From Alphaproteobacteria bacterium (lineage in GTDB: Bacteria; Pseudomonadota; Alphaproteobacteria; Rhizobiales; JAJFHR01), in the NCBI GenBank assembly GCA_024278055.1, contig JAJRTY010000001.1, positions 21,211-85,210 of the forward strand: 64,000 nt of DNA, in the 5' to 3' direction. The translations under genes and the position numbers were made by a program. The first letter of the stretch is position 1, and the number at the start of each line of letters is the position of its first letter. Under the pieces are notes generated by a model. That model was not told the origin of the DNA. It made no database searches and saw only the letters and a program-made list of their open reading frames with translations. Positions 1 to 64,000 of this stretch are shown one piece after another.

Positions 1-613
1 AAATTCAACCGGTGTGCGCGGTATCAGGCTGGGTAAGGATGACCAGGTCATTTCCATGTGCGTCATTCGCCATATGGATGCAGAACCAGGTGAACGCATT
101 GCCTATCTCAAACAGCGTCGTGCCATGGAAGGCAACGGAGATGTCCAGGATCTGGTTGAAAGTGAAACCGATGAAGATGGTGCAAGCGAAGAAGTCGAAA
201 TTTCACCTGAGCGCTACATTGAATTGAGTGCAGCGGAGCAATTTGTCCTGTCGATTTCGGAAAACGGCTACGGCAAGCGCACGTCTACATATGAATATCG
301 CGCATCAGGTCGCGGTGGCAAAGGCATTATCGCCATGGTCACCAATAACCGCAACGGCGATCTGGTAGCCTCTTTCCCGGTTGAGGAAAGTGACCAGATT
401 ATGCTGGTAACCGATGGCGGTCAGCTTATCCGTTGCCCGGTGCAGCATATTTCCCTGCTCGGCCGCAGCACCCAGGGGGTCAGGGTTTTTGATACTGCTG
501 ATGATGAAAAAGTCGTTTCCGTATCGCGCGTCAGTGATGCCGGAGATGACGATGAAACAGACGGGGACGGTGAGGATGGGGTACGTCCTGATGGGGATGC
601 TCAGAAAAATTAA
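1..613 (+). CDS. gyrA: DNA gyrase subunit A, C-terminal part (truncated by window start)
   Basis: GyrA C-terminal beta-pinwheel-like sequence (GVRGIRLGKDDQVISM..., GYGKRTSTYEYRASGRGGKGI..., acidic tail); frame open from the window edge. Confidence 0.93.
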   Translation, partial: NSTGVRGIRLGKDDQVISMCVIRHMDAEPGERIAYLKQRRAMEGNGDVQDLVESETDEDGASEEVEISPERYIELSAAEQFVLSISENGYGKRTSTYEYRASGRGGKGIIAMVTNNRNGDLVASFPVEESDQIMLVTDGGQLIRCPVQHISLLGRSTQGVRVFDTADDEKVVSVSRVSDAGDDDETDGDGEDGVRPDGDAQKN

Positions 614-652
614 AACCTTGTTTTTTCTGTCATTATTTGGCATTCGATTACC

Positions 653-1141
653 ATGAGCACCACAGCACTATATCCCGGCAGCTTTGATCCGGTGACTTTT
701 GGTCATCTGGATATTATTGCCAGAGCTGCGCACATATTTGACACGCTCATTTTAGCCGTTGGCTCGCATCACACAAAAACCTCATTATTGCCACTGGATC
801 AACGCCTGTTGTTGCTTGAAACCGAGGTTGCTGCTCTCAATATCACCAATGTCAGGTTCATCACATTTGATGGTCTTGTTGTTGATGCCGCGCGCAATCA
901 AGGTGCCGGCGTTATCGTTCGTGGTCTGCGCAATACAACAGATTTTGATTATGAAGCACAAATGGCAGCAATGAATGCTGCCCTGGCCGCCGAGGTGGAA
1001 ACAGTATTTATGAGCGCTTCACCCAAAACCGGATTTATCGCTTCTTCTCTTGTGAAGCAGATTGCACGCATGGGTGGGGATGTTTCCGGTTTTGTACCGC
1101 CAGCAACCGCCCAAAAGATATTCGAAATTATTAAAAAATAA
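653..1141 (+). CDS. coaD: Phosphopantetheine adenylyltransferase
   Basis: ALYPGSFDPVTFGHLDII and RGLRNTTDFDYEAQMA motifs; 162 aa. Confidence 0.96.
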   Translation: MSTTALYPGSFDPVTFGHLDIIARAAHIFDTLILAVGSHHTKTSLLPLDQRLLLLETEVAALNITNVRFITFDGLVVDAARNQGAGVIVRGLRNTTDFDYEAQMAAMNAALAAEVETVFMSASPKTGFIASSLVKQIARMGGDVSGFVPPATAQKIFEIIKK

Positions 1142-1203
1142 TATTCAGAATGAGTTAAGACGATTATTTATAGAATTAGATTAAGAGAATTGGGAAAAAA
1201 CAT

Positions 1204-1746
1204 ATGAGAAGATTTGGTATTTTGAGCCTGGCTCTATTCGCCGGCCTGTTGTTGATGGTGACACCGGAAGATGCTCAGGCAGGTAAAGACGAAAACACAC
1301 TGTTTATGGATTTGAAGTACGGGCGTGTGGTGATCGAATTGCGCACCGATCTTGCGCCTAAACATGTTACCAGAATTAAAAAACTGGTACGCGAAGGTTT
1401 TTATGACGGTATCGTTTTCCACCGTGTCATTGAAGGATTTATGGCCCAGAGCGGCGATCCCACCGGCACCGGCACCGGCGGCTCAAGCTATCCTGATTTA
1501 AAGGCTGAATTTACCTCCGCGCCTTATGTACGCGGCACATTAGGCATGGCGCGTTCGTCGAGCCCCAACAGTGCCAACAGTCAGTTTTTCATAACTTTCC
1601 GCAGTACTGCATTTCTTGATGGCAAATACACGGTTTGGGGAAAAGTGATCAAGGGTATGGAATTTGTCGATATGATTGCCCGTGGCGAGCCGCCTGCAAA
1701 CCCGGACAAAATAATAAAAATGCAGGTTGCTGCAGACGCCAAATAA
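1204..1746 (+). CDS. Peptidyl-prolyl cis-trans isomerase, cyclophilin type, with N-terminal signal peptide
   Basis: Signal peptide MRRFGILSLALFAGLLLMVTPEDAQA; FYDGIVFHRVIEGFMAQSGDPTGTGTGG. Confidence 0.93.
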   Translation: MRRFGILSLALFAGLLLMVTPEDAQAGKDENTLFMDLKYGRVVIELRTDLAPKHVTRIKKLVREGFYDGIVFHRVIEGFMAQSGDPTGTGTGGSSYPDLKAEFTSAPYVRGTLGMARSSSPNSANSQFFITFRSTAFLDGKYTVWGKVIKGMEFVDMIARGEPPANPDKIIKMQVAADAK

Positions 1747-1771
1747 TTTAAAGAAAATTGGAGAAAATCGA

Positions 1772-2242
1772 ATGAGCGATCTTAAAGATCCGGAAAACAC
1801 CCTTGTGCTTGAGCTTGAAGCAGGAAAAGTAGTTATTGAGCTTTATACTGATTCCGCCCCCAACCATTGTGCCCGCATCAAGGAACTTGCCCGCGAAAAG
1901 TTCTATGACGGCATTGTCTTTCACCGGGTCATAGAAGGTTTCATGGCGCAAACCGGCTGCCCACTGGGGCAGGGTACCGGCGGCTCGGGCCAAAACCTGA
2001 AAGCCGAATTCAATGACCGTCCCCACAAGCGCGGTGTTGCCTCTATGGCGCGGTCACAAATGCCAGACAGTGCCGACAGTCAGTTTTTCATCTGTTTTGA
2101 TGACGCGAGTTTTCTCGATGGGCAATATACCGCCTGGGGTGAAGTGATTGAGGGCATGGAGCATGTGGACACAATCAAGCGCGGTGAGCCGGTAGATAAT
2201 CCCGACCACATCGTCTCTTTACGTGTTGCAGCAGACCTCTGA
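1772..2242 (+). CDS. Peptidyl-prolyl cis-trans isomerase, cyclophilin type, cytoplasmic
   Basis: FHRVIEGFMAQTGCPLGQGTGGSG; no signal peptide; likely start MSDLKD (ORF track extends to 1727). Confidence 0.92.
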   Translation: MSDLKDPENTLVLELEAGKVVIELYTDSAPNHCARIKELAREKFYDGIVFHRVIEGFMAQTGCPLGQGTGGSGQNLKAEFNDRPHKRGVASMARSQMPDSADSQFFICFDDASFLDGQYTAWGEVIEGMEHVDTIKRGEPVDNPDHIVSLRVAADL

Positions 2243-2284
2243 CACGAATGCGACCAGGCCGTCGGCTACAGATAAGGCCTGATC

Positions 2285-3364
2285 ATGCGCGTTGACGACT
2301 TTGATTTTGAATTGCCAAACGATAGCATAGCCTTGCGCCCTCTGGCCCGGCGCGAGGCAGCTAAGCTTTTGCGTGTGTCACCACACCATCAGCCTGTTTT
2401 CAGTGATCATCATATCAAGGATTTGCCCGGCCTGCTTCAGCCCGGCGACGCTCTGGTGTTCAACGATACCAGAGTTGTCCCCGCACGGCTGTCAGGACAC
2501 CGCATAGGTCGTGGCGCAACCAATCCCAAAATTGAAATCACCCTGCATCAGCGCAGCAGCGACAGTGCCTGGCTGGCATTTGCCAAGCCGGGCCGCAAGC
2601 TGCGTGCCGGTGACGTCATTCGATTGGGTGGAAGTGGTACGGCCTGTTATGGTGATAGTCTGGATGCAACGGTGAGCGAAAAACGCGACGGGGGTGAAAT
2701 AGCGCTGGAATTTGAACTCAGCGGCGCTTTTCTCGATGAAGCCATTGCCACGCACGGACAAATGCCGTTGCCGCCTTATATTGCCTCTCAGCGCCCTCCC
2801 GATGCGCAAGACGAACATGACTACCAGACCATATATGCCACCCGCGAAGGTGCCGTTGCCGCCCCAACCGCCGGGTTGCACTTTACTGATGCGCTTATGT
2901 ATTCACTTAAAGCCCGCGATATCTCCTGTCATTTTTTGACCCTGCATGTGGGGGCAGGAACATTTTTGCCGGTCAAGGTTGATGAGGTTGCTGATCACAG
3001 GATGCACAGTGAATGGGGCGAGATAACCGAGGCAACAGCAAAGTCACTTAACGATATCAGGGCGCAGGGAAAACGATTAATTTGTGTCGGTACAACCTCG
3101 CTGAGAATGATTGAAACCGCGAGCCTGGAGGACGGTACCATTGAGCCTATGGCGCGGGCTACAGATATTTTCATAACCCCGGGCTACAGGTTCAAGGCGG
3201 TGGACGGACTGATCACCAATTTTCATACGCCGCGCTCAACACTTTTCATGCTGGTATCGGCATTTTGCGGCTTGCGCCAAATGCGTGAGGCCTATGCACA
3301 TGCCATAAAATCAGATTATCGGTTTTATTCTTATGGCGATGCCTGCTTATTGGAGCGCCAGTAA
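2285..3364 (+). CDS. queA: S-adenosylmethionine:tRNA ribosyltransferase-isomerase
   Basis: [41 protein letters not shown]; adjacent to tgt. Confidence 0.96.
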
Positions 3365-3366
3365 AA

Positions 3367-4506
3367 ATGAGTGAAGATAATCTACCCCAGGATTTTTCGT
3401 TTAAACTGTTTGCCACAGATGGCCATGCCCGCGCCGGTGAAATAACCACAGCCCACGGCACCATTCAAACCCCGGCTTTCATGCCGGTGGGAACAGCCGC
3501 CACCGTTAAGGCAATGATGGTGGAACACGTATATGCCACCGGCGCAGAAATTCTCCTGGGCAATACCTATCACCTGATGTTGAGGCCGACGGCAGAACGA
3601 ATTCATACATTTGGCGGGCTGCACAAGTTCATGAACTGGCCACATCCGATTTTGACGGATTCAGGCGGTTTTCAGGTAATGTCCCTGGCCAAACTGCGCA
3701 AAATCACCGAAGAAGGCGTTAAGTTTCAATCCCATATCGACGGCTCCACCCACATGTTGACGCCGGAAAGATCAATGGAAATTCAGGCACTGCTCAATTC
3801 CGATATTCAAATGGCCTTTGATGAATGTACACCGTTCCCGTGTGAGAAAACCGAAGCCGAAAGCTCGATGGAACTGTCCATGCGCTGGGCAGTTCGCTCT
3901 AAAAATGCCTTCAGCGGCGGCCCCGGCCAGGCCATTTTCGGTATCGTCCAGGGCAGCGTGCATGAGGATTTAAGAGCACGCTCGATTAAGGCACTGGTTG
4001 ATATTGATTTCCCCGGGCTGGCTATTGGCGGGCTGGCAGTAGGCGAGGGCCAGGAAGAAATGTTGCGTGTGCTCGATTTTACCGTGCCGCTGATGCCGCA
4101 CGACCGCCCAAGGTATCTGATGGGGGTAGGCACGCCGGAAGACCTTCTGTTGTCGTGCCTGCGCGGTGTCGATATGTTTGATTGTGTCATGCCCACGCGC
4201 TCGGGCCGCCATGGTCAGGCCTTTACCCGCTATGGTAAAATCAACCTGAGCAACGCCAGATTTGCCGATGATGCAACCCCTCTCGACCCCCAAAGCACAT
4301 GCCCGGCCGCCAATTCATATTCGCGTGCTTATTACCATCACCTGTTCAAATCGAAAGAAATCCTTGGCGCCATGTTGTTAAGCTGGGCCAATATTCATTA
4401 TTATCAGGATCTTATGCGCGGGGTTCGTGACGCCATAAAGGCTGGTACATTCGACGATTTTGCAACCGAAACCAGGGAAAACTGGAAACGCGGGCTGGAC
4501 CGGTAA
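3367..4506 (+). CDS. tgt: tRNA-guanine transglycosylase
   Basis: [52 protein letters not shown]. Confidence 0.96.
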
Positions 4507-4868
4507 TACCCTGAAAAATTAAGGAGCAGATGACCAAAACCGGCCATCCGCTCCTCGGGGATCGGACTATCCCGGGGGATGGGGTAATCCGAAGGTGTAA
4601 TTTCATCGCCGGTAAAGCGGCGGTTGTGGGTTGAGTAACCTAAAACAATACCCAACTCCTAGATAAGCCAATCAAAAGCATATTGATAGATACCTCCCGG
4701 GCTTGTGAACGTTGTTGAAGGGGCGTGACAAATTCGTTTTCAGAATTGACTGTGCGGGGGAAAAGCGTCTGTTTTTACCGGCGTTCGAGGAACCCCTGTA
4801 AGTGGACTTTGCGGTCTTGTTTGTATACGATTGAGCCTATGTAAGCGATTTTCCTGGGAGGTAAACCG

Positions 4869-6593
4869 ATGAGCAGATTGTATTTTGCGGTGATAACCAT
4901 TGTCGGAATATTGATCACATTCACAATACCCGTGCAGGCACAGGATTTCACCACAATCGTGCGCGACGCTGTAATTGCCTCGGTAAAGGAAAAAACCGGG
5001 CGCACACTTGTTATCAATGGGGAATTGAGCTTCTCCATGAAGCCAAGCCCGCAAATGACAGCAAAGCAGGTGATTTTGTCCAACCCGGAAGGTTTTGATG
5101 AAACCCCGTTTATCACTATGGATCAGATAGTTATCAGTTTCGATCTCGGTGCTGCCGTTGCCGGTAATTTCAATATCAACGGCTTTGTGATGCAAAAGCC
5201 TGTGATTAACCTGATGGTCAACAAAGATGGGGGCAATAACTGGTCCTTTGGTGCCAAAGCGCTCCAGGCCGGTGTGTTTGAGATTTTCGATGGTCGTGTG
5301 AAATATTCCAATGCCCGATCGGCCACCAGTTATGAGTTTAGCGATGTAAATCTGAAAATCAGCGCCGCCACTCAAACTGACCCGCTGGAAGTGACGGGTT
5401 CGGTTAAGTTGAATGATGAAACAGTGACACTTACATCCTCTTTTACAACGCTGGAGCTGCTTAACAGTGGTGAGGAGGCCAGGATTAATATCAAGCTGGG
5501 CGGCAAACAGATGTCGGGTGATTTTTCGGGAATCCTGACCCAGCAGAAAGACGGCCTTAAACTCGCAAAAGCCAGATTACAGGTCGATGGTATGACGGCC
5601 ATCGGCGATGTAACTTACAAGTATGGCAAAAAACGACCCTATATTGCCGCCAACTTTAAACTGGATAAGCTCGACCTCACCAGGTATCTGGGAACTGGGG
5701 CGAGGAAAACCACCGGCTGGAGCAAGCAGAACGTAGATTTTTCCGGCCTTATGTCAATTGATGGAGAATTCAATCTTTCCACCGACAGTGTGCAATATGA
5801 CAAGATCAACACCGGAGCAGCAACCCTGGTGGCAAAACTCAACCGTGGTGTTTTGAAAGTCAACATGCCCAAGCTGGTGCTATATGGCGGAACAGCCAGA
5901 TTGAAGCTCTCCGTTGATGGTCGCAAACCCAAAGCGGCCGTGGCTTTCAGTGGTAATGTCAAAAATGTGAAGGCCTTGCCATTTTTACTCGATGCTGCCG
6001 ATCTTCGTAAAATTTCCGGGCGCGCCAATATCGATTTCAACCTGGCAGCCACCGGTCAAAGCCAGCATGCATTTATGCAAACGCTCCGGGGGACGGCTGA
6101 TTTTAATTTTCGCAAAGGCGCACTCCTTGGCGTTAACATAGGGCGAATCCTGCGCAGTATCAAAAAGGGTAAAACCAGCGGGTTTGCCCGCGGGGGCAAG
6201 ACACCTTTTGGCAAGTTTCGCGCCAAGTTTGGTTTTCGCAAAGGCATCGGTACCAACAAGAACCTGCGGATGAGCGGTGGCGAAGTACGTATAACCGGTG
6301 CCGGCAGGGTTAGAATGCCGCCGCGAACGCTTTCCTTTCGGGTTAACCCGACGCTGGTTGGAAAAGGCGGGATATCGGTTCTGGGTATTAATGTGCCAAT
6401 TATTATCACCGGCCCATGGGCAAACCCGCAAGTTTACCCGGACCTTCCCGGTGTTCTTGATGCACCGGAAATTGCTCTGAAAGGCCTTGCAACTGTTGGC
6501 AAGGAAGGCGTCAAAGGTGTGGTTGGGGTGGTCGATACGGTCACCACTCCCATCGGCAAAATATTGAAGGCACCGTTCAAAAAACTATTTTAG
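4869..6593 (+). CDS. AsmA family protein
   Basis: N-terminal signal/TM, AsmA-like repeats, C-terminal domain with GAGRVRMPPRTLSFRVNP. Confidence 0.85.
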   Translation: MSRLYFAVITIVGILITFTIPVQAQDFTTIVRDAVIASVKEKTGRTLVINGELSFSMKPSPQMTAKQVILSNPEGFDETPFITMDQIVISFDLGAAVAGNFNINGFVMQKPVINLMVNKDGGNNWSFGAKALQAGVFEIFDGRVKYSNARSATSYEFSDVNLKISAATQTDPLEVTGSVKLNDETVTLTSSFTTLELLNSGEEARINIKLGGKQMSGDFSGILTQQKDGLKLAKARLQVDGMTAIGDVTYKYGKKRPYIAANFKLDKLDLTRYLGTGARKTTGWSKQNVDFSGLMSIDGEFNLSTDSVQYDKINTGAATLVAKLNRGVLKVNMPKLVLYGGTARLKLSVDGRKPKAAVAFSGNVKNVKALPFLLDAADLRKISGRANIDFNLAATGQSQHAFMQTLRGTADFNFRKGALLGVNIGRILRSIKKGKTSGFARGGKTPFGKFRAKFGFRKGIGTNKNLRMSGGEVRITGAGRVRMPPRTLSFRVNPTLVGKGGISVLGINVPIIITGPWANPQVYPDLPGVLDAPEIALKGLATVGKEGVKGVVGVVDTVTTPIGKILKAPFKKLF

Positions 6594-6638
6594 AGCGCCG
6601 GACCCTCAAATAGAACCATTTGATGGACCAGCGCTCTA
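6591..6638. repeat. Imperfect inverted repeat / stem-loop overlapping the asmA stop codon
   Basis: TAGAGCGCCGGACCCTCAAATAG...CATTTGATGGACCAGCGCTCTA; arms about 22 nt with few mismatches. Confidence 0.7.
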
Positions 6639-6706
6639 GAAATTGAGACACCAACGCGACCGCCGATGGCGGCAGGCTAGGTGGTATTCTTAAAGGGACT
6701 TGGGAA

Positions 6707-6782
6707 TGGTGAGCCCAGCAAGGATCGAACTTGCGACAACCTGATTAAAAGTCAGGTGCTCTACCAACTGAGCTATGGGCCC
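6707..6782 (-). tRNA. tRNA-Lys (anticodon TTT), CCA encoded
   Basis: Reverse complement GGGCCCATAGCTCAGTTGGTAGAGCACCTGACTTTTAATCAGGTTGTCGCAAGTTCGATCCTTGCTGGGCTCACCA folds as a cloverleaf with a complete acceptor stem. Confidence 0.97.
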
Positions 6783-6917
6783 CCGTTGCGGAGTACGCGA
6801 TGATGTAACGGAATTTGCAGGCATTTGCAAGGAGAAGGTTTCGGATTTTTCCCACCAATTTTAAAGTGTCGAAAAAACGATCAAATGAAAGACTGAATTC
6901 CGCTAAAAACTTTGTTT

Positions 6918-7856
6918 CTATTGGTTTTTCGCAATAATTTTCTGGCGGTCGCGAAATGAACGGGTGGAATAATAAAGACCGCCTGCAATGAGAACGAAAC
7001 CGACGACATGTACGATCGACAGGACTTCTCCCAGCCACGAGACTGCAATCACGGTTGCATATACCGGCAGCAAATAAAGATAGAGGCTGGTAGTGCTGGC
7101 ACCGACAAGTTCAACACCTTTTTGGTAAAAACCAAATGCCAGAACCGATGATACGCTGGAAATAAAAAATATACTGACCCAGGTTTCGGTGGAAAAATCA
7201 TAACTGGCGCGAAACCCGTTCTCCCAGAGATAAAAGGGAAAAAGAATGATGGAGCCTGCTATGGCAATTGCACTGAACAGCACCACTGTGGGAATTTTCA
7301 CCAGGCGTTCGGATTTAAGGATTACAGAATATAATGCCCACGATATGCTGGCAGCAATGCAATATAAATCCCCGTTCTGCCACGTAAACAGAGCCGGGTT
7401 TTGCTCAGCGCTGCCAGCCAGGATGATAAACACACCAGTCATGGCAGCGATAATACCCGTAACTCTGGCAAAGCTGACGCGGGCGCCACGAAAGAACACT
7501 TCGAGAATTACAATGATGGCGGGCGAGGCCATATAGATAAGCGCCCCTTTGATGGCTGTTGTCTGTTGCAGTCCGGCATAAAAAACCGCACCACTGACAA
7601 ACATCCCCAAAAACCCGAGAATAAAAAGCAGATCAACAACGCGAAACAACTGCGCTCGAAATTTCCAGAGTTGAAATGCCGAAAACATTAGCAGGATCAC
7701 AGTGGCAATTGACCAGCGGTAAAACGCCAGCGTTGCCGGCTCGACCATGGTGTTGAGGGCACGGCCAAGAATTATGTTGCTGGAAAAAAATAGCGGGATG
7801 GCTTGAAGAATCAGGAGTGTTTTTAAACTGCTGCCGACGACAGTGTTTGCGGACAT
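6918..7856 (-). CDS. EamA/DMT-family transporter
   Basis: About 10 hydrophobic segments, duplicated EamA pattern (FYRWSIATVILL..., GALIYMASPAIIVILEVFF...). Confidence 0.88.
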   Translation of the reverse strand: MSANTVVGSSLKTLLILQAIPLFFSSNIILGRALNTMVEPATLAFYRWSIATVILLMFSAFQLWKFRAQLFRVVDLLFILGFLGMFVSGAVFYAGLQQTTAIKGALIYMASPAIIVILEVFFRGARVSFARVTGIIAAMTGVFIILAGSAEQNPALFTWQNGDLYCIAASISWALYSVILKSERLVKIPTVVLFSAIAIAGSIILFPFYLWENGFRASYDFSTETWVSIFFISSVSSVLAFGFYQKGVELVGASTTSLYLYLLPVYATVIAVSWLGEVLSIVHVVGFVLIAGGLYYSTRSFRDRQKIIAKNQ

Positions 7857-7963
7857 GGGATTTCCAGGAAAAACAGGCGAAGAGGTGATCAGGGATGCGA
7901 CCCTGTCATTTTTTAAACTGCACCAGTTTTAATAGCAACAGAATTCAGGCAGGCAGTGAGGCA

Positions 7964-8806
7964 TTACTGTGTTGATTTCACAGGATTGGCTTCTGGCGCA
8001 GAAACCACTGTGATATTTGATGAGGAAAACACACGTTCCTTGCAGGCCTGTCCGCTGCTTCGCAGAACCGAACATATCTGAGCAGCTTTGGTCGCTGTTT
8101 TAATCGGCCCGACAATCAGTCTTACCCGGCCTTTCCCTCCTTTTCCCCCCAGGACCGGGAGTAGATTTGGTTCCAGTTTCAGGAAGAGGTCCGGGTAAAT
8201 CAGTTTGAATTTAGACCATTTTTTTCTTGCGGTTATGATGTTTTCATAAGACGATAGATCAACTGCGTAACGCGACTGTGACATGTCTTTGCCGGTTTGC
8301 TTTTGATCCGTATCTGTTACTGTCGTCAGTGTGCGAAGCAGGGCAGTGCGATCACGCTTTTGAGTTCGTGTTACCATATCGTCCGCATCCCACCCGGTTT
8401 CCTGAATTCGAAAATAAGGAGAGGAGCTTTGAGCAGCATTAGAAGAGATGCTGGCAGTGGAGGTGAAAGCTTCTTCTATTTTCTCGACCCGTGAGGTGGT
8501 GGTAACCTGTTCGGACGTGAGTGTCTTCAACAGCAGGGAAATGTCGGCCAGTTTTTTGTCGAGGCGGGCGATTTCCTTGGCAAGGTCTGGTTTGCCCGAA
8601 GCATTCATCGTTCCAGGTGAACCTGTCATACCGGTGAGGTTTGAAACACCATTGCCTGTCATTTTACCATTAAGTGCAGCAAGGCCTATCGCAGCGATAA
8701 TAGATACAATAGCGGTCAAGGAAAGCACCACTGACAAATCAAATCCTGGTTTGGCCTCTGATTTTGCAGGATCATTGTGGCGCTTTTCAAGTTTCAACAT
8801 ATTCAT
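7964..8806 (-). CDS. Single-TM protein with SPOR-like C-terminal domain
   Basis: One TM near the N-terminus; C-terminal YAVDLSSYENIITARKKWSKFK...RLIVGPIKTATKAAQICSVLRSSGQACKERVF resembles SPOR. Confidence 0.6.
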   Translation of the reverse strand: MNMLKLEKRHNDPAKSEAKPGFDLSVVLSLTAIVSIIAAIGLAALNGKMTGNGVSNLTGMTGSPGTMNASGKPDLAKEIARLDKKLADISLLLKTLTSEQVTTTSRVEKIEEAFTSTASISSNAAQSSSPYFRIQETGWDADDMVTRTQKRDRTALLRTLTTVTDTDQKQTGKDMSQSRYAVDLSSYENIITARKKWSKFKLIYPDLFLKLEPNLLPVLGGKGGKGRVRLIVGPIKTATKAAQICSVLRSSGQACKERVFSSSNITVVSAPEANPVKSTQ

Positions 8807-9017
8807 CTGTTCCGATTTGGCACAATTCGAGTCTCGGCATCAAGACAGGCAATATAAAGTGCCCTCATTGGGGTTAACAAAGGATTAATGATAGATGGGG
8901 TTGGTGGCTTGCAAAATGTCATTCACGTGTTAGTTTGCCGGGCAATTAGTGCCATACAGTGAAATATTTGCGGTATTTTCACGCAGGATTTGGCAATAAG
9001 TTATTGACGAGGCTATT

Positions 9018-10964
9018 TTGGCATCCAGGGTGAAATTTTCATTAAGTTATAAATCCAGAGCCGTGGTGATTTTTTTCCTCGATCTGGTTTTTGCAGCCGT
9101 TTCTCTACCGGTTGCTCTGGCCTTGCGACTGGGGCCTGACGAGCTTTTGAAACCGACCATCGGCTGGACCAATTTTGGCCTGTACCTGATTGTGGTTACC
9201 ACCGTTTTGCTGGCGTCTCGCCTCCACCGCATTAGCTGGCGTCATATAACCCTGAGTGACACTATCGTCATTGGCCGCTATGTGGTTGCGGTTAATCTGG
9301 TTTTTCTCGCCGCTCTTTTTATGATTGACCGGGGGGCGAATTTCCCGCGTACAACTGTCATCATAAACACATTGACCCTGGCCGCCATCATGGTCTTTGC
9401 CCGCGTGCTCTATCGCCTGCTCAAAGAGCATCGGCTGATTGATGTTTTAGGCTCCATGACAGACGCGCAAAAAGGCAGTGGTGAGCCGGTGTTGCTGGTT
9501 GGCAGCGGCAATGAAGCCGAAGCCTTTATTCGTCATATCGAGCGTGACGCTGCCGGGCCTTACGCAATTGTCGGCCTGTTAACGCGGCGTCCGAAAATGG
9601 TGGGAACCTGGTTACGCGGCGTCTCAATTGTCGGCCAGATCAGTGATCTTGAAGCTGTGATTGAAAAACTGGAACGCAAGGGCAGGCGGCCCACCAGTCT
9701 GATTATAGCGGCATCAGACGTTCCCGGTGTCAATATTCAGGAATTGTTTCGTGCAGCTCAACCTTTGTCGCTTTCGGTTAAACGCCTGTCACGCCCCGAT
9801 GAATTCAAAGGACCCAACGCCAAGAAGTTTGAAGTGGGACCTCTGGCCCCGGAGGATTTGCTGCGCCGCATCGAAGTCCCTCTCGAGATGCACAAGATCG
9901 AGGAGATGATTAAAGATCGCAGTATTGCGGTTACCGGCGCTGGTGGCAGCATCGGTGCCGAACTGGTGCTGCAAATAGCCGAGCAAAAGCCCGGACATCT
10001 GACCTTAATAGATAACAGCGAGTTCAATCTTTATCTGATCGACAAAAAACTGAAGCAGTTGAACCCTGGTTTTGACTGGAGTTGTATCATCGGCGATATT
10101 CGCGATCGCGACACCATGTTCAGGATTTTCAGGAAATCAAAGCCTGATATGGTGTTTCATGCCGCCGCCCTCAAACATGTTCCCCTGCTGGAGGAAAATC
10201 CCGAAGAAGGCGTTTTGACCAATGTGGTGGGTACCAATAATGTAGCCGATGCCAGTGTCGAAACCGGTGTCGCCTTGATGGTCTTGATATCCAGCGATAA
10301 AGCCGTGTCCCCGATTAATATTCTTGGTGCCACCAAAAAAATTGCTGAATCCTATTGCTGCGGTCTTGATGCTGATATGAATAAAATCGGCGGCACAAAA
10401 ATCATGACAGTGCGTTTTGGCAATGTGCTGGCATCCAGCGGCTCTGTTGTGCCGCTGTTTAAGGAACAGATTGAAAACGGCGGGCCGGTGACGATCACCC
10501 ATAAGGATGCCACCCGTTACCTGATGACCATACGCGAAGCCGTGCAGCTTATTATCCAGGCCTGTCTGTTGTCCAACGGCGATCGCCAGGCCCGTGGGAT
10601 TATTGTGCTTGATATGGGTGAGCCGGTCAGGATACTGGACCTTGCTTATCAGCTTATTCGACTGTCCGGCATGCGGCCGGAAGAAGATATCGCCATTGAA
10701 TTCATTGGTCTGCGACCGGGAGAACGGGTTCATGAGCAGCTTTTTAACGACAATGAAGAACACAGCGTCACCGAAAATGAGAATCTGTTTTTGGCCAAAT
10801 CAAATGTTGCCGATTTTGGCATTACCAACCGTTACATTGTTTCCCTCGAAGCCGCGGCCACATCAGGCGCACGAAAAGAGGTCTTGAGGTTGTTGTCGAC
10901 AGTGATGTCAAATGACATGCCCGGTGAGGCTAACCCAACCTCCAGTACCAAAGGTCCTAGATAA
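9018..10964 (+). CDS. Polysaccharide biosynthesis protein, FlaA1/CapD-type nucleotide-sugar epimerase/dehydratase (TTG start)
   Basis: N-terminal TM segments, AVTGAGGSIGAELVLQIAEQKP Rossmann motif, FHAAALKHVPLLEENP. Confidence 0.92.
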   Translation: MASRVKFSLSYKSRAVVIFFLDLVFAAVSLPVALALRLGPDELLKPTIGWTNFGLYLIVVTTVLLASRLHRISWRHITLSDTIVIGRYVVAVNLVFLAALFMIDRGANFPRTTVIINTLTLAAIMVFARVLYRLLKEHRLIDVLGSMTDAQKGSGEPVLLVGSGNEAEAFIRHIERDAAGPYAIVGLLTRRPKMVGTWLRGVSIVGQISDLEAVIEKLERKGRRPTSLIIAASDVPGVNIQELFRAAQPLSLSVKRLSRPDEFKGPNAKKFEVGPLAPEDLLRRIEVPLEMHKIEEMIKDRSIAVTGAGGSIGAELVLQIAEQKPGHLTLIDNSEFNLYLIDKKLKQLNPGFDWSCIIGDIRDRDTMFRIFRKSKPDMVFHAAALKHVPLLEENPEEGVLTNVVGTNNVADASVETGVALMVLISSDKAVSPINILGATKKIAESYCCGLDADMNKIGGTKIMTVRFGNVLASSGSVVPLFKEQIENGGPVTITHKDATRYLMTIREAVQLIIQACLLSNGDRQARGIIVLDMGEPVRILDLAYQLIRLSGMRPEEDIAIEFIGLRPGERVHEQLFNDNEEHSVTENENLFLAKSNVADFGITNRYIVSLEAAATSGARKEVLRLLSTVMSNDMPGEANPTSSTKGPR

Positions 10965-12322
10965 TGACACACACTCCAAGTGCAGTAATTATCCTTGCTG
11001 CGGGCAAGGGGACCAGAATGAAGTCGACCAAGGCCAAAATCCTCCATGAGATTGCCGGCCGGCCCATGGTTTTGCATGCGCTTGATGCCGTTGACTGCCT
11101 TGAGCCACAAAAGAAAATTGTTGTCGTCTCGCCGGATATGGATGAAGTAACCCGGGTAGTTGTGGCCAAGGATGATACGGTCGAAATTGTCATTCAGCCC
11201 AAAACCCTTGGCACCGGCCATGCCGTTCAATGCGCCGGTGAAGCATTAGCGGATTTCAGCGGCAATGTTATCGTACTTTTCGGCGACACTCCGTTGATGA
11301 CGGCACAAACGTTACAGCGCTTTAATGACCTCATGCAGTCTCATGATGTCGGCGTCATTGGTTTCAGGGCCGGAAACCCTACAGGTTATGGTCGTCTGAT
11401 CCGCGATGGCAGCGGCAACATCATTGCTATAAGAGAACATAAAGACGCGAGTGCTGATGAACGTGACATTGATTTCTGCAATTCCGGTGTGGTCGGCATG
11501 GCAGGAAAAGATTTTCCAACCCTGATTGAGGCGCTGAGCAACGACAATGCCAATGGTGAGTATTACCTCACCGATGTGATTGAAATTGCAGCTTCACTCG
11601 GGCTAAAAGTCGGGGCGATAGAATGTAATGAGGAAGAAGTTCTTGGCGTCAATACACAAGCCCAACTAAGCACCGCCGAAGCCATATATCAAAATCGCGC
11701 CCGCGCCCGCGCCATGGAAAATGGTGTTCAGATGGTTGCGCCCGCCACGGTTTATTTCAGCCACGACACCGTCATAAAATCCGATGTGCTGATTGAGCCC
11801 AATGTTGTGTTCGGCCCCGGTGTTTATGTGTCCAGCGGCGCTACCATCCGCGCATTTTGCCATATAGAAGGCGCATTGATCGGCAAAAATGCCATTGTCG
11901 GCCCCTATGCCAGGCTGCGTCCGGGAACGGTTTTGTCTGAAGCGGTAAAAGTCGGGAATTTTGTCGAAATCAAAAATGCTGAAATCAGCAAAGGTGCCAA
12001 GGTGAATCACCTGTCGTATGTGGGCGATGCAAAAGTGGGGGCAGCGGCCAATATCGGTGCGGGTACGATCACGTGCAATTATGATGGCTTCAACAAGCAT
12101 CTGACAGAAATAGGCGAGGGCGCTTTTATAGGCTCCAACTCCTCGCTTGTTGCCCCTGTTCGTATCGGTGACGGCGCTTATGTGGGGTCAGGCAGTGTTA
12201 TTACCAAAGATGTAAACCGGAATGCCCTGGCTGTTGGCCGCGGCAAGCAAAAGAACATCGACGGTTGGGCCGAAACCTATCGATCCAAAAACGTCAAAAA
12301 CAAAAAAGTGGCAAAGGACTAA
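10964..12322 (+). CDS. glmU: Bifunctional UDP-GlcNAc pyrophosphorylase / glucosamine-1-phosphate N-acetyltransferase
   Basis: ILAAGKGTRMKSTKAKILHEIAGRPM, hexapeptide repeats, GAGTITCNYDG; start overlaps preceding stop (TAATG). Confidence 0.97.
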   Translation: MTHTPSAVIILAAGKGTRMKSTKAKILHEIAGRPMVLHALDAVDCLEPQKKIVVVSPDMDEVTRVVVAKDDTVEIVIQPKTLGTGHAVQCAGEALADFSGNVIVLFGDTPLMTAQTLQRFNDLMQSHDVGVIGFRAGNPTGYGRLIRDGSGNIIAIREHKDASADERDIDFCNSGVVGMAGKDFPTLIEALSNDNANGEYYLTDVIEIAASLGLKVGAIECNEEEVLGVNTQAQLSTAEAIYQNRARARAMENGVQMVAPATVYFSHDTVIKSDVLIEPNVVFGPGVYVSSGATIRAFCHIEGALIGKNAIVGPYARLRPGTVLSEAVKVGNFVEIKNAEISKGAKVNHLSYVGDAKVGAAANIGAGTITCNYDGFNKHLTEIGEGAFIGSNSSLVAPVRIGDGAYVGSGSVITKDVNRNALAVGRGKQKNIDGWAETYRSKNVKNKKVAKD

Positions 12323-12326
12323 CCTC

Positions 12327-14150
12327 ATGTGTGGAATTGTCGGCATTATTGGAACCAGTCCCGCAGCACCGCGTTTGCTCGATGGTCTTAAGCGTCTGGA
12401 ATATCGCGGCTATGATTCAGCCGGTATTGCCACGTTGGAAAGCGGCATTCTTAAGCGTCGCCGCGCTGCCGGAAAACTGTGCAACCTGGAAAAGCTTGTG
12501 CAAGCTGAACCCTTGTTCGGCTCCATTGGCATCGGCCACACAAGATGGGCGTCACACGGCGCCCCCACCGTTGGCAATGCGCACCCGGTTGCAGCGGGCT
12601 GCGTTGCTGTTGTTCATAATGGTATTATCGAAAACTTCCTTGAGCTGAAACGCCAACTTGAAAGCGAAGGAAAAATATTCGAAACCGAAACTGATACCGA
12701 AGTCGTGGCCCAGCTTCTCGCGGTTGAAATTGAAAACGGATCCAGTCCCAAAGGTGCTGTGAGCGCAGTTCTGCCACGCCTTCAAGGCGCTTTTGGCCTC
12801 GTCATGCTGTTTGATGGCAACACAGAAGTTTTGATTGGTGCGCGCAAAGGCAGTCCGCTGGCGGTGGGCCGGGGTGAAGGTGAGATGTATCTGGGGTCAG
12901 ATGCCATTGCGCTTGCGGCTTTGACCAATCAGGTGATTTTCCTCGACGATGGTGACTGGGTCGTCTTAACGCACCATACCCATGAAATATTTGATTTTTC
13001 CGGCAATCCGGTTGAGCGGCCATGGCAACAGACTTCAGCGTCGGCGGCGATGATCGACAAAGGCAATCACCGCCACTTCATGGTCAAGGAAATCTTTGAA
13101 CAACCCGAAGTTATTGGCCACACATTAGCCAATTACGTTGATCTGGCCGCCCGAACGATTAAACCCGCTGCCTCCGATCTCGATTTCGCCAATCTGCCCC
13201 GTCTCACCATAAGTGCGTGCGGAACGGCTTATTATGCCGGCATGGCGGCTAAATACTGGTTTGAAAAATATGCCCGCCTGCCGGTTGATGTCGATATTGC
13301 CTCCGAGTTTCGTTATCGCGAAGCACCCCTGGCCGAAGATGGCCTCGCCTTGTTCATATCGCAATCCGGCGAAACTGCTGACACTTTGGCAGCCTTGCAA
13401 TATTGCAAGGATTCCGGCCAGAAAATCGCCAGTATAGTCAATGTGCAGGAATCTACGATTGCGCGGGCGAGTGATGTTGTAATTCCAATTTTTGCCGGCA
13501 CCGAAGTCGGCGTTGCCTCAACCAAGGCCTTTACCTGCCAGTTGACGGTTCTGGCCTGTCTGGCCATTGCGGCGGGTCGCGCCCGCGGGCATTTAAGTGC
13601 GGAAGAAGAAAACGACCTGGTGGCATCCCTGATTGGCGTACCGCGCCATGTGGCTGAAATCACCAACCGCAGTGACGAGATTCACGATGTGGCAAAACGT
13701 ATTGTCAGTGCCCGCGACATTTTGTTTCTGGGGCGTGGCATCAATTACCCCATCGCTCTGGAAGGTGCATTAAAACTCAAGGAAATCTCCTATATTCACG
13801 CTGAAGGCTATGCGGCTGGTTAACTAAAACACGGCCCCATCGCTCTGGTCGATGACAATGTACCGGTAATCATCGTCGCACCGCGCGATAATCTGTTTGA
13901 AAAAACTGTCTCCAACATGCAGGAAGTTGCTGCGCGCGGCGGTCAGATAATCATGATAACCGATGCTGACGAGCGCAACGGTATCGGTACCGAATTGTTC
14001 GATCTCATTCACGTGCCCAAAGCTGATGCCTTTATCAATCCGCTCCTGTATGCCATTCCGGTACAATTGCTGGCCTATCACGCTGCCGTATTGCTGGGAA
14101 CCGACGTGGATCAGCCACGGAACCTGGCTAAATCCGTAACAATCGAATAA
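12327..14150 (+). pseudogene. glmS: Glutamine--fructose-6-phosphate aminotransferase interrupted by an in-frame TAA at 13821-13823
   Basis: MCGIVGIIG N-terminal Ntn and SIS domains up to HAEGYAAG, then TAA, then same-frame LKHGPIALVDDN...LAKSVTIE up to 14150; read-through length would be about 607 aa. Confidence 0.9.
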
Positions 14151-14209
14151 TACGATTTCTTAATCAGAATCAGCTCAATATTGTTCGCAAGGTTATAACG
14201 ATCAAAAGA

Positions 14210-15520
14210 TTGATGGTTGAACATCATATCTCAGTTGTGAAGTTTGCGGTTGATATGTACTGGTATTCTAAGATTTTGAGCACTTTTTGGCTGGCGATGG
14301 CTCTGTCGCTTGTCACGGTCGTAAAATTTTCCCCGGCACAGGCCGATATCGATACGGTATCGAAAAACAAGATCGAGTTTTCACAAGCCCTCAAGTTGTT
14401 GAAGAAGCGGCAATTCAATAGTGCGATCAAAAAACTGACAAGCGTTATTGATCGAAACCCGGCAGGTGATAATCTCAAGGGCGTTGCTTATTATAACCGT
14501 GGACTGGCCTATCAGGCATTGGGAAAACTCGATATTGCGCGTGATGATTATTCCAGCGCCATCAATCTGAAAAGCCTGAACGATAAGGTTCTCAAAATCG
14601 TTTATTATAATCGCGGCCTTGTGCATGATGGTCTCAAGCAACCACAGGCGGCGCTGGCTGATTTTACCTCGGCGATTGAAAAAAATCCGAAATTCGCCCC
14701 CGCTTATCACAATCGGGGCAATGTATTGCGCAAATTGGGCAGACCGAAGCAGGCGGTTGAGAACTTTATAAAGTCTCTCAATCTTGGTAATCCGCAACCC
14801 TATCTGACCTATCTGGGGCTGGCGATGTCATACGAAAGCCTGAAGCGCAATAAGGCCGCCATAACCTCTCTCAAATATGCCCTCAGGCTGCGGCCAAGGT
14901 TTAAAGAAGCCAGCGACATGCTGGCGCGCCTGACAACAGAGGATTTATATACATTTCCAACCAAAACCGCATTGATAAATGATGAAAGCCCGATCACAAC
15001 CAGCTCGATTTCAAAGGCTGCATCAACCAGTAACCCGGAGGGTACTGCAACACGTGTGATTTCAGAATTTTCTATCCCCAGCCTGGGCTTGCGTGGAGTT
15101 GTTAAAGCAGAAGCAGAGCCGGTGGAGTACAAAAAGCTTGCGTTGCGCGGAACTTTGACAAATTCCGCCAGCGGTCGCGTGGCCATTGTCGTGCCCGGTC
15201 CGGGACTGAAGAAGGCACAAAAAGCCATACGCCCAAAAACCTTGCCGAAAAAGCGACCGGCAAGTGGAAATTTTAAAGTACAACTGGGGACCAGCCGCAG
15301 CAGTGACCGGGCCAACAAAATCTGGTTCTTTCTGCGCGCACAAAACCAGGATTTACTTGAAAATCTGAAGCCGTCATTCGAGAAGATTACAATTGATGAT
15401 GGCGGTATATTATACAGGATACAGGTAGGCCCCTTCAAGTCCTGGCGGGCGGCAGAACGCATGTGCCGGGAGATAAAAAAACGTGCGGTCAACTGTTTTC
15501 CCGTTAGCGGCAACGGTTAG
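14210..15520 (+). CDS. TPR-repeat protein with C-terminal SPOR-like domain
   Basis: TPR motifs (AYYNRGLAYQALGKLDIARDDYSSAI, AYHNRGNVLRKLGRPKQAVENF); C-terminal FKVQLGTSRSSDRANKIWFFL...YRIQVGPFKSWRAAERMCREIK; start may be 14255. Confidence 0.8.
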   Translation: MMVEHHISVVKFAVDMYWYSKILSTFWLAMALSLVTVVKFSPAQADIDTVSKNKIEFSQALKLLKKRQFNSAIKKLTSVIDRNPAGDNLKGVAYYNRGLAYQALGKLDIARDDYSSAINLKSLNDKVLKIVYYNRGLVHDGLKQPQAALADFTSAIEKNPKFAPAYHNRGNVLRKLGRPKQAVENFIKSLNLGNPQPYLTYLGLAMSYESLKRNKAAITSLKYALRLRPRFKEASDMLARLTTEDLYTFPTKTALINDESPITTSSISKAASTSNPEGTATRVISEFSIPSLGLRGVVKAEAEPVEYKKLALRGTLTNSASGRVAIVVPGPGLKKAQKAIRPKTLPKKRPASGNFKVQLGTSRSSDRANKIWFFLRAQNQDLLENLKPSFEKITIDDGGILYRIQVGPFKSWRAAERMCREIKKRAVNCFPVSGNG

Positions 15521-15610
15521 TTAAAAGCTAAATTTTAAATTTTTCCGTGCGCATATTCTCTCCAGGTATGGTAGGCTATATTGTGGCGTTTTGGGGCTAC
15601 GACCATAGTT

Positions 15611-15639
15611 TTGACAAATCTTGCGTCAATATATGCTAT
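15611..15639 (+). promoter_or_regulatory. Candidate sigma70-like promoter upstream of the DUF502 gene
   Basis: TTGACA (15611-15616), 17-nt spacer, TGCTAT (15634-15639). Confidence 0.45.
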
Positions 15640-15723
15640 TAGCCTGAAACGTTAGAAAATTTAGGGTATCAGCACGCCGATGTCTAAAAAAACCAGCAAA
15701 AAAAAGACGGTGAGTTCAAGATT

Positions 15724-16500
15724 TTGAAAAAAGATACAAAATCACGGCGTGGATATATTGGCAGTCGTCTGCGCAATTATTTCCTAACAGGCCTGGTTAT
15801 TGCTGCCCCCGTCTCGATAACGGTATATATTACCTGGTCGTTTGTGGCCCTCGTCGACGACTGGTTTAAGCCGCTGTTGCCGGCAGCCTATAATCCCGAA
15901 ACATACCTTCCTTTCGCGGTCCCCGGTGTCGGGTTGATTTTCGCCATAATTATGCTGATGGTTCTCGGTGCTTTGACCGCAAACCTGTTTGGCCGCACAA
16001 TAGTTGGTTTTGGCGAACGGTTTTTGGACAACATGCCATTTGTCCGAAATCTCTATAAAGCCCTCAAGCAGATTTTTGAAACCGCCATTTCACAAAGCAA
16101 ATCGTCGTTTCAGGAAGTTGGCTTGATTGAGTACCCGCGAAAGGGCCTGTATGCCCTCGTCTTTGTCTCAACGCGCACCGAAGGGGAAGTTCTGACACGT
16201 GCAGGATTTGAAAAAGACGGCATGTTGAGTGTATTCCTGCCAACCACCCCAAATCCAACCTCGGGATTTTTGCTGTTTGTCCCCAGAAAAGATATCGAAT
16301 TGCTCTCCATGAGCGTGGAAGAGGCCGCTAAAATGGTTATATCCGCCGGTCTGGTGACCCCTAAAATGAAAGATGGCGAAGACGACGAACCGGTGATTTT
16401 GGATGCCAAACAGGCTGACGAGTTGCGCGAGGCACATGGCCAGGGTTCTGATGATGAAGGCAGCAATCAGGAAGACAGCCAAAAACACGAAAACGCCTGA
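15724..16500 (+). CDS. DUF502 family membrane protein (TTG start here; true start possibly upstream, see findings)
   Basis: RLRNYFLTGLVIAAPVSITVYITWSFV...GFGERFLDNMPFVRNLYKALKQIFET. Confidence 0.88.
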   Translation: MKKDTKSRRGYIGSRLRNYFLTGLVIAAPVSITVYITWSFVALVDDWFKPLLPAAYNPETYLPFAVPGVGLIFAIIMLMVLGALTANLFGRTIVGFGERFLDNMPFVRNLYKALKQIFETAISQSKSSFQEVGLIEYPRKGLYALVFVSTRTEGEVLTRAGFEKDGMLSVFLPTTPNPTSGFLLFVPRKDIELLSMSVEEAAKMVISAGLVTPKMKDGEDDEPVILDAKQADELREAHGQGSDDEGSNQEDSQKHENA

Positions 16501-16661
16501 TGCCTGTGGTGTTCACTCAAACTCCCTCCAATTGTTATTTCCTCCCTGTTGTCAACCAGACCAGGGTGGCGAACATGCCTAATCAGCACGCAATGCCAGT
16601 CAAATGCTTCCGTATAAGCAAGGCAGGCCTAGCATAGCTCAGACCAAGAAAAGGATACTGA

Positions 16662-17369
16662 ATGCCTTATCCATCGGCCCATCCGGGGGCCCCTCACTAC
16701 ATCACCCGCAGTGGCTGGCTTCGAGCAGCAGTTCTTGGTGCAAATGACGGTATTGTTTCTGTTTCGTCCCTGATTGTCGGGGTCGCTGCGGCTGATCCCA
16801 ACCCAAACGCAGTTTTTATAGCGGGCATTGCCGGACTCTCAGCTGGTGCAATGTCGATGGCCGCCGGTGAATACGTTTCTGTATCCTCACAATCCGACAC
16901 GGAACGGGCTGACATTGCACGCGAAGCAGAAGCGTTGCGGGAGTTCCCCGAAGCAGAACTTGCCGAACTCACCGCTATCTATCAGGAAAAGGGACTGAGT
17001 GATAAAACCGCCCTTTTGGTTGCCAATGAGCTGACCGAGCATGACGCACTTGGCGCGCATGTACGCGATGAACTCGGGCTTTCAGAGATCCATGCGGCGA
17101 ACCCGCTTCAGGCCGCATTCGCCTCAGGAGTGACTTTCAGCGTCGCTGCCGCAATTCCCCTGATTGCCGCTCTCACAGCACCGGCAGGGTCAATCATTCC
17201 GGTAGTTCTGGTTGTGACCGTTATTACCTTGGCGGCCCTGGGCAGTTTGGGGGCAAAGGCTGGCGGTGCCCCGGTCTTGCGCGCAACCGCACGTGTTGTG
17301 GTGTGGGGAGTGTTCGCAATGGCCATCACGGCAGGCGCAGGCTGGCTTTTTGGTGTGAGCGTTTTATAG
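16662..17369 (+). CDS. VIT/CCC1 family transporter (VIT1-like)
   Basis: GWLRAAVLGANDGIVSVSSLIVGVAAA, AGLSAGAMSMAAGEYVSVSSQSDTERAD. Confidence 0.93.
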   Translation: MPYPSAHPGAPHYITRSGWLRAAVLGANDGIVSVSSLIVGVAAADPNPNAVFIAGIAGLSAGAMSMAAGEYVSVSSQSDTERADIAREAEALREFPEAELAELTAIYQEKGLSDKTALLVANELTEHDALGAHVRDELGLSEIHAANPLQAAFASGVTFSVAAAIPLIAALTAPAGSIIPVVLVVTVITLAALGSLGAKAGGAPVLRATARVVVWGVFAMAITAGAGWLFGVSVL

Positions 17370-17403
17370 CGAGTTTTGTACAAACCGGAAATGCTCTGGA
17401 CAC

Positions 17404-19521
17404 CTATCCCGCATGCAGGAGCTTTATCGCTTCATTTCTCTCAAACAGATACAGCAAAATCCTTAAAGCCTCTCCGCGTTCACTTTGCAATCGGGCATCT
17501 TTGGCGATGATCATGGTAGCGTCATCGCGTGCGGCGCCCAATAATTCGGAGTGCGCATCCAGATCGGCAATGTGAAACTGGGCAAAACCGCTTTGTCTGG
17601 TCCCCAGCAGTTCTCCGGTGCCGCGCAGTTTCAAATCTTCTTCGGCAATCAAAAAACCATCTTCTGTTTCACGCATGATTTTCAGGCGTTTGGTGGCGGT
17701 CTCGCTTAAAGGAGGCTGATAGAGCAGGAGGCAACTGGATTTACTGCCGCCGCGCCCCACACGACCGCGCAACTGATGCAATTGCGCCAGACCAAAACGT
17801 TCAGCGTGCTCGATAATCATAATGGTGGCATTGGGCACATCAACGCCGACCTCGATAACTGTGGTGGCAACCAGAATACTAAGTTGCGAAGTTCGAAACC
17901 GCTCCATTACCGAATCTTTTTCTTGCGCCTTCATGCGTCCGTGAATTAGGCCAACCCTGTCGCCAAACAGACCTTTGAGGCTTTCATAGCGTTGTTCAGC
18001 CGAGGTCAGATCGAGGAGTTCTGAATCTTCCACCAACGGACACACCCAATAGACTTGCGCTCCTTGCTGTATGGTGTGTTCAAGCCGCCCGGTCACATCG
18101 CTCAGGCGGGCGATGGGCAAAACCCTGGTGTCAACCGGCAGCCTGCCGGCAGGTTTTTCCAGCAGTTTGGACACGTCCATATCGCCATAGATTGTCAATG
18201 TCAGCGTGCGCGGAATAGGCGTTGCCGTCATCACCAGCAGATCGAGTGCCTGGCCACCACCGGCCTTTTCCTGCAAAGCCAATCGCTGATGAACACCAAA
18301 ACGGTGCTGTTCATCAATGACCGCCAGTGCCAGATCCTTGAACTCGACGCCAGCCTGAAATATGGCGTGAGTGCCAATAATGATCTGCGCTGCGCCGGAT
18401 TTGATTTTTTCCAGCAATATTGTACGCGCCTTTCCGGTGTCACGACCGGTAAGAATAACGACACCAACGCCAAGTTGCTGGCACAGACCTTCCATCATTT
18501 CAAAGTGCTGACGGCAGAGGATTTCAGTTGGCGCCATAATGGCTGCCTGCGCACCGCTTTGGACAGCCGCCAGCATCGTCAGCAGGGCGACGATGGTCTT
18601 GCCGCTGCCCACATCTCCCTGCAACAGGCGCATCATGCGCTCAGGAGTGGCCATATCTTTGAGAATTTCCTCAACGGATTGCGTCTGCGAGCGGGTCAGG
18701 CTGAAGGGCAAAAGCTCAAGCAGTCTTGCCCGCAACTCACCGGAGCCGCTGATGGTTCTGCCGGCTGCACGGCGCATGTGCGCGCGCACCAGCCCCAGGG
18801 CCAGCTGATTGGCCAGCAGCTCATCATAGGCCAGGCGCAAACGTGCAGGATCGCCAGGCTCCAGGCTTTGATGATCTGTGGGCGCATGGGCATTGATCAG
18901 CGCCTCGTTGAATGATTGGTATTTCTGCTTTTTCTTCCAGGCCAAATCCTGCCATTCCGGCATTTGCGGCACTCGTTCCAGTGCCAGTGACACCGAGCGT
19001 TGCAGGGTTTTGCGCGCCAGACCTCCAGTCATCGGGTAGACCGGTTCAACCAGCGGTAATTGATCGAATTCTTCCTGAGAAACCATGTGATCGGGGTGGG
19101 GCATTTGGGCTATATCGCGAAATACCTCAATTTTGCCACTGATATAGCGCACCGAACCTTCAGGGATCTGCTTTTGCAGGTAATCCGTATGACTGTGAAA
19201 AAATATCAGGTCAAGGGATCCCGTGTCATCAAAACACCGCACCCGGTAGGGCAGGCGGCGCTGATTTTTTGGTGGCGGTATATGTTCGCCAATAGTGACT
19301 TTTAAAGTTGCCAGTTCGCCGGCAATGACTTCGGCAATTTTGGGTTGAAAACGACGGTCAATCAGACCACTGGGCAGATGCCACAAAAGATCGACAACAT
19401 TCGCCGTGATTGTCTGGCCACTGCCTTTCAATAAAACAGTGATCAGCTTTTCCAGTTTGGGGCCGATGCCCTGAAGCTTGCCTATGGGGGCAAACAGTGG
19501 ATTTAATATCTCAGGCCGCAT
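17404..19521 (-). CDS. recG: ATP-dependent DNA helicase RecG
   Basis: LLQGDVGSGKTIVALL, VIDEQHRFGVHQR, ATPIPRTLTLTIYGDMD, QLRGRVGRG. Confidence 0.96.
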   Translation of the reverse strand: MRPEILNPLFAPIGKLQGIGPKLEKLITVLLKGSGQTITANVVDLLWHLPSGLIDRRFQPKIAEVIAGELATLKVTIGEHIPPPKNQRRLPYRVRCFDDTGSLDLIFFHSHTDYLQKQIPEGSVRYISGKIEVFRDIAQMPHPDHMVSQEEFDQLPLVEPVYPMTGGLARKTLQRSVSLALERVPQMPEWQDLAWKKKQKYQSFNEALINAHAPTDHQSLEPGDPARLRLAYDELLANQLALGLVRAHMRRAAGRTISGSGELRARLLELLPFSLTRSQTQSVEEILKDMATPERMMRLLQGDVGSGKTIVALLTMLAAVQSGAQAAIMAPTEILCRQHFEMMEGLCQQLGVGVVILTGRDTGKARTILLEKIKSGAAQIIIGTHAIFQAGVEFKDLALAVIDEQHRFGVHQRLALQEKAGGGQALDLLVMTATPIPRTLTLTIYGDMDVSKLLEKPAGRLPVDTRVLPIARLSDVTGRLEHTIQQGAQVYWVCPLVEDSELLDLTSAEQRYESLKGLFGDRVGLIHGRMKAQEKDSVMERFRTSQLSILVATTVIEVGVDVPNATIMIIEHAERFGLAQLHQLRGRVGRGGSKSSCLLLYQPPLSETATKRLKIMRETEDGFLIAEEDLKLRGTGELLGTRQSGFAQFHIADLDAHSELLGAARDDATMIIAKDARLQSERGEALRILLYLFERNEAIKLLHAG

Positions 19522-19599
19522 TTAGACACACCAAAAATAAAATGTTGTTTCCTGACCATAGGTTTATCAGATAAAACGCATGGGGTATCACATAAACAT

Positions 19600-19908
19600 A
19601 TGGCACCCTATGTAATGACAGCAACAGATAAAGCACTCGAACACCGGCGCAAAAAGCTCAGGTTTCGCGCCTGGCATCGAGGCATCAAGGAAATGGACCT
19701 GATATTGGGCAAATATGCTGATGAGCATTTGTCCACGATGTCATCGGTCGAGATGGATCTGTTCTCACATCTATTGAAGCAGGCTGATGATGAACTTTAT
19801 ACCTGGGTGTCAGGGGCCAGGCCGGTGCCGGAAGAATTCGACAATGACATTATGAAAACGCTAAAATCCTTCCAGATGATTCCCCCGGACTTCACCAAAA
19901 TCGACTAG
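19600..19908 (+). CDS. sdhE: FAD assembly factor SdhE
   Basis: RRKKLRFRAWHRGIKEMDLILGKYADEHL, conserved RGxxExD region; upstream of mfd. Confidence 0.9.
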   Translation: MAPYVMTATDKALEHRRKKLRFRAWHRGIKEMDLILGKYADEHLSTMSSVEMDLFSHLLKQADDELYTWVSGARPVPEEFDNDIMKTLKSFQMIPPDFTKID

Positions 19909-19914
19909 AGACAG

Positions 19915-22900
19915 ATGCATTTCGACAAATCGATAATTTCGGCCAAAAAGGCCACTTTTTCCGGTGTGCCTGAAGGTCTTGACGGGCAGGTTCTTGGCGA
20001 CCTGTTCCGCAGCTTTGCAGCGGCAACAGACAGTGCTTCACCTACTCTTGTTTTCGTTGCCATGGACGACCAGCGCCTGTCCAATCTGAAGGAAAGCCTT
20101 GGTTTTTTTGCCCCCGACATAAATCAAATCGAGTTTCCCGCCTGGGACTGCCTGCCGTATGACCGGGTATCGCCGCATCAGGAGATCGTGGCCCGGCGTA
20201 TATCGGCTTTGAGTGAACTGGCCGCTGAAGGCAATCAGGCCGCCGTCATCCTCACCACCGTCAATGCTGTCCTGCAGCGAGTTATGCCGCGCGATTATAT
20301 CGCTGAGGCAGCTTTACTCATCCGCCCGGGCAATCAACTGGATATGGACAGGCTCAATTCATATCTTGCCGCCAATGGCTACAGCCGCACCGGGGCGGTA
20401 ATGGAACCGGGGGATTTCGCTGTTCGCGGTGGCATAGTTGACCTTTATCCGCCCGGAATAGAAAATCCTGTGCGCCTGGATTTTTTCGGCGATACGGTCG
20501 AATCGATCCGCACGTTTGATACTGAAAGCCAGCGCACTTTGCAGCAATTACCGGAGTTGAAGCTTCTTCCGGCAAGCGAAGTTGAGTTGAATCCCGATCT
20601 GATCCGAAAATTTCGCTCCGGCTACGTGGAGAAATTCGGCACCGTGCGCGATGAAGATCCTCTTTATGCGGCCATCTCCGATGGCCGCCGCTATCAGGGC
20701 GTCGAACACTGGCTGCCGCTGTTTTATGATAATCTGTCAACCCTGTTTGATTACGCCCCCGGTGCCATGGTGGTGATGGACCATCTGGTCGAAGAAGCCA
20801 TCGATGACCGTCTCAAGCAGATTGATGATTATTGGCGCGCGCGCAAAGACACGACTGACACCAAAGCCTTTGGCGCACCACCCTATAAACCTCTTGATCC
20901 TTCCGCTCTTTATCTCGACAAACCGGAATGGAGCCGCCTGCTGGATAAGCGCCTGGTGCGCTTCATCACTCCATTTGAGGTTGTGGCCAGCAGTGACAGC
21001 GGTAAATTATTGGCCTTCAACGGCCGCCAGGCCAGGAGCTTTGCTTCCGAACGCGCGGATGAAAAACGCAATGTCTTTGATGCCGTGGCCAGGCACATTC
21101 AAAATTTACAGGAAAATGACAAACGCGTTTTCGTGGCAAGCTGGAGTATCGGTGCGCGCGAACGCCTCAAGGGCGTGTTGCTCGATCATGGCATTGATCA
21201 GGTTGTGGACGTTGACAACTGGCGCGATGCCCAAGCACTTTCAAAAGCATCAGTCGGGCTTATTGTTCTTGGTCTCGAAGCAGGTTTTGAATCGGAAAAC
21301 TTGGGAATTATTGCCGAACAGGATATTCTCGGTGATCGTTTTATCCGTCAGAGCAAACGAAAGCGCCGCCCGGCAGCCTTCCTCACTGAAGCCTCCAGCC
21401 TGTCACAAGGTGATCTGGTGGTGCATATTGACCATGGTATCGCGCGTTTTGAGGGTCTCAAGACCATTGATGCCGCGGGTGCCCCGCATGATTGTCTGCA
21501 ACTGAGTTATCGCGGCGGTGACCGGTTGTTTTTGCCGGTTGAAAACATTGAACTGCTCAGCCGCTACGGCTCCGAAGATACATCCGTTGAGCTTGATCGC
21601 CTCGGTGGTCTGGGCTGGCAGGCCCGCAAGGCCAAACTGAAGCTGCGCATCCGTGTCATGGCCGAGCAGCTTATAAAGATTGCTGCTCAGCGCGAGCTAA
21701 AAAGTGGTGAAATCATGCACCCGCCTTCGGGCCTTTATGATGAGTTTTGTGCCCGTTTTCCGTTTGAAGAAACCGAAGACCAGGCCAATGCCATTGATGC
21801 GGTTTTAGAAGATTTGGCCAGTGGCAGGCCGATGGATCGGCTCATTTGCGGTGATGTCGGTTTTGGTAAAACCGAAGTGGCCTTGCGTGCAGCTTTGGTG
21901 GCGGTGATGGCCGGGCGCCAAATCGCCGTGGTTGTCCCGACCACATTGCTGGCGCGGCAACACTTTGCCACATTCATCGAACGTTTTTCCGGTCTGCCGG
22001 TGCGTATTGAACAGCTTTCACGCCTGATCTCGGCCAAGGAACTGGCCAAAACGAAGGAAGATATTGCCAAAGGCGAGGTCGATATAGTTATCGGCACACA
22101 CGCCTTGTTAGGCAAAAACATGAAGTTCCAGGATCTCGGGCTTTTGATCATTGACGAAGAACAACACTTTGGTGTCGCCCACAAAGAACGCCTCAAAGAA
22201 ATGCGCGCCAATGTTCATGTGCTGACGCTGACTGCCACACCGATACCGCGCACCCTGCAACTGGCGCTTACCGGCGTGCGTGAATTGTCATTGATCGCCA
22301 CACCGCCGGTGGATCGGCTGGCAGTGCGCACCTTTATTACGCCGTTTGATCCCATGGTTTTGCGCGAGGCATTGCTGCGCGAACGTTACCGCGGCGGGCA
22401 GAGCTTTTATGTTTGCCCGAGAGTTTCCGATATTCGCGGCCGCCACGAATTTCTCACCGAGCATGTGCCTGAATTGAAGGTCGCCACCGCCCATGGTCAA
22501 ATGGCCTCAAGCCAGCTCGAGGACATAATGACAGCGTTTTATGAAGGCAAATATGATGTTCTGCTTTCAACTACGATTATTGAATCCGGCATTGATATCC
22601 CCACCGCCAACACGTTGATTGTCCATCGCGCTGACATGTTTGGGCTGGCCCAATTGTATCAGCTGCGCGGGCGCGTCGGGCGTTCAAAAATCCGGGCCTA
22701 CGCGCTGTTTACGCTTGCTGCCAACAAAAAGCTGACAGATACAGCACAAAAGCGCCTCAAAGTGTTGCAATCGCTTGATACGCTAGGTGCTGGATTTTCC
22801 CTGGCCAGTCATGACCTCGATATTCGCGGTGCCGGTAACCTGCTGGGCGATGAACAATCCGGCCATATCAGGGAGGTGGGCTTTGAGCTTTATCAGGATA

Positions 22901-23421
22901 TGCTGGAGGAAGCTGTGGCCAGTCTGCGTGCCGGTGATGATGAGGAAGATGACGGTCAATGGTCGCCACAAATCAATATTGGCACATCGGTTCTGATCCC
23001 GGAAAATTATGTCTCTGATCTGCAACTGCGCCTCGGCCTTTACCGGCGCCTGTCGACACTTATCAGCAATGATGAAATAGAAGGCTTTGCCGCCGAACTG
23101 ATTGACCGGTTTGGATCATTCCCCGAAGAAGTCGATCATCTTCTCAAAGTTGTGGCCATCAAAGGCCTGTGTCGCGGCGCAGGTATCCAGTCAATTGATG
23201 CCGGCCCCAAGGGCGCTGTGGTCAAATTCAGGAATGATCAGTTCAAAAACCCGGCTGGTCTGGTCGATTTCATCAATGATCAGGGCCGCAACGCCAAACT
23301 CAGGCCGGATCATAAGCTGGTTTTAATTCGTGACTGGCCATCGCCTGAAATACGTCTTGATGGGGCCCGAACCTTGCTGGCCCAATTGTCAAAGATCGCA
23401 GATCAATCGGTGGGGTCTTGA
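19915..23421 (+). CDS. mfd: Transcription-repair coupling factor
   Basis: 1168 aa; UvrB-like N-terminus, GDLVVHIDHGIARFEGL RID, LICGDVGFGKTEVALRA helicase motifs. Confidence 0.97.
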   Translation: MHFDKSIISAKKATFSGVPEGLDGQVLGDLFRSFAAATDSASPTLVFVAMDDQRLSNLKESLGFFAPDINQIEFPAWDCLPYDRVSPHQEIVARRISALSELAAEGNQAAVILTTVNAVLQRVMPRDYIAEAALLIRPGNQLDMDRLNSYLAANGYSRTGAVMEPGDFAVRGGIVDLYPPGIENPVRLDFFGDTVESIRTFDTESQRTLQQLPELKLLPASEVELNPDLIRKFRSGYVEKFGTVRDEDPLYAAISDGRRYQGVEHWLPLFYDNLSTLFDYAPGAMVVMDHLVEEAIDDRLKQIDDYWRARKDTTDTKAFGAPPYKPLDPSALYLDKPEWSRLLDKRLVRFITPFEVVASSDSGKLLAFNGRQARSFASERADEKRNVFDAVARHIQNLQENDKRVFVASWSIGARERLKGVLLDHGIDQVVDVDNWRDAQALSKASVGLIVLGLEAGFESENLGIIAEQDILGDRFIRQSKRKRRPAAFLTEASSLSQGDLVVHIDHGIARFEGLKTIDAAGAPHDCLQLSYRGGDRLFLPVENIELLSRYGSEDTSVELDRLGGLGWQARKAKLKLRIRVMAEQLIKIAAQRELKSGEIMHPPSGLYDEFCARFPFEETEDQANAIDAVLEDLASGRPMDRLICGDVGFGKTEVALRAALVAVMAGRQIAVVVPTTLLARQHFATFIERFSGLPVRIEQLSRLISAKELAKTKEDIAKGEVDIVIGTHALLGKNMKFQDLGLLIIDEEQHFGVAHKERLKEMRANVHVLTLTATPIPRTLQLALTGVRELSLIATPPVDRLAVRTFITPFDPMVLREALLRERYRGGQSFYVCPRVSDIRGRHEFLTEHVPELKVATAHGQMASSQLEDIMTAFYEGKYDVLLSTTIIESGIDIPTANTLIVHRADMFGLAQLYQLRGRVGRSKIRAYALFTLAANKKLTDTAQKRLKVLQSLDTLGAGFSLASHDLDIRGAGNLLGDEQSGHIREVGFELYQDMLEEAVASLRAGDDEEDDGQWSPQINIGTSVLIPENYVSDLQLRLGLYRRLSTLISNDEIEGFAAELIDRFGSFPEEVDHLLKVVAIKGLCRGAGIQSIDAGPKGAVVKFRNDQFKNPAGLVDFINDQGRNAKLRPDHKLVLIRDWPSPEIRLDGARTLLAQLSKIADQSVGS

Positions 23422-24056
23422 GTAATTTGATCCAGAAGCTCCAGGAATACCTCGGGGCTTTGCGCCCCTGAAACCACATATTTATTGTCAAAAATAAAAC
23501 ACGGCACACCTTGAATACCCATCTTCTGGGCTGAAGCTATGCTCTTTTCAATCGTGTCGACATCGCTGTCCCCTGACAGAAGTTGTGCAACTTTTTCACC
23601 ATCCATACCAACATCGCGTGCCGCACTTTGCAATACGGCGTGATCGCCCACATCTTTGCCTTCAAGAAAGAACAATTCGAACAATCGCTCGACCAGAGCA
23701 TCCTGATGACCGCCCTCCTGCGACCAGTGAATAAGCCGGTGACAATCAATGGTGTTGGGTGAATAGGGAATTTGATCAAAAGCAAACGGTATTTTTTCAA
23801 CTTCACCGGCTTTGACAATATTGGCGTACACAGACTTGGCACCGTCAGGGCCACCAAATTTCTTGTTGAGATACTCCTGGCGGTCCATACCCCCCTTGGG
23901 GATAGTGGCATCAAGCTGGTAGGGGTGCCACTGCACCACAACATCAAGGTCCGGTCGCTGTTTCAAGGCTGCTTCCAGCCTGCGTTTACCGATGTAACAC
24001 CACGGACACATAACGTCGGAGACTACGTCGATAGCAAGAGGTGCAGGATTTTCCAT
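23403..24056 (-). CDS. DsbA-family (FrnE-like) oxidoreductase
   Basis: VVSDVMCPWCYIGKRRLEAAL; GIQGVPCFIFDNKYVVSGAQ; start likely MENPAP (ORF track extends to 24101). Confidence 0.9.
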   Translation of the reverse strand: MENPAPLAIDVVSDVMCPWCYIGKRRLEAALKQRPDLDVVVQWHPYQLDATIPKGGMDRQEYLNKKFGGPDGAKSVYANIVKAGEVEKIPFAFDQIPYSPNTIDCHRLIHWSQEGGHQDALVERLFELFFLEGKDVGDHAVLQSAARDVGMDGEKVAQLLSGDSDVDTIEKSIASAQKMGIQGVPCFIFDNKYVVSGAQSPEVFLELLDQITQDPTD

Positions 24057-24132
24057 AAGATATATACCGCCAGAATTTAAATTCGGGAGAGTATCGTGCA
24101 AATTTCAGCACAGTGCAATTTTTTGTAGAGGA

Positions 24133-25524
24133 TTACACCCCGGTCATTGCCAGTGGTGTCGGGTTGACGATTTCGAAAATTCGTTTGCGTGCCCGTGACA
24201 CCAGTTCTTCAGCACGATCACCCGAGCGGAAACCGGCAACTGCATGGCCAAGTTCTATTCTGATGGGTTCATGCACATCTTGCACGGAAAACTCGGTGAA
24301 ATTAACCACGCCGGCAATTCGCTTAACTGCAATGCTGGCAGCATCGGGCAATGTATCAGGCAGCAGTACGCAAAAACGCGCACCGGAGTAACGTGCAGTC
24401 AAATCTTCCCCGCGCACCAGCATGCCCATAACGTCACCAACCTGACGAATTATCCTGTCACCCACAGCATAGCCGTGTCTGGCATTAATCTGATTTATGT
24501 TGGTGATGTTGAAAAATGCAATGGTCAATGGCTTGCCGGTTTTTTCAGCATTATCAATCTGGGAGGCCATATGCTCAAGTAAAAATCCACGACTGTAAAG
24601 TCCGGTAAGGCCATCGCTGGTGGCAAGATGACGGGCTTTGGAATAAATATTTCGCAAGGCATCACGAAAACGAAGTTCCCGAATGAGGGTCAGCATACGC
24701 GCCTGCAACTCACCGGCTTCAATTGGCTTGGCCAGAATATCGGTGACACCAATATCAAAAGCGCGTGAGGGGTTTGACATGGTATTGGGATCCGCGATCA
24801 TCACAATCGGGGTATTATAAAGCTGCGAGTTGCGACGTGTATCCTGACAGAATTCCAGATAGGGATGTTCAGAACCCTCCACATCAATCAAAACCGCATC
24901 GAAATCGCGTCGCAACATATATTCCAGAGCCGTGCCGGTGGTCAAAGCACCTACCAGAGTGGCATGTTTGGCCAGCGCATTTTCAATGATCTGAAAAGAT
25001 GAATTCGCCCCCAGCACCAGAATTGTTGCATCTTCAATATGCTTGGGCGGATGAGTAAACTCTGGTGCCTCCAGACCATACTTTGATGTGGTGTCCAGAC
25101 GCCGGACAAGTTCTTCACGCATTGTATTGAGGCGCACAAGCGAATTGATCCGTCCGAATATCTGCAGATCATCTATAGGTTTGAGAATAGCATCATCAAT
25201 GCGCCCCTTATCACGCGCGCCATGTATCTGCATTGCCATTTGCGGACTGGAGCCACCGATCACTATGAGAGGTAAGGGTGAGCCGCTGAATTCAGATTTC
25301 AATCTGTCGGCTAACTTGAGGTGAGGGGTGATGTCGCAATTTCTGTCTTCGCCCTGCAGGTCAATCAAGACCAGATCTGGTCGTTTATTACCATCGCACA
25401 TGGTTGCGGCAACCAAAACGTCTGCCGAATCTGCTTCATAGCCATTTTTTTCCAGTTTCCGTGCCAGTGAATGACGGGTTGTTTCCTGATTTGCGACGAC
25501 GAGAATACGAGCTTGAACATGCAT
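24133..25524 (-). CDS. PleD/PopA-like REC-REC-GGDEF protein with degenerate GGDEF (SGARF) and retained RxxD I-site
   Basis: Two receiver-like regions (ILVVANQETTR...DLVLIDLQ; FDAVLIDVEG...ILAKPI), then DGLTGLYSRGFLLEH...NITNINQINARHGYAVGD...RGEDLTARYSGARFCVLLPDT. Confidence 0.82.
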   Translation of the reverse strand: MHVQARILVVANQETTRHSLARKLEKNGYEADSADVLVAATMCDGNKRPDLVLIDLQGEDRNCDITPHLKLADRLKSEFSGSPLPLIVIGGSSPQMAMQIHGARDKGRIDDAILKPIDDLQIFGRINSLVRLNTMREELVRRLDTTSKYGLEAPEFTHPPKHIEDATILVLGANSSFQIIENALAKHATLVGALTTGTALEYMLRRDFDAVLIDVEGSEHPYLEFCQDTRRNSQLYNTPIVMIADPNTMSNPSRAFDIGVTDILAKPIEAGELQARMLTLIRELRFRDALRNIYSKARHLATSDGLTGLYSRGFLLEHMASQIDNAEKTGKPLTIAFFNITNINQINARHGYAVGDRIIRQVGDVMGMLVRGEDLTARYSGARFCVLLPDTLPDAASIAVKRIAGVVNFTEFSVQDVHEPIRIELGHAVAGFRSGDRAEELVSRARKRIFEIVNPTPLAMTGV

Positions 25525-25626
25525 GAAATATATACCCTTGGCCTGAAGCGGGTTGAAATTGGGAATCTCTAAAAAAACACTCTGTTTTTATCGGGAATTT
25601 AGGTAAATATTTGGTGAATTTTGGTT

Positions 25627-27192
25627 TTATGAATGCGGTTCCTGGCTGAACAGTGTTGCAAGCTGTCGCCGTATTAGCTTGCCATTAGAGCTGCGGGGCA
25701 GGCTGGAAATTGTTAAAATCTGTTTGGGGCATTTATAATCAGCAAGGTGTTCTCGCAGAAAATCCTTGAGTTCGTTACTGGAAACAGCTTGGTTTTCTTC
25801 AGCAACAACAAACCCGACGATAATCGATAGGTCCTCACGAACTTTGATTTCCGCAACCGCTGCCTCCGCAACTGCACAATGTTGCATCAGAGCCTGTTCC
25901 ACTTCGAGCGGTGAAACACGATAACCCTGTGCGTTCATAATATCGTCATTACGCCCGCAAAACCAGAAATACCCATCCTCATCAATTTGGCCAAGATCGC
26001 CGCCACAAAACCAATCACCGCGAAGCGATTTTTCAAACTCACCTTTCTCGCTCCAGTATTCGAGCATCAAAGCCGGGTCCGATCTATGTACGCCTATAAG
26101 CCCTGTGCTGTTGGCAGGTAGCGGCTCGGGCTTGCCTGCCTCCGGGATAATAGCAATTGAACGCCCTGTTTGCGCTTTTCCCGGTGAACCTGGTTTTATG
26201 CCTGTGGCCGGGCTCGACGATATATAGGTGGAAATCTCGCTCATCCCCAGAGCTTCATAAAGTATGGTGCCGGTTTGGCGTTCCCAGTCATCAGCCACAC
26301 TGCGCGGTAGAGGCTCACCGGCAACAAGACCGTGACGCAGAGTGGAAACGGAATCACTAAAGTTCATGTTGTACTTTAATATTTGTCGATAAACACCGGG
26401 AACAGCGGCGAAAATAGTGGCGTCGTGAGTGGAGATAAGCTGTGGCCAGACGGTTGGTGAGCGTTTTCCGGTATAGACGATGGTTGTCGCTCCGTTAGCC
26501 CATGGATCAAATAATCCGGTGCCAAGAGTATAGGTCCAGTTGAAGGCTCCGGCATGAAGGAGGATATCCTCACTGGTAATGCCATACCAGCCCTGATACA
26601 TAGGCCTGCGCCCCCACACGGCCCGGTGGGCATGTAAAACACCTTTGGGATGACCGGAAGTACCGGAAGTGTAGATGAGGTAGGCCGCATCATTATTGTG
26701 GGTGTTGGCATAGGTGCCACAAAGACCGGTGGTAAGGATCTCCGCAACGTCATCAATCGTAAGGATTTTAACAGAAACGTCCAGATCAGGCATGGCCAGG
26801 CCCGAGTCAACGGCAATGGCGCATGGGCCGGCCTTATTGACGATATATGCGATTTCGCCGGCAGTTAATTGTGCCGATGACGGGATCGGGATGATCCCGG
26901 CGGCAGTTGCAGCCAGGAATAGAAAAGCATAATCTGCAGTATTATCCAGCCGGATCAATAATCTGTCACCGGGATTAATACCGCGCTCCAGCAACCCCCG
27001 TGCGCCGGTTAAGACAATTTTCTCAAGTTCGGCAAAGGTCCAGCACCCGTCACTATCGCTACCAAGTGGGTCTGTGGCGGCAATCAGGCCGATTTTTTCA
27101 GGAAACTGTTGCGCAGATTTTGCCAGGCAATAGCGCGCCAGATTTAGATGTTCAGGGGGGGCGTCCCCCTTATAATGGTGGGTTGAGGGCAT
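25627..27192 (-). CDS. Acyl-CoA synthetase (AMP-forming), canonical motifs
   Basis: YLIYTSGTSGHPKGVLHAHRA, GGDLGQIDEDGYFWFCGRNDD, LPRSSNGKLIRRQL. Confidence 0.92.
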   Translation of the reverse strand: MPSTHHYKGDAPPEHLNLARYCLAKSAQQFPEKIGLIAATDPLGSDSDGCWTFAELEKIVLTGARGLLERGINPGDRLLIRLDNTADYAFLFLAATAAGIIPIPSSAQLTAGEIAYIVNKAGPCAIAVDSGLAMPDLDVSVKILTIDDVAEILTTGLCGTYANTHNNDAAYLIYTSGTSGHPKGVLHAHRAVWGRRPMYQGWYGITSEDILLHAGAFNWTYTLGTGLFDPWANGATTIVYTGKRSPTVWPQLISTHDATIFAAVPGVYRQILKYNMNFSDSVSTLRHGLVAGEPLPRSVADDWERQTGTILYEALGMSEISTYISSSPATGIKPGSPGKAQTGRSIAIIPEAGKPEPLPANSTGLIGVHRSDPALMLEYWSEKGEFEKSLRGDWFCGGDLGQIDEDGYFWFCGRNDDIMNAQGYRVSPLEVEQALMQHCAVAEAAVAEIKVREDLSIIVGFVVAEENQAVSSNELKDFLREHLADYKCPKQILTISSLPRSSNGKLIRRQLATLFSQEPHS

Positions 27193-27206
27193 TTTTCCAA
27201 ACGTTT

Positions 27207-28901
27207 CTAGGTTTCTAAAGCCTGCCGAACAACAACACCTTCCTCATCAACTTGAATTTCTTTCACCTCAATCACCCGATAAGGGATTTTATATGGAGCG
27301 AGTTTGCGGGTTTCCAGAAAACTTTTGAAATCTTCATAAGAAAAACCCGCTTCGCTGCCCGGTACGATAGCAGCAGCGATACGCTCACCCAGTATCGGAT
27401 CCGGCACAGAGACCGCCACGGCGTGCTCAACCCCTGAAAATTCGGAATAAATCACATCAAGGTCCTCAGCCGCTACAGCCAGTCCGCCGTGATAAATAAT
27501 ATTGTTAAGGCGATCCACAGGCTTCAGCTTGGGACCGCCTTCGTCGACAATTTCACACTTGACCCCGGTGGCAACAAAACCCTGGGCATCGGCTTCCAGC
27601 GGGGCAAGCTCCTCGCCATCATCGGTTTTGGGTATAAACCAGCCGGCACAAATCATGGGGCCTTTAACCATCAGTTGGCCCACCAGCATGGTTCCGGCGC
27701 TGCCATTTCTCATGGCACAGCCTTTCAGCCGGGTGGTCATCAATGAGGGCGCACCCTCGGTAAATGAAGGGAATTTGCATTCACCATGAGGAATGAAGTT
27801 AATGGCCAGGTTGTCCGAACGGCGGTGACTGAAAACAGCCAGTTCGCTAATACTGACAATATCGATAATTGGCGGGAGCAGGGGCGCATTGATGTCTGTG
27901 CTCGAATTGCGCGACCCAAAAGTTGGCCACAGGCACGCCAGAGCCTTGAGACAGGATAAGTCCAGATTTCCGCTCTTTACAGTCTTGGCTAAGCCTGGCA
28001 GTGCCGCCGCGGGCAGTCCGGTGAATGTTGGTTGTTCCAGATTGATTTGCTGTTTAAAACTGTCCCGGTCAAACGGCTGGTGCAGATGAAGACTGCTGCC
28101 GGTTAAAATCCATGGTACAAAAAAGGCCGCCAGTGCTGCCAGACCTGAAAAACTGAAAGGGCACAGAAGTGAACCCTGGTTTTGCAAAGAAGCTTCAAGC
28201 AATACGGTGAAGCCTGCGGAAATAAGATGATTGTGCGTACGTGGCAGGGGCCTGAGCTCGGGTGAAACCGAACCATTCCAGGAGATAATGGCGACATCAT
28301 TGGCGCAGAGCGACCCGTATTTGTCCTCGGCATCAAAGATGAAGTCATCATTTTCGCGGGCAAAGCTGATGGCCTTGTCAACCGCCACAATGCCATCTGG
28401 AACGTCATCTCCAAAGGCCAGAATATGGCGGATGGAAGGTACATTAACGGTGGTCTGGCGCATAAGGTCGGGGAAATCGACGTCACCGGCAATATATTGC
28501 GAGATCAAAACCTTTGGCGAAATTTTATTGAGAGCCCGCTCCAGCTCAACCTGCCGCCACGATGTCGGCAAAATTGAAATGATCAAACCGGCACGGAAAC
28601 AGGCAAGGATCAACAACGGTAACTCAACCGTGTTTGGCAGCTGCACAGCCACCACATCATCACGGTCAAGTTTAAGGATGCGAAACATGGCGGCGAGATC
28701 TTCAATGATCTCATCGGCCTGGCCATAGGTAAGGCGGCGTGCAGCTCCGCAAGTGAATTTTTCACGGGTAGGGGGATCGCTCAGGGCAATCTCATCGCGA
28801 TAACTGCGTACGTTTTTACGAAAAAGAGCGTCAAGCGTTGCCTGCCCCCAGACACCTTCTTTTGTATATCCGTCAATTTCGGATTGATCACACAGTATCA
28901 T
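27207..28901 (-). CDS. Adenylate-forming enzyme homolog with degenerate catalytic motifs
   Basis: Overall fold-typical sequence (LPNTVELPLLILACFRAGLIISILPTSWRQVELERALN; VSVPDPILGERIAAAIVPG), but P-loop, TGD and C-terminal Lys motifs are absent; start likely MILCDQ. Confidence 0.75.
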   Translation of the reverse strand: MILCDQSEIDGYTKEGVWGQATLDALFRKNVRSYRDEIALSDPPTREKFTCGAARRLTYGQADEIIEDLAAMFRILKLDRDDVVAVQLPNTVELPLLILACFRAGLIISILPTSWRQVELERALNKISPKVLISQYIAGDVDFPDLMRQTTVNVPSIRHILAFGDDVPDGIVAVDKAISFARENDDFIFDAEDKYGSLCANDVAIISWNGSVSPELRPLPRTHNHLISAGFTVLLEASLQNQGSLLCPFSFSGLAALAAFFVPWILTGSSLHLHQPFDRDSFKQQINLEQPTFTGLPAAALPGLAKTVKSGNLDLSCLKALACLWPTFGSRNSSTDINAPLLPPIIDIVSISELAVFSHRRSDNLAINFIPHGECKFPSFTEGAPSLMTTRLKGCAMRNGSAGTMLVGQLMVKGPMICAGWFIPKTDDGEELAPLEADAQGFVATGVKCEIVDEGGPKLKPVDRLNNIIYHGGLAVAAEDLDVIYSEFSGVEHAVAVSVPDPILGERIAAAIVPGSEAGFSYEDFKSFLETRKLAPYKIPYRVIEVKEIQVDEEGVVVRQALET

Positions 28902-28936
28902 CGATAAGCACCGCCGGTTCTCATTAGCCCTTTCGG

Positions 28937-30760
28937 TTACTCTGGCTGATTCTCCTCCGACCACCAAGTATCAATGCGATATCCGTATAGAGAAGTTGTG
29001 GCTGGATGTTTTAAATATTCCTTGTGCGCCACCCATTGTGCGGGCAGGTAAAACAGCGGGATGACATAATTTTTACTCATTAAAACCCGGTCAATCGCAC
29101 GTGCAATAGTAACGAACTTCTTCCTGTCGCGTGCTTCGATCAAGGATTCTATCAATCGGTCAATAGATTTATCTTCAGAGCCCATATAGTTGCGCGTACC
29201 TTCGCGCGTCCGGCCATCACTGCCCCAGTAAAAATTCTGTTCATTCCCTGGCGACAACGAGGCGAACCAGAAAAACGGCAGCATATCAAAATCATATTTC
29301 AGTTTGCGCTGCTCAAATTGTGAGGTGTCCACCTGCCTGATACGCGCATCGATCCCCGCTCGCTTCAGGGCAGTTGAATAGCTTAAAACCAGCCGTTCCT
29401 GATCACGATTAACCACGAGAATTTCAAAACTGAAGGGCTTTTTGCTGTCTTTATGGATCAATTTTCCAGAGACGAGTTCGTAGCCCGCCTGCCGGAACAG
29501 ACCAATGGCTTTTCTTAAGCTCTGGCGATTGCGCCCGGAGCCATCGCCTTGTGGCAGCTGATAGGTGTTTTCGAGAAATTCAGGAGCAACGATGGCGCCG
29601 GCCCTGGCCAGTATCTCGCGTTCTTCTGCTGAAGCGGGCTGATTTTCATATGACAACTCTGAGTTGCCAAAATAACTTTGGGTACGTTTGAGGCGGTTAT
29701 GATAAAGGTTTTTGTTGATCCATTTGCCATCAAACAACAAGGTCATGGCCTGACGGACCTTAGGATCTGCAAAGATTTTACGCCGCGTATTGAAAACCAG
29801 ACCATAGAGCCCCGAAGGCACCCCGGTTTTGAATTCTTCCACCTCTATGGAGCCATCTTTAACGGCCTTGAAATCATAGGCCGTTGCCCATGTTGTCGGA
29901 TCTTCTTCGGCGCGAAAATCATACAGCCCGCTTTTAAAGGCTTCAAAGGCTGACGTGTCATCGCGGTAATAATCATATGAAATTATATCAAAATTAAACC
30001 GGCCCTTGTTGACACCAAGATCATTGCCCCAGTAATCCGGGTTGCGCTTGTAGGTAATGCGCCTGCCGGGCGATACCGTATCAACAACATAGGCTCCACT
30101 GCCGACAGGTTTATCAAAACTGGTAACGTTAAAGGCTTTGCTGGCGTAGATATGTTTAGGCAAAATGGGCATTAACCCCAGGATCAGCGGTAATTCGCGA
30201 TCACGGTCTTCGCCGAAAATGAATTTGACCACATGGTTGCTGCTGCGCTCAATTTTGACAACTTTGGCATAATAAAACTGGTGATTGGGCCGCCCCTGAT
30301 CGCGCAAAGTCTCCAGGGAAAAAATCACATCATCGACGGTGATCGGCCTGCCATCGGAAAACTTCGCTTCAGGTCGCAGCGTGAAACTTACCCACGAGCG
30401 ATCATCGGGCACTTCGATTGATTTGGCAATCAACCCGTAGAGCGAAAAAGGTTCATCAAAGCTGCGCGCCATCAGGCTTTCATAGACATGTTTTCTGATG
30501 CCCAGTGCGGCCACGCCTTTGATGATCAGCGGGTTAAGGCTATCGAAGGTACCAACGGTGGCAAATGAGATTTTGCCGCCTCGTTTGGCGTTTGGATCGG
30601 CATAGTTGAAATTATTGAAACCCGATTTGTATTTGGGCTCACCGTGCATGGCAATTGCAGGGGCGGGTTGTGCGTAGGCAGGTAAAGACAGCGTCCAGAC
30701 AGCCGCAATGGCGCAAATTAAACCAAATATACGGATGAGTGATTCGCGAAAGCAATTCAT
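28937..30760 (-). CDS. Extracellular solute-binding protein family 5 (peptide/YejA-like)
   Basis: Signal peptide; HGEPKYKSGFNNFNYADPNAKRGGKI; FTLRPEAKFSDGRPITVDDVIFSLE. Confidence 0.9.
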   Translation of the reverse strand: MNCFRESLIRIFGLICAIAAVWTLSLPAYAQPAPAIAMHGEPKYKSGFNNFNYADPNAKRGGKISFATVGTFDSLNPLIIKGVAALGIRKHVYESLMARSFDEPFSLYGLIAKSIEVPDDRSWVSFTLRPEAKFSDGRPITVDDVIFSLETLRDQGRPNHQFYYAKVVKIERSSNHVVKFIFGEDRDRELPLILGLMPILPKHIYASKAFNVTSFDKPVGSGAYVVDTVSPGRRITYKRNPDYWGNDLGVNKGRFNFDIISYDYYRDDTSAFEAFKSGLYDFRAEEDPTTWATAYDFKAVKDGSIEVEEFKTGVPSGLYGLVFNTRRKIFADPKVRQAMTLLFDGKWINKNLYHNRLKRTQSYFGNSELSYENQPASAEEREILARAGAIVAPEFLENTYQLPQGDGSGRNRQSLRKAIGLFRQAGYELVSGKLIHKDSKKPFSFEILVVNRDQERLVLSYSTALKRAGIDARIRQVDTSQFEQRKLKYDFDMLPFFWFASLSPGNEQNFYWGSDGRTREGTRNYMGSEDKSIDRLIESLIEARDRKKFVTIARAIDRVLMSKNYVIPLFYLPAQWVAHKEYLKHPATTSLYGYRIDTWWSEENQPE

Positions 30761-30797
30761 GAGGCACTATAGCGGAGCATGGAGCGGGTAACAGCGT

Positions 30798-31136
30798 TTA
30801 ATTGGCTATAAAATCACGAATTTTGTAATTACCGCCTTCTTCATAACTGCTGAAGATTTCATTCACCTGCGGGTGATGAATGGGTTCGCCAAGCGTATCG
30901 ATAATCAGATTTTGCTCTGACACATAGGCGACATATTCAGTATCTTCGTTTTCAGCCAGCAAATGATAGAACGGCTGATCCTTGATTGGCCGCACTTCCT
31001 CGGGAATGGATTCCCACCATTCATCGGTATTGTTGAAAGTGGGGTCAACATCAAAAATCACGCCACGAAACGGAAATACCCGGTGGGCAACGATCTGACC
31101 GATGCTGAATTTTGCTGTCCGGTTAATTTGTTCCAT
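30798..31136 (-). CDS. hspQ: Heat shock protein HspQ / YccV-like
   Basis: FSIGQIVAHRVFPFRGVIFDVDPTF...QPFYHLLAENEDTEYVAYVSEQNL; start likely MEQINR. Confidence 0.92.
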   Translation of the reverse strand: MEQINRTAKFSIGQIVAHRVFPFRGVIFDVDPTFNNTDEWWESIPEEVRPIKDQPFYHLLAENEDTEYVAYVSEQNLIIDTLGEPIHHPQVNEIFSSYEEGGNYKIRDFIAN

Positions 31137-31264
31137 CGCGATGATGTTTCCACTTTTTCGATTTTGCACACCAAGAATACAGGACAAAACCCGAAAGCAT
31201 AAGTCCTATTTTCAATATAGGTCACTCATGTGGCCATTTTTAGCCGGCATCCGGGATTTTATTG

Positions 31265-32314
31265 TCAAATTCCGTATGCTTTGGCCATATTAACATCTGT
31301 CCCGGCCACCATTTTGGCCAGATCAACGATGACTTTGGCCTGTTTCCAGGTGGCGTCATCCTGCATTTTACCGTCAATCATCACCGCCCCGGCGCCATCG
31401 GGCATGGCATCCAGTATCTTCAAGGCGAACTTGACTTCATCCACATCAGGACTGAACACCCGCCTGGCAATATCTATCTGGCTGGGGTGCAATGTCCAGG
31501 CACCGACGCAACCCTGCAAAAATGAATTTCTGAATTGTGCTTCACAGGCTTGAGCATCTGAAAAATCACCAAAGGGTCCGTAAAACGCCTTGATATGGTT
31601 TGAGGCGCAGGCATCAACCATTTTGGCAATAGTGTAGTGCCACAAGTCCTGTTGATAAAACCCACGCGCCTTATCAGGTGATACCTCGTCTGCCAAAACG
31701 CCATAATGCGGGTGTCCGCCTCCCACACGGGTGGTTTTCATACCGCGCGAGGCCGCTAGATCAGCGGGGCCCAGACTCATCCCGTGCATGCGCGGGGAGG
31801 CAGAGGCAATGTCCTCAACATTTTTGACACCTTCGGCTGTTTCCAGGATTGCATGGATCAATATTGGTTTTTCAATTTTGTGCCGGGCTTCAAGCTGGGC
31901 CAGCAATTGATCCATATAGTGAATATCCCAGTCACCCTGAACCATTGGTACCATGACCACATCAAGCTTGTTTCCTGCCTGGGCGACGATGTCGGTGAGA
32001 TCATCCAGCACCCACGGACTGTGCAGACCATTGATGCGCACCCAAAGGCCGGTGTTGCCATAATCATGATCGTTGGCCATGGCAATGAAGCCTTTGCGCG
32101 CCTCTTCCTTGGCTTCAACCGGGATGGCGTCTTCAAGGTTGCCGAGGATAACATCGACCTGATCAATCAATTGCGGGATTCGATTGCGCAATTTTTCCAC
32201 ATGCGGGGGCAGAAAATGGATCATTCGTTCCAGTCTGACCGGCAACTCCCGTACTGGTTCAGGGGCACCGATGGCCAGAGCTTTGTAAAAATTGGCAGGC
32301 AGTTTTGCCATCAT
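31265..32314 (-). CDS. HpcH/HpaI aldolase family CoA ester lyase (malyl-CoA lyase-like)
   Basis: [69 protein letters not shown]. Confidence 0.88.
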
Positions 32315-32413
32315 TATCCTCGCTGAAATTTCGGGAAAAATGTAAAATTGTGTCTATATTGATAACACTCATCGGCAAAATGATGCAATGCACAATTATG
32401 CCGGAGACCAGGA

Positions 32414-33622
32414 TTAACTGATGCGGTTTTCCCATTCGCCAATATAGTCGCGGGTATAGGGCACCGTATCCACTGATTTGGTTAGCTGAATTTGCGCCAC
32501 CATATGCCCCTGATGGCGAAATGTGGTTTCACTGGCGGCAAGATAAAACTCCCACATGCGGCAAAATCTTTCGTCATAAAGTTTGGCGGCCGTATCCCAG
32601 TTGGCGACAAAGCGCTCCCGCCACAGCCTCAGTGTCCAGGCATAGTGCATTCGTAAAATCTCAACGTCACTCACCCAAAGTCCGGCTTTCTCGAGTGCCG
32701 GAAACAGTTCGGACAGGGCAGGGGCATAGCCGCCGGGAAATATGTATTTCTGTAGCCACGGGTTGGTTGGATAAGGCTCATCCATGTGTGAAATTGTATG
32801 CACCATGGCAATGCCATCGTCCTTCAGCAACTGCTGGATTTTACCAAAATATTCGCCATATCTGTAGGCACCTACATGTTCCAGCATACCAACTGAAACC
32901 ACCCGATCGTAGGTTCCTTCTTCCTCACGGTAATCACGTAAAAAAAAGCGCACCTGATCGCTGACGTCAAGCTCTTCGGCCAGTTTACAGGCATATGCAT
33001 GTTGTTCCACAGACAAGGTGACGCCGGTAACATCAGCGCCGGTCACTTTGGCGAGATAAATGGCAAGCCCGCCCCAGCCCGACCCGATTTCCAGTATTCG
33101 CTGGCCCGGCTGCACCAGCAGTTTAGCTGCAATATGTGTCATCTTGGCTTCCTGGGCCTGATCCAGAGACATCAATGGGTCTGAAAAGTAAGCACAGGAA
33201 TACTGCCGGTTTTTATCGAGAAAAAGGTCGTACAACTCACTGGATAAATCATAATGGTGGGCAACATTCTGCCTTGCGCGGGTGAGTGAATTCGCCTGTG
33301 TAAAACGCCGCCACAAAAGCCTGAACCTGGTCATCCAGAGATCTGAGCTGTTTATCGGACCAGTGCCGATATTGTGACCCATGAGATCAATGAAATCATG
33401 GATTGTGCCATTTTCGATCGTCAGACTGCCGTCCATATAGGCTTCCCCGAAATAAAGCCGTGGGTTGAGGACGAATTTATAGCTCACCCAACGGTCATGC
33501 AGACGTACGGTAACAGAGGGGCCGGTGGCGGCATCACCGACGCTCCACGAGCGACCGGTTGAATCAACGATCACAACCTCACCGGTTTTGACAATACCTT
33601 CTAAAAGTCGAACCAGCAGCAT
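32414..33622 (-). CDS. Cyclopropane-fatty-acyl-phospholipid synthase family methyltransferase
   Basis: HHYDLSSELYDLFLDKNRQYSCAYF, ILEIGSGWGGLAIYLAK, SVGMLEHVG. Confidence 0.93.
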   Translation of the reverse strand: MLLVRLLEGIVKTGEVVIVDSTGRSWSVGDAATGPSVTVRLHDRWVSYKFVLNPRLYFGEAYMDGSLTIENGTIHDFIDLMGHNIGTGPINSSDLWMTRFRLLWRRFTQANSLTRARQNVAHHYDLSSELYDLFLDKNRQYSCAYFSDPLMSLDQAQEAKMTHIAAKLLVQPGQRILEIGSGWGGLAIYLAKVTGADVTGVTLSVEQHAYACKLAEELDVSDQVRFFLRDYREEEGTYDRVVSVGMLEHVGAYRYGEYFGKIQQLLKDDGIAMVHTISHMDEPYPTNPWLQKYIFPGGYAPALSELFPALEKAGLWVSDVEILRMHYAWTLRLWRERFVANWDTAAKLYDERFCRMWEFYLAASETTFRHQGHMVAQIQLTKSVDTVPYTRDYIGEWENRIS

Positions 33623-33848
33623 TGTGAACCCCCCAAAATCAGCAATCCATATTTAGAACATCATAACAAATCTTGCGGAGCCAGTAAAATGTGGTAACAA
33701 CCTGCCCGTAAAACACCGGGCGACAATTTACGCATAGTATTATCTTTGTAAAACTGGGACTGGACACCCAAGGCAAAAAAGGCATAGTTTCGCGCTGCAT
33801 CGCAAGCGATAAAACATACACTTTCGGTCCGGATCCCAGAGCCTTCTC

Positions 33849-34808
33849 ATGAGCACAGTCATCAATCTGATCTTGCCTTTTTTCGGTCTCATATTAATGG
33901 GGTTCATTGCCGGAAAATTTATGCGCAAGGATAAAGGCGGCATCGAGTGGTTTAATACATTCGTAGTCTATTTCGCCTTGCCGCCGCTGGTTTTTCAAAC
34001 CGTCGCCTCAGCACCGATAGAGCAGTTGACCAACTGGCCATTCATTCTGGCCACAAGTTTTTCGTCCTATGCGATATTCACCCTGGTTTTTGCCGTATCA
34101 CTTATGATTTTTAAAAAGCGCATCGGCGAAGCCGCCATGCAGGGAGCTGCAGCAAGTTATGGCAATATCGGGTATATGGGGTTACCGCTAACGGTCGCAG
34201 CCCTTGGGCCGGCAGCCGCTGTTCCGGCCACTTTGATTTTCGGCTTTGACAGCACTTTACAATATTCATTGGTGCCGTTGTTGAACTCCTTTGGCAGTTC
34301 AGAAAAAACGGATGTGAAAGCAATCCTGATCAAGATCGCCAGACAGGTATTTTTGCACCCCTTTATTATCGCAACAATTCTGGGGGTGTTCGCATCGGCT
34401 TTTTCCATAAAATTACCGCTGCCGGTGGATACTTTGCTGGATTTTTTAAGCGGGGCTGCCGCACCCAGCGCACTTTTTATCCTTGGTGTTACCGTAGCCT
34501 ACCAGCCGCTTGCCGGAATGGGGCGGGAGTTTCCCCTGATAGTTATAGCCAAATCAGTCCTGCACCCGCTTTTGGTTTTAATCATTTTAATCCTCATGGG
34601 CGGAATTGATCCCTTGTGGGTTGGCGTTGCAGTTTTAATGGCGTCATTGCCCACTGCCGCCACCGTTTTTGTCATGGCGGTGCAATATGACGAATATGTT
34701 GAAGGTTCCTCCAGCGCCATTCTTGTTACTACAGCAATTTCCATGATTACAGTGACGCTCGTGTTGATTATGATTGATCGCGGCAGGTTGCCATTGGTTT
34801 TTTTCTGA
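33849..34808 (+). CDS. AEC family transporter (auxin efflux carrier type)
   Basis: About 10 TM segments; GFIAGKFMRKDKGGIEWFNTFVVYFALPPLVFQTVA; YGNIGYMGLPLTVAALG. Confidence 0.9.
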   Translation: MSTVINLILPFFGLILMGFIAGKFMRKDKGGIEWFNTFVVYFALPPLVFQTVASAPIEQLTNWPFILATSFSSYAIFTLVFAVSLMIFKKRIGEAAMQGAAASYGNIGYMGLPLTVAALGPAAAVPATLIFGFDSTLQYSLVPLLNSFGSSEKTDVKAILIKIARQVFLHPFIIATILGVFASAFSIKLPLPVDTLLDFLSGAAAPSALFILGVTVAYQPLAGMGREFPLIVIAKSVLHPLLVLIILILMGGIDPLWVGVAVLMASLPTAATVFVMAVQYDEYVEGSSSAILVTTAISMITVTLVLIMIDRGRLPLVFF

Positions 34809-34837
34809 TCCTGGCGTTATATTAGAAGGTTGAAATT

Positions 34838-35953
34838 ATGACCCGACAACCACTCTCCGGCATTCGGGTATTGGATTTTTCAACCCTGTTACCGGGACCC
34901 ATGGCCAGCCTGATGCTGGCTGAAGCCGGCGCCGAGGTTATCAAAATCGAGCGCCCGGGCGGTGGTGAGGAACTGCGGCACTATGATCCCAGGTGGGGAG
35001 GGGAGTCCGTCAATTTCTCGGTTTTAAATCGTGGCAAGAAGTCTTTGGCAATTGACCTTAAAGATGCAGATGCCGTCAAATTGCTGGAACCGCTGCTAAG
35101 GGATGTGGACATAGTCCTTGAGCAGTTCAGGCCGGGAGTTATGCAACGGCTGGGACTTGGTTATGATGCCATACGCGCACTCAACCCGAAAATTATCTAT
35201 TGCTCGATCACCGGTTATGGTGCCACCGGCCCAAAAGCTGCAACCGCCGGCCATGATCTGAACTACATTGGTGATACCGGTGTTTTGTCCCTGAGTATGG
35301 GCAGCAAAAAACACCCCGTGGTGCCGCCCGTACTCATCGCTGACCTCGCCGGCGGCACTTACCCCGCCGTGGTCAACATTCTGCTGGCGCTTTTGCAGCG
35401 CGAAAAAACCGGACACGGCAGCCACCTCGACATAGCCATGACCGACAATATGTTCATGCTGACCTATTGGGCCTCGGCCGCCGGAAATCTGCAAGGCCAA
35501 TGGCCAAAAAACAGCCAGGAACTGCTCACCGGCGGCTCACCGCGATACCAGATATACCCAACCAGTGATGGTGAATTTGTCGCCGTTGCTGCTCTGGAGG
35601 ATAAATTCTGGAACAGGTTCTGCCAGCTCACCGGGTTTACAGACACCATATCAGATCCGGACCAGACCATTGTGGCAGTGGGCACTCTCATCAGTTCTCA
35701 AACCGCCCGACACTGGCATAATTTGTTTACCGGTCAGGATTGTTGCTGCTCGATAGTATCAAGTCTGGAAAATGCACTTGACGATCCGCATTTCAAATCC
35801 CGCGGCCTGTTTGACCATCGTCTCGTTAATGATGAAGGCAATGAACTGCCCGCGCTCCCCGTCGCCGTAGTGCCGCAGTTCAGGGATGATGTTGCCAGGC
35901 CAAAATCCGCACCGGCCCTGGGCGCTCACAATGATGAGTTTTTTAAAAAATAA
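34838..35953 (+). CDS. CaiB/BaiF family CoA-transferase
   Basis: LSGIRVLDFSTLLPGPMASLMLAEAGAEVIKIERPGGGE; AGHDLNYIGDTGVLS. Confidence 0.94.
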   Translation: MTRQPLSGIRVLDFSTLLPGPMASLMLAEAGAEVIKIERPGGGEELRHYDPRWGGESVNFSVLNRGKKSLAIDLKDADAVKLLEPLLRDVDIVLEQFRPGVMQRLGLGYDAIRALNPKIIYCSITGYGATGPKAATAGHDLNYIGDTGVLSLSMGSKKHPVVPPVLIADLAGGTYPAVVNILLALLQREKTGHGSHLDIAMTDNMFMLTYWASAAGNLQGQWPKNSQELLTGGSPRYQIYPTSDGEFVAVAALEDKFWNRFCQLTGFTDTISDPDQTIVAVGTLISSQTARHWHNLFTGQDCCCSIVSSLENALDDPHFKSRGLFDHRLVNDEGNELPALPVAVVPQFRDDVARPKSAPALGAHNDEFFKK

Positions 35954-35963
35954 AGCGGAAAAT

Positions 35964-37394
35964 TCAACCTTTTTTCCAATTGCCGTTAAACACCCCGGAC
36001 CGGTCCTTGCGGTTAAACCCGTGGGCACCAAAATAATCACGCTGGGCCTGAGTAAGATTGGCGGGGAGGTGTGCCGAGCAAAGACCATCGCAGTAAGTCA
36101 AAGCGCTCGATATAGCCGGTACTGGAATACCATGGTCAATCGCTGTCTGTGATACCAGTCGCAGCGGTTTTATCACAGGCAATAATATGCCTTTCACAGG
36201 TTCGGTAACTATCAGGTTAGAAGGTTCTTTGGCTTGCGCACAGGCATCGGAAATGCGGGTGAGCAGTGGTGAGCGTAAAATACATCCGGCCCGCCACACC
36301 CGCGATATTGAACATAGATCAAGCCCGTAACCATAGACGTTTGAGGCTTCACTCAGAAGGTTGAATCCTTGTGCAAACGAAATAATTCTCGTTGCCAAAA
36401 GGGTTTGCCGCAGATGTTGCAGAAAATTTTTCGGGTCTGCGCGAAACTCCTTTACCGTATTGTTGAAAATCGTTGAGGTTTTAATCCGTTCAGATTTTCG
36501 TGACGACATTATGCGGGCATCAACCGCCGCTGTTATGGTGGGGATGGCAACGCTAAGTTCAAGCGCGGCCATGCTGGCCCAGCGCCCGGTCCCTTTTTGA
36601 CCGGCGCTATCGACGATAATATCAACCAGCGGCCCTTCGGTGTCAGGGTCGATAGTCGCAAGAATATCAGCGCTGATGTCAATCAGAAACGAGCTGTCAT
36701 CACTGCCATTGAATTGAGCAAAAACCCCACCGATATCCGCAGGCGCCATCTTCATTGCCCGGCGCATGAAATCATAACATTCAGCAATCAGCTGCATTTC
36801 GGCATATTCAATGCCATTATGCACCATCTTGACAAAATGACCGGCACCGTTTTTTCCCATGTAGGCGACACAGGCAGTACCATCTTCAGCAGCCTTTGCC
36901 GCAATTTTCAGCAAAATTGGCTGGAGTGCATCAAATGCCTTGCGGTCACCGCCGACCATGAGGCAGGGGCCTTCGAGTATTCCGGCTTCACCACCCGAAA
37001 CCCCCATGCCGATAAGCTCAATTCCTGAAGTTTGAAGATTCTTCTGGCGTTCTTCGGTAGCGGCAAAATGCGAGTTGCCGCAATCAACAATTATATCATC
37101 CGGGCTTAAATGCGGCTGCAACAGTTTCAAAATGTCATCAACAGGACTTCCCGCAGGTACCATCAGAAAAATACGCCGTGGGCATTTCAAACTTTCAATC
37201 AGTTCGACAATCGTCTCTTTTAAGAAAATCCGCTCATGAGTTGCGCGGGCCAAAACAAACGCCTTAGCCTGCACTAAATCGTGATCATACCCGGCAACAC
37301 TATACCCATTGCGGGCGATGTTAAGGGCCAGTCCCTGGCCCATGACACCAAGTCCGATTACCGCCAGATCATTCGTTTCAATAGAGTTTTGCAT
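35964..37394 (-). CDS. gnd: 6-phosphogluconate dehydrogenase, decarboxylating
   Basis: LAVIGLGVMGQGLALNIARNGY, VDCGNSHFAATEERQKNL, IGMGVSGGEAGILEGPCLMVGG, HFVKMVHNGIEYAEMQLIAE. Confidence 0.95.
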   Translation of the reverse strand: MQNSIETNDLAVIGLGVMGQGLALNIARNGYSVAGYDHDLVQAKAFVLARATHERIFLKETIVELIESLKCPRRIFLMVPAGSPVDDILKLLQPHLSPDDIIVDCGNSHFAATEERQKNLQTSGIELIGMGVSGGEAGILEGPCLMVGGDRKAFDALQPILLKIAAKAAEDGTACVAYMGKNGAGHFVKMVHNGIEYAEMQLIAECYDFMRRAMKMAPADIGGVFAQFNGSDDSSFLIDISADILATIDPDTEGPLVDIIVDSAGQKGTGRWASMAALELSVAIPTITAAVDARIMSSRKSERIKTSTIFNNTVKEFRADPKNFLQHLRQTLLATRIISFAQGFNLLSEASNVYGYGLDLCSISRVWRAGCILRSPLLTRISDACAQAKEPSNLIVTEPVKGILLPVIKPLRLVSQTAIDHGIPVPAISSALTYCDGLCSAHLPANLTQAQRDYFGAHGFNRKDRSGVFNGNWKKG

Positions 37395-37467
37395 GTTCCG
37401 ACATTACAGGCAGAACTTTTCTTTCACAATCAGACGTTCTATAACCCAAAAAACGGGAGAGCAACGC

Positions 37468-38223
37468 ATGACGCAAAAAACCGCCATCGTTACCGGAGCG
37501 GCACGGGGAATTGGACTGGCTACAACAAAACTGCTTCTGGCTGAAGGATACCGCGTTGCCATGGTTGATCGTGATGGCGATGAACTGGCAAATGCTGCCG
37601 GGGGTTTAGTGAGTATAATGCCATTGGTTTTAGACATTTCAAAGGCTGAACAGGTCGACCGGATGGTAACCGAAACCGAGGCCGCTTTTGGGCATATAGA
37701 TGCGTTGATCAACAATGCCGGTGTCGCCGATTTCGGCCCGATTGAACCAACCGATTTCCAGCGCTGGCGTGACGTTATGGATACCAATCTCGATGGGGTT
37801 TTCTTATGCTCGATGGCGGCAACCCGGGCTTTGAAGAAATCACAAGGCTGTATTGTCAATATCGCCAGCATTTCAGGATTGCGCGCCTCAACCCTGCGAG
37901 TTGCCTATGGCACCTCAAAAGCAGCTGTCATTCACCTGACCCGGCAGTTTGCCGCCGAACTGGGCGAATTTGGCGTTCGTGTCAATTGTGTAGCACCCGG
38001 CCCGGTGCGCACAAAACTGGCGATGGCGGTGCATACACAGGACATTATTGACGCCTATCATGATGCCATCCCCTTAAATCGCTATGGCAGCGAAGATGAG
38101 ATTGCTTCAGTGATTACCTTCTTGTGTTCAGATAAAGCCAGTTATGTAACCGGCCAGGTAATTGCCGCTGATGGCGGATTTGACAGCACAGGCATCGGCC
38201 TGCCTTCGCTTCGCAAGCAATAG
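37468..38223 (+). CDS. SDR family oxidoreductase
   Basis: AIVTGAARGIGLATTKLL, NNAG, YGTSKAAVIHLTRQFAAELG; start MTQKTA within the longer ORF starting at 37309. Confidence 0.92.
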   Translation: MTQKTAIVTGAARGIGLATTKLLLAEGYRVAMVDRDGDELANAAGGLVSIMPLVLDISKAEQVDRMVTETEAAFGHIDALINNAGVADFGPIEPTDFQRWRDVMDTNLDGVFLCSMAATRALKKSQGCIVNIASISGLRASTLRVAYGTSKAAVIHLTRQFAAELGEFGVRVNCVAPGPVRTKLAMAVHTQDIIDAYHDAIPLNRYGSEDEIASVITFLCSDKASYVTGQVIAADGGFDSTGIGLPSLRKQ

Positions 38224-38230
38224 CGTACAA

Positions 38231-39466
38231 TCACGCCTGCATCAGACGCGGCACATCATTAAGCGGCTGCATGCCGCGTTGCATAACCTCACGGCGCAAC
38301 GGGCCTATCTGATTGAGCATAAACAATCCCAGTCCGCGCGCACCCTGCAAAGGTGCAAAATTGTGGATGAGTGAGCGGTTCAAACGATCAACCACCACGG
38401 TTCTGGGGAAGATATCAAGGCGGCGGCGGCGATCATAGGTTTGCATGATCCTATCGCTGCCAACATCCTCATTGACCAGCTTAGTATCACCAATCAATTC
38501 AGCCACCAGGGCCGCATCGCGCAATCCAAGATTGAGCCCCTGGGCACCAATTGGCGGTAATACGTGAGCAGCTTCGCCCACCAGCATGATACGGTTTTTG
38601 GCAAAGTGTCTGGCAGTTAATCCATCAATGGGAAATAATCCGCGCGGACTGGCTTTTGATATTCTTCCCAAAACCGCATCTGTCTGTTTTTCAAGTTCGT
38701 GGCAAAATGCGTCATCAGACAGCTGGAAAATCTCATCGGCATCCTGCGGCTTTTCAATCCACACCAGCCCAGAGCGATTGCCTTCAAGCGGCACCAGAGT
38801 GAGGGGGCCGGCGCTGCGGTGAAACTCAATCGACATATCCTCGTGCGGCAGGCCATGTGAAAAACTACAGGCCACCGCTTTTTGCGGATATGACCAGGAC
38901 GTAACTTTTATAAAGGCTGCATCGCGGCATAGTGAGTGCCGCCCGTCCGCTGCAATGACACAAGAAGATGAAATTGAATTCGACTGCGTATCAATTGATA
39001 TTTCAACCTCCAGCCCCTGGGACACAACCGCTTCAATTCGCCCGCCAATCAGATCAAGGTTTTGCATGTCTCCGGCAGCCTCCTGCAGACATCGGTTGAG
39101 CAGCCCCAGCGGCACATTCCAGGCAAAAGGGTCATCGCCCAGCTCATGGGCATCGAAAGTAACGGTAGGCGCTTTCAAAAAACGCCGCGTATGATCAATC
39201 AGCCGCATCCGCCACAATGGTGCTGACACTTTGTGGCACCGGGGCCAGATATCCAGATGTTTGAGCAGGCGCACACCGCCTTGCATCAAAGCAACGGTGC
39301 GGGCATCCGCATTTGCCTTTTTTGCTTTTTTGTCGGCAAAAAGAGGATCGATGATTGCAACTTTCAATCCGGTCCCGGCGACCAGCAATGCAGCAACAAG
39401 ACCGGCTGGCCCGGCCCCGGCGACGACGACATCGTATGCACACTTTTTCATCTGCTGATTATACAT
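38231..39466 (-). CDS. UbiH/UbiF-type FAD-dependent monooxygenase
   Basis: DVVVAGAGPAGLVAALLVAGTGLKVAIIDP; MLVGEAAHVLPPIGAQGLNLGLRDAALVAEL. Confidence 0.92.
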   Translation of the reverse strand: MYNQQMKKCAYDVVVAGAGPAGLVAALLVAGTGLKVAIIDPLFADKKAKKANADARTVALMQGGVRLLKHLDIWPRCHKVSAPLWRMRLIDHTRRFLKAPTVTFDAHELGDDPFAWNVPLGLLNRCLQEAAGDMQNLDLIGGRIEAVVSQGLEVEISIDTQSNSISSSCVIAADGRHSLCRDAAFIKVTSWSYPQKAVACSFSHGLPHEDMSIEFHRSAGPLTLVPLEGNRSGLVWIEKPQDADEIFQLSDDAFCHELEKQTDAVLGRISKASPRGLFPIDGLTARHFAKNRIMLVGEAAHVLPPIGAQGLNLGLRDAALVAELIGDTKLVNEDVGSDRIMQTYDRRRRLDIFPRTVVVDRLNRSLIHNFAPLQGARGLGLFMLNQIGPLRREVMQRGMQPLNDVPRLMQA

Positions 39467-39536
39467 GATTTGCTGGACTTTGCTGTGTTTTTAATGCGCA
39501 ATAGGCCTTCCGAAAAACAGAAACAGAAGCCATGCA

Positions 39537-40325
39537 ATGTCCTATAATTCAATTCTCGTGCAGCAAAAAGACGCAGTAAGTATCATCACTCTTAACCGAC
39601 CTGAAAAGCTCAACAGCTTTAACAGTGAAATGCACCGTGAACTGGCCGCTGAGTTGAACAGGATAGCCGCAGATCAACTCTGCCGTGTTCTTGTTTTAAC
39701 CGGGGCAGGGCGGGCCTTTTGCGCCGGACAGGATTTAAGTGAAAAAAAGTTTGCTCCCGGTGTCGTCCCCGACGTGGGCAAATCTCTCGATGAATATTAC
39801 AATCCCTTGGTAAGGCGATTGCGCGGTCTTGCCATTCCGGTGATTACTGCCGTCAATGGCGTTGCCGCTGGTGCCGGTGCCAATATAGCGCTCACCGGTG
39901 ATATTGTTATTGCCGCAAAATCAGCACGTTTCATTCAGGCCTTCAGCCGTATTGGCCTTATTCCCGATGCCGGCGGCACCTATATTCTCACTCACAAGCT
40001 TGGGGAAATGCGGGCCAAGGCAGTCAGCATGCTGGCAACGCCAATTAGCGCTGAACAAGCGGAAAAATGGGGCCTCGTGTGGCAGGTTTTTGACGATGAG
40101 ACTTTCATGGACGATGTTATGCAACTGGCTACACAAATGTCGCAACAGGCAACCTGCGCCCTTGGGTTGACCAAACAGGCCATTCATGCCGTGTCCTCAA
40201 ATACCTATGATCAGCAACTGGATCTTGAGCGGCGGTTACAGGGAGAGGCCGGGCGCACGGATGACTATCGCGAAGGTGTTACTGCCTTCAAGGAAAAGCG
40301 CGAAGCGCGATTCACTGGCAGATAG
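39537..40325 (+). CDS. Enoyl-CoA hydratase/isomerase family (PaaG-like)
   Basis: GAGRAFCAGQDLSEKKF, AVNGVAAGAGANIALTGDIVIAAKSARF, SRIGLIPDAGGTYILTHKLGEMRA. Confidence 0.9.
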   Translation: MSYNSILVQQKDAVSIITLNRPEKLNSFNSEMHRELAAELNRIAADQLCRVLVLTGAGRAFCAGQDLSEKKFAPGVVPDVGKSLDEYYNPLVRRLRGLAIPVITAVNGVAAGAGANIALTGDIVIAAKSARFIQAFSRIGLIPDAGGTYILTHKLGEMRAKAVSMLATPISAEQAEKWGLVWQVFDDETFMDDVMQLATQMSQQATCALGLTKQAIHAVSSNTYDQQLDLERRLQGEAGRTDDYREGVTAFKEKREARFTGR

Positions 40326-40349
40326 TGTTGCGTGGAATAAAATTCAACA

Positions 40350-41096
40350 ATGAAGAATAGTACAACCCTTAACTCTAAAATTATCGCGTTTACCGGTTTA
40401 AGCGCAATGATTGTGGTCGCCTGGATCTATCTGGTGATGATGGCCGGACACTCCATGCCTGCCGGCAACATGGGTTCTGGTGCCAATTACTCGGTTGGGC
40501 TTCTCGCTTCCATGTGGGTGGCGATGTCAATCGCCATGATGTTGCCCACCGCAGTACCGATGATTTCCGCTTATATGGAGATTTGCCAGACTGCAGCAGC
40601 CAAATCAATTGCAACCGTATCACCGCTTGTTCTGATCGCCGGGTATTTATCCGTCTGGCTTGCCTTTGCCCTCAGCGCTGCCATCGCCCAGGTGGGCTTT
40701 CTTCAGCTGTTATTGTTATATCCGGTTCCGCCTGCGACCAGCCAGGCGGGTGCCAGCCTGTTGTTGATAGCGGCCGGGATCTATCAGTTCACCGGTCTTA
40801 AACAGGCGTGTTTGGCAAAATGCCGCGCACCGCTGAATTTTTTCTTTGCCAACTGGAGCGACAGCCCGCGCGAAATTTTCCAGCTTGGTGTCAAACAGGG
40901 GGTGTTTTGTCTCGGCTGTTGCTGGGCCCTGATGCTGGTAATGTTTGTTACCGGCATAATGGATATTCTCTGGATGGTAGCCCTGACGGCCCTTATGGTG
41001 GCGGAAAAAACCATCCCCAATCCGGATTTTTTAAGACGTATTACCGGGTTTGCTTTGATTGCCTGGGGTGCAACACTGGCGGTTGAATTAATATAG
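40350..41096 (+). CDS. DUF2182 family membrane protein
   Basis: MWVAMSIAMMLPTAVPMISAY; GVKQGVFCLGCCWALMLVMFVTGIMDILWMVALTALMVAEKTIP. Confidence 0.85.
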   Translation: MKNSTTLNSKIIAFTGLSAMIVVAWIYLVMMAGHSMPAGNMGSGANYSVGLLASMWVAMSIAMMLPTAVPMISAYMEICQTAAAKSIATVSPLVLIAGYLSVWLAFALSAAIAQVGFLQLLLLYPVPPATSQAGASLLLIAAGIYQFTGLKQACLAKCRAPLNFFFANWSDSPREIFQLGVKQGVFCLGCCWALMLVMFVTGIMDILWMVALTALMVAEKTIPNPDFLRRITGFALIAWGATLAVELI

Positions 41097-41102
41097 GGAG
41101 AT

Positions 41103-41720
41103 ATGCGTATGATTGAACCTTGGCACCTGAAGGGCGAACTCATGCTCAGTTGCAGTTGTGATGTGTTCTGCCCCTGCGTCATTTCGCTGGGTAAACATCC
41201 ACCCACCGAAGGCACGTGCCAGGGTTGGGTTGGCATCCGTATTGACGATGGTAAATATGGTGGCACAGACCTGTCAGGCCTCAACGCCGGCCTTTTGCTG
41301 GATATACCCGGCCCCATGGGACGGGGAAACTGGAAAGTTGCCGCTTACATTGATGAGCGCGCCAGTGATGACGCATTGGCAGGCCTCAGCACCATACTTT
41401 CCGGCAAGGCCAAGGGCTCAACCGGCGTTCTTGGTATCCTGGTCGGGGAATTTCTCGGCGTGTACAAGGTGCCGATTGATTATGAAACAGAAGGCAATAT
41501 CAGACGCTTCAATATTCCCAAAAAAATCAGCGGAGAAATCCGCCCCATACCTGGCGGTAATGACAGCGGCGATGTTGTCATCACCAATTCACAATACTGG
41601 ATAGCCTCTGACATCATTGTTGCCAAAGCCCATGTCAGCCGCGTGCGTGCTGAAAGCCGCATATGGGATTTTGCCGGAAAAAGTGCGGAAATCTGTCACT
41701 TAGACTGGTCCGGGCCGTAA
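41103..41720 (+). CDS. DUF1326 family protein
   Basis: WHLKGELMLSCSCDVFCPCVISLGKHPPTEGTCQGWVGIRIDDGKYGGTDLSGLN; directly follows DUF2182. Confidence 0.85.
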   Translation: MRMIEPWHLKGELMLSCSCDVFCPCVISLGKHPPTEGTCQGWVGIRIDDGKYGGTDLSGLNAGLLLDIPGPMGRGNWKVAAYIDERASDDALAGLSTILSGKAKGSTGVLGILVGEFLGVYKVPIDYETEGNIRRFNIPKKISGEIRPIPGGNDSGDVVITNSQYWIASDIIVAKAHVSRVRAESRIWDFAGKSAEICHLDWSGP

Positions 41721-41752
41721 GGGCGCCGGAAATGTTAAGAGCAATCCGGCAA

Positions 41753-43732
41753 TTACTGTTCCTTTGGCCTGGCGAAAGCCGGGTTTAAGTCCAGCGCAGG
41801 ATTTTCGTCAAAAAAGTTAAACGGCTGGATGGTTATTTCGCGCCACAGAGTTGGCATCATCGGCCAGTCTTCCGTGCGGGGAATATGGTGAATTCCAATT
41901 GTTGGCCATACCACAATATCCCTGTTTTCAATGTTCTGTGGCGAAGCAATCCAAGCCGGCAGGCCATCGCCGCCTTTTGATTGATTTGGAAAATTTCCGG
42001 CGGCATAGACCTGCCCGCGATCATAGGCTGTCACCCACAGCGCCTCATTAGAAAAAATAGCCCGCGATTGTGGTGAAAACTTAGGCGACAATGGCGCTGT
42101 CACCCGAGCAGACATTTCTATTTGAACCGAAGGGTTGTGCCCCAGTTTGGTCCGCTTGTTGGTGTTTTTGATGAACCATAAGCCTGATTGTTCCCCCAGT
42201 GCCGTTTCAACCTTGGCCGGAGTTTGATTGAAAGTCCAGATCTCGCGCCGGGGGTTTACTGACGGCAAAGTCAGTGGAGTGATTATTCCTTCGGCAAAGG
42301 TGTTTTTCAACCCGTCAACATCAAGGTCTATACGATAATAAAAATAGTGATCATGGTTGGGCGCCACACTATTGGCGGCAACCAGTGTGCCATACTTCGT
42401 ATCCTTATGTGCGCTTTCATCTTTCATGGATTTTGTTTCAACGCCCTTGATGGCAAGAATACCTGTGGCCCCCAAACGCAGTTTGATATCGCCGGTCTGG
42501 GTGAACACCCAGTCGAGCGCATAGTCATAATTTCCCACGGTGGGAATCATCCGCACCACCAGGTTGACGGCGCGACGACTTTCAACATCGCGACCGGCAT
42601 TTTCCGCATGACGCCAGGCGGGGTCCCCTGTGGCGCGTTCAAAAATACAAATGGCGCGTTCAACGGGAAAAACCTTTCCGGTGTCGCTGGGGACAACTGT
42701 ATTGATAAAAACGGCATTCACAGGGCAGTCTTTGCCCGGGCGCAGGGAAGAAGCAAGATACCCCAGACCATATTCGCCGGCATCAAGAAAAGCCTTGTAA
42801 GACCACGCAGGGTAGGGGTCCATATAGGGCACAAACATTTCTGACAAGGCCATTTGATAGGCAACTTTACGCAATTTGCCCTTGTCATTATAGCGTACCA
42901 GCGAAACGACGATACCGTTTCGGCGCTCAAAGCGCAGGTGAAACGACCAGTTTTGCCATTCAACCTGCAAACCGCCCTTGAGTTTGTAGTTGGCTCCCTC
43001 AGGCGATACATTAATCACCGGCTTGAGGGCGGGGCGAAATTCTGTATTGCTCTGGGTTTCGTAATTGCTCACCGGCGCCGGCACCGGCACAACACCGGTA
43101 TCGACCACATCAATGACCTTTTTGGCATTAACATCAACAACGGCAAAGACGCCTTCGACCGGGCGGCCATAACGATGGTTTTTTGACTTGGAGACCTCGT
43201 AACACGGCACATTCAAAATACGCTGGCCCTCATAATCATGGCCAGGTAAATACCCCGGTAAAATAGGCGAACAAAACAGATTTTTAAAATCATCATAGCC
43301 ACGCTTGCGCATGGCCTTTTGCCAATTGGGGTCCTTCAGTGTCAAAGCCTGGGCCATTCGCCATTCGCTAATGAGAACACTGCTCTGCACTCCGATTTTT
43401 TCCTCGACCGATATGACTTTGGCAGCGGTGATATCAACCACAGCCTCAAACGTTTTTGCCCCACGCCGGAAAACCACAAAAGATTTGCGTAAAATGGGGT
43501 CTCCGTCCTGCCATGCCCACATCGCCGCCTTGGCAGGCTCCTGCAGCCGAACAGCGGTAAACAGCGTGTCGCTGTCAACCTTACCGGCGCGCTTGAGGAT
43601 CGAAACCACACTGGACACTTCGTCAGCATCCAGTGCATTCAGGGGATGGTCCACTTGTTGAGCAGATGCGATGGTGGAAAAAACAGAAAGCAAAAATGCC
43701 AGGAAGGTGAGTTTCAGTTTTTGACCCGGCAT
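41753..43732 (-). CDS. Copper amine oxidase (primary-amine oxidase), secreted
   Basis: Signal peptide; TPQ cofactor motif NYDY (VGNYDYALDW), Cu ligands NHDHYF, catalytic Asp region LDAGEYGLG. Confidence 0.93.
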   Translation of the reverse strand: MPGQKLKLTFLAFLLSVFSTIASAQQVDHPLNALDADEVSSVVSILKRAGKVDSDTLFTAVRLQEPAKAAMWAWQDGDPILRKSFVVFRRGAKTFEAVVDITAAKVISVEEKIGVQSSVLISEWRMAQALTLKDPNWQKAMRKRGYDDFKNLFCSPILPGYLPGHDYEGQRILNVPCYEVSKSKNHRYGRPVEGVFAVVDVNAKKVIDVVDTGVVPVPAPVSNYETQSNTEFRPALKPVINVSPEGANYKLKGGLQVEWQNWSFHLRFERRNGIVVSLVRYNDKGKLRKVAYQMALSEMFVPYMDPYPAWSYKAFLDAGEYGLGYLASSLRPGKDCPVNAVFINTVVPSDTGKVFPVERAICIFERATGDPAWRHAENAGRDVESRRAVNLVVRMIPTVGNYDYALDWVFTQTGDIKLRLGATGILAIKGVETKSMKDESAHKDTKYGTLVAANSVAPNHDHYFYYRIDLDVDGLKNTFAEGIITPLTLPSVNPRREIWTFNQTPAKVETALGEQSGLWFIKNTNKRTKLGHNPSVQIEMSARVTAPLSPKFSPQSRAIFSNEALWVTAYDRGQVYAAGNFPNQSKGGDGLPAWIASPQNIENRDIVVWPTIGIHHIPRTEDWPMMPTLWREITIQPFNFFDENPALDLNPAFARPKEQ

Positions 43733-43822
43733 TATATATCTCCTATTAAAATGTTCGAAAATCCAACACCGAATCGGTATCCTGACCTAACAGAATTTGA
43801 ATAGTAACCAAGGAATTCACCC

Positions 43823-44536
43823 ATGTCATATGTCCTTAATGTCGCACCCGTTCCCTCCGTTCCGGTAAAAGGAAATGACAGCAGATTTCCGGTACGGCGC
43901 ATTTTCTGTGTTGGTCGCAACTATGCCGAACACGCCCGCGAAATGGGTTTTGATCCCGATCGCGAGCCACCTTTTTTCTTCACCAAACCTGGCGACGCTA
44001 TTGTTCAAGATGGTGCGGAAATTCCCTATCCCCCTTTGACCAACAATTTGCATTACGAGATTGAGCTGGTGGTGGCTATCTCTGGTGGCGGATTGAATAT
44101 CAGGGAAAGCGAGGCTCTTGAGCAAATCTATGGTTATGCGGTTGGCCTCGATATGACCCGGCGTGACTTACAGCTTTCCATGCGAAAAATCGGCCGCCCG
44201 TGGTGCTGGGGCAAAGCATTTGATAATTCTGCTCCCGTGGGCGAAATCACTCCCGTCGACCAATGTGGCCATATCGACAAAGGCCATATTTGGCTGGATG
44301 TAAATGGTGAGCGCCGACAGGACGGCGATATCAACCAGCTTATCTGGTCGATACCCGAAGTCATTGCCCACCTCACTCAATCGATAGCCCTTGCACCGGG
44401 AGATTTGATAATGACTGGCACACCCGCAGGTGTCGGACCGGTTGTTGCCGGTGACAGGCTTTGCGGAGGGATTGATGGTTTGGGTAGCCTGTCAGTCTCT
44501 ATCGTTGAACCTACATATTGTGCGGGCGGGTCTTGA
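43823..44536 (+). CDS. Fumarylacetoacetate hydrolase family protein
   Basis: IFCVGRNYAEHAREMG, PPFFFTKPGDAI, LHYEIELVVAI, GDLIMTGTPAGVGPV. Confidence 0.93.
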   Translation: MSYVLNVAPVPSVPVKGNDSRFPVRRIFCVGRNYAEHAREMGFDPDREPPFFFTKPGDAIVQDGAEIPYPPLTNNLHYEIELVVAISGGGLNIRESEALEQIYGYAVGLDMTRRDLQLSMRKIGRPWCWGKAFDNSAPVGEITPVDQCGHIDKGHIWLDVNGERRQDGDINQLIWSIPEVIAHLTQSIALAPGDLIMTGTPAGVGPVVAGDRLCGGIDGLGSLSVSIVEPTYCAGGS

Positions 44537-44939
44537 TACCGTTGGCAACCTGCATTTCCCGCACATATTTCACGATCGCGGCGATCTGTTGATCTGAAAT
44601 ACCAGGGCGTGGCGGCATGTTGCCGAAAGGCCAATGATGCTGTGGCACGCCTCCCTTGACGGCTCTGAAGAAAGCTTCATCGCCATGGTGGCCCGGGTTG
44701 TAAATAGAGTGAACCAGCGGTGGACCTTTCTTGCCTCCCGCAGCTTTTTTACCGTGACAGACAGCGCAATTGGCATCAAAGGCAACTTTTCCTGTAGTTG
44801 CCTGGGCCGAAAGGGTCGGCTCTGTGACATTAACACTCGCAGCATCCTTGGACGAAATCAAAGGAGCAACAAAAAGCCCGATGCCAAGCAGTAAAAAACC
44901 ACCAACCGCGATCGGTACAATATATTCAGAAATTTTCAA
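44511..44939 (-). CDS. Membrane-anchored c-type cytochrome
   Basis: N-terminal TM anchor; single heme motif CAVCH; C-terminal Met region. Confidence 0.88.
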   Translation of the reverse strand: MKISEYIVPIAVGGFLLLGIGLFVAPLISSKDAASVNVTEPTLSAQATTGKVAFDANCAVCHGKKAAGGKKGPPLVHSIYNPGHHGDEAFFRAVKGGVPQHHWPFGNMPPRPGISDQQIAAIVKYVREMQVANGIKTRPHNM

Positions 44940-45057
44940 TTTTGTAGCGTCCTTTTTTGAATCTAAAATTTATTTTACTATACTTTTAAAACCACTGCAC
45001 ATGGTTTGGTGCATTGATATGTGTCAAGGTCGGCTTTATCTGCTGGGCGAAATTCGA

Positions 45058-45618
45058 TCACCCGACCACAACCCCGCCCTTGTCATCAAACTCATAGGGC
45101 GGCAACCACAGGTTTTCCGGTGCCGGGCCACGGCGTACGCGCCCGGCAATATCGTATACCGAGCCATGACAGGCGCAGAACCAGCCACCCCAGTCACCGC
45201 GCAGGTCACCGTCCTTTTGCCCCTGGGGTATGCAGCCCAGATGGGTACACACACCAATCACAATCAGCCATTCTTCACGCTTGACCCGTGATGCATCTGT
45301 TGCCGGATCAATCAAATCATTACTAGTGTCATCGGCTTTCGCAGCGGCAATCTGTTCGGCACTGCGCCGAACAATAAACAAGGGGCTGCCCCGCCACTTT
45401 ACCGTCACCCGTTGGCCGATATCGATAGGCTGAAGGTCAACCTCAATCTTTGCCAGTGCCCGCACGTTGGCCGACGGGTTCATGTTGTCAATCAGTGGCC
45501 ACACCGCAAGCCCGCCACCCGCCGCCGCCATTGTGGCGGTGGCGATGTAGAGAAAATCCCGGCGATTTGCGGGGCGGGACGATTTCTTTTGGAAATCCGT
45601 ATCTTCAAGAGTGTTCAT
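45058..45618 (-). CDS. Rieske [2Fe-2S] protein (ubiquinol-cytochrome c reductase iron-sulfur subunit type) with Tat-like signal
   Basis: NRRDFLYIATATMAAAGGGLAVWPLIDNMNPS; CTHLGC...CACHGSVYD; PPYEF. Confidence 0.93.
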   Translation of the reverse strand: MNTLEDTDFQKKSSRPANRRDFLYIATATMAAAGGGLAVWPLIDNMNPSANVRALAKIEVDLQPIDIGQRVTVKWRGSPLFIVRRSAEQIAAAKADDTSNDLIDPATDASRVKREEWLIVIGVCTHLGCIPQGQKDGDLRGDWGGWFCACHGSVYDIAGRVRRGPAPENLWLPPYEFDDKGGVVVG

Positions 45619-45664
45619 GGCAGTATCTCCAGTAGTTCCCTGATGAAATTAATCGCCCCATGGC

Positions 45665-46198
45665 CTAATCTTTGGGTTTTTCCTCGTCGTGCTTACCCTC
45701 CTCGCTTTCGTCGTCGGAATGGTGCATAAGTTCGGCAATGCGCTCAGGAATGTCTGCCTTGGAAAATTTCTTCTGTTCGCTTGTGCTGTGGACAAAAGCG
45801 ATAATATTGGCGAGTTCTTCGCCGGTGAAATCGATTTGCTCACCCAATTCGTCTTCCTGAAGGGTAATCATCGTTCCCGCGCCCCGCCACATTTTAGCGG
45901 CAAAATCAAACGGATCCATGATTGACGGCATGGTGGCGGCATCGAGAGCCGGTGCATCCTGACCGCCAACTCCGTTGATGGCGTGGCACACCACGCAGCC
46001 TTTGCTGGCATACAGCTTCCGGCCCTTGGCCGGGTTCATGAATGGCAGCAGCATGCCTTCTTTTTTAACCGTTTCGGAATTTTCCGCGGGCTTGGCCTGC
46101 TCAACGGCATCATGGGACTTTGCATCAGCCAGGGCTGTTCCAGTGGCGAGCAGCATGGTCATTGCGGTGAAGAGTGAAAGGGTTTGAATTTTAGCCAT
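45665..46198 (-). CDS. Secreted/periplasmic c-type cytochrome with acidic His-containing tail
   Basis: Signal peptide; KGCVVCHAINGVGGQDAPAL; acidic tail LMHHSDDESEEGKHDEEKPKD. Confidence 0.88.
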   Translation of the reverse strand: MAKIQTLSLFTAMTMLLATGTALADAKSHDAVEQAKPAENSETVKKEGMLLPFMNPAKGRKLYASKGCVVCHAINGVGGQDAPALDAATMPSIMDPFDFAAKMWRGAGTMITLQEDELGEQIDFTGEELANIIAFVHSTSEQKKFSKADIPERIAELMHHSDDESEEGKHDEEKPKD

Positions 46199-46218
46199 TT
46201 TTTTCTCCAAAAGGTGGG

Positions 46219-48582
46219 TTAAATTTTAACGGAACGAAGACGCAGTGCGTTGGCAATCACTGAAACCGATGAAAAACTCATCGCTGCCGCCGCAAAGATT
46301 GGTGAAATCAGAGTTCCCAGGAACGGGTACAGGATCCCCGCCGCAATTGGGACGCCTGCGGCATTGTAAATAAGGGCAAAAAACAGATTTTGCTTGATAT
46401 TACGCATTGTCGCTACTGACAGTTTGCGCGCCCGAACAATACCGTCCAGATTGCCGCTGACCAGTGTGAAGCCGGCACTTTCGATTGCCACATCTGCGCC
46501 CGTGCCCATGGCAATACCGACATCGGCCTGGGCAAGTGCGGGGGCATCATTAACGCCGTCACCGGCCATGGCCACCTTTCTGCCCTGGTCTTGCAGTTCC
46601 TTGATGATACGGGCCTTGTCCTCGGGCATCACATCGGCACGGATTTCATCGATACCAAGTCGGCCCGCCACTGCTTTGGCGGTACGTTCATTGTCGCCGG
46701 TGGCCATGATCACCCGGAAGCCCACTTCATGCAGGGCCCTGATGGCGTCTGGTGTAGATTCTTTCACCGGATCGGCGACTGAGACCAGACCGGCAATCTT
46801 GCCTTCAAGCATGATGAACATTACGGTTTCGCCTTCATCACGCCGGGAGTTGGCAGTCTGTGACAAAGACCCGGTGGAAAGACCCATTTCCTTGACCATT
46901 CTGGCGTTACCCAGGGCCACGGATTTGCCATCGACAACACCCTTGACGCCCATGCCGGTTACCGCTTCGAAATCTTCGGCATCGGCCAGTTTAACGCCAC
47001 GTTCTTCAGCTCCCCTGACGATTGATTCCGCTAAAGGATGCTCTGAGCCGCGCTCAAGTGATGCTGCCAGTCGCAATACATTATCTTCATCAAAACCTTC
47101 CTCCGGCAACACCGCCACCAGCATTGGTTTTCCTTGTGTCAAAGTTCCGGTTTTATCGACAATCAGAGTGTCAACTTTGGCAAAACGCTCAAGTGCTTCA
47201 GCGTTCTTGATCAATACACCGGCCTGGGCACCGCGCCCGGTTGCAGTCATGATCGACATCGGCGTTGCCAGTCCCAGTGCGCACGGGCAGGCAATAATGA
47301 GTACCGCCACCGCTGAGACCAGCGCATAGGCATAGGCCGGATCAGGGCCCCAGATCGACCAGGAAATGAAGGCGATAATGGCAATGCCGATGACGGCGGG
47401 TACAAATTTCCCGGCCACCGTGTCAGCAAACTTTTGAATGGGAGCGCGCGAACGCTGGGCATTGGCAACCATTTCAACGATTTGACTCAACATTGTATCA
47501 GCACCGACACGCCGCGCTTCCATTACCAAAGCGCCGGTTCCATTTATGGTTGCTCCGGTAACTTTATCACCGGCTACTTTCTCAATCGGGATCGGTTCGC
47601 CGGAAATCATTGATTCATCGATTGAAGAACGCCCCTCAATCACCACACCATCCACCGGCACTTTTTCACCGGGACGAATGCGCAGCCTGTCGCCAACGAC
47701 AACATCTTCAAGCGCTATCCCCTCCTCAGTACCATCGGGCCGGATGACCCGTGCGGTTTTGGCCGCAAGGTCGAGCAGGGCCCGTATGGCCGATCCGGTG
47801 CGTTCACGCGCCGAAAGTTCCATAACCTGACCCAGCAACACCAGTGTCACAATCACGGCGGCGGCTTCAAAATAAACCCCGACAGAGCCGTCGGCATTGC
47901 GGAAACCGTCCGGAAATATCTCAGGGACGAATAAGGCCACAACGGAGAAGATGAAGGCTGCCCCGACACCCATGGAAATCAGGCTGAACATATTCAGGTT
48001 CATGGTCATGAACGATTTTGCACCACGAACGAAGAACGGCCAGCCGGCCCACAGGATTACCGGAGTGCTGAGGGCCATTTCGATCCACAGCGAGGGTTGC
48101 TCACCGAAGAAATCACGGATCTGATTGAAACCGGCATAAGTCGGCATGGTTAGTAATAGCAATGGAATGGTCAAAACAACGCTGACCCAGAACCGGCGCC
48201 GGAAATCAACAAGCTCAGGGTTGGGACCTTCTTCTCCGGTGGGAACACCTTTGGGCTCAAGCGCCATGCCACATATTGGACATTCGCCGGGGCCAACCTG
48301 CTCGATTTCAGGGTGCATGGGGCAGGTGTAGATTGTGCCTTCAGGCATCGGCTCGGCCACGGGTGGACCATCGGCATATTTTTCCGGGTCAGCCTCAAAT
48401 TTAGCCTTGCAGCCGGTTGAACAGAAGTAAACCGTAGCCCCATTATGTTCGATGGTGTTTTTGGCTTCAGCCCGAACAACTTTCATACCGCAAACAGGGT
48501 CTGTTACCGTGTCATCGTGACCCTGCATATGGCTGTGACTGTGATCGTGCCCCTTGTGGTTATGTGGTGTTGTTTTATCCAT
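46219..48582 (-). CDS. Cu+-type P1B ATPase with N-terminal YHS and heavy-metal-binding (CPMHP) domains
   Basis: [49 protein letters not shown]-terminal DPVCGMKV...[18 protein letters not shown] and [25 protein letters not shown]; start likely MDKTTP. Confidence 0.94.
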
Positions 48583-48611
48583 CAGCTCTTTCCTTGATTG
48601 AGTGCAATCAT

Positions 48612-50429
48612 TCAATTTTGGTGTTTAGCTTTGACCAGACTATTGAACATAAGAACAAAGGCCTGCTCATTTATTTCATCCCGAAAAACCCGGCTGGCCT
48701 TGATAGCGTCTGAAACTGCTGCAAGATTTTCGTGTTCACGTTTGATCAGGGGATGATCTTTGGCCAGCGCACGGCGATTGGCCGCCACTATGCCAGCCAA
48801 CATTTCAACGCCATTCATGCAGGGATTTATTTCCTGTGAAAACATGAACCGGCTGGTGCGCATCGGGTGCAGCCACTTTGCCATTTGGGCAGTCCACGGA
48901 TTGGCTGCCGCCTGCACGAAGGGGCTGATGAAGGTTTTGTAAATGACCTCGTTAAATTCTGAAACAACGCGAGCCCGCTCAAACGCTTCGGTTTCCTGCG
49001 GGAACACCAGATCCTTGACGTCACGGGTTTCGAAGTGAACATTATACTGGGATTTGTGGCAGTCTGGATCACCGGTGGGGTTGTCGATTTTCATTTCATA
49101 AAGCCCCGGTTGCAGGTGTTCGATTTCATCAAGGCTCTCCAGTATAGCCCGGTGCTCAAGGCGTGCTACTTTGGCTGAAACGAAGATACCCAAGTGCCCA
49201 CTATGGGGATTTGTCAGGTAGACAATACGCTGATTGGCGCGTTTGAGATCATCCGTGTCTTTGTAGACGACCGGAATCCAGCCCAATGCCTGGTGCGGCG
49301 GGGTGATATTGTCGCCCCATGAAGCAAAAATCACCAGTGGATTGCGAATGGCACGCAAATCAGCCATGCAGTCATCGCAAATACGAAACTGACCCTGTTC
49401 AAGCCTGTTGCCGATGAACAGGTTTTCTATGATGGCGAGAATTTCCTCACGGCTGAGGCTGTAAAACCCGTTCCACCAACGCTCAAATTCTAAAAACCGC
49501 TCACTTTCCGTATCAACATTTTCATACAGGTTGGCGTATTTTTCCCAGATGGCTTTTTCCGGCTTGAGACTTTCAAAATTCTGCGCCAGCCAGGCGCCGT
49601 CGAATTGACCGTTGCCAAGATCAGAAATGAAATGCGCAAGCCAGACACCACCAACCAGTGCCCCCGAAATGCGCATGGGATTAACGCCAGCCTCGCCTGC
49701 CCAATAAGACAGGGGTGAGCCGTTCAGGACCACCGGACCACTCAATCCGACACAATCGGCTGCCAATAAGGTGAGCGCCCAACCGGCCTGACAATTACCA
49801 TAAAGAACCGGCGGTTTGCCGGGATGCTTATTGGCAACTTCAGCCACGAAACGGCGCAGGGCATGATGCACATCAGCCAGGGTTTGCCCGGCGACGGGTT
49901 CTGGAAAGAAAATGACAAAATAGACCGGAAAGCCTTCATGCAGGGCTACACCGACTTCGGAATCATGCTTGAAGCCTCCAATTCCCGGTCCATGACCGGC
50001 CCTGGGATCAACCACAATTACCGGAGGCTTTTCGGCATCAACGCAATCGTCCCAGCAATCATCGCCAATTTCAACAATTCGCAACAGGGCATAATTCACA
50101 GGTCTGTCAAAGGAGCGTGCATCAAGCAACGTCTCATATTTGAAATCAAGTAACGGTGGCATGCCAGCGCGCTCATGTTCGATGGTGTTGTTGGCACGCT
50201 GGCGCAACACATCCCAGAACAGAATTGAGCGTTGCCAGGCATCAACCATGTAAGATGCAGCATCAAGCGGTAATATTTGCGCCTCTGCAGCAGGCAGGGC
50301 AGCCCTTTGACGCTCAGGCGCGATAGGACGCCCGGCATTTCGCACAGCCTTTGTTTTCTTGACTGGCGTACGCCGGGCCGGGGGGGCTTTTTTGTGGCGT
50401 GTAACGGCTTTTGCTCGATGTGCGTTCAT
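48612..50429 (-). CDS. DUF3141 domain protein (PhaC/polyhydroxyalkanoate synthase-like alpha/beta hydrolase)
   Basis: [43 protein letters not shown]; nucleophile-elbow-like [12 protein letters not shown]; Lys/Arg-rich N-terminus. Confidence 0.82.
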
Positions 50430-50445
50430 TTTGTGTGCTCACTAT

Positions 50446-50676
50446 TTACGGCTGGTCTTGCTGATTACCGGAAAAAAGACCCGACTTGATATGATGCTCA
50501 AGTGCCAGCAGCATGAATGCCAGCCGTTCGTTGGTGGTGTTCGATGCACCGGCAGTTACCTGGCCGTCTTTCCACACTACTGACACGGCCACGGCTTCTA
50601 TCTGATCGAGATTATCCAGACCGGAGGAAAAAATTTCCGCGACAGTGGTGCCATGGAGACTATAGATATCGCTCAT
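50446..50676 (-). CDS. Small conserved-looking protein of unknown function (76 aa)
   Basis: Tightly packed between the DUF3141 and DUF5676-like genes, same strand; no recognised motif. Confidence 0.6.
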   Translation of the reverse strand: MSDIYSLHGTTVAEIFSSGLDNLDQIEAVAVSVVWKDGQVTAGASNTTNERLAFMLLALEHHIKSGLFSGNQQDQP

Positions 50677-50692
50677 TATGTGTTCCTTTTAA

Positions 50693-51025
50693 TCAGGTGG
50701 CTTTGGTGGACCGGGTTGCAAAAAAATTGTAAAGCGGTGCGAATATGAGGGCCACATACCAACCGTAGGCGAAAGTCTCGACCAGGCCGAGGAAAAAACT
50801 GGACCAGTTTATCCAGACAAACCCTGGCAGGAGCGGTGCCCAGGACGGGTTCATGGCATAGCTGGGAAACCACAGGTCAAACAGGACGCATAATACAAAC
50901 GATATCGATAACAATCCCCCCAATGCCATGCCCAGTGCGACTATGGATATAGGCCGGGCAGCGTGTGCCTGTGCGGGAGAATTAATTCCTGCAGATGAGA
51001 GGTAAGTGGGTGAAGTTTTAGACAT
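50693..51025 (-). CDS. DUF5676-like two-TM membrane protein
   Basis: ALGMALGGLLSISFVLCVLFDLWFP...WINWSSFFLGLVETFAYGWYVALIFAPLYNFFA; start likely MSKTSP. Confidence 0.65.
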   Translation of the reverse strand: MSKTSPTYLSSAGINSPAQAHAARPISIVALGMALGGLLSISFVLCVLFDLWFPSYAMNPSWAPLLPGFVWINWSSFFLGLVETFAYGWYVALIFAPLYNFFATRSTKAT

Positions 51026-51362
51026 GAGCGTGCTCCGTTTGATTTTTAGTCGTGTCTGCTGTTGAGATATACAACTCCGGTGCAGCCTCAAAAATCTCGC
51101 GACAATCCCGCGAACAGAAGTAGGTGACTTTACCGGCGTGTACATTGGTTTTGGCAATGTGGGTGGAAATCGTTTTTTTGCAAACCGGATCGATACTTTT
51201 TTCAGCGGCTACCCGGGTTAACTCAGGCGCTTGTGCATTTGCCTGTGACGAGGATGAAGGACCATTTTTTTGCCTGCCTGCGATAATGTGTGCGCCACAA
51301 CCAAGGCGCATCATCAGGAAAAAAAGGCCTGCCCAGACAGCGATTGTAAGTATTAACTCCAT
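51018..51362 (-). CDS. YHS domain protein with N-terminal TM
   Basis: MELILTIAVWAGLFFLMMRLGCGAHI; SIDPVCKKTISTHIAKTNVHAGKVTYFCSRDCREIFEAAPELY; overlaps the next gene by 8 nt. Confidence 0.82.
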   Translation of the reverse strand: MELILTIAVWAGLFFLMMRLGCGAHIIAGRQKNGPSSSSQANAQAPELTRVAAEKSIDPVCKKTISTHIAKTNVHAGKVTYFCSRDCREIFEAAPELYISTADTTKNQTEHAHV

Positions 51363-51366
51363 TGAC

Positions 51367-51642
51367 CTACCTTTGTCTGACCGGTTTGGCGTCTGTTTCA
51401 GGTGTAAGCAAGTCCACCACTGAGAGATCAAGATCGTCGAGGGCTGCCTGTAGAGTGGCCATGAGGGATGCGATTTTTACCGCCCGGGCCGCCTCAGCCG
51501 CTTCAGTTTCGAGGCCCCGGTATTTTAGAATACTTGGCATTTGTGCATGCGGGTGTGGGATGGTCGGGGATATTTTTACCGGAACAACCTCGCTATCAGG
51601 ATTAAAAGTGCGTTCAGCGCACTGACAGTTATTTTTCACCAT
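51367..51642 (-). CDS. Small protein of unknown function with CQC and His-rich N-terminal segment
   Basis: MVKNNCQCAERTFN...PTIPHPHAQM; first gene of the leftward cluster. Confidence 0.55.
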   Translation of the reverse strand: MVKNNCQCAERTFNPDSEVVPVKISPTIPHPHAQMPSILKYRGLETEAAEAARAVKIASLMATLQAALDDLDLSVVDLLTPETDAKPVRQR

Positions 51643-51727
51643 GGCCTCGTCCTTTGGTCTGAGGATCTGAAAACAACATCGAAATTAATTCACTTGGTAT
51701 TGGTCAACACCCTTCATATAGTCTTTC

Positions 51728-51809
51728 TCTGTAACAATATGATCACATCACTCATGGTGTTTTGTAACGGTTTGTAACAAGATGATCTGGCGTTATCTAT
51801 CGTTACAAA
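51728..51809. promoter_or_regulatory. Cluster of TTTGTAAC boxes in the divergent promoter region
   Basis: TCTGTAAC 51728-51735; TTTGTAAC 51761-51768 and 51771-51778 (exact 10-bp period); inverted copy GTTACAAA 51802-51809. Confidence 0.55.
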
Positions 51810-51852
51810 TTTCATGTGAACGAGGGTTCTAAAAGGAGGTATCTGAAAGCTT

Positions 51853-52602
51853 ATGAATACTCCCGATACAAACCCTGCAGCTCACATTCTGGTGGTGGAT
51901 GATGATCGCGATATTCGCGAACTATTGGCGAGATTTTTAAAAAAACACGGGTTTCGGGTAACCACCGCGATTGACGGCAAGGAAATGCGCCGGGCAATCG
52001 CGGACTGGTCAATTGACCTCGTCGTGCTTGATTTGATGCTACCGGGGGAAGATGGCCTGTCTCTGTGCCGCAACCTACGGGCGAAATCGGCAATTCCGAT
52101 TATTATGCTGACCATGATGAATGAGGAAACCGATCGAATAGTCGGTCTGGAAATGGGGGCGGATGACTACCTGCCCAAACCCTTTAACCCGCGCGAATTA
52201 CTGGCGCGCATGAAAGCGGTCCTGCGGCGGACGAAAAACTTGCCGGATATGGGCGAAACAGCCCGACCCAAAACTCTTTACTTTAGTGGCTGGAAGCTTG
52301 AAATCGGTCGTCGTCAACTTGAATCAGCCAGCGGCCTGTTGATTGATCTGAGTGCCGGCGAATTTGATCTTCTGGTCGCGCTGGCCGAACACCCCCAACA
52401 GGTATTAACCCGCGATCAGCTCCTTGATTTAACCCACGGCCGCATCGAAGCACCCTTTGACCGCAGCATCGATATGCAGATAAGCCGCCTGCGGCGCAAG
52501 ATGGAGCTGGGTGAGGGCGCCAACGATCTGATCAAGACAGTGCGCGGCGGCGGTTACATGTTAACAGCAGTGGTGAGCAGAAATGAAGCGCCTGATACCT
52601 GA
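51853..52602 (+). CDS. OmpR-family response regulator
   Basis: ILVVDDDRDIRELLARF, DLVVLDLMLPGEDGLSLC, winged-helix TRDQLLDLTHGRIEAPFDRSIDMQISRLRRKM. Confidence 0.95.
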   Translation: MNTPDTNPAAHILVVDDDRDIRELLARFLKKHGFRVTTAIDGKEMRRAIADWSIDLVVLDLMLPGEDGLSLCRNLRAKSAIPIIMLTMMNEETDRIVGLEMGADDYLPKPFNPRELLARMKAVLRRTKNLPDMGETARPKTLYFSGWKLEIGRRQLESASGLLIDLSAGEFDLLVALAEHPQQVLTRDQLLDLTHGRIEAPFDRSIDMQISRLRRKMELGEGANDLIKTVRGGGYMLTAVVSRNEAPDT

Positions 52603-53932
52603 CAGTCTTGCCGCCAGAACGCTTGTGGTGTTGATCCTCGGGCTGGCGCTGTCGCATGCAATTTCCATTGCGCTTTACACCACTGACCGCTCCGAAGCCC
52701 TGGTTTCGATCGATGGAAGACATATTGGCGAGCGTATTGCGACGGTTGATCGACTGACCCAGGGTTCTTCGCCGAGTGACCGCCAGCGGTTGGTAAACCT
52801 TGCCAGCGACGCCGGTTTCAAAGTGTCCACATCGCCTGTCAGCGCCATTGAAAAACAGACTCAAACGTCAGAGCAGATTTCAAGGTTGCGAGATTCCCTG
52901 ATATCTCACCTGGATGATGAGCCAAACCGAAAAATTCGCCTGCGCTATATGGACATGAAACCGGAAAATGCGGATGATGTTGTCGGCAAAACAGTCAAAA
53001 CTGTGATGATTTCCATATCCCAGAAAGGGGAGAACTGGCTGAATTTTGCCGTATCTCTGCAACCTTCAAAACCATTCTGGTCTTTTCGCTATACGCTTTC
53101 GATGCTGGTGATGCTGGGTGCAGTTGCTTTCTTTTCGTCAGTTTTTGTACGACAATTAACGCAACCTTTGCAACAGTTTGCCCGCGCCTCGCAGCAACTG
53201 GGAGTGGATGTTGCCGCCCCGCCGCTTCCTGAGCGTGGGCCGCTGGAAATACGCCTTGCCACCCAGGCCTTCAATCAGATGCAACGGCGAATTCGTCGCT
53301 TCGTTGAAGACCGAACGCAAATGATCGCCGCTATTTCCCATGATCTTGGCACACCGATTGCCCGCATGCGCCTGCGCGCCGAGTTTGTCGATGATGCAGA
53401 GCAACAACATAAGATGCTGGCTGATCTTGAACACATGGAAAAGATGGTTTTTTCAGCATTGTCATTTGCCCGTGACGATTCAGTCCGCGAACCCGTGGCA
53501 AAGGTCGATTTCAGAACCATGCTACACCGTGTTTGCGACGATATCAGCGATGCCGGGTTTCAGGTATCCCTGACAATTGATGACAAAACCCTGGCCTGCA
53601 ATTGTCGGCCGGTAGCTTTGCGGCGGGCCTTGAGCAATCTTGTCGAAAACGCCGCAAGATATGGTGGTGAGGCCCGGGTTTCACTGGTAAAACAAGATGA
53701 TGGCATCGTCGTGACCATAGACGATGACGGACCAGGCATTCCACAAGACCGCCACGAAGACGTTTTCAAACCATTTTACCGCCTGGAAACCTCCCGCAGC
53801 CGCGAAACCGGCGGCACCGGCCTCTGCATGACCGTAGCCCGCTCAACCATCCGCGCCCACGGTGGGGATATTGTATTAAGCAACCGTGATGAAGGCGGCC
53901 TGCGCATGAAAGTTTATCTGCCGACTGTTTGA
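52583..53932 (+). CDS. Sensor histidine kinase (EnvZ-like)
   Basis: Two TM, HAMP, ISHDLGTPIARMRLRAEF, DDDGPGIPQ, GGTGLCMTVARSTIRAHGG; overlaps the RR by 20 bp. Confidence 0.94.
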   Translation: MKRLIPDSLAARTLVVLILGLALSHAISIALYTTDRSEALVSIDGRHIGERIATVDRLTQGSSPSDRQRLVNLASDAGFKVSTSPVSAIEKQTQTSEQISRLRDSLISHLDDEPNRKIRLRYMDMKPENADDVVGKTVKTVMISISQKGENWLNFAVSLQPSKPFWSFRYTLSMLVMLGAVAFFSSVFVRQLTQPLQQFARASQQLGVDVAAPPLPERGPLEIRLATQAFNQMQRRIRRFVEDRTQMIAAISHDLGTPIARMRLRAEFVDDAEQQHKMLADLEHMEKMVFSALSFARDDSVREPVAKVDFRTMLHRVCDDISDAGFQVSLTIDDKTLACNCRPVALRRALSNLVENAARYGGEARVSLVKQDDGIVVTIDDDGPGIPQDRHEDVFKPFYRLETSRSRETGGTGLCMTVARSTIRAHGGDIVLSNRDEGGLRMKVYLPTV

Positions 53933-53940
53933 ATGGGAAA

Positions 53941-55422
53941 CTAAGCCGTCCTTGCTGTCGCATGTTCTGACTGATCTGGCCCGGAAACAGGAAGGGTGAG
54001 GGTGAATGTGCATCCTTCGCCCTTCTGGCTTTCCACAGCCACCGATCCACCATGCATCTCCACCAGTGCCTTGGCCAGGTTGAGACCGATGCCCGTGCCG
54101 ACAATTCCGGTTGATGTCCGCGCCCGGAAATAGAGCTCACCAATCCTTGAGAGATCCTCTTGATCAATACCGATGCCGTGATCGCGTACCGAGATAATCA
54201 CTTGGCCGCCCTCGGCACGTGCCTTGACTTCAATATCAACAGCATCCGGTGCATATTTCACGGCATTTGAGAGCAGATTGGAAAGCATTTGCTCGAGGGA
54301 GCTGCTATCGGCTTGTATGGTTGCGGGAAGGTCGTTCAGATCACATGAAATGATGTGAGTTTGAGATATTTCCTGCTGGTGCGCGCAAACATCGCGTATA
54401 ACCTTGGCTATATCACAAGGTCCAATCTCAACCGTGATCTTTCCTTCTTCCATGCGTGTCACATCAAGCGTGCTCCTCATCAGCCGCGTCATGCGATTAA
54501 CTGCAGATCTGATTTTTTCGATCCTGCGAATAGCTTCTTCAGGTGTCAGGTGGTTCTTGTCGATCCGGCTTTTCATCCGTTGGGCAGTGCCATCGATTAT
54601 GGCCAAAGGCGTGCGAAATTCATGGCTTGCCATGGAAACAAACTCACGCTGCAGTTTGTTAAGTTCCTGTTCCTTAGCCAAGGCTTTCTCCAATTCTACC
54701 GCATTGGTTTTAAGCTCCTGTGTCGCCGCATCTACCAACTCCTGCAGCTGGTTACGGTTTGCGGTTATTTCCTCCTCAAGACGGGTACGGCTTTGAAGGT
54801 CCCGCAACACGAAGAACGTCCAGCACGATGCAACAGCTACCATCAAAACGGTGACGCCCCAAAAGGCGTATCGAGCGACCTTATCAAACCTTGCGGCTGT
54901 GTCAGTCGCATCGACGTAGACCTCGATTGCACCGAGAAAACGACCGTTCTTCATGATAGGAACATAAGCTTCGCCAACAATCGACCTGTCCTGACCGAAT
55001 TTTTCATCTTTGGCAATCATGGCGAAGGTTTCGCCTTTTCTGACAAGCTTATCAAAATATGGCTTTATGTTCCGTTCGCCGATGTCCTCCATCCGTGAGG
55101 CGTGGATAACGATCCCATCTTGACCGAACAGCTTGTATCGGAAAATTCCACCGGTTCGCGACGCGAACTGGAGTGCTTCTCCGGTACTTTTTGAGATTTT
55201 TCCCTGGATGAGTTCATCGTTGATTTCCGGGGTTTGCGACGCGACAAATTCAGCCCAGCGAACAGCATCGCTTATCGTTTCCCGCTCAAGCAAGCTTTCT
55301 TTGAATTCTCGCGATGCATACCATGTTACTGCCAAAGCAAAGGTGCAGATGAGAATAAGGGCAGATATAAGAGGAGCCAGGTTTCTGATTTTCATTGCAC
55401 ATGACCCCCTGCTTCTGAGCAC
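53941..55422 (-). CDS. Membrane sensor histidine kinase, no adjacent response regulator of its own
   Basis: Two TM flanking a periplasmic sensor region, coiled coil, SMASHEFRTPLAIIDGTAQRM, VRDHGIGIDQ, GTGIGLNLAKALVEMHGG. Confidence 0.93.
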   Translation of the reverse strand: MLRSRGSCAMKIRNLAPLISALILICTFALAVTWYASREFKESLLERETISDAVRWAEFVASQTPEINDELIQGKISKSTGEALQFASRTGGIFRYKLFGQDGIVIHASRMEDIGERNIKPYFDKLVRKGETFAMIAKDEKFGQDRSIVGEAYVPIMKNGRFLGAIEVYVDATDTAARFDKVARYAFWGVTVLMVAVASCWTFFVLRDLQSRTRLEEEITANRNQLQELVDAATQELKTNAVELEKALAKEQELNKLQREFVSMASHEFRTPLAIIDGTAQRMKSRIDKNHLTPEEAIRRIEKIRSAVNRMTRLMRSTLDVTRMEEGKITVEIGPCDIAKVIRDVCAHQQEISQTHIISCDLNDLPATIQADSSSLEQMLSNLLSNAVKYAPDAVDIEVKARAEGGQVIISVRDHGIGIDQEDLSRIGELYFRARTSTGIVGTGIGLNLAKALVEMHGGSVAVESQKGEGCTFTLTLPVSGPDQSEHATARTA

Positions 55423-55544
55423 TTGAATTGAAATGCTTCCTGGTTATCCGAAGATATCAGCGAACCAGCAGATAGATTGTCGATTGCGTCAAATACTCCT
55501 CCAACCTTATGCTAGCCGACAAAAATTTAGAAACCGTAAAAAGC

Positions 55545-55608
55545 AAAAAAAATCTCTGCCGGAGAGGGCGTAAACCACCGCCCAATGGCGGCATTACCGA
55601 TTGCCGCA
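55545..55608 (-). terminator. Candidate Rho-independent terminator region downstream of the thioesterase gene
   Basis: On the minus strand, GC-rich hairpins (GCGGCAatcggtaaTGCCGC, GGGCG...CGCCC) followed by CTCTCCGGCAGAGATTTTTTTT. Confidence 0.5.
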
Positions 55609-55690
55609 AACGTGTTTGCTGTCGCCCTGAAAACGCGATTACGCTCATCAACGGTGATGGTATGATGGGAAACGCGAACATTTTCCTGCC

Positions 55691-56074
55691 TTATGGCAAC
55701 GGTTGGGGGGCGCCGTTCTTGTCGATGGAAACAAACGTGAAAGTGCCCTCTGTCACCTTGACGCGCTCACCCATCCGTCCGCGTAATACCCAGGCCTCTA
55801 TGTGAATTGAAATAGAGGTGCGTCCGGTTTTGTCAATATGGCAATAAACACACAAAACATCACCTACATTGACGGGGCGTATAAAGGCCATTGCATCAAT
55901 GGCAACTGTAGCCACCCGGCCTTGAGCACGGATGCCAGCAGCGATGCCTCCGGCGATATCCATCTGGGATAAAACCCAGCCGCCAAATATGTCGCCGCTG
56001 GGATTGGCATCACCAGGCATGGCTAGTGTACGGGTGGTGAGTTCACCATGTGGTTCATCTGAAGCATCATTCAT
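55691..56074 (-). CDS. Acyl-CoA thioesterase, YciA/hotdog family
   Basis: LTTRTLAMPGDANPSGDIFGGWVLSQMDIAGGIAAG; FIRPVNVGDVLCVYCHI. Confidence 0.93.
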   Translation of the reverse strand: MNDASDEPHGELTTRTLAMPGDANPSGDIFGGWVLSQMDIAGGIAAGIRAQGRVATVAIDAMAFIRPVNVGDVLCVYCHIDKTGRTSISIHIEAWVLRGRMGERVKVTEGTFTFVSIDKNGAPQPLP

Positions 56075-56499
56075 TTTTTTAATCCCTGTCGTCGACGAAA
56101 TTGTACTTAAGAGTACGGATAAAAGGTTTTCCGTTTTAACTCAAAAAAGCGCAGCTGCGCTTTGGTCCGGTCAAGCCGTGCCACCGCAGGCGTTGCACGC
56201 CATGAAAATACCGGCGGGCGCAGTCTCGAGTGAATCTGTCTTTGCTTGATATGGTCTGTCAATAGGGGGAATACAGGGGAATTGTATACATTTATTAAAA
56301 AATACTGCTCTCGGATTCCATCCAGGCATAATTTGCTGTTCTATTGGTTGTTGGGTGTTTTCGGTATATATTAGGGTGTCGAGAAGGTTTTGCTGCACGG
56401 GTTTATTTTGTTTATGGATGTCAGGCAGGCGCTAATTCTTCCACACCAACATTGGGCTCAGGTATCTTAAATTCTAGCTTGATTTTACCAAAATAGGAA

Positions 56500-57447
56500 A
56501 TGGCAATGGAACTAAAATGGCTGGAGGATTTTCTGGTGTTGAGTACAGCAGGTAACTTTCGCATAGCGGCACAGCAACGCAGTGTTTCGCAACCCGCTTT
56601 TAGTCGCCGCATTCAAGCGCTTGAAGCCTGGATTGGAGCCCCGCTGATCGACAGGGCAAGCCAGCCTTCGCAACTGACAGAGGCCGGCAAACTGTTTTTG
56701 CCTGTAGCGCGAAAGATTGTTGATCTAGCCAAAGTTGGAAAAGAAAACGTTCAAATGCAGGTTCTGGATGACAAGGAGAAAATGCGGTTTTCAACTCTCG
56801 GCACACTTTCACAGATTTTTATGCCTGGATGGCTAAAAAGTCTTCAGCCTTATATTGATGCCAACCAGTATATCGTCAAAACTGAGTATGGCACAATTTT
56901 AAGCTATTTTTCGGCGCTGGAGGAAAACTCCGTTGATTTTTTTATAAGCTATCTGGATCCCAGAACCGGGTTGCAAGGTGATGCTGCAATTTTTACGTCA
57001 CTAAAGCTTGGCGAAGAATCGCTAGTCCCCGTGGCCAGTCCAAATGAAGATGGCACCCCACGTTGGTGGCTTCCCGACAAGCCGCAAGGTCCAATACCCT
57101 GCCTTCATACGCTTTTTGATAATTCACCGTGGCCCATCAAAAATCACATGGAGGGCAAGTATAGCGACCTGACATTCAAATCTGTGTATGAATCATCAAT
57201 TGGCACCACGCTAAAGGCAATGGCGGTTGAAGGTTTTGGTTTGGCCTGGATGCCACTCACACTCGTTATCGATGACCTGGCAAGCGGACGGCTTGTTCGG
57301 GCAGCAGAACCAACGGATGATATTCTTGTCGATATCGAAATTTTTCGCTGTTTAAAATACAACGAACCCCGGGTGGATAAATTCTGGAAAGTTTTACAGG
57401 AACAGGGGATGCGCCCGTCTACCACTCGTAAGATAAGAGCGGATTAG
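56500..57447 (+). CDS. LysR-family transcriptional regulator
   Basis: MELKWLEDFLVLSTAGNFRIAAQQRSVSQPAFSRRIQALEAWIGAPLIDR wHTH. Confidence 0.94.
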   Translation: MAMELKWLEDFLVLSTAGNFRIAAQQRSVSQPAFSRRIQALEAWIGAPLIDRASQPSQLTEAGKLFLPVARKIVDLAKVGKENVQMQVLDDKEKMRFSTLGTLSQIFMPGWLKSLQPYIDANQYIVKTEYGTILSYFSALEENSVDFFISYLDPRTGLQGDAAIFTSLKLGEESLVPVASPNEDGTPRWWLPDKPQGPIPCLHTLFDNSPWPIKNHMEGKYSDLTFKSVYESSIGTTLKAMAVEGFGLAWMPLTLVIDDLASGRLVRAAEPTDDILVDIEIFRCLKYNEPRVDKFWKVLQEQGMRPSTTRKIRAD

Positions 57448-57499
57448 CAAACTGCTCAATTCGTACCGGTGCCTCTGTGCTCATAACCATTGTGGATGA

Positions 57500-57538
57500 A
57501 TAGCTCAAGTGATGCAAAAAATGCATGACTTGAGCTAT
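57500..57538. promoter_or_regulatory. 17-bp-arm near-perfect inverted repeat between the lysR-type gene and aapJ
   Basis: ATAGCTCAAGTGATGCA-AAAAA-TGCATGACTTGAGCTAT, one mismatch. Confidence 0.6.
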
Positions 57539-57700
57539 TAAAGGTATTGGACTGGCCCCACTCTTTTACCGTACTATTTGGTTGCGACAGGGAGAATGGC
57601 GGGAGGGAACGGGTCGAAGTAAAAATTCGATCGCGAGATTTTTCATTCTTTTCGGTCCCCCAATTGAAGTAAGACAAACTACCAAAGGGAGAACAATCAA

Positions 57701-58741
57701 ATGAAATTATTAGCTTTACTAACATCGGTTGCCGCCGTGTCGGCAATGGCCTTTACCGGGGTCACCACGGCTTATGCTGAAAGCACATTGGAAATCGTCA
57801 AGAAACGCGGTCATGTGCGTTGTCAGGTCGGTCCACCTTCACCTGGTTATTACAATCTTGATGCCAGTGGCAAGTGGTATGGACTTGATGTGTCTGTGTG
57901 CCAAGGCGTTGCAGCGGCTGTTTTTGGCGACAAAACCAAACTTGAAATTCAATCGGTCAGCTCTCAGGCACGCTTTACCGCACTGGCGAATGGCGAGTCC
58001 GATCTGTTGTCACGAACAGCAACCTGGACACTGACCCGCGATACCCAGCTTGGCATCGATTTCGTTGCCACACTGTTTTATGATGGCCAGGGATTTACCG
58101 TGCGTAAAGACAGCGGCATAACCAGTGCTCTACAACTCAAGGGTGCCAAGGTTTGCGTGACCACCGGTACAACAACCGAACTTAATCTGGCTGACTTCAG
58201 CCGGGCGAACAATCTCAATATCAGCGCAGTTACTTTTGAGGATTACAATGTTCGTGACGATACATACGTCAAGGGTGGTTGTGATGCGGTGACTGGTGAT
58301 AAGTCATCAATGGCTGGCAATCTGGCAGCTTTTCCGGTTCCGGCAGATCACATTATTCTGCCTGAGACACTTTCCAAAGAACCCCTGGCACCAGCCGTGC
58401 GGCATGGGGACAACCAGTGGGGAGATATTGTCAGGTGGACAGTGTTTGCCATGATCAATGCTGAAGAACTGGGTATTACCAGTGCCAATATTGATGATTT
58501 GCGCACCAATTCGAAAAACCCGTCTATACGCCGCTTCCTGGGCGTTGAGGGCAATATCAACGAAGGTTTGGGACTGTCCAAGGATTGGGCCTATAATATT
58601 ATCAAGCAGGTTGGTAATTACGGCGAAAACTATGAAAAGTACATGGGTAGTGGCGAACAAGGCATCGGCATTCCTCGGGAAGGATCAGCCAACGCCCTTT
58701 GGACCAATGGCGGCCTGATGTACTCTCCTCCTATGCGTTAG
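57701..58741 (+). CDS. aapJ: General L-amino acid ABC transporter substrate-binding protein
   Basis: Signal peptide; STLEIVKKRGHVRCQVGPPSPGYYNLDASGKWYGLDVSVCQGVAAAVFGD. Confidence 0.93.
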   Translation: MKLLALLTSVAAVSAMAFTGVTTAYAESTLEIVKKRGHVRCQVGPPSPGYYNLDASGKWYGLDVSVCQGVAAAVFGDKTKLEIQSVSSQARFTALANGESDLLSRTATWTLTRDTQLGIDFVATLFYDGQGFTVRKDSGITSALQLKGAKVCVTTGTTTELNLADFSRANNLNISAVTFEDYNVRDDTYVKGGCDAVTGDKSSMAGNLAAFPVPADHIILPETLSKEPLAPAVRHGDNQWGDIVRWTVFAMINAEELGITSANIDDLRTNSKNPSIRRFLGVEGNINEGLGLSKDWAYNIIKQVGNYGENYEKYMGSGEQGIGIPREGSANALWTNGGLMYSPPMR

Positions 58742-58776
58742 AGCCAACATCTGGATTTTTATCGTTGGTGTAACAG

Positions 58777-58813
58777 CTGGTGCCAAATTAATTACATCAT
58801 GGTTTGGCACCAG
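58777..58813. repeat. Perfect 11-bp stem-loop between aapJ and aapQ
   Basis: CTGGTGCCAAA...TTTGGCACCAG. Confidence 0.75.
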
Positions 58814-58858
58814 TAGTTTGCGCTATAATAAATACTATTTTCTCAGGGGGAGAACATA

Positions 58859-60076
58859 GTGGCAATTGGAGACAAGGGGGGCGATGCTGTACGCGTCAAA
58901 CCCAAAGAGAAATTCGATTTTTTCCATGACGAACGGGTTCGTTCTTTTTTCTATCAGCTGCTGACAGCAGCCTTCGTCGGCTGGTTTGTCTGGTATCTTA
59001 TCAGCAATACAGCGCAGAACCTAGAAGCGCGTGGAATGAACACCGGTTTTGGTTTTCTCAATGTCGCAGCCGGATTTGACACAGATTTCAAACTCATTGC
59101 CTATGAACCCGGTGTGGGAACATACGGTCGTATTTTTCTGATCGGCGCACTCAACACGCTATATGTTTCATTTCTGGCTATCATCGCCAGCACTATACTT
59201 GGTTTTACCATAGGTGTTCTAAGGCTCTCCAGTAACTGGTTGGTGTCCAAGGTGGCGCTGGCTTATGTGGAAATTTTTCGCAATACCCCTTTGTTAATCC
59301 AGATTATTTTCTGGTATATCGGGGTTTTTTCGCTGCTGCCCAGGGTCAAGAACAGTATGGACCTGTCTGGCGGCGCAGAGGTTTTGCTCCTTAACAACCG
59401 TGGTCTTTATACCGCCTGGCCTGTGCCGGGGGACCTGTTGTGGATGACGGGTGCTACATTTATTATTGCAGCAATCGGGGTGTTTGTTTTCAGGCGCTGG
59501 GCGCAAAAACGCCAGGATGCTACCGGTCAGATAATACCGACTTTCCTTCCAAGTGTCGCAATGCTGATTATTCTGCCCGGCATTGTTTATTTTATAACTG
59601 GAACTCCGCTCACCTGGGACATACCAAAGCTTGAGGGGTTTAACTTCGTCGGCGGTGCCAGTCTGCCGCCAGCTTTTCTGGCCCTGCTGGTCGCTTTGAC
59701 AATTTATCATGCAGCCTTTTTGGCTGAAACCGTGCGGGCCGGCATATTATCTGTAAGCGGGGGCCAGCATGATGCCGCCAAGGCAATTGGATTGCAGAAA
59801 AATCGGGTCATGTCCCTTGTCATTATTCCCCAGGCGATGCCGGCTATTGTTCCTCCCATGATCAGCTTGTGGATGAACACCGTCAAAAATTCTTCACTTG
59901 CCATCGCCATTGGCTATTCAGATGTTGTTTCTCTTTTCATGCAGACAGCGTTGAATCAGGCCGGTTATGCAATTGAAATGGTTGGTATGACCATGGCTTT
60001 TTACATGTTTATCAGCCTGACTATTTCGTTTTTCCTGAATATTTACAATAAACGTGTGCAACTGGTGGAGCGCTGA
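58859..60076 (+). CDS. aapQ: General L-amino acid ABC transporter permease (GTG start)
   Basis: VALAYVEIFRNTPLLIQIIFWYIGVFSLLP; ETVRAGILSVSGGQHDAAKAIGL. Confidence 0.93.
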   Translation: MAIGDKGGDAVRVKPKEKFDFFHDERVRSFFYQLLTAAFVGWFVWYLISNTAQNLEARGMNTGFGFLNVAAGFDTDFKLIAYEPGVGTYGRIFLIGALNTLYVSFLAIIASTILGFTIGVLRLSSNWLVSKVALAYVEIFRNTPLLIQIIFWYIGVFSLLPRVKNSMDLSGGAEVLLLNNRGLYTAWPVPGDLLWMTGATFIIAAIGVFVFRRWAQKRQDATGQIIPTFLPSVAMLIILPGIVYFITGTPLTWDIPKLEGFNFVGGASLPPAFLALLVALTIYHAAFLAETVRAGILSVSGGQHDAAKAIGLQKNRVMSLVIIPQAMPAIVPPMISLWMNTVKNSSLAIAIGYSDVVSLFMQTALNQAGYAIEMVGMTMAFYMFISLTISFFLNIYNKRVQLVER

Positions 60077-60078
60077 GC

Positions 60079-61407
60079 ATGGCTATTATAAAAGCGCAAA
60101 AAACGCCCGACAGAGCAGCGCCACTGTCTGAAAGGTCGGTCATTGGCTGGATGCGCAAGAACTTGTTCAGTTCTGTGACAAACAGCATCCTCACCATTGT
60201 CACTCTTTATTTGGTTTACATAACGGTAAAGGGATTGTGGATCTGGGGAGTTGCTGATGCCGTGTTTGTTGCAAATACAAGGCGAGAGTGTTTCAGTATC
60301 AGTATTAATGGAGCCTGCTGGGCCGGTGTCATCGCCTGGCTCGATAATATTTTCTATGGTCGCTATCCCAGAGCAGAATTGTGGCGGGTTGATCTTGGTG
60401 CGATATTGCTGGTTGTCTGGATGCTGCCGCTTTGGTTGCCAAGGGTCAAGGCAAAGGTTCTGATCGGCCTGAGTACTGTATTCCTTTATCCTTTCCTCGC
60501 CGGGTATCTCTTTACCGGCGGCGACAAGGGACTGTTCCTGCAGGTGATGGTCACCGCAGCAATCGTTTGTCTGATAGTAAATATCCTGCATAGCGCCATT
60601 GGCGTAATTAGCGGCAAAAGTCTGCCGGAATTCCTGATTAACCTGTTGGGCCAAAGTGCCGCATCAGACAAGAGCCAGCGCAACATTCTTCTCGGCATTC
60701 TTGTGGCAGCCTTTGCGGTGGTCTTCACCTGGCAGGCGGGCTGGAACATTCAGAGCGTTTCCTGGACCAAGTGGGGAGGGCTGTTCCTCACGATGGTCAT
60801 AGCAGGTGTTGGCATCGCTTCAGCCCTGCCTGGTGGAATTATTCTAGCCCTTGGCCGGCGTTCAAAACTACCTGTAATCCGGGTGCTCAGCACTTCATTC
60901 ATTGAAATCTTTCGCTCAGTACCCTTGATTACCGTGCTGTTCATGGCGACAACCATGTTTCCCTTGTTCATGCCCGAGGGCTTTGTTCTCAACAAGCTGG
61001 TTCAGGTTATTATCGCTGTTTGCCTGTTCAACGCCTGCTACATGGCCGAGACTGTGCGCGCCGGTTTGCAGGCTATTCCAAAAGGCCAGTTTGAAGGAGC
61101 CCACACCATTGGTCTTGGTTACTGGGGTACTATGGGCCTGATTGTCATGCCCCAGGCCCTGAAGCACATGATTCCGAATATTGTAGGAAGTTTTATCGGG
61201 TTGCTGAAAGATACCACCCTGGTATCAATCATCGGGTTGTTCGATATTCTGGGAATGTTGCGCTCAATCAGTAAAGACGTGCCATGGCTGGGGCTTCATT
61301 TAGAGCCGCTGATATTTGGCGCTATTTTATTCTTTATAATTTGCTTTGCCATGTCCAAGTACAGCCGCTACCTGGAAGTAAAGCTGTCAACTGACCACAA
61401 GAATTGA
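60079..61407 (+). CDS. aapM: General L-amino acid ABC transporter permease
   Basis: STSFIEIFRSVPLITVLFMATTMFPLFMP; ETVRAGLQAIPKGQFEGAHTIGL. Confidence 0.93.
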   Translation: MAIIKAQKTPDRAAPLSERSVIGWMRKNLFSSVTNSILTIVTLYLVYITVKGLWIWGVADAVFVANTRRECFSISINGACWAGVIAWLDNIFYGRYPRAELWRVDLGAILLVVWMLPLWLPRVKAKVLIGLSTVFLYPFLAGYLFTGGDKGLFLQVMVTAAIVCLIVNILHSAIGVISGKSLPEFLINLLGQSAASDKSQRNILLGILVAAFAVVFTWQAGWNIQSVSWTKWGGLFLTMVIAGVGIASALPGGIILALGRRSKLPVIRVLSTSFIEIFRSVPLITVLFMATTMFPLFMPEGFVLNKLVQVIIAVCLFNACYMAETVRAGLQAIPKGQFEGAHTIGLGYWGTMGLIVMPQALKHMIPNIVGSFIGLLKDTTLVSIIGLFDILGMLRSISKDVPWLGLHLEPLIFGAILFFIICFAMSKYSRYLEVKLSTDHKN

Positions 61408-61431
61408 TCCGGCAAAGCCGGGGGAGAAAGC

Positions 61432-62226
61432 ATGGTAGATAAAAAAACGCAGAAAATTGAAGAGACTACCGGACAACTTGCTTCTGCAGCATCCACTGAA
61501 GTGATCATAGATCTCAATCAGGTTAACAAGTGGTATGGTGATTTTCATGTGCTCAAGGATATTGATCTTGTCGTTCACAAGGGTGAGCGGATTGTTGTTT
61601 GTGGTCCATCGGGTTCGGGAAAATCAACCCTCATCCGCTGTATCAACCATCTTGAGGAACACCAGGAAGGCAGCATTGTTGTCGACGGTATAACGCTGGA
61701 TAAAAACCTCAAGAACATTGATCACATTCGCACCGAAGTCGGCATGGTGTTGCAAAGCTTCAACCTGTTTCCCCATCTTTCCGTGCTCGAAAATCTCACC
61801 CTGGGTCCGATCTGGGTTCGCAAGATGCCCAAAGCCGAGGCCGTAGCCAACGCCATGAAATATCTTGAACGGGTCAAAATCCCGGAACAGGTCGACAAAT
61901 TTCCCGGCCAGCTTTCAGGCGGGCAACAGCAGCGCGTGGCTATCGCCCGCTCTTTATGCATGAACCCCAAGATCATGCTGTTTGACGAACCAACTTCTGC
62001 TCTTGATCCGGAAATGATCAAGGAGGTTCTTGATGTCATGGTCGAACTGGCGGACACCGGCATGACGATGATCGTGGTGACCCACGAGATGGGGTTTGCC
62101 AAGACCATTGCTGATCGTGTGATTTTTATGGATGAAGGCGACATCGTTGAGGAAAACGAACCCATTGAGGTTTTCGATAATCCTCAACATGAACGAACCA
62201 AGCTGTTTCTCAGCCAGATTTTGTAA
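61432..62226 (+). CDS. aapP: General L-amino acid ABC transporter ATPase
   Basis: [47 protein letters not shown]. Confidence 0.96.
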
Positions 62227-62266
62227 ACCGTTTCACTCATGATTTACTGACTAGCGGATCAGATAA

Positions 62267-62860
62267 ATGATTAAAGTAACCGAACGCGAAACTCCCGTTG
62301 ACATTGTAACACTTGCCGAGACCGATCGCTTGTTCCTTAACCCGCTTGAAACCGATGACTGGCGCATCAGGCGGGTTATTCGTGACAAGGTCATAGCCTG
62401 TGCTGAAGCGCTGCCCGACGGTTTATGCCTGATGATTTTCGAGGCCTTCCGCTCCCGGGCACGCCAGTGGGAATTGTGGAACCCGGTTGTTGCCGACATT
62501 AGCAAAAACAATCCTGACTGGAGCGAGGCCGAGGTCTATAGAGAATCCTCGCGCTGGGTTTCTCCGCCGGATGGTTTTGGCAGCGGCCACCAGGCAGGGG
62601 CGGCAATAGACGTCAAGCTTGCCCGCGCGGATCGCAGCGAACTGGAATTCGGTGGGCTGATGAAAGGCTTGTCCGGGGTTGCACCAACCAATTGGCCTGT
62701 TGCGCCCGAAATACGAAAAAACCGCAATATGCTCGTTGCGGCAATGCACAGTGTGGGCATGATAAATTACCCGGATGAATGGTGGCATTTTTCCTACGGT
62801 GACCGGCTGTGGGCCGAAGTGACCAACCGGGAAGAGGCGTTTTTCGCTCCGATTGATTAA
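62267..62860 (+). CDS. M15D-type D-Ala-D-Ala dipeptidase (VanX/DdpX-like)
   Basis: IFEAFRSRARQWELW; GSGHQAGAAIDVKLA; YPDEWWHFSYGDRLWAEV. Confidence 0.9.
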   Translation: MIKVTERETPVDIVTLAETDRLFLNPLETDDWRIRRVIRDKVIACAEALPDGLCLMIFEAFRSRARQWELWNPVVADISKNNPDWSEAEVYRESSRWVSPPDGFGSGHQAGAAIDVKLARADRSELEFGGLMKGLSGVAPTNWPVAPEIRKNRNMLVAAMHSVGMINYPDEWWHFSYGDRLWAEVTNREEAFFAPID

Positions 62861-62952
62861 CCCGAGAAGAACGTTAATGAAAATCCAAAATCCCCCGTGA
62901 GGCATATTTCCAGGCGACCTGACATCGAAAAAACCATACGGAATCCTTAATC

Positions 62953-63885
62953 GTGCCTACTCAATTCTTCACCACCGCCGGTAAATTCTATCGCGGCAAC
63001 CTGCATACCCACTCCACCCGGTCAGATGGCGCTCTGGACCCCGAAGAGGTCTGTCGCCGCTATCGGGCCGAAGGGTATGACTTCATCGCCCTGACAGATC
63101 ACTTTGTCGGGCTGTTTGATTTCCCGATAACTGACTCAACCTGCTGCCACAGGCAGGGCTTTACCACCATTCCGGGTGCAGAGCTGCATACCGGGTCAAT
63201 GGAAAACGGCCATTTATGGCACCTTCTGGCGGTTGGGCTTCCGGCTGACTTCACGCCACCGGATGCACCGGGTTTTCGGCCGGTAAAGGGATCGGAACCT
63301 GCCCCGCATATTGCCCGGCGAGCGCGTGATGCAGGCGCATTTGTCGCCATCGCCCACCCGCACTGGTCCGGTTTGACCGAGGCTGACGCCCGCAGCATTA
63401 CCGCTGCCCACGCAGTGGAAATCTATAATCACGGCTGCGTTGTCGATAATGATCGCGGTGAAGGTTTCCTGACCCTTGAACATCTGTTGAATGAGGGTCG
63501 TCACCTAAATCTTATTGCTACCGACGATGCTCATTTTAACACGCCTGACTTTTTTGGCGGCTGGGTAATGGTCAAGGCGGAAGAAAATACCCCCGAAGGG
63601 CTGCTTGAGGCCTTAAAACAAGGTGCATATTACTCCTCAACCGGCCCGGAAATTCACGATATTCGGATCAACAAAGACAGTATCGAAGTAGATTGCACCC
63701 CGGCCGTCAATATTCTTGTTCAGGGCTGCGGCTCACCAATGGCAAAGGTGCGGGGCGAGGCGATGACCACAGGAAAGATTTCACTGGAGCGACTGACCGG
63801 TTCGCCATGGATACGTATCACGATAATCGACCGGGTGGGTAAACGCGCCTGGTCAAATCCATTCTGGATTGATGACAGGCTCTAG
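62953..63885 (+). CDS. PHP-domain phosphoesterase
   Basis: RGNLHTHSTRSDGALDPEEVCRRYRAEGYDFIALTDHF; VAIAHPHWSG; ATDDAHF. Confidence 0.92.
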   Translation: MPTQFFTTAGKFYRGNLHTHSTRSDGALDPEEVCRRYRAEGYDFIALTDHFVGLFDFPITDSTCCHRQGFTTIPGAELHTGSMENGHLWHLLAVGLPADFTPPDAPGFRPVKGSEPAPHIARRARDAGAFVAIAHPHWSGLTEADARSITAAHAVEIYNHGCVVDNDRGEGFLTLEHLLNEGRHLNLIATDDAHFNTPDFFGGWVMVKAEENTPEGLLEALKQGAYYSSTGPEIHDIRINKDSIEVDCTPAVNILVQGCGSPMAKVRGEAMTTGKISLERLTGSPWIRITIIDRVGKRAWSNPFWIDDRL

Positions 63886-63999
63886 TTGTGATCTTCCAAT
63901 AGGTTGTTCATTTGATCCTTGTTATGATGATTGGAGCTACCAAACTTCAAGCATCAAAGGAGGGATCGAATGAACAACCTATTGGAAGATCACATCTAG
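63882..63999. repeat. 118-bp imperfect palindrome; outer 37-nt arms with two mismatches, bounded by CTAG
   Basis: CTAGTTGTGATCTTCCAATAGGTTGTTCATTTGATCC ... GGATCGAATGAACAACCTATTGGAAGATCACATCTAG, centred at 63940.5. Confidence 0.9.
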
Positions 64000-64000
64000 G

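Follow-up and report, generated by a model that had tools for sequence, protein, structure and literature searches.

An in-frame TAA in glmS of an alphaproteobacterial draft genome belongs to a genome-wide class of nonsense codons that are probably base errors

The gene glmS is essential and encodes a cell-wall sugar enzyme. Described GlmS proteins (glutamine--fructose-6-phosphate aminotransferase; NCBIfam TIGR01135; PDB 1JXA, 2J6H and 4AMV) carry an N-terminal Cys nucleophile motif, two sugar-isomerase domains and a C-terminal LAKSVTIE, and glmU is located directly upstream in known systems. In-frame stop codons within conserved genes such as this one have two kinds of described counterpart. 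Draft genomes with error loads are common, and base errors in draft and metagenome assemblies present themselves, in a fragmented genome, as single-base nonsense codons scattered among conserved genes and missing from close relatives. Genuine recoding likewise places canonical stop codons in frame within conserved genes: in bacteria, a screen covering more than 250,000 genomes reported only UGA (read as Trp or Gly) and, through Codetta, arginine-codon reassignments (PMC8629427), while in the nuclear code of Blastocrithidia UAA and UAG are read as Glu, UGA is read as Trp and UAA also serves as the stop, with about 2 % of all codons being in-frame UAA (PMC12153298).

The glmS gene studied here lies within a window of 64,000 nucleotides (the whole stretch of DNA that was analysed), which is part of contig 99 (85 kb) of the draft genome of an uncultured bacterium, designated here as G000. 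The draft comprises 3.57 Mb in 217 contigs, with a completeness of 97.5 % and a contamination of 6.5 %. Among named glmS genes, the nearest are Hyphomicrobiales-like, with an identity of ≤66 %, and the source genome is alphaproteobacterial. The reading frame (12327..14150, + strand) consists of 607 codons and a final TAA with one interruption, and was identified by its match to the NCBIfam glmS model and by alignment to Escherichia coli GlmS. With the stop read through, the model match spans positions 1-607 at 765.5 bits (cut-off 418) with one TAA inside. The frame thus resembles known GlmS proteins in its full length and in all of the hallmarks listed above, and its upstream neighbour (10964..12322, + strand), an intact open reading frame ending 4 bases 5' of the glmS start, is one that we take, from its translated sequence and established knowledge, to be glmU. 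It differs from them in a single in-frame TAA at codon 499 (13821..13823, + strand), which replaces the conserved Glu of the AAGELKHGP motif: the translation reads ...HAEGYAAG-TAA-LKHGPIALVDDN...LAKSVTIE-TAA and is otherwise open to the native C-terminus. In the E. coli alignment, the stop corresponds to Glu501 (mature numbering), three residues before His504. Termination at this TAA would give a product of 498 residues lacking the equivalents of the catalytic residues His504 and Lys603, both of which are encoded in the 108 codons 3' of the stop (13824..14147, + strand); judging from the sequence, a protein containing these residues would require that the stop be an error or be read through.

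Comparison with two same-genus genomes, G001 and G002, indicated that the stop is recent. Glu occupies the position in all relatives aligned and is encoded by GAA in both same-genus genomes; the TAA differs from the sister codon in its first base alone (G>T), while the adjacent CTA is common to both. The glmS region of G001 is 88 % identical to that of the window at the nucleotide level, and the identity is similar on either side of the stop (87.3 and 88.9 %), so the gene is not chimeric. Upstream of the stop, G000 and G001 differ by 135 silent and 35 amino-acid codon changes, while from the stop to the end of the gene, where the sequence is conserved with respect to G001, they differ by 33 synonymous codons and one non-synonymous codon. 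By this latter ratio, the stop is too young for decay of the gene to have followed it. An earlier note on this DNA had placed an in-frame TAA at the Glu of this motif, one base from a sense codon, in a frame conserved to LAKSVTIE; it had given the E. coli numbering of the lost residues and argued from the intact downstream part against an old pseudogene, and on all of these points it was borne out. In a near-complete genome from another genus of the same order (G013), glmS (L044:1761-3584, minus strand) carries an in-frame TAG at the Glu of a TDTEV motif.

A profile search of the draft genome yielded no intact second glmS in G000, which removes, within the draft, the suggestion of the earlier note that a very recent lesion is tolerated through a second copy. 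Apart from the interrupted gene, glmS is represented solely by a tail of 107 amino acids, with 62 % amino acid identity to the native protein, at the start of a 3.4 kb contig, C118; it was rejected as a second glmS because it is the tail of a contaminant gene. C118 was assigned to a contaminant, another alphaproteobacterium, since a separate copy of the membrane-protein gene that neighbours glmS is also present on it.

To establish the extent of such interruptions, 783 kb of G000 (22 % of the draft) was scanned, with 829 kb of G001 as a control, by codon scoring, gene-by-gene comparison, an in-frame-stop-tolerant gene finder and inspection of the candidates it gave. In G000, in-frame stops were found in about 25 genes, including kdsD, tolB, radC, flhA, glpK, cmk and sat, as opposed to about 0-2 in G001. 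When restricted to well-supported mid-gene stops, the gene-by-gene comparison gave seven in 85.6k codons of G000 and one, at codon 11, in 89.1k codons of G001. Comparison of aligned codons revealed GAA>TAA in glmS, kdsD, an M20 peptidase gene, a glutamine-synthetase-like gene and radC, TCG>TAG in an iron alcohol dehydrogenase gene and TGG>TGA in tolB; an eighth stop, a TAG in hemF, falls in a variable N-terminal stretch where G001 has Asp. The other core genes of the 85 kb contig are free of in-frame stops, as are the full-length rpoB, rpoC, carB and clpB matches of other relatives (up to 30 genomes) and the listed ABC ATPase domains of G000 and G001; among ABC permease domains of G000, a whole-genome family search identified two of 70 with a TAA, the second of them at C33:16273-16896. 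The statement in the earlier note that no other core gene has an internal stop therefore holds for the contig and fails genome-wide, and its picture of an isolated, notable glmS lesion gives way to a genome-wide class of nonsense codons that the sister genome lacks.

In ten or eleven of these genes the stop is a TAA at a Glu position, while stops of other kinds account for roughly a dozen. TAA codons at Glu were located in kdsD (L163:15476, on contig C200, at the Glu of an SGET motif and found in the profile search that was run for glmS), the M20 peptidase gene (L163:17420, also C200), the glutamine-synthetase-like gene (L182:2640), radC (L185:17321), flhA (L197:11580), gst (L199:10743), marR (L166:1403), glpK (L174:8431) and usp (L176:4700); in the contig numbering of the draft, examples of TAA sites are C200:15476, C200:17420, C144:12640 and C179:27321. 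Where a same-genus reference residue was available, eight of nine TAA stops fell on Glu, opposite GAA in glmS, kdsD, the M20 peptidase gene, the glutamine-synthetase-like gene, radC and flhA and opposite GAG in gst and marR; the ninth, in hutU, is Asn in the same-genus reference (Asn or Arg among the sequences fetched). The TAA of glpK corresponds to Glu in three solved glycerol kinases and that of usp to Glu in distant homologues, the only ones at hand, and the stop in a ccoG-like gene is at what we take to be a Glu position. The TAA codons of sat (Ser or Gln in solved homologues), cmk (Asn or Ser) and an ABC permease at C178:13213 (Tyr) were not counted as Glu. Further in-frame stops lie at L165:6403, L182:5427, L190:12367, L197:18872 and L188:7242 and 7497, the last two in one gene and within 260 bases of each other; these stops include a TGA in place of Trp in tolB, a TAG in place of Ser in the iron alcohol dehydrogenase gene, a TAG in place of Trp in katG and a TGA in cheR. 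A presumptive Lys>TAA at L190:209 was discarded, as it lies in the 5' leader of a gene, followed by a ribosome site and ATG. On contig C200, an apparent frameshift near L163:19645, in a gene intact in G001, follows the M20 and kdsD stops at distances of 2.2 and 4.2 kb, respectively, and forms a local cluster of lesions with them.

The glmS TAA is probably a base error in the assembled consensus, the living cell probably carrying GAA. According to this explanation, the consensus of this fragmented draft would contain some 25 single-base nonsense errors at scattered sites, with a bias to G>T; the real codon 499 would be GAA and GlmS would be made normally. We infer that base errors, due to miscalls, damaged DNA or thin coverage, make up the whole class, as opposed to true mutations, since many contigs contain stops of this kind, a number of single-copy genes that are normally essential are interrupted at once, the stops are of mixed kinds (at Glu, Ser and Trp; TAA, TAG and TGA) and no route by which they might be tolerated was found among the tRNAs and release factors. 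The genes glmS, kdsD, tolB and cmk are normally essential or single-copy, and true lesions in all of them together are hard to expect. The frequency of drafts with errors and the lack of any known UAA reassignment in bacteria also place base errors first. The earlier note had listed a base error among its options, and this option now appears the most likely. An excess of nonsense of several kinds over a close relative, as found here, is in agreement with error-laden assemblies; the locus departs from them in that no matching excess of same-class missense changes or of frameshifts accompanies it.

This departure was quantified by comparison with G001. Across 33.6k codons whose surroundings are identical, five nonsense changes of the G>T/C>A class occurred in G000 and none in G001, whereas radical missense changes of the same class numbered five and nine, respectively; about 21 extra radical missense changes would be expected from the nonsense rate, and the error model loses 5.3-5.8 log-likelihood units. 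In a same-context control with equal site numbers, G000 showed five GAR>TAR changes and no single-step GAY>TAY (Asp>Tyr) change. Frameshifts were equal (two in each genome). At 2198 invariant positions of five proteins, private substitutions numbered four in G000 and seven in G001, and GAA-context differences in other frames stood at 42 versus 50; neither of these two comparisons discriminates between the explanations, the second being too weak. Based on five to eight nonsense events and a single relative, the missense and frameshift tests are taken as a warning against the base-error explanation, not as proof. A general G>T error was also sought in the direction of the non-synonymous differences from G001 (T|G 174/175, A|C 229/232), a measure subject to GC drift between the genomes and suggestive only; it was set aside in favour of the stronger conserved-context test. 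At window position 53825, the Gly of a TGGTGLGMTVARS motif in a histidine-kinase-like sequence is replaced by Cys (TGC, where G001 has GGC), which may be a missense error that likewise arose by G>T. The residues replaced present a further difficulty: of all single-step routes to a stop codon, Glu codons supply about 19 % here (by codon counts), and Glu accounts for eight of the 12 stops of all kinds with a same-genus reference, more than a uniform error spectrum would predict. This skew is marked, yet would be expected if the changes were mostly G>T; the error explanation does not fully account for it.

A real lesion of very recent origin in the population sampled, survived through uptake of amino sugars or confined to a subset of cells and accompanied by a burst of gene loss in the lineage, comes second in our ranking and is improbable. 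The single base change, the conserved downstream sequence, the number of genes affected and their mild clustering (kdsD and the M20 peptidase gene 2 kb apart, then the frameshift) are all consistent with it, but glmS, kdsD and cmk are normally essential and single-copy, transitions should dominate among real mutations, and true decay would have brought the frameshifts and missense changes that are not in excess. A mis-assembly, in which the 3' part of glmS came from a different organism and the stop arose at the junction, is very improbable: the start of C118 (L009:1-3366) does fall, in its own glmS, one codon 3' of the position equivalent to the stop, which shows that breaks in this conserved stretch occur in assemblies, but no 15-base word is common to C118 and the glmS region of the window, the two flanks of the stop are equally close to G001 and the gene order continues.

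Ranked third, and doubtful, is a part-time reading of UAA as Glu by a suppressor, with TAA remaining a stop at gene ends, so that GAA>TAA changes are near-silent and accumulate and GlmS is made by read-through. The concentration of TAA on Glu, including glpK and usp, speaks for this possibility, as does an excess of nonsense that is shared neither by radical missense changes of the same class nor by frameshifts; real mutations would otherwise favour transitions, at CAA, CAG and TGG codons. A precedent for UAR read as Glu while UAA is also a stop exists in Blastocrithidia (PMC12153298), and the suppression considered here would be comparable to an early stage of that code: G000 resembles it in having TAA mostly at Glu, one TGA at Trp and TAA as a terminator; it differs in that in-frame TAA amounts to about 0.1 % of GAA codons, in that no cognate tRNA-Glu was found, and in that its TAG codons fall on Ser and Trp with no clear Glu case. 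Compared with known bacterial recoding, the frequency is far lower and the bulk of the stops are UAA, a codon absent from the listed bacterial reassignments (PMC8629427). Of the features expected of recoding, TAA at Glu in many genes was observed, but neither a cognate tRNA, nor a release-factor change, nor avoidance of TAA. No tRNA with a UUA anticodon was present among the 36 tRNAs found with Rfam and ARAGORN in a draft without several expected tRNAs, and a pattern search of the draft (about 97 % complete) from anticodon to T-arm for a suppressor tRNA was empty. The single tRNA-Glu of the draft has a UUC anticodon and a normal 5-bp anticodon stem, the RF1, RF2 and ArfB frames are intact, and genuine stops are most often TAA (304 of 713 gene ends), which is slightly more used at gene ends than in G001 and has no back-up stops added. 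Suppression would also leave about a dozen stops unexplained, namely TAG at Ser and Trp, TGA at Trp and TAA at positions that are Asn or Gln in homologues. Wholesale reassignment of TAA is unlikely given its stop usage, the intact release factors and the tRNAs found; the earlier note had reached the same view, although its own argument, from the lack of other internal stops, proved wrong genome-wide. The top anticodon-stem pair of tRNA-Gln(CTG) (L188 / L154) is C-U, leaving a 4-bp stem, and G-U in G001; 4-bp-type anticodon stems have been linked to stop-codon read-through (PMC13092985). This tRNA would insert Gln, not Glu.

If the TAA codons are base errors, as we consider probable, the draft carries about one false nonsense codon per 30 kb, and single broken genes within it should not be read as biology. 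A natural UAA suppressor inserting Glu, with which UAA would mean Glu inside genes and termination at gene ends, as an early stage of codon capture on which glmS, kdsD and others depend, is a long shot; if the TAA codons are real, however, this would be the first bacterial case of UAA read as Glu, caught before its spread, and the early steps of codon capture would become directly testable.
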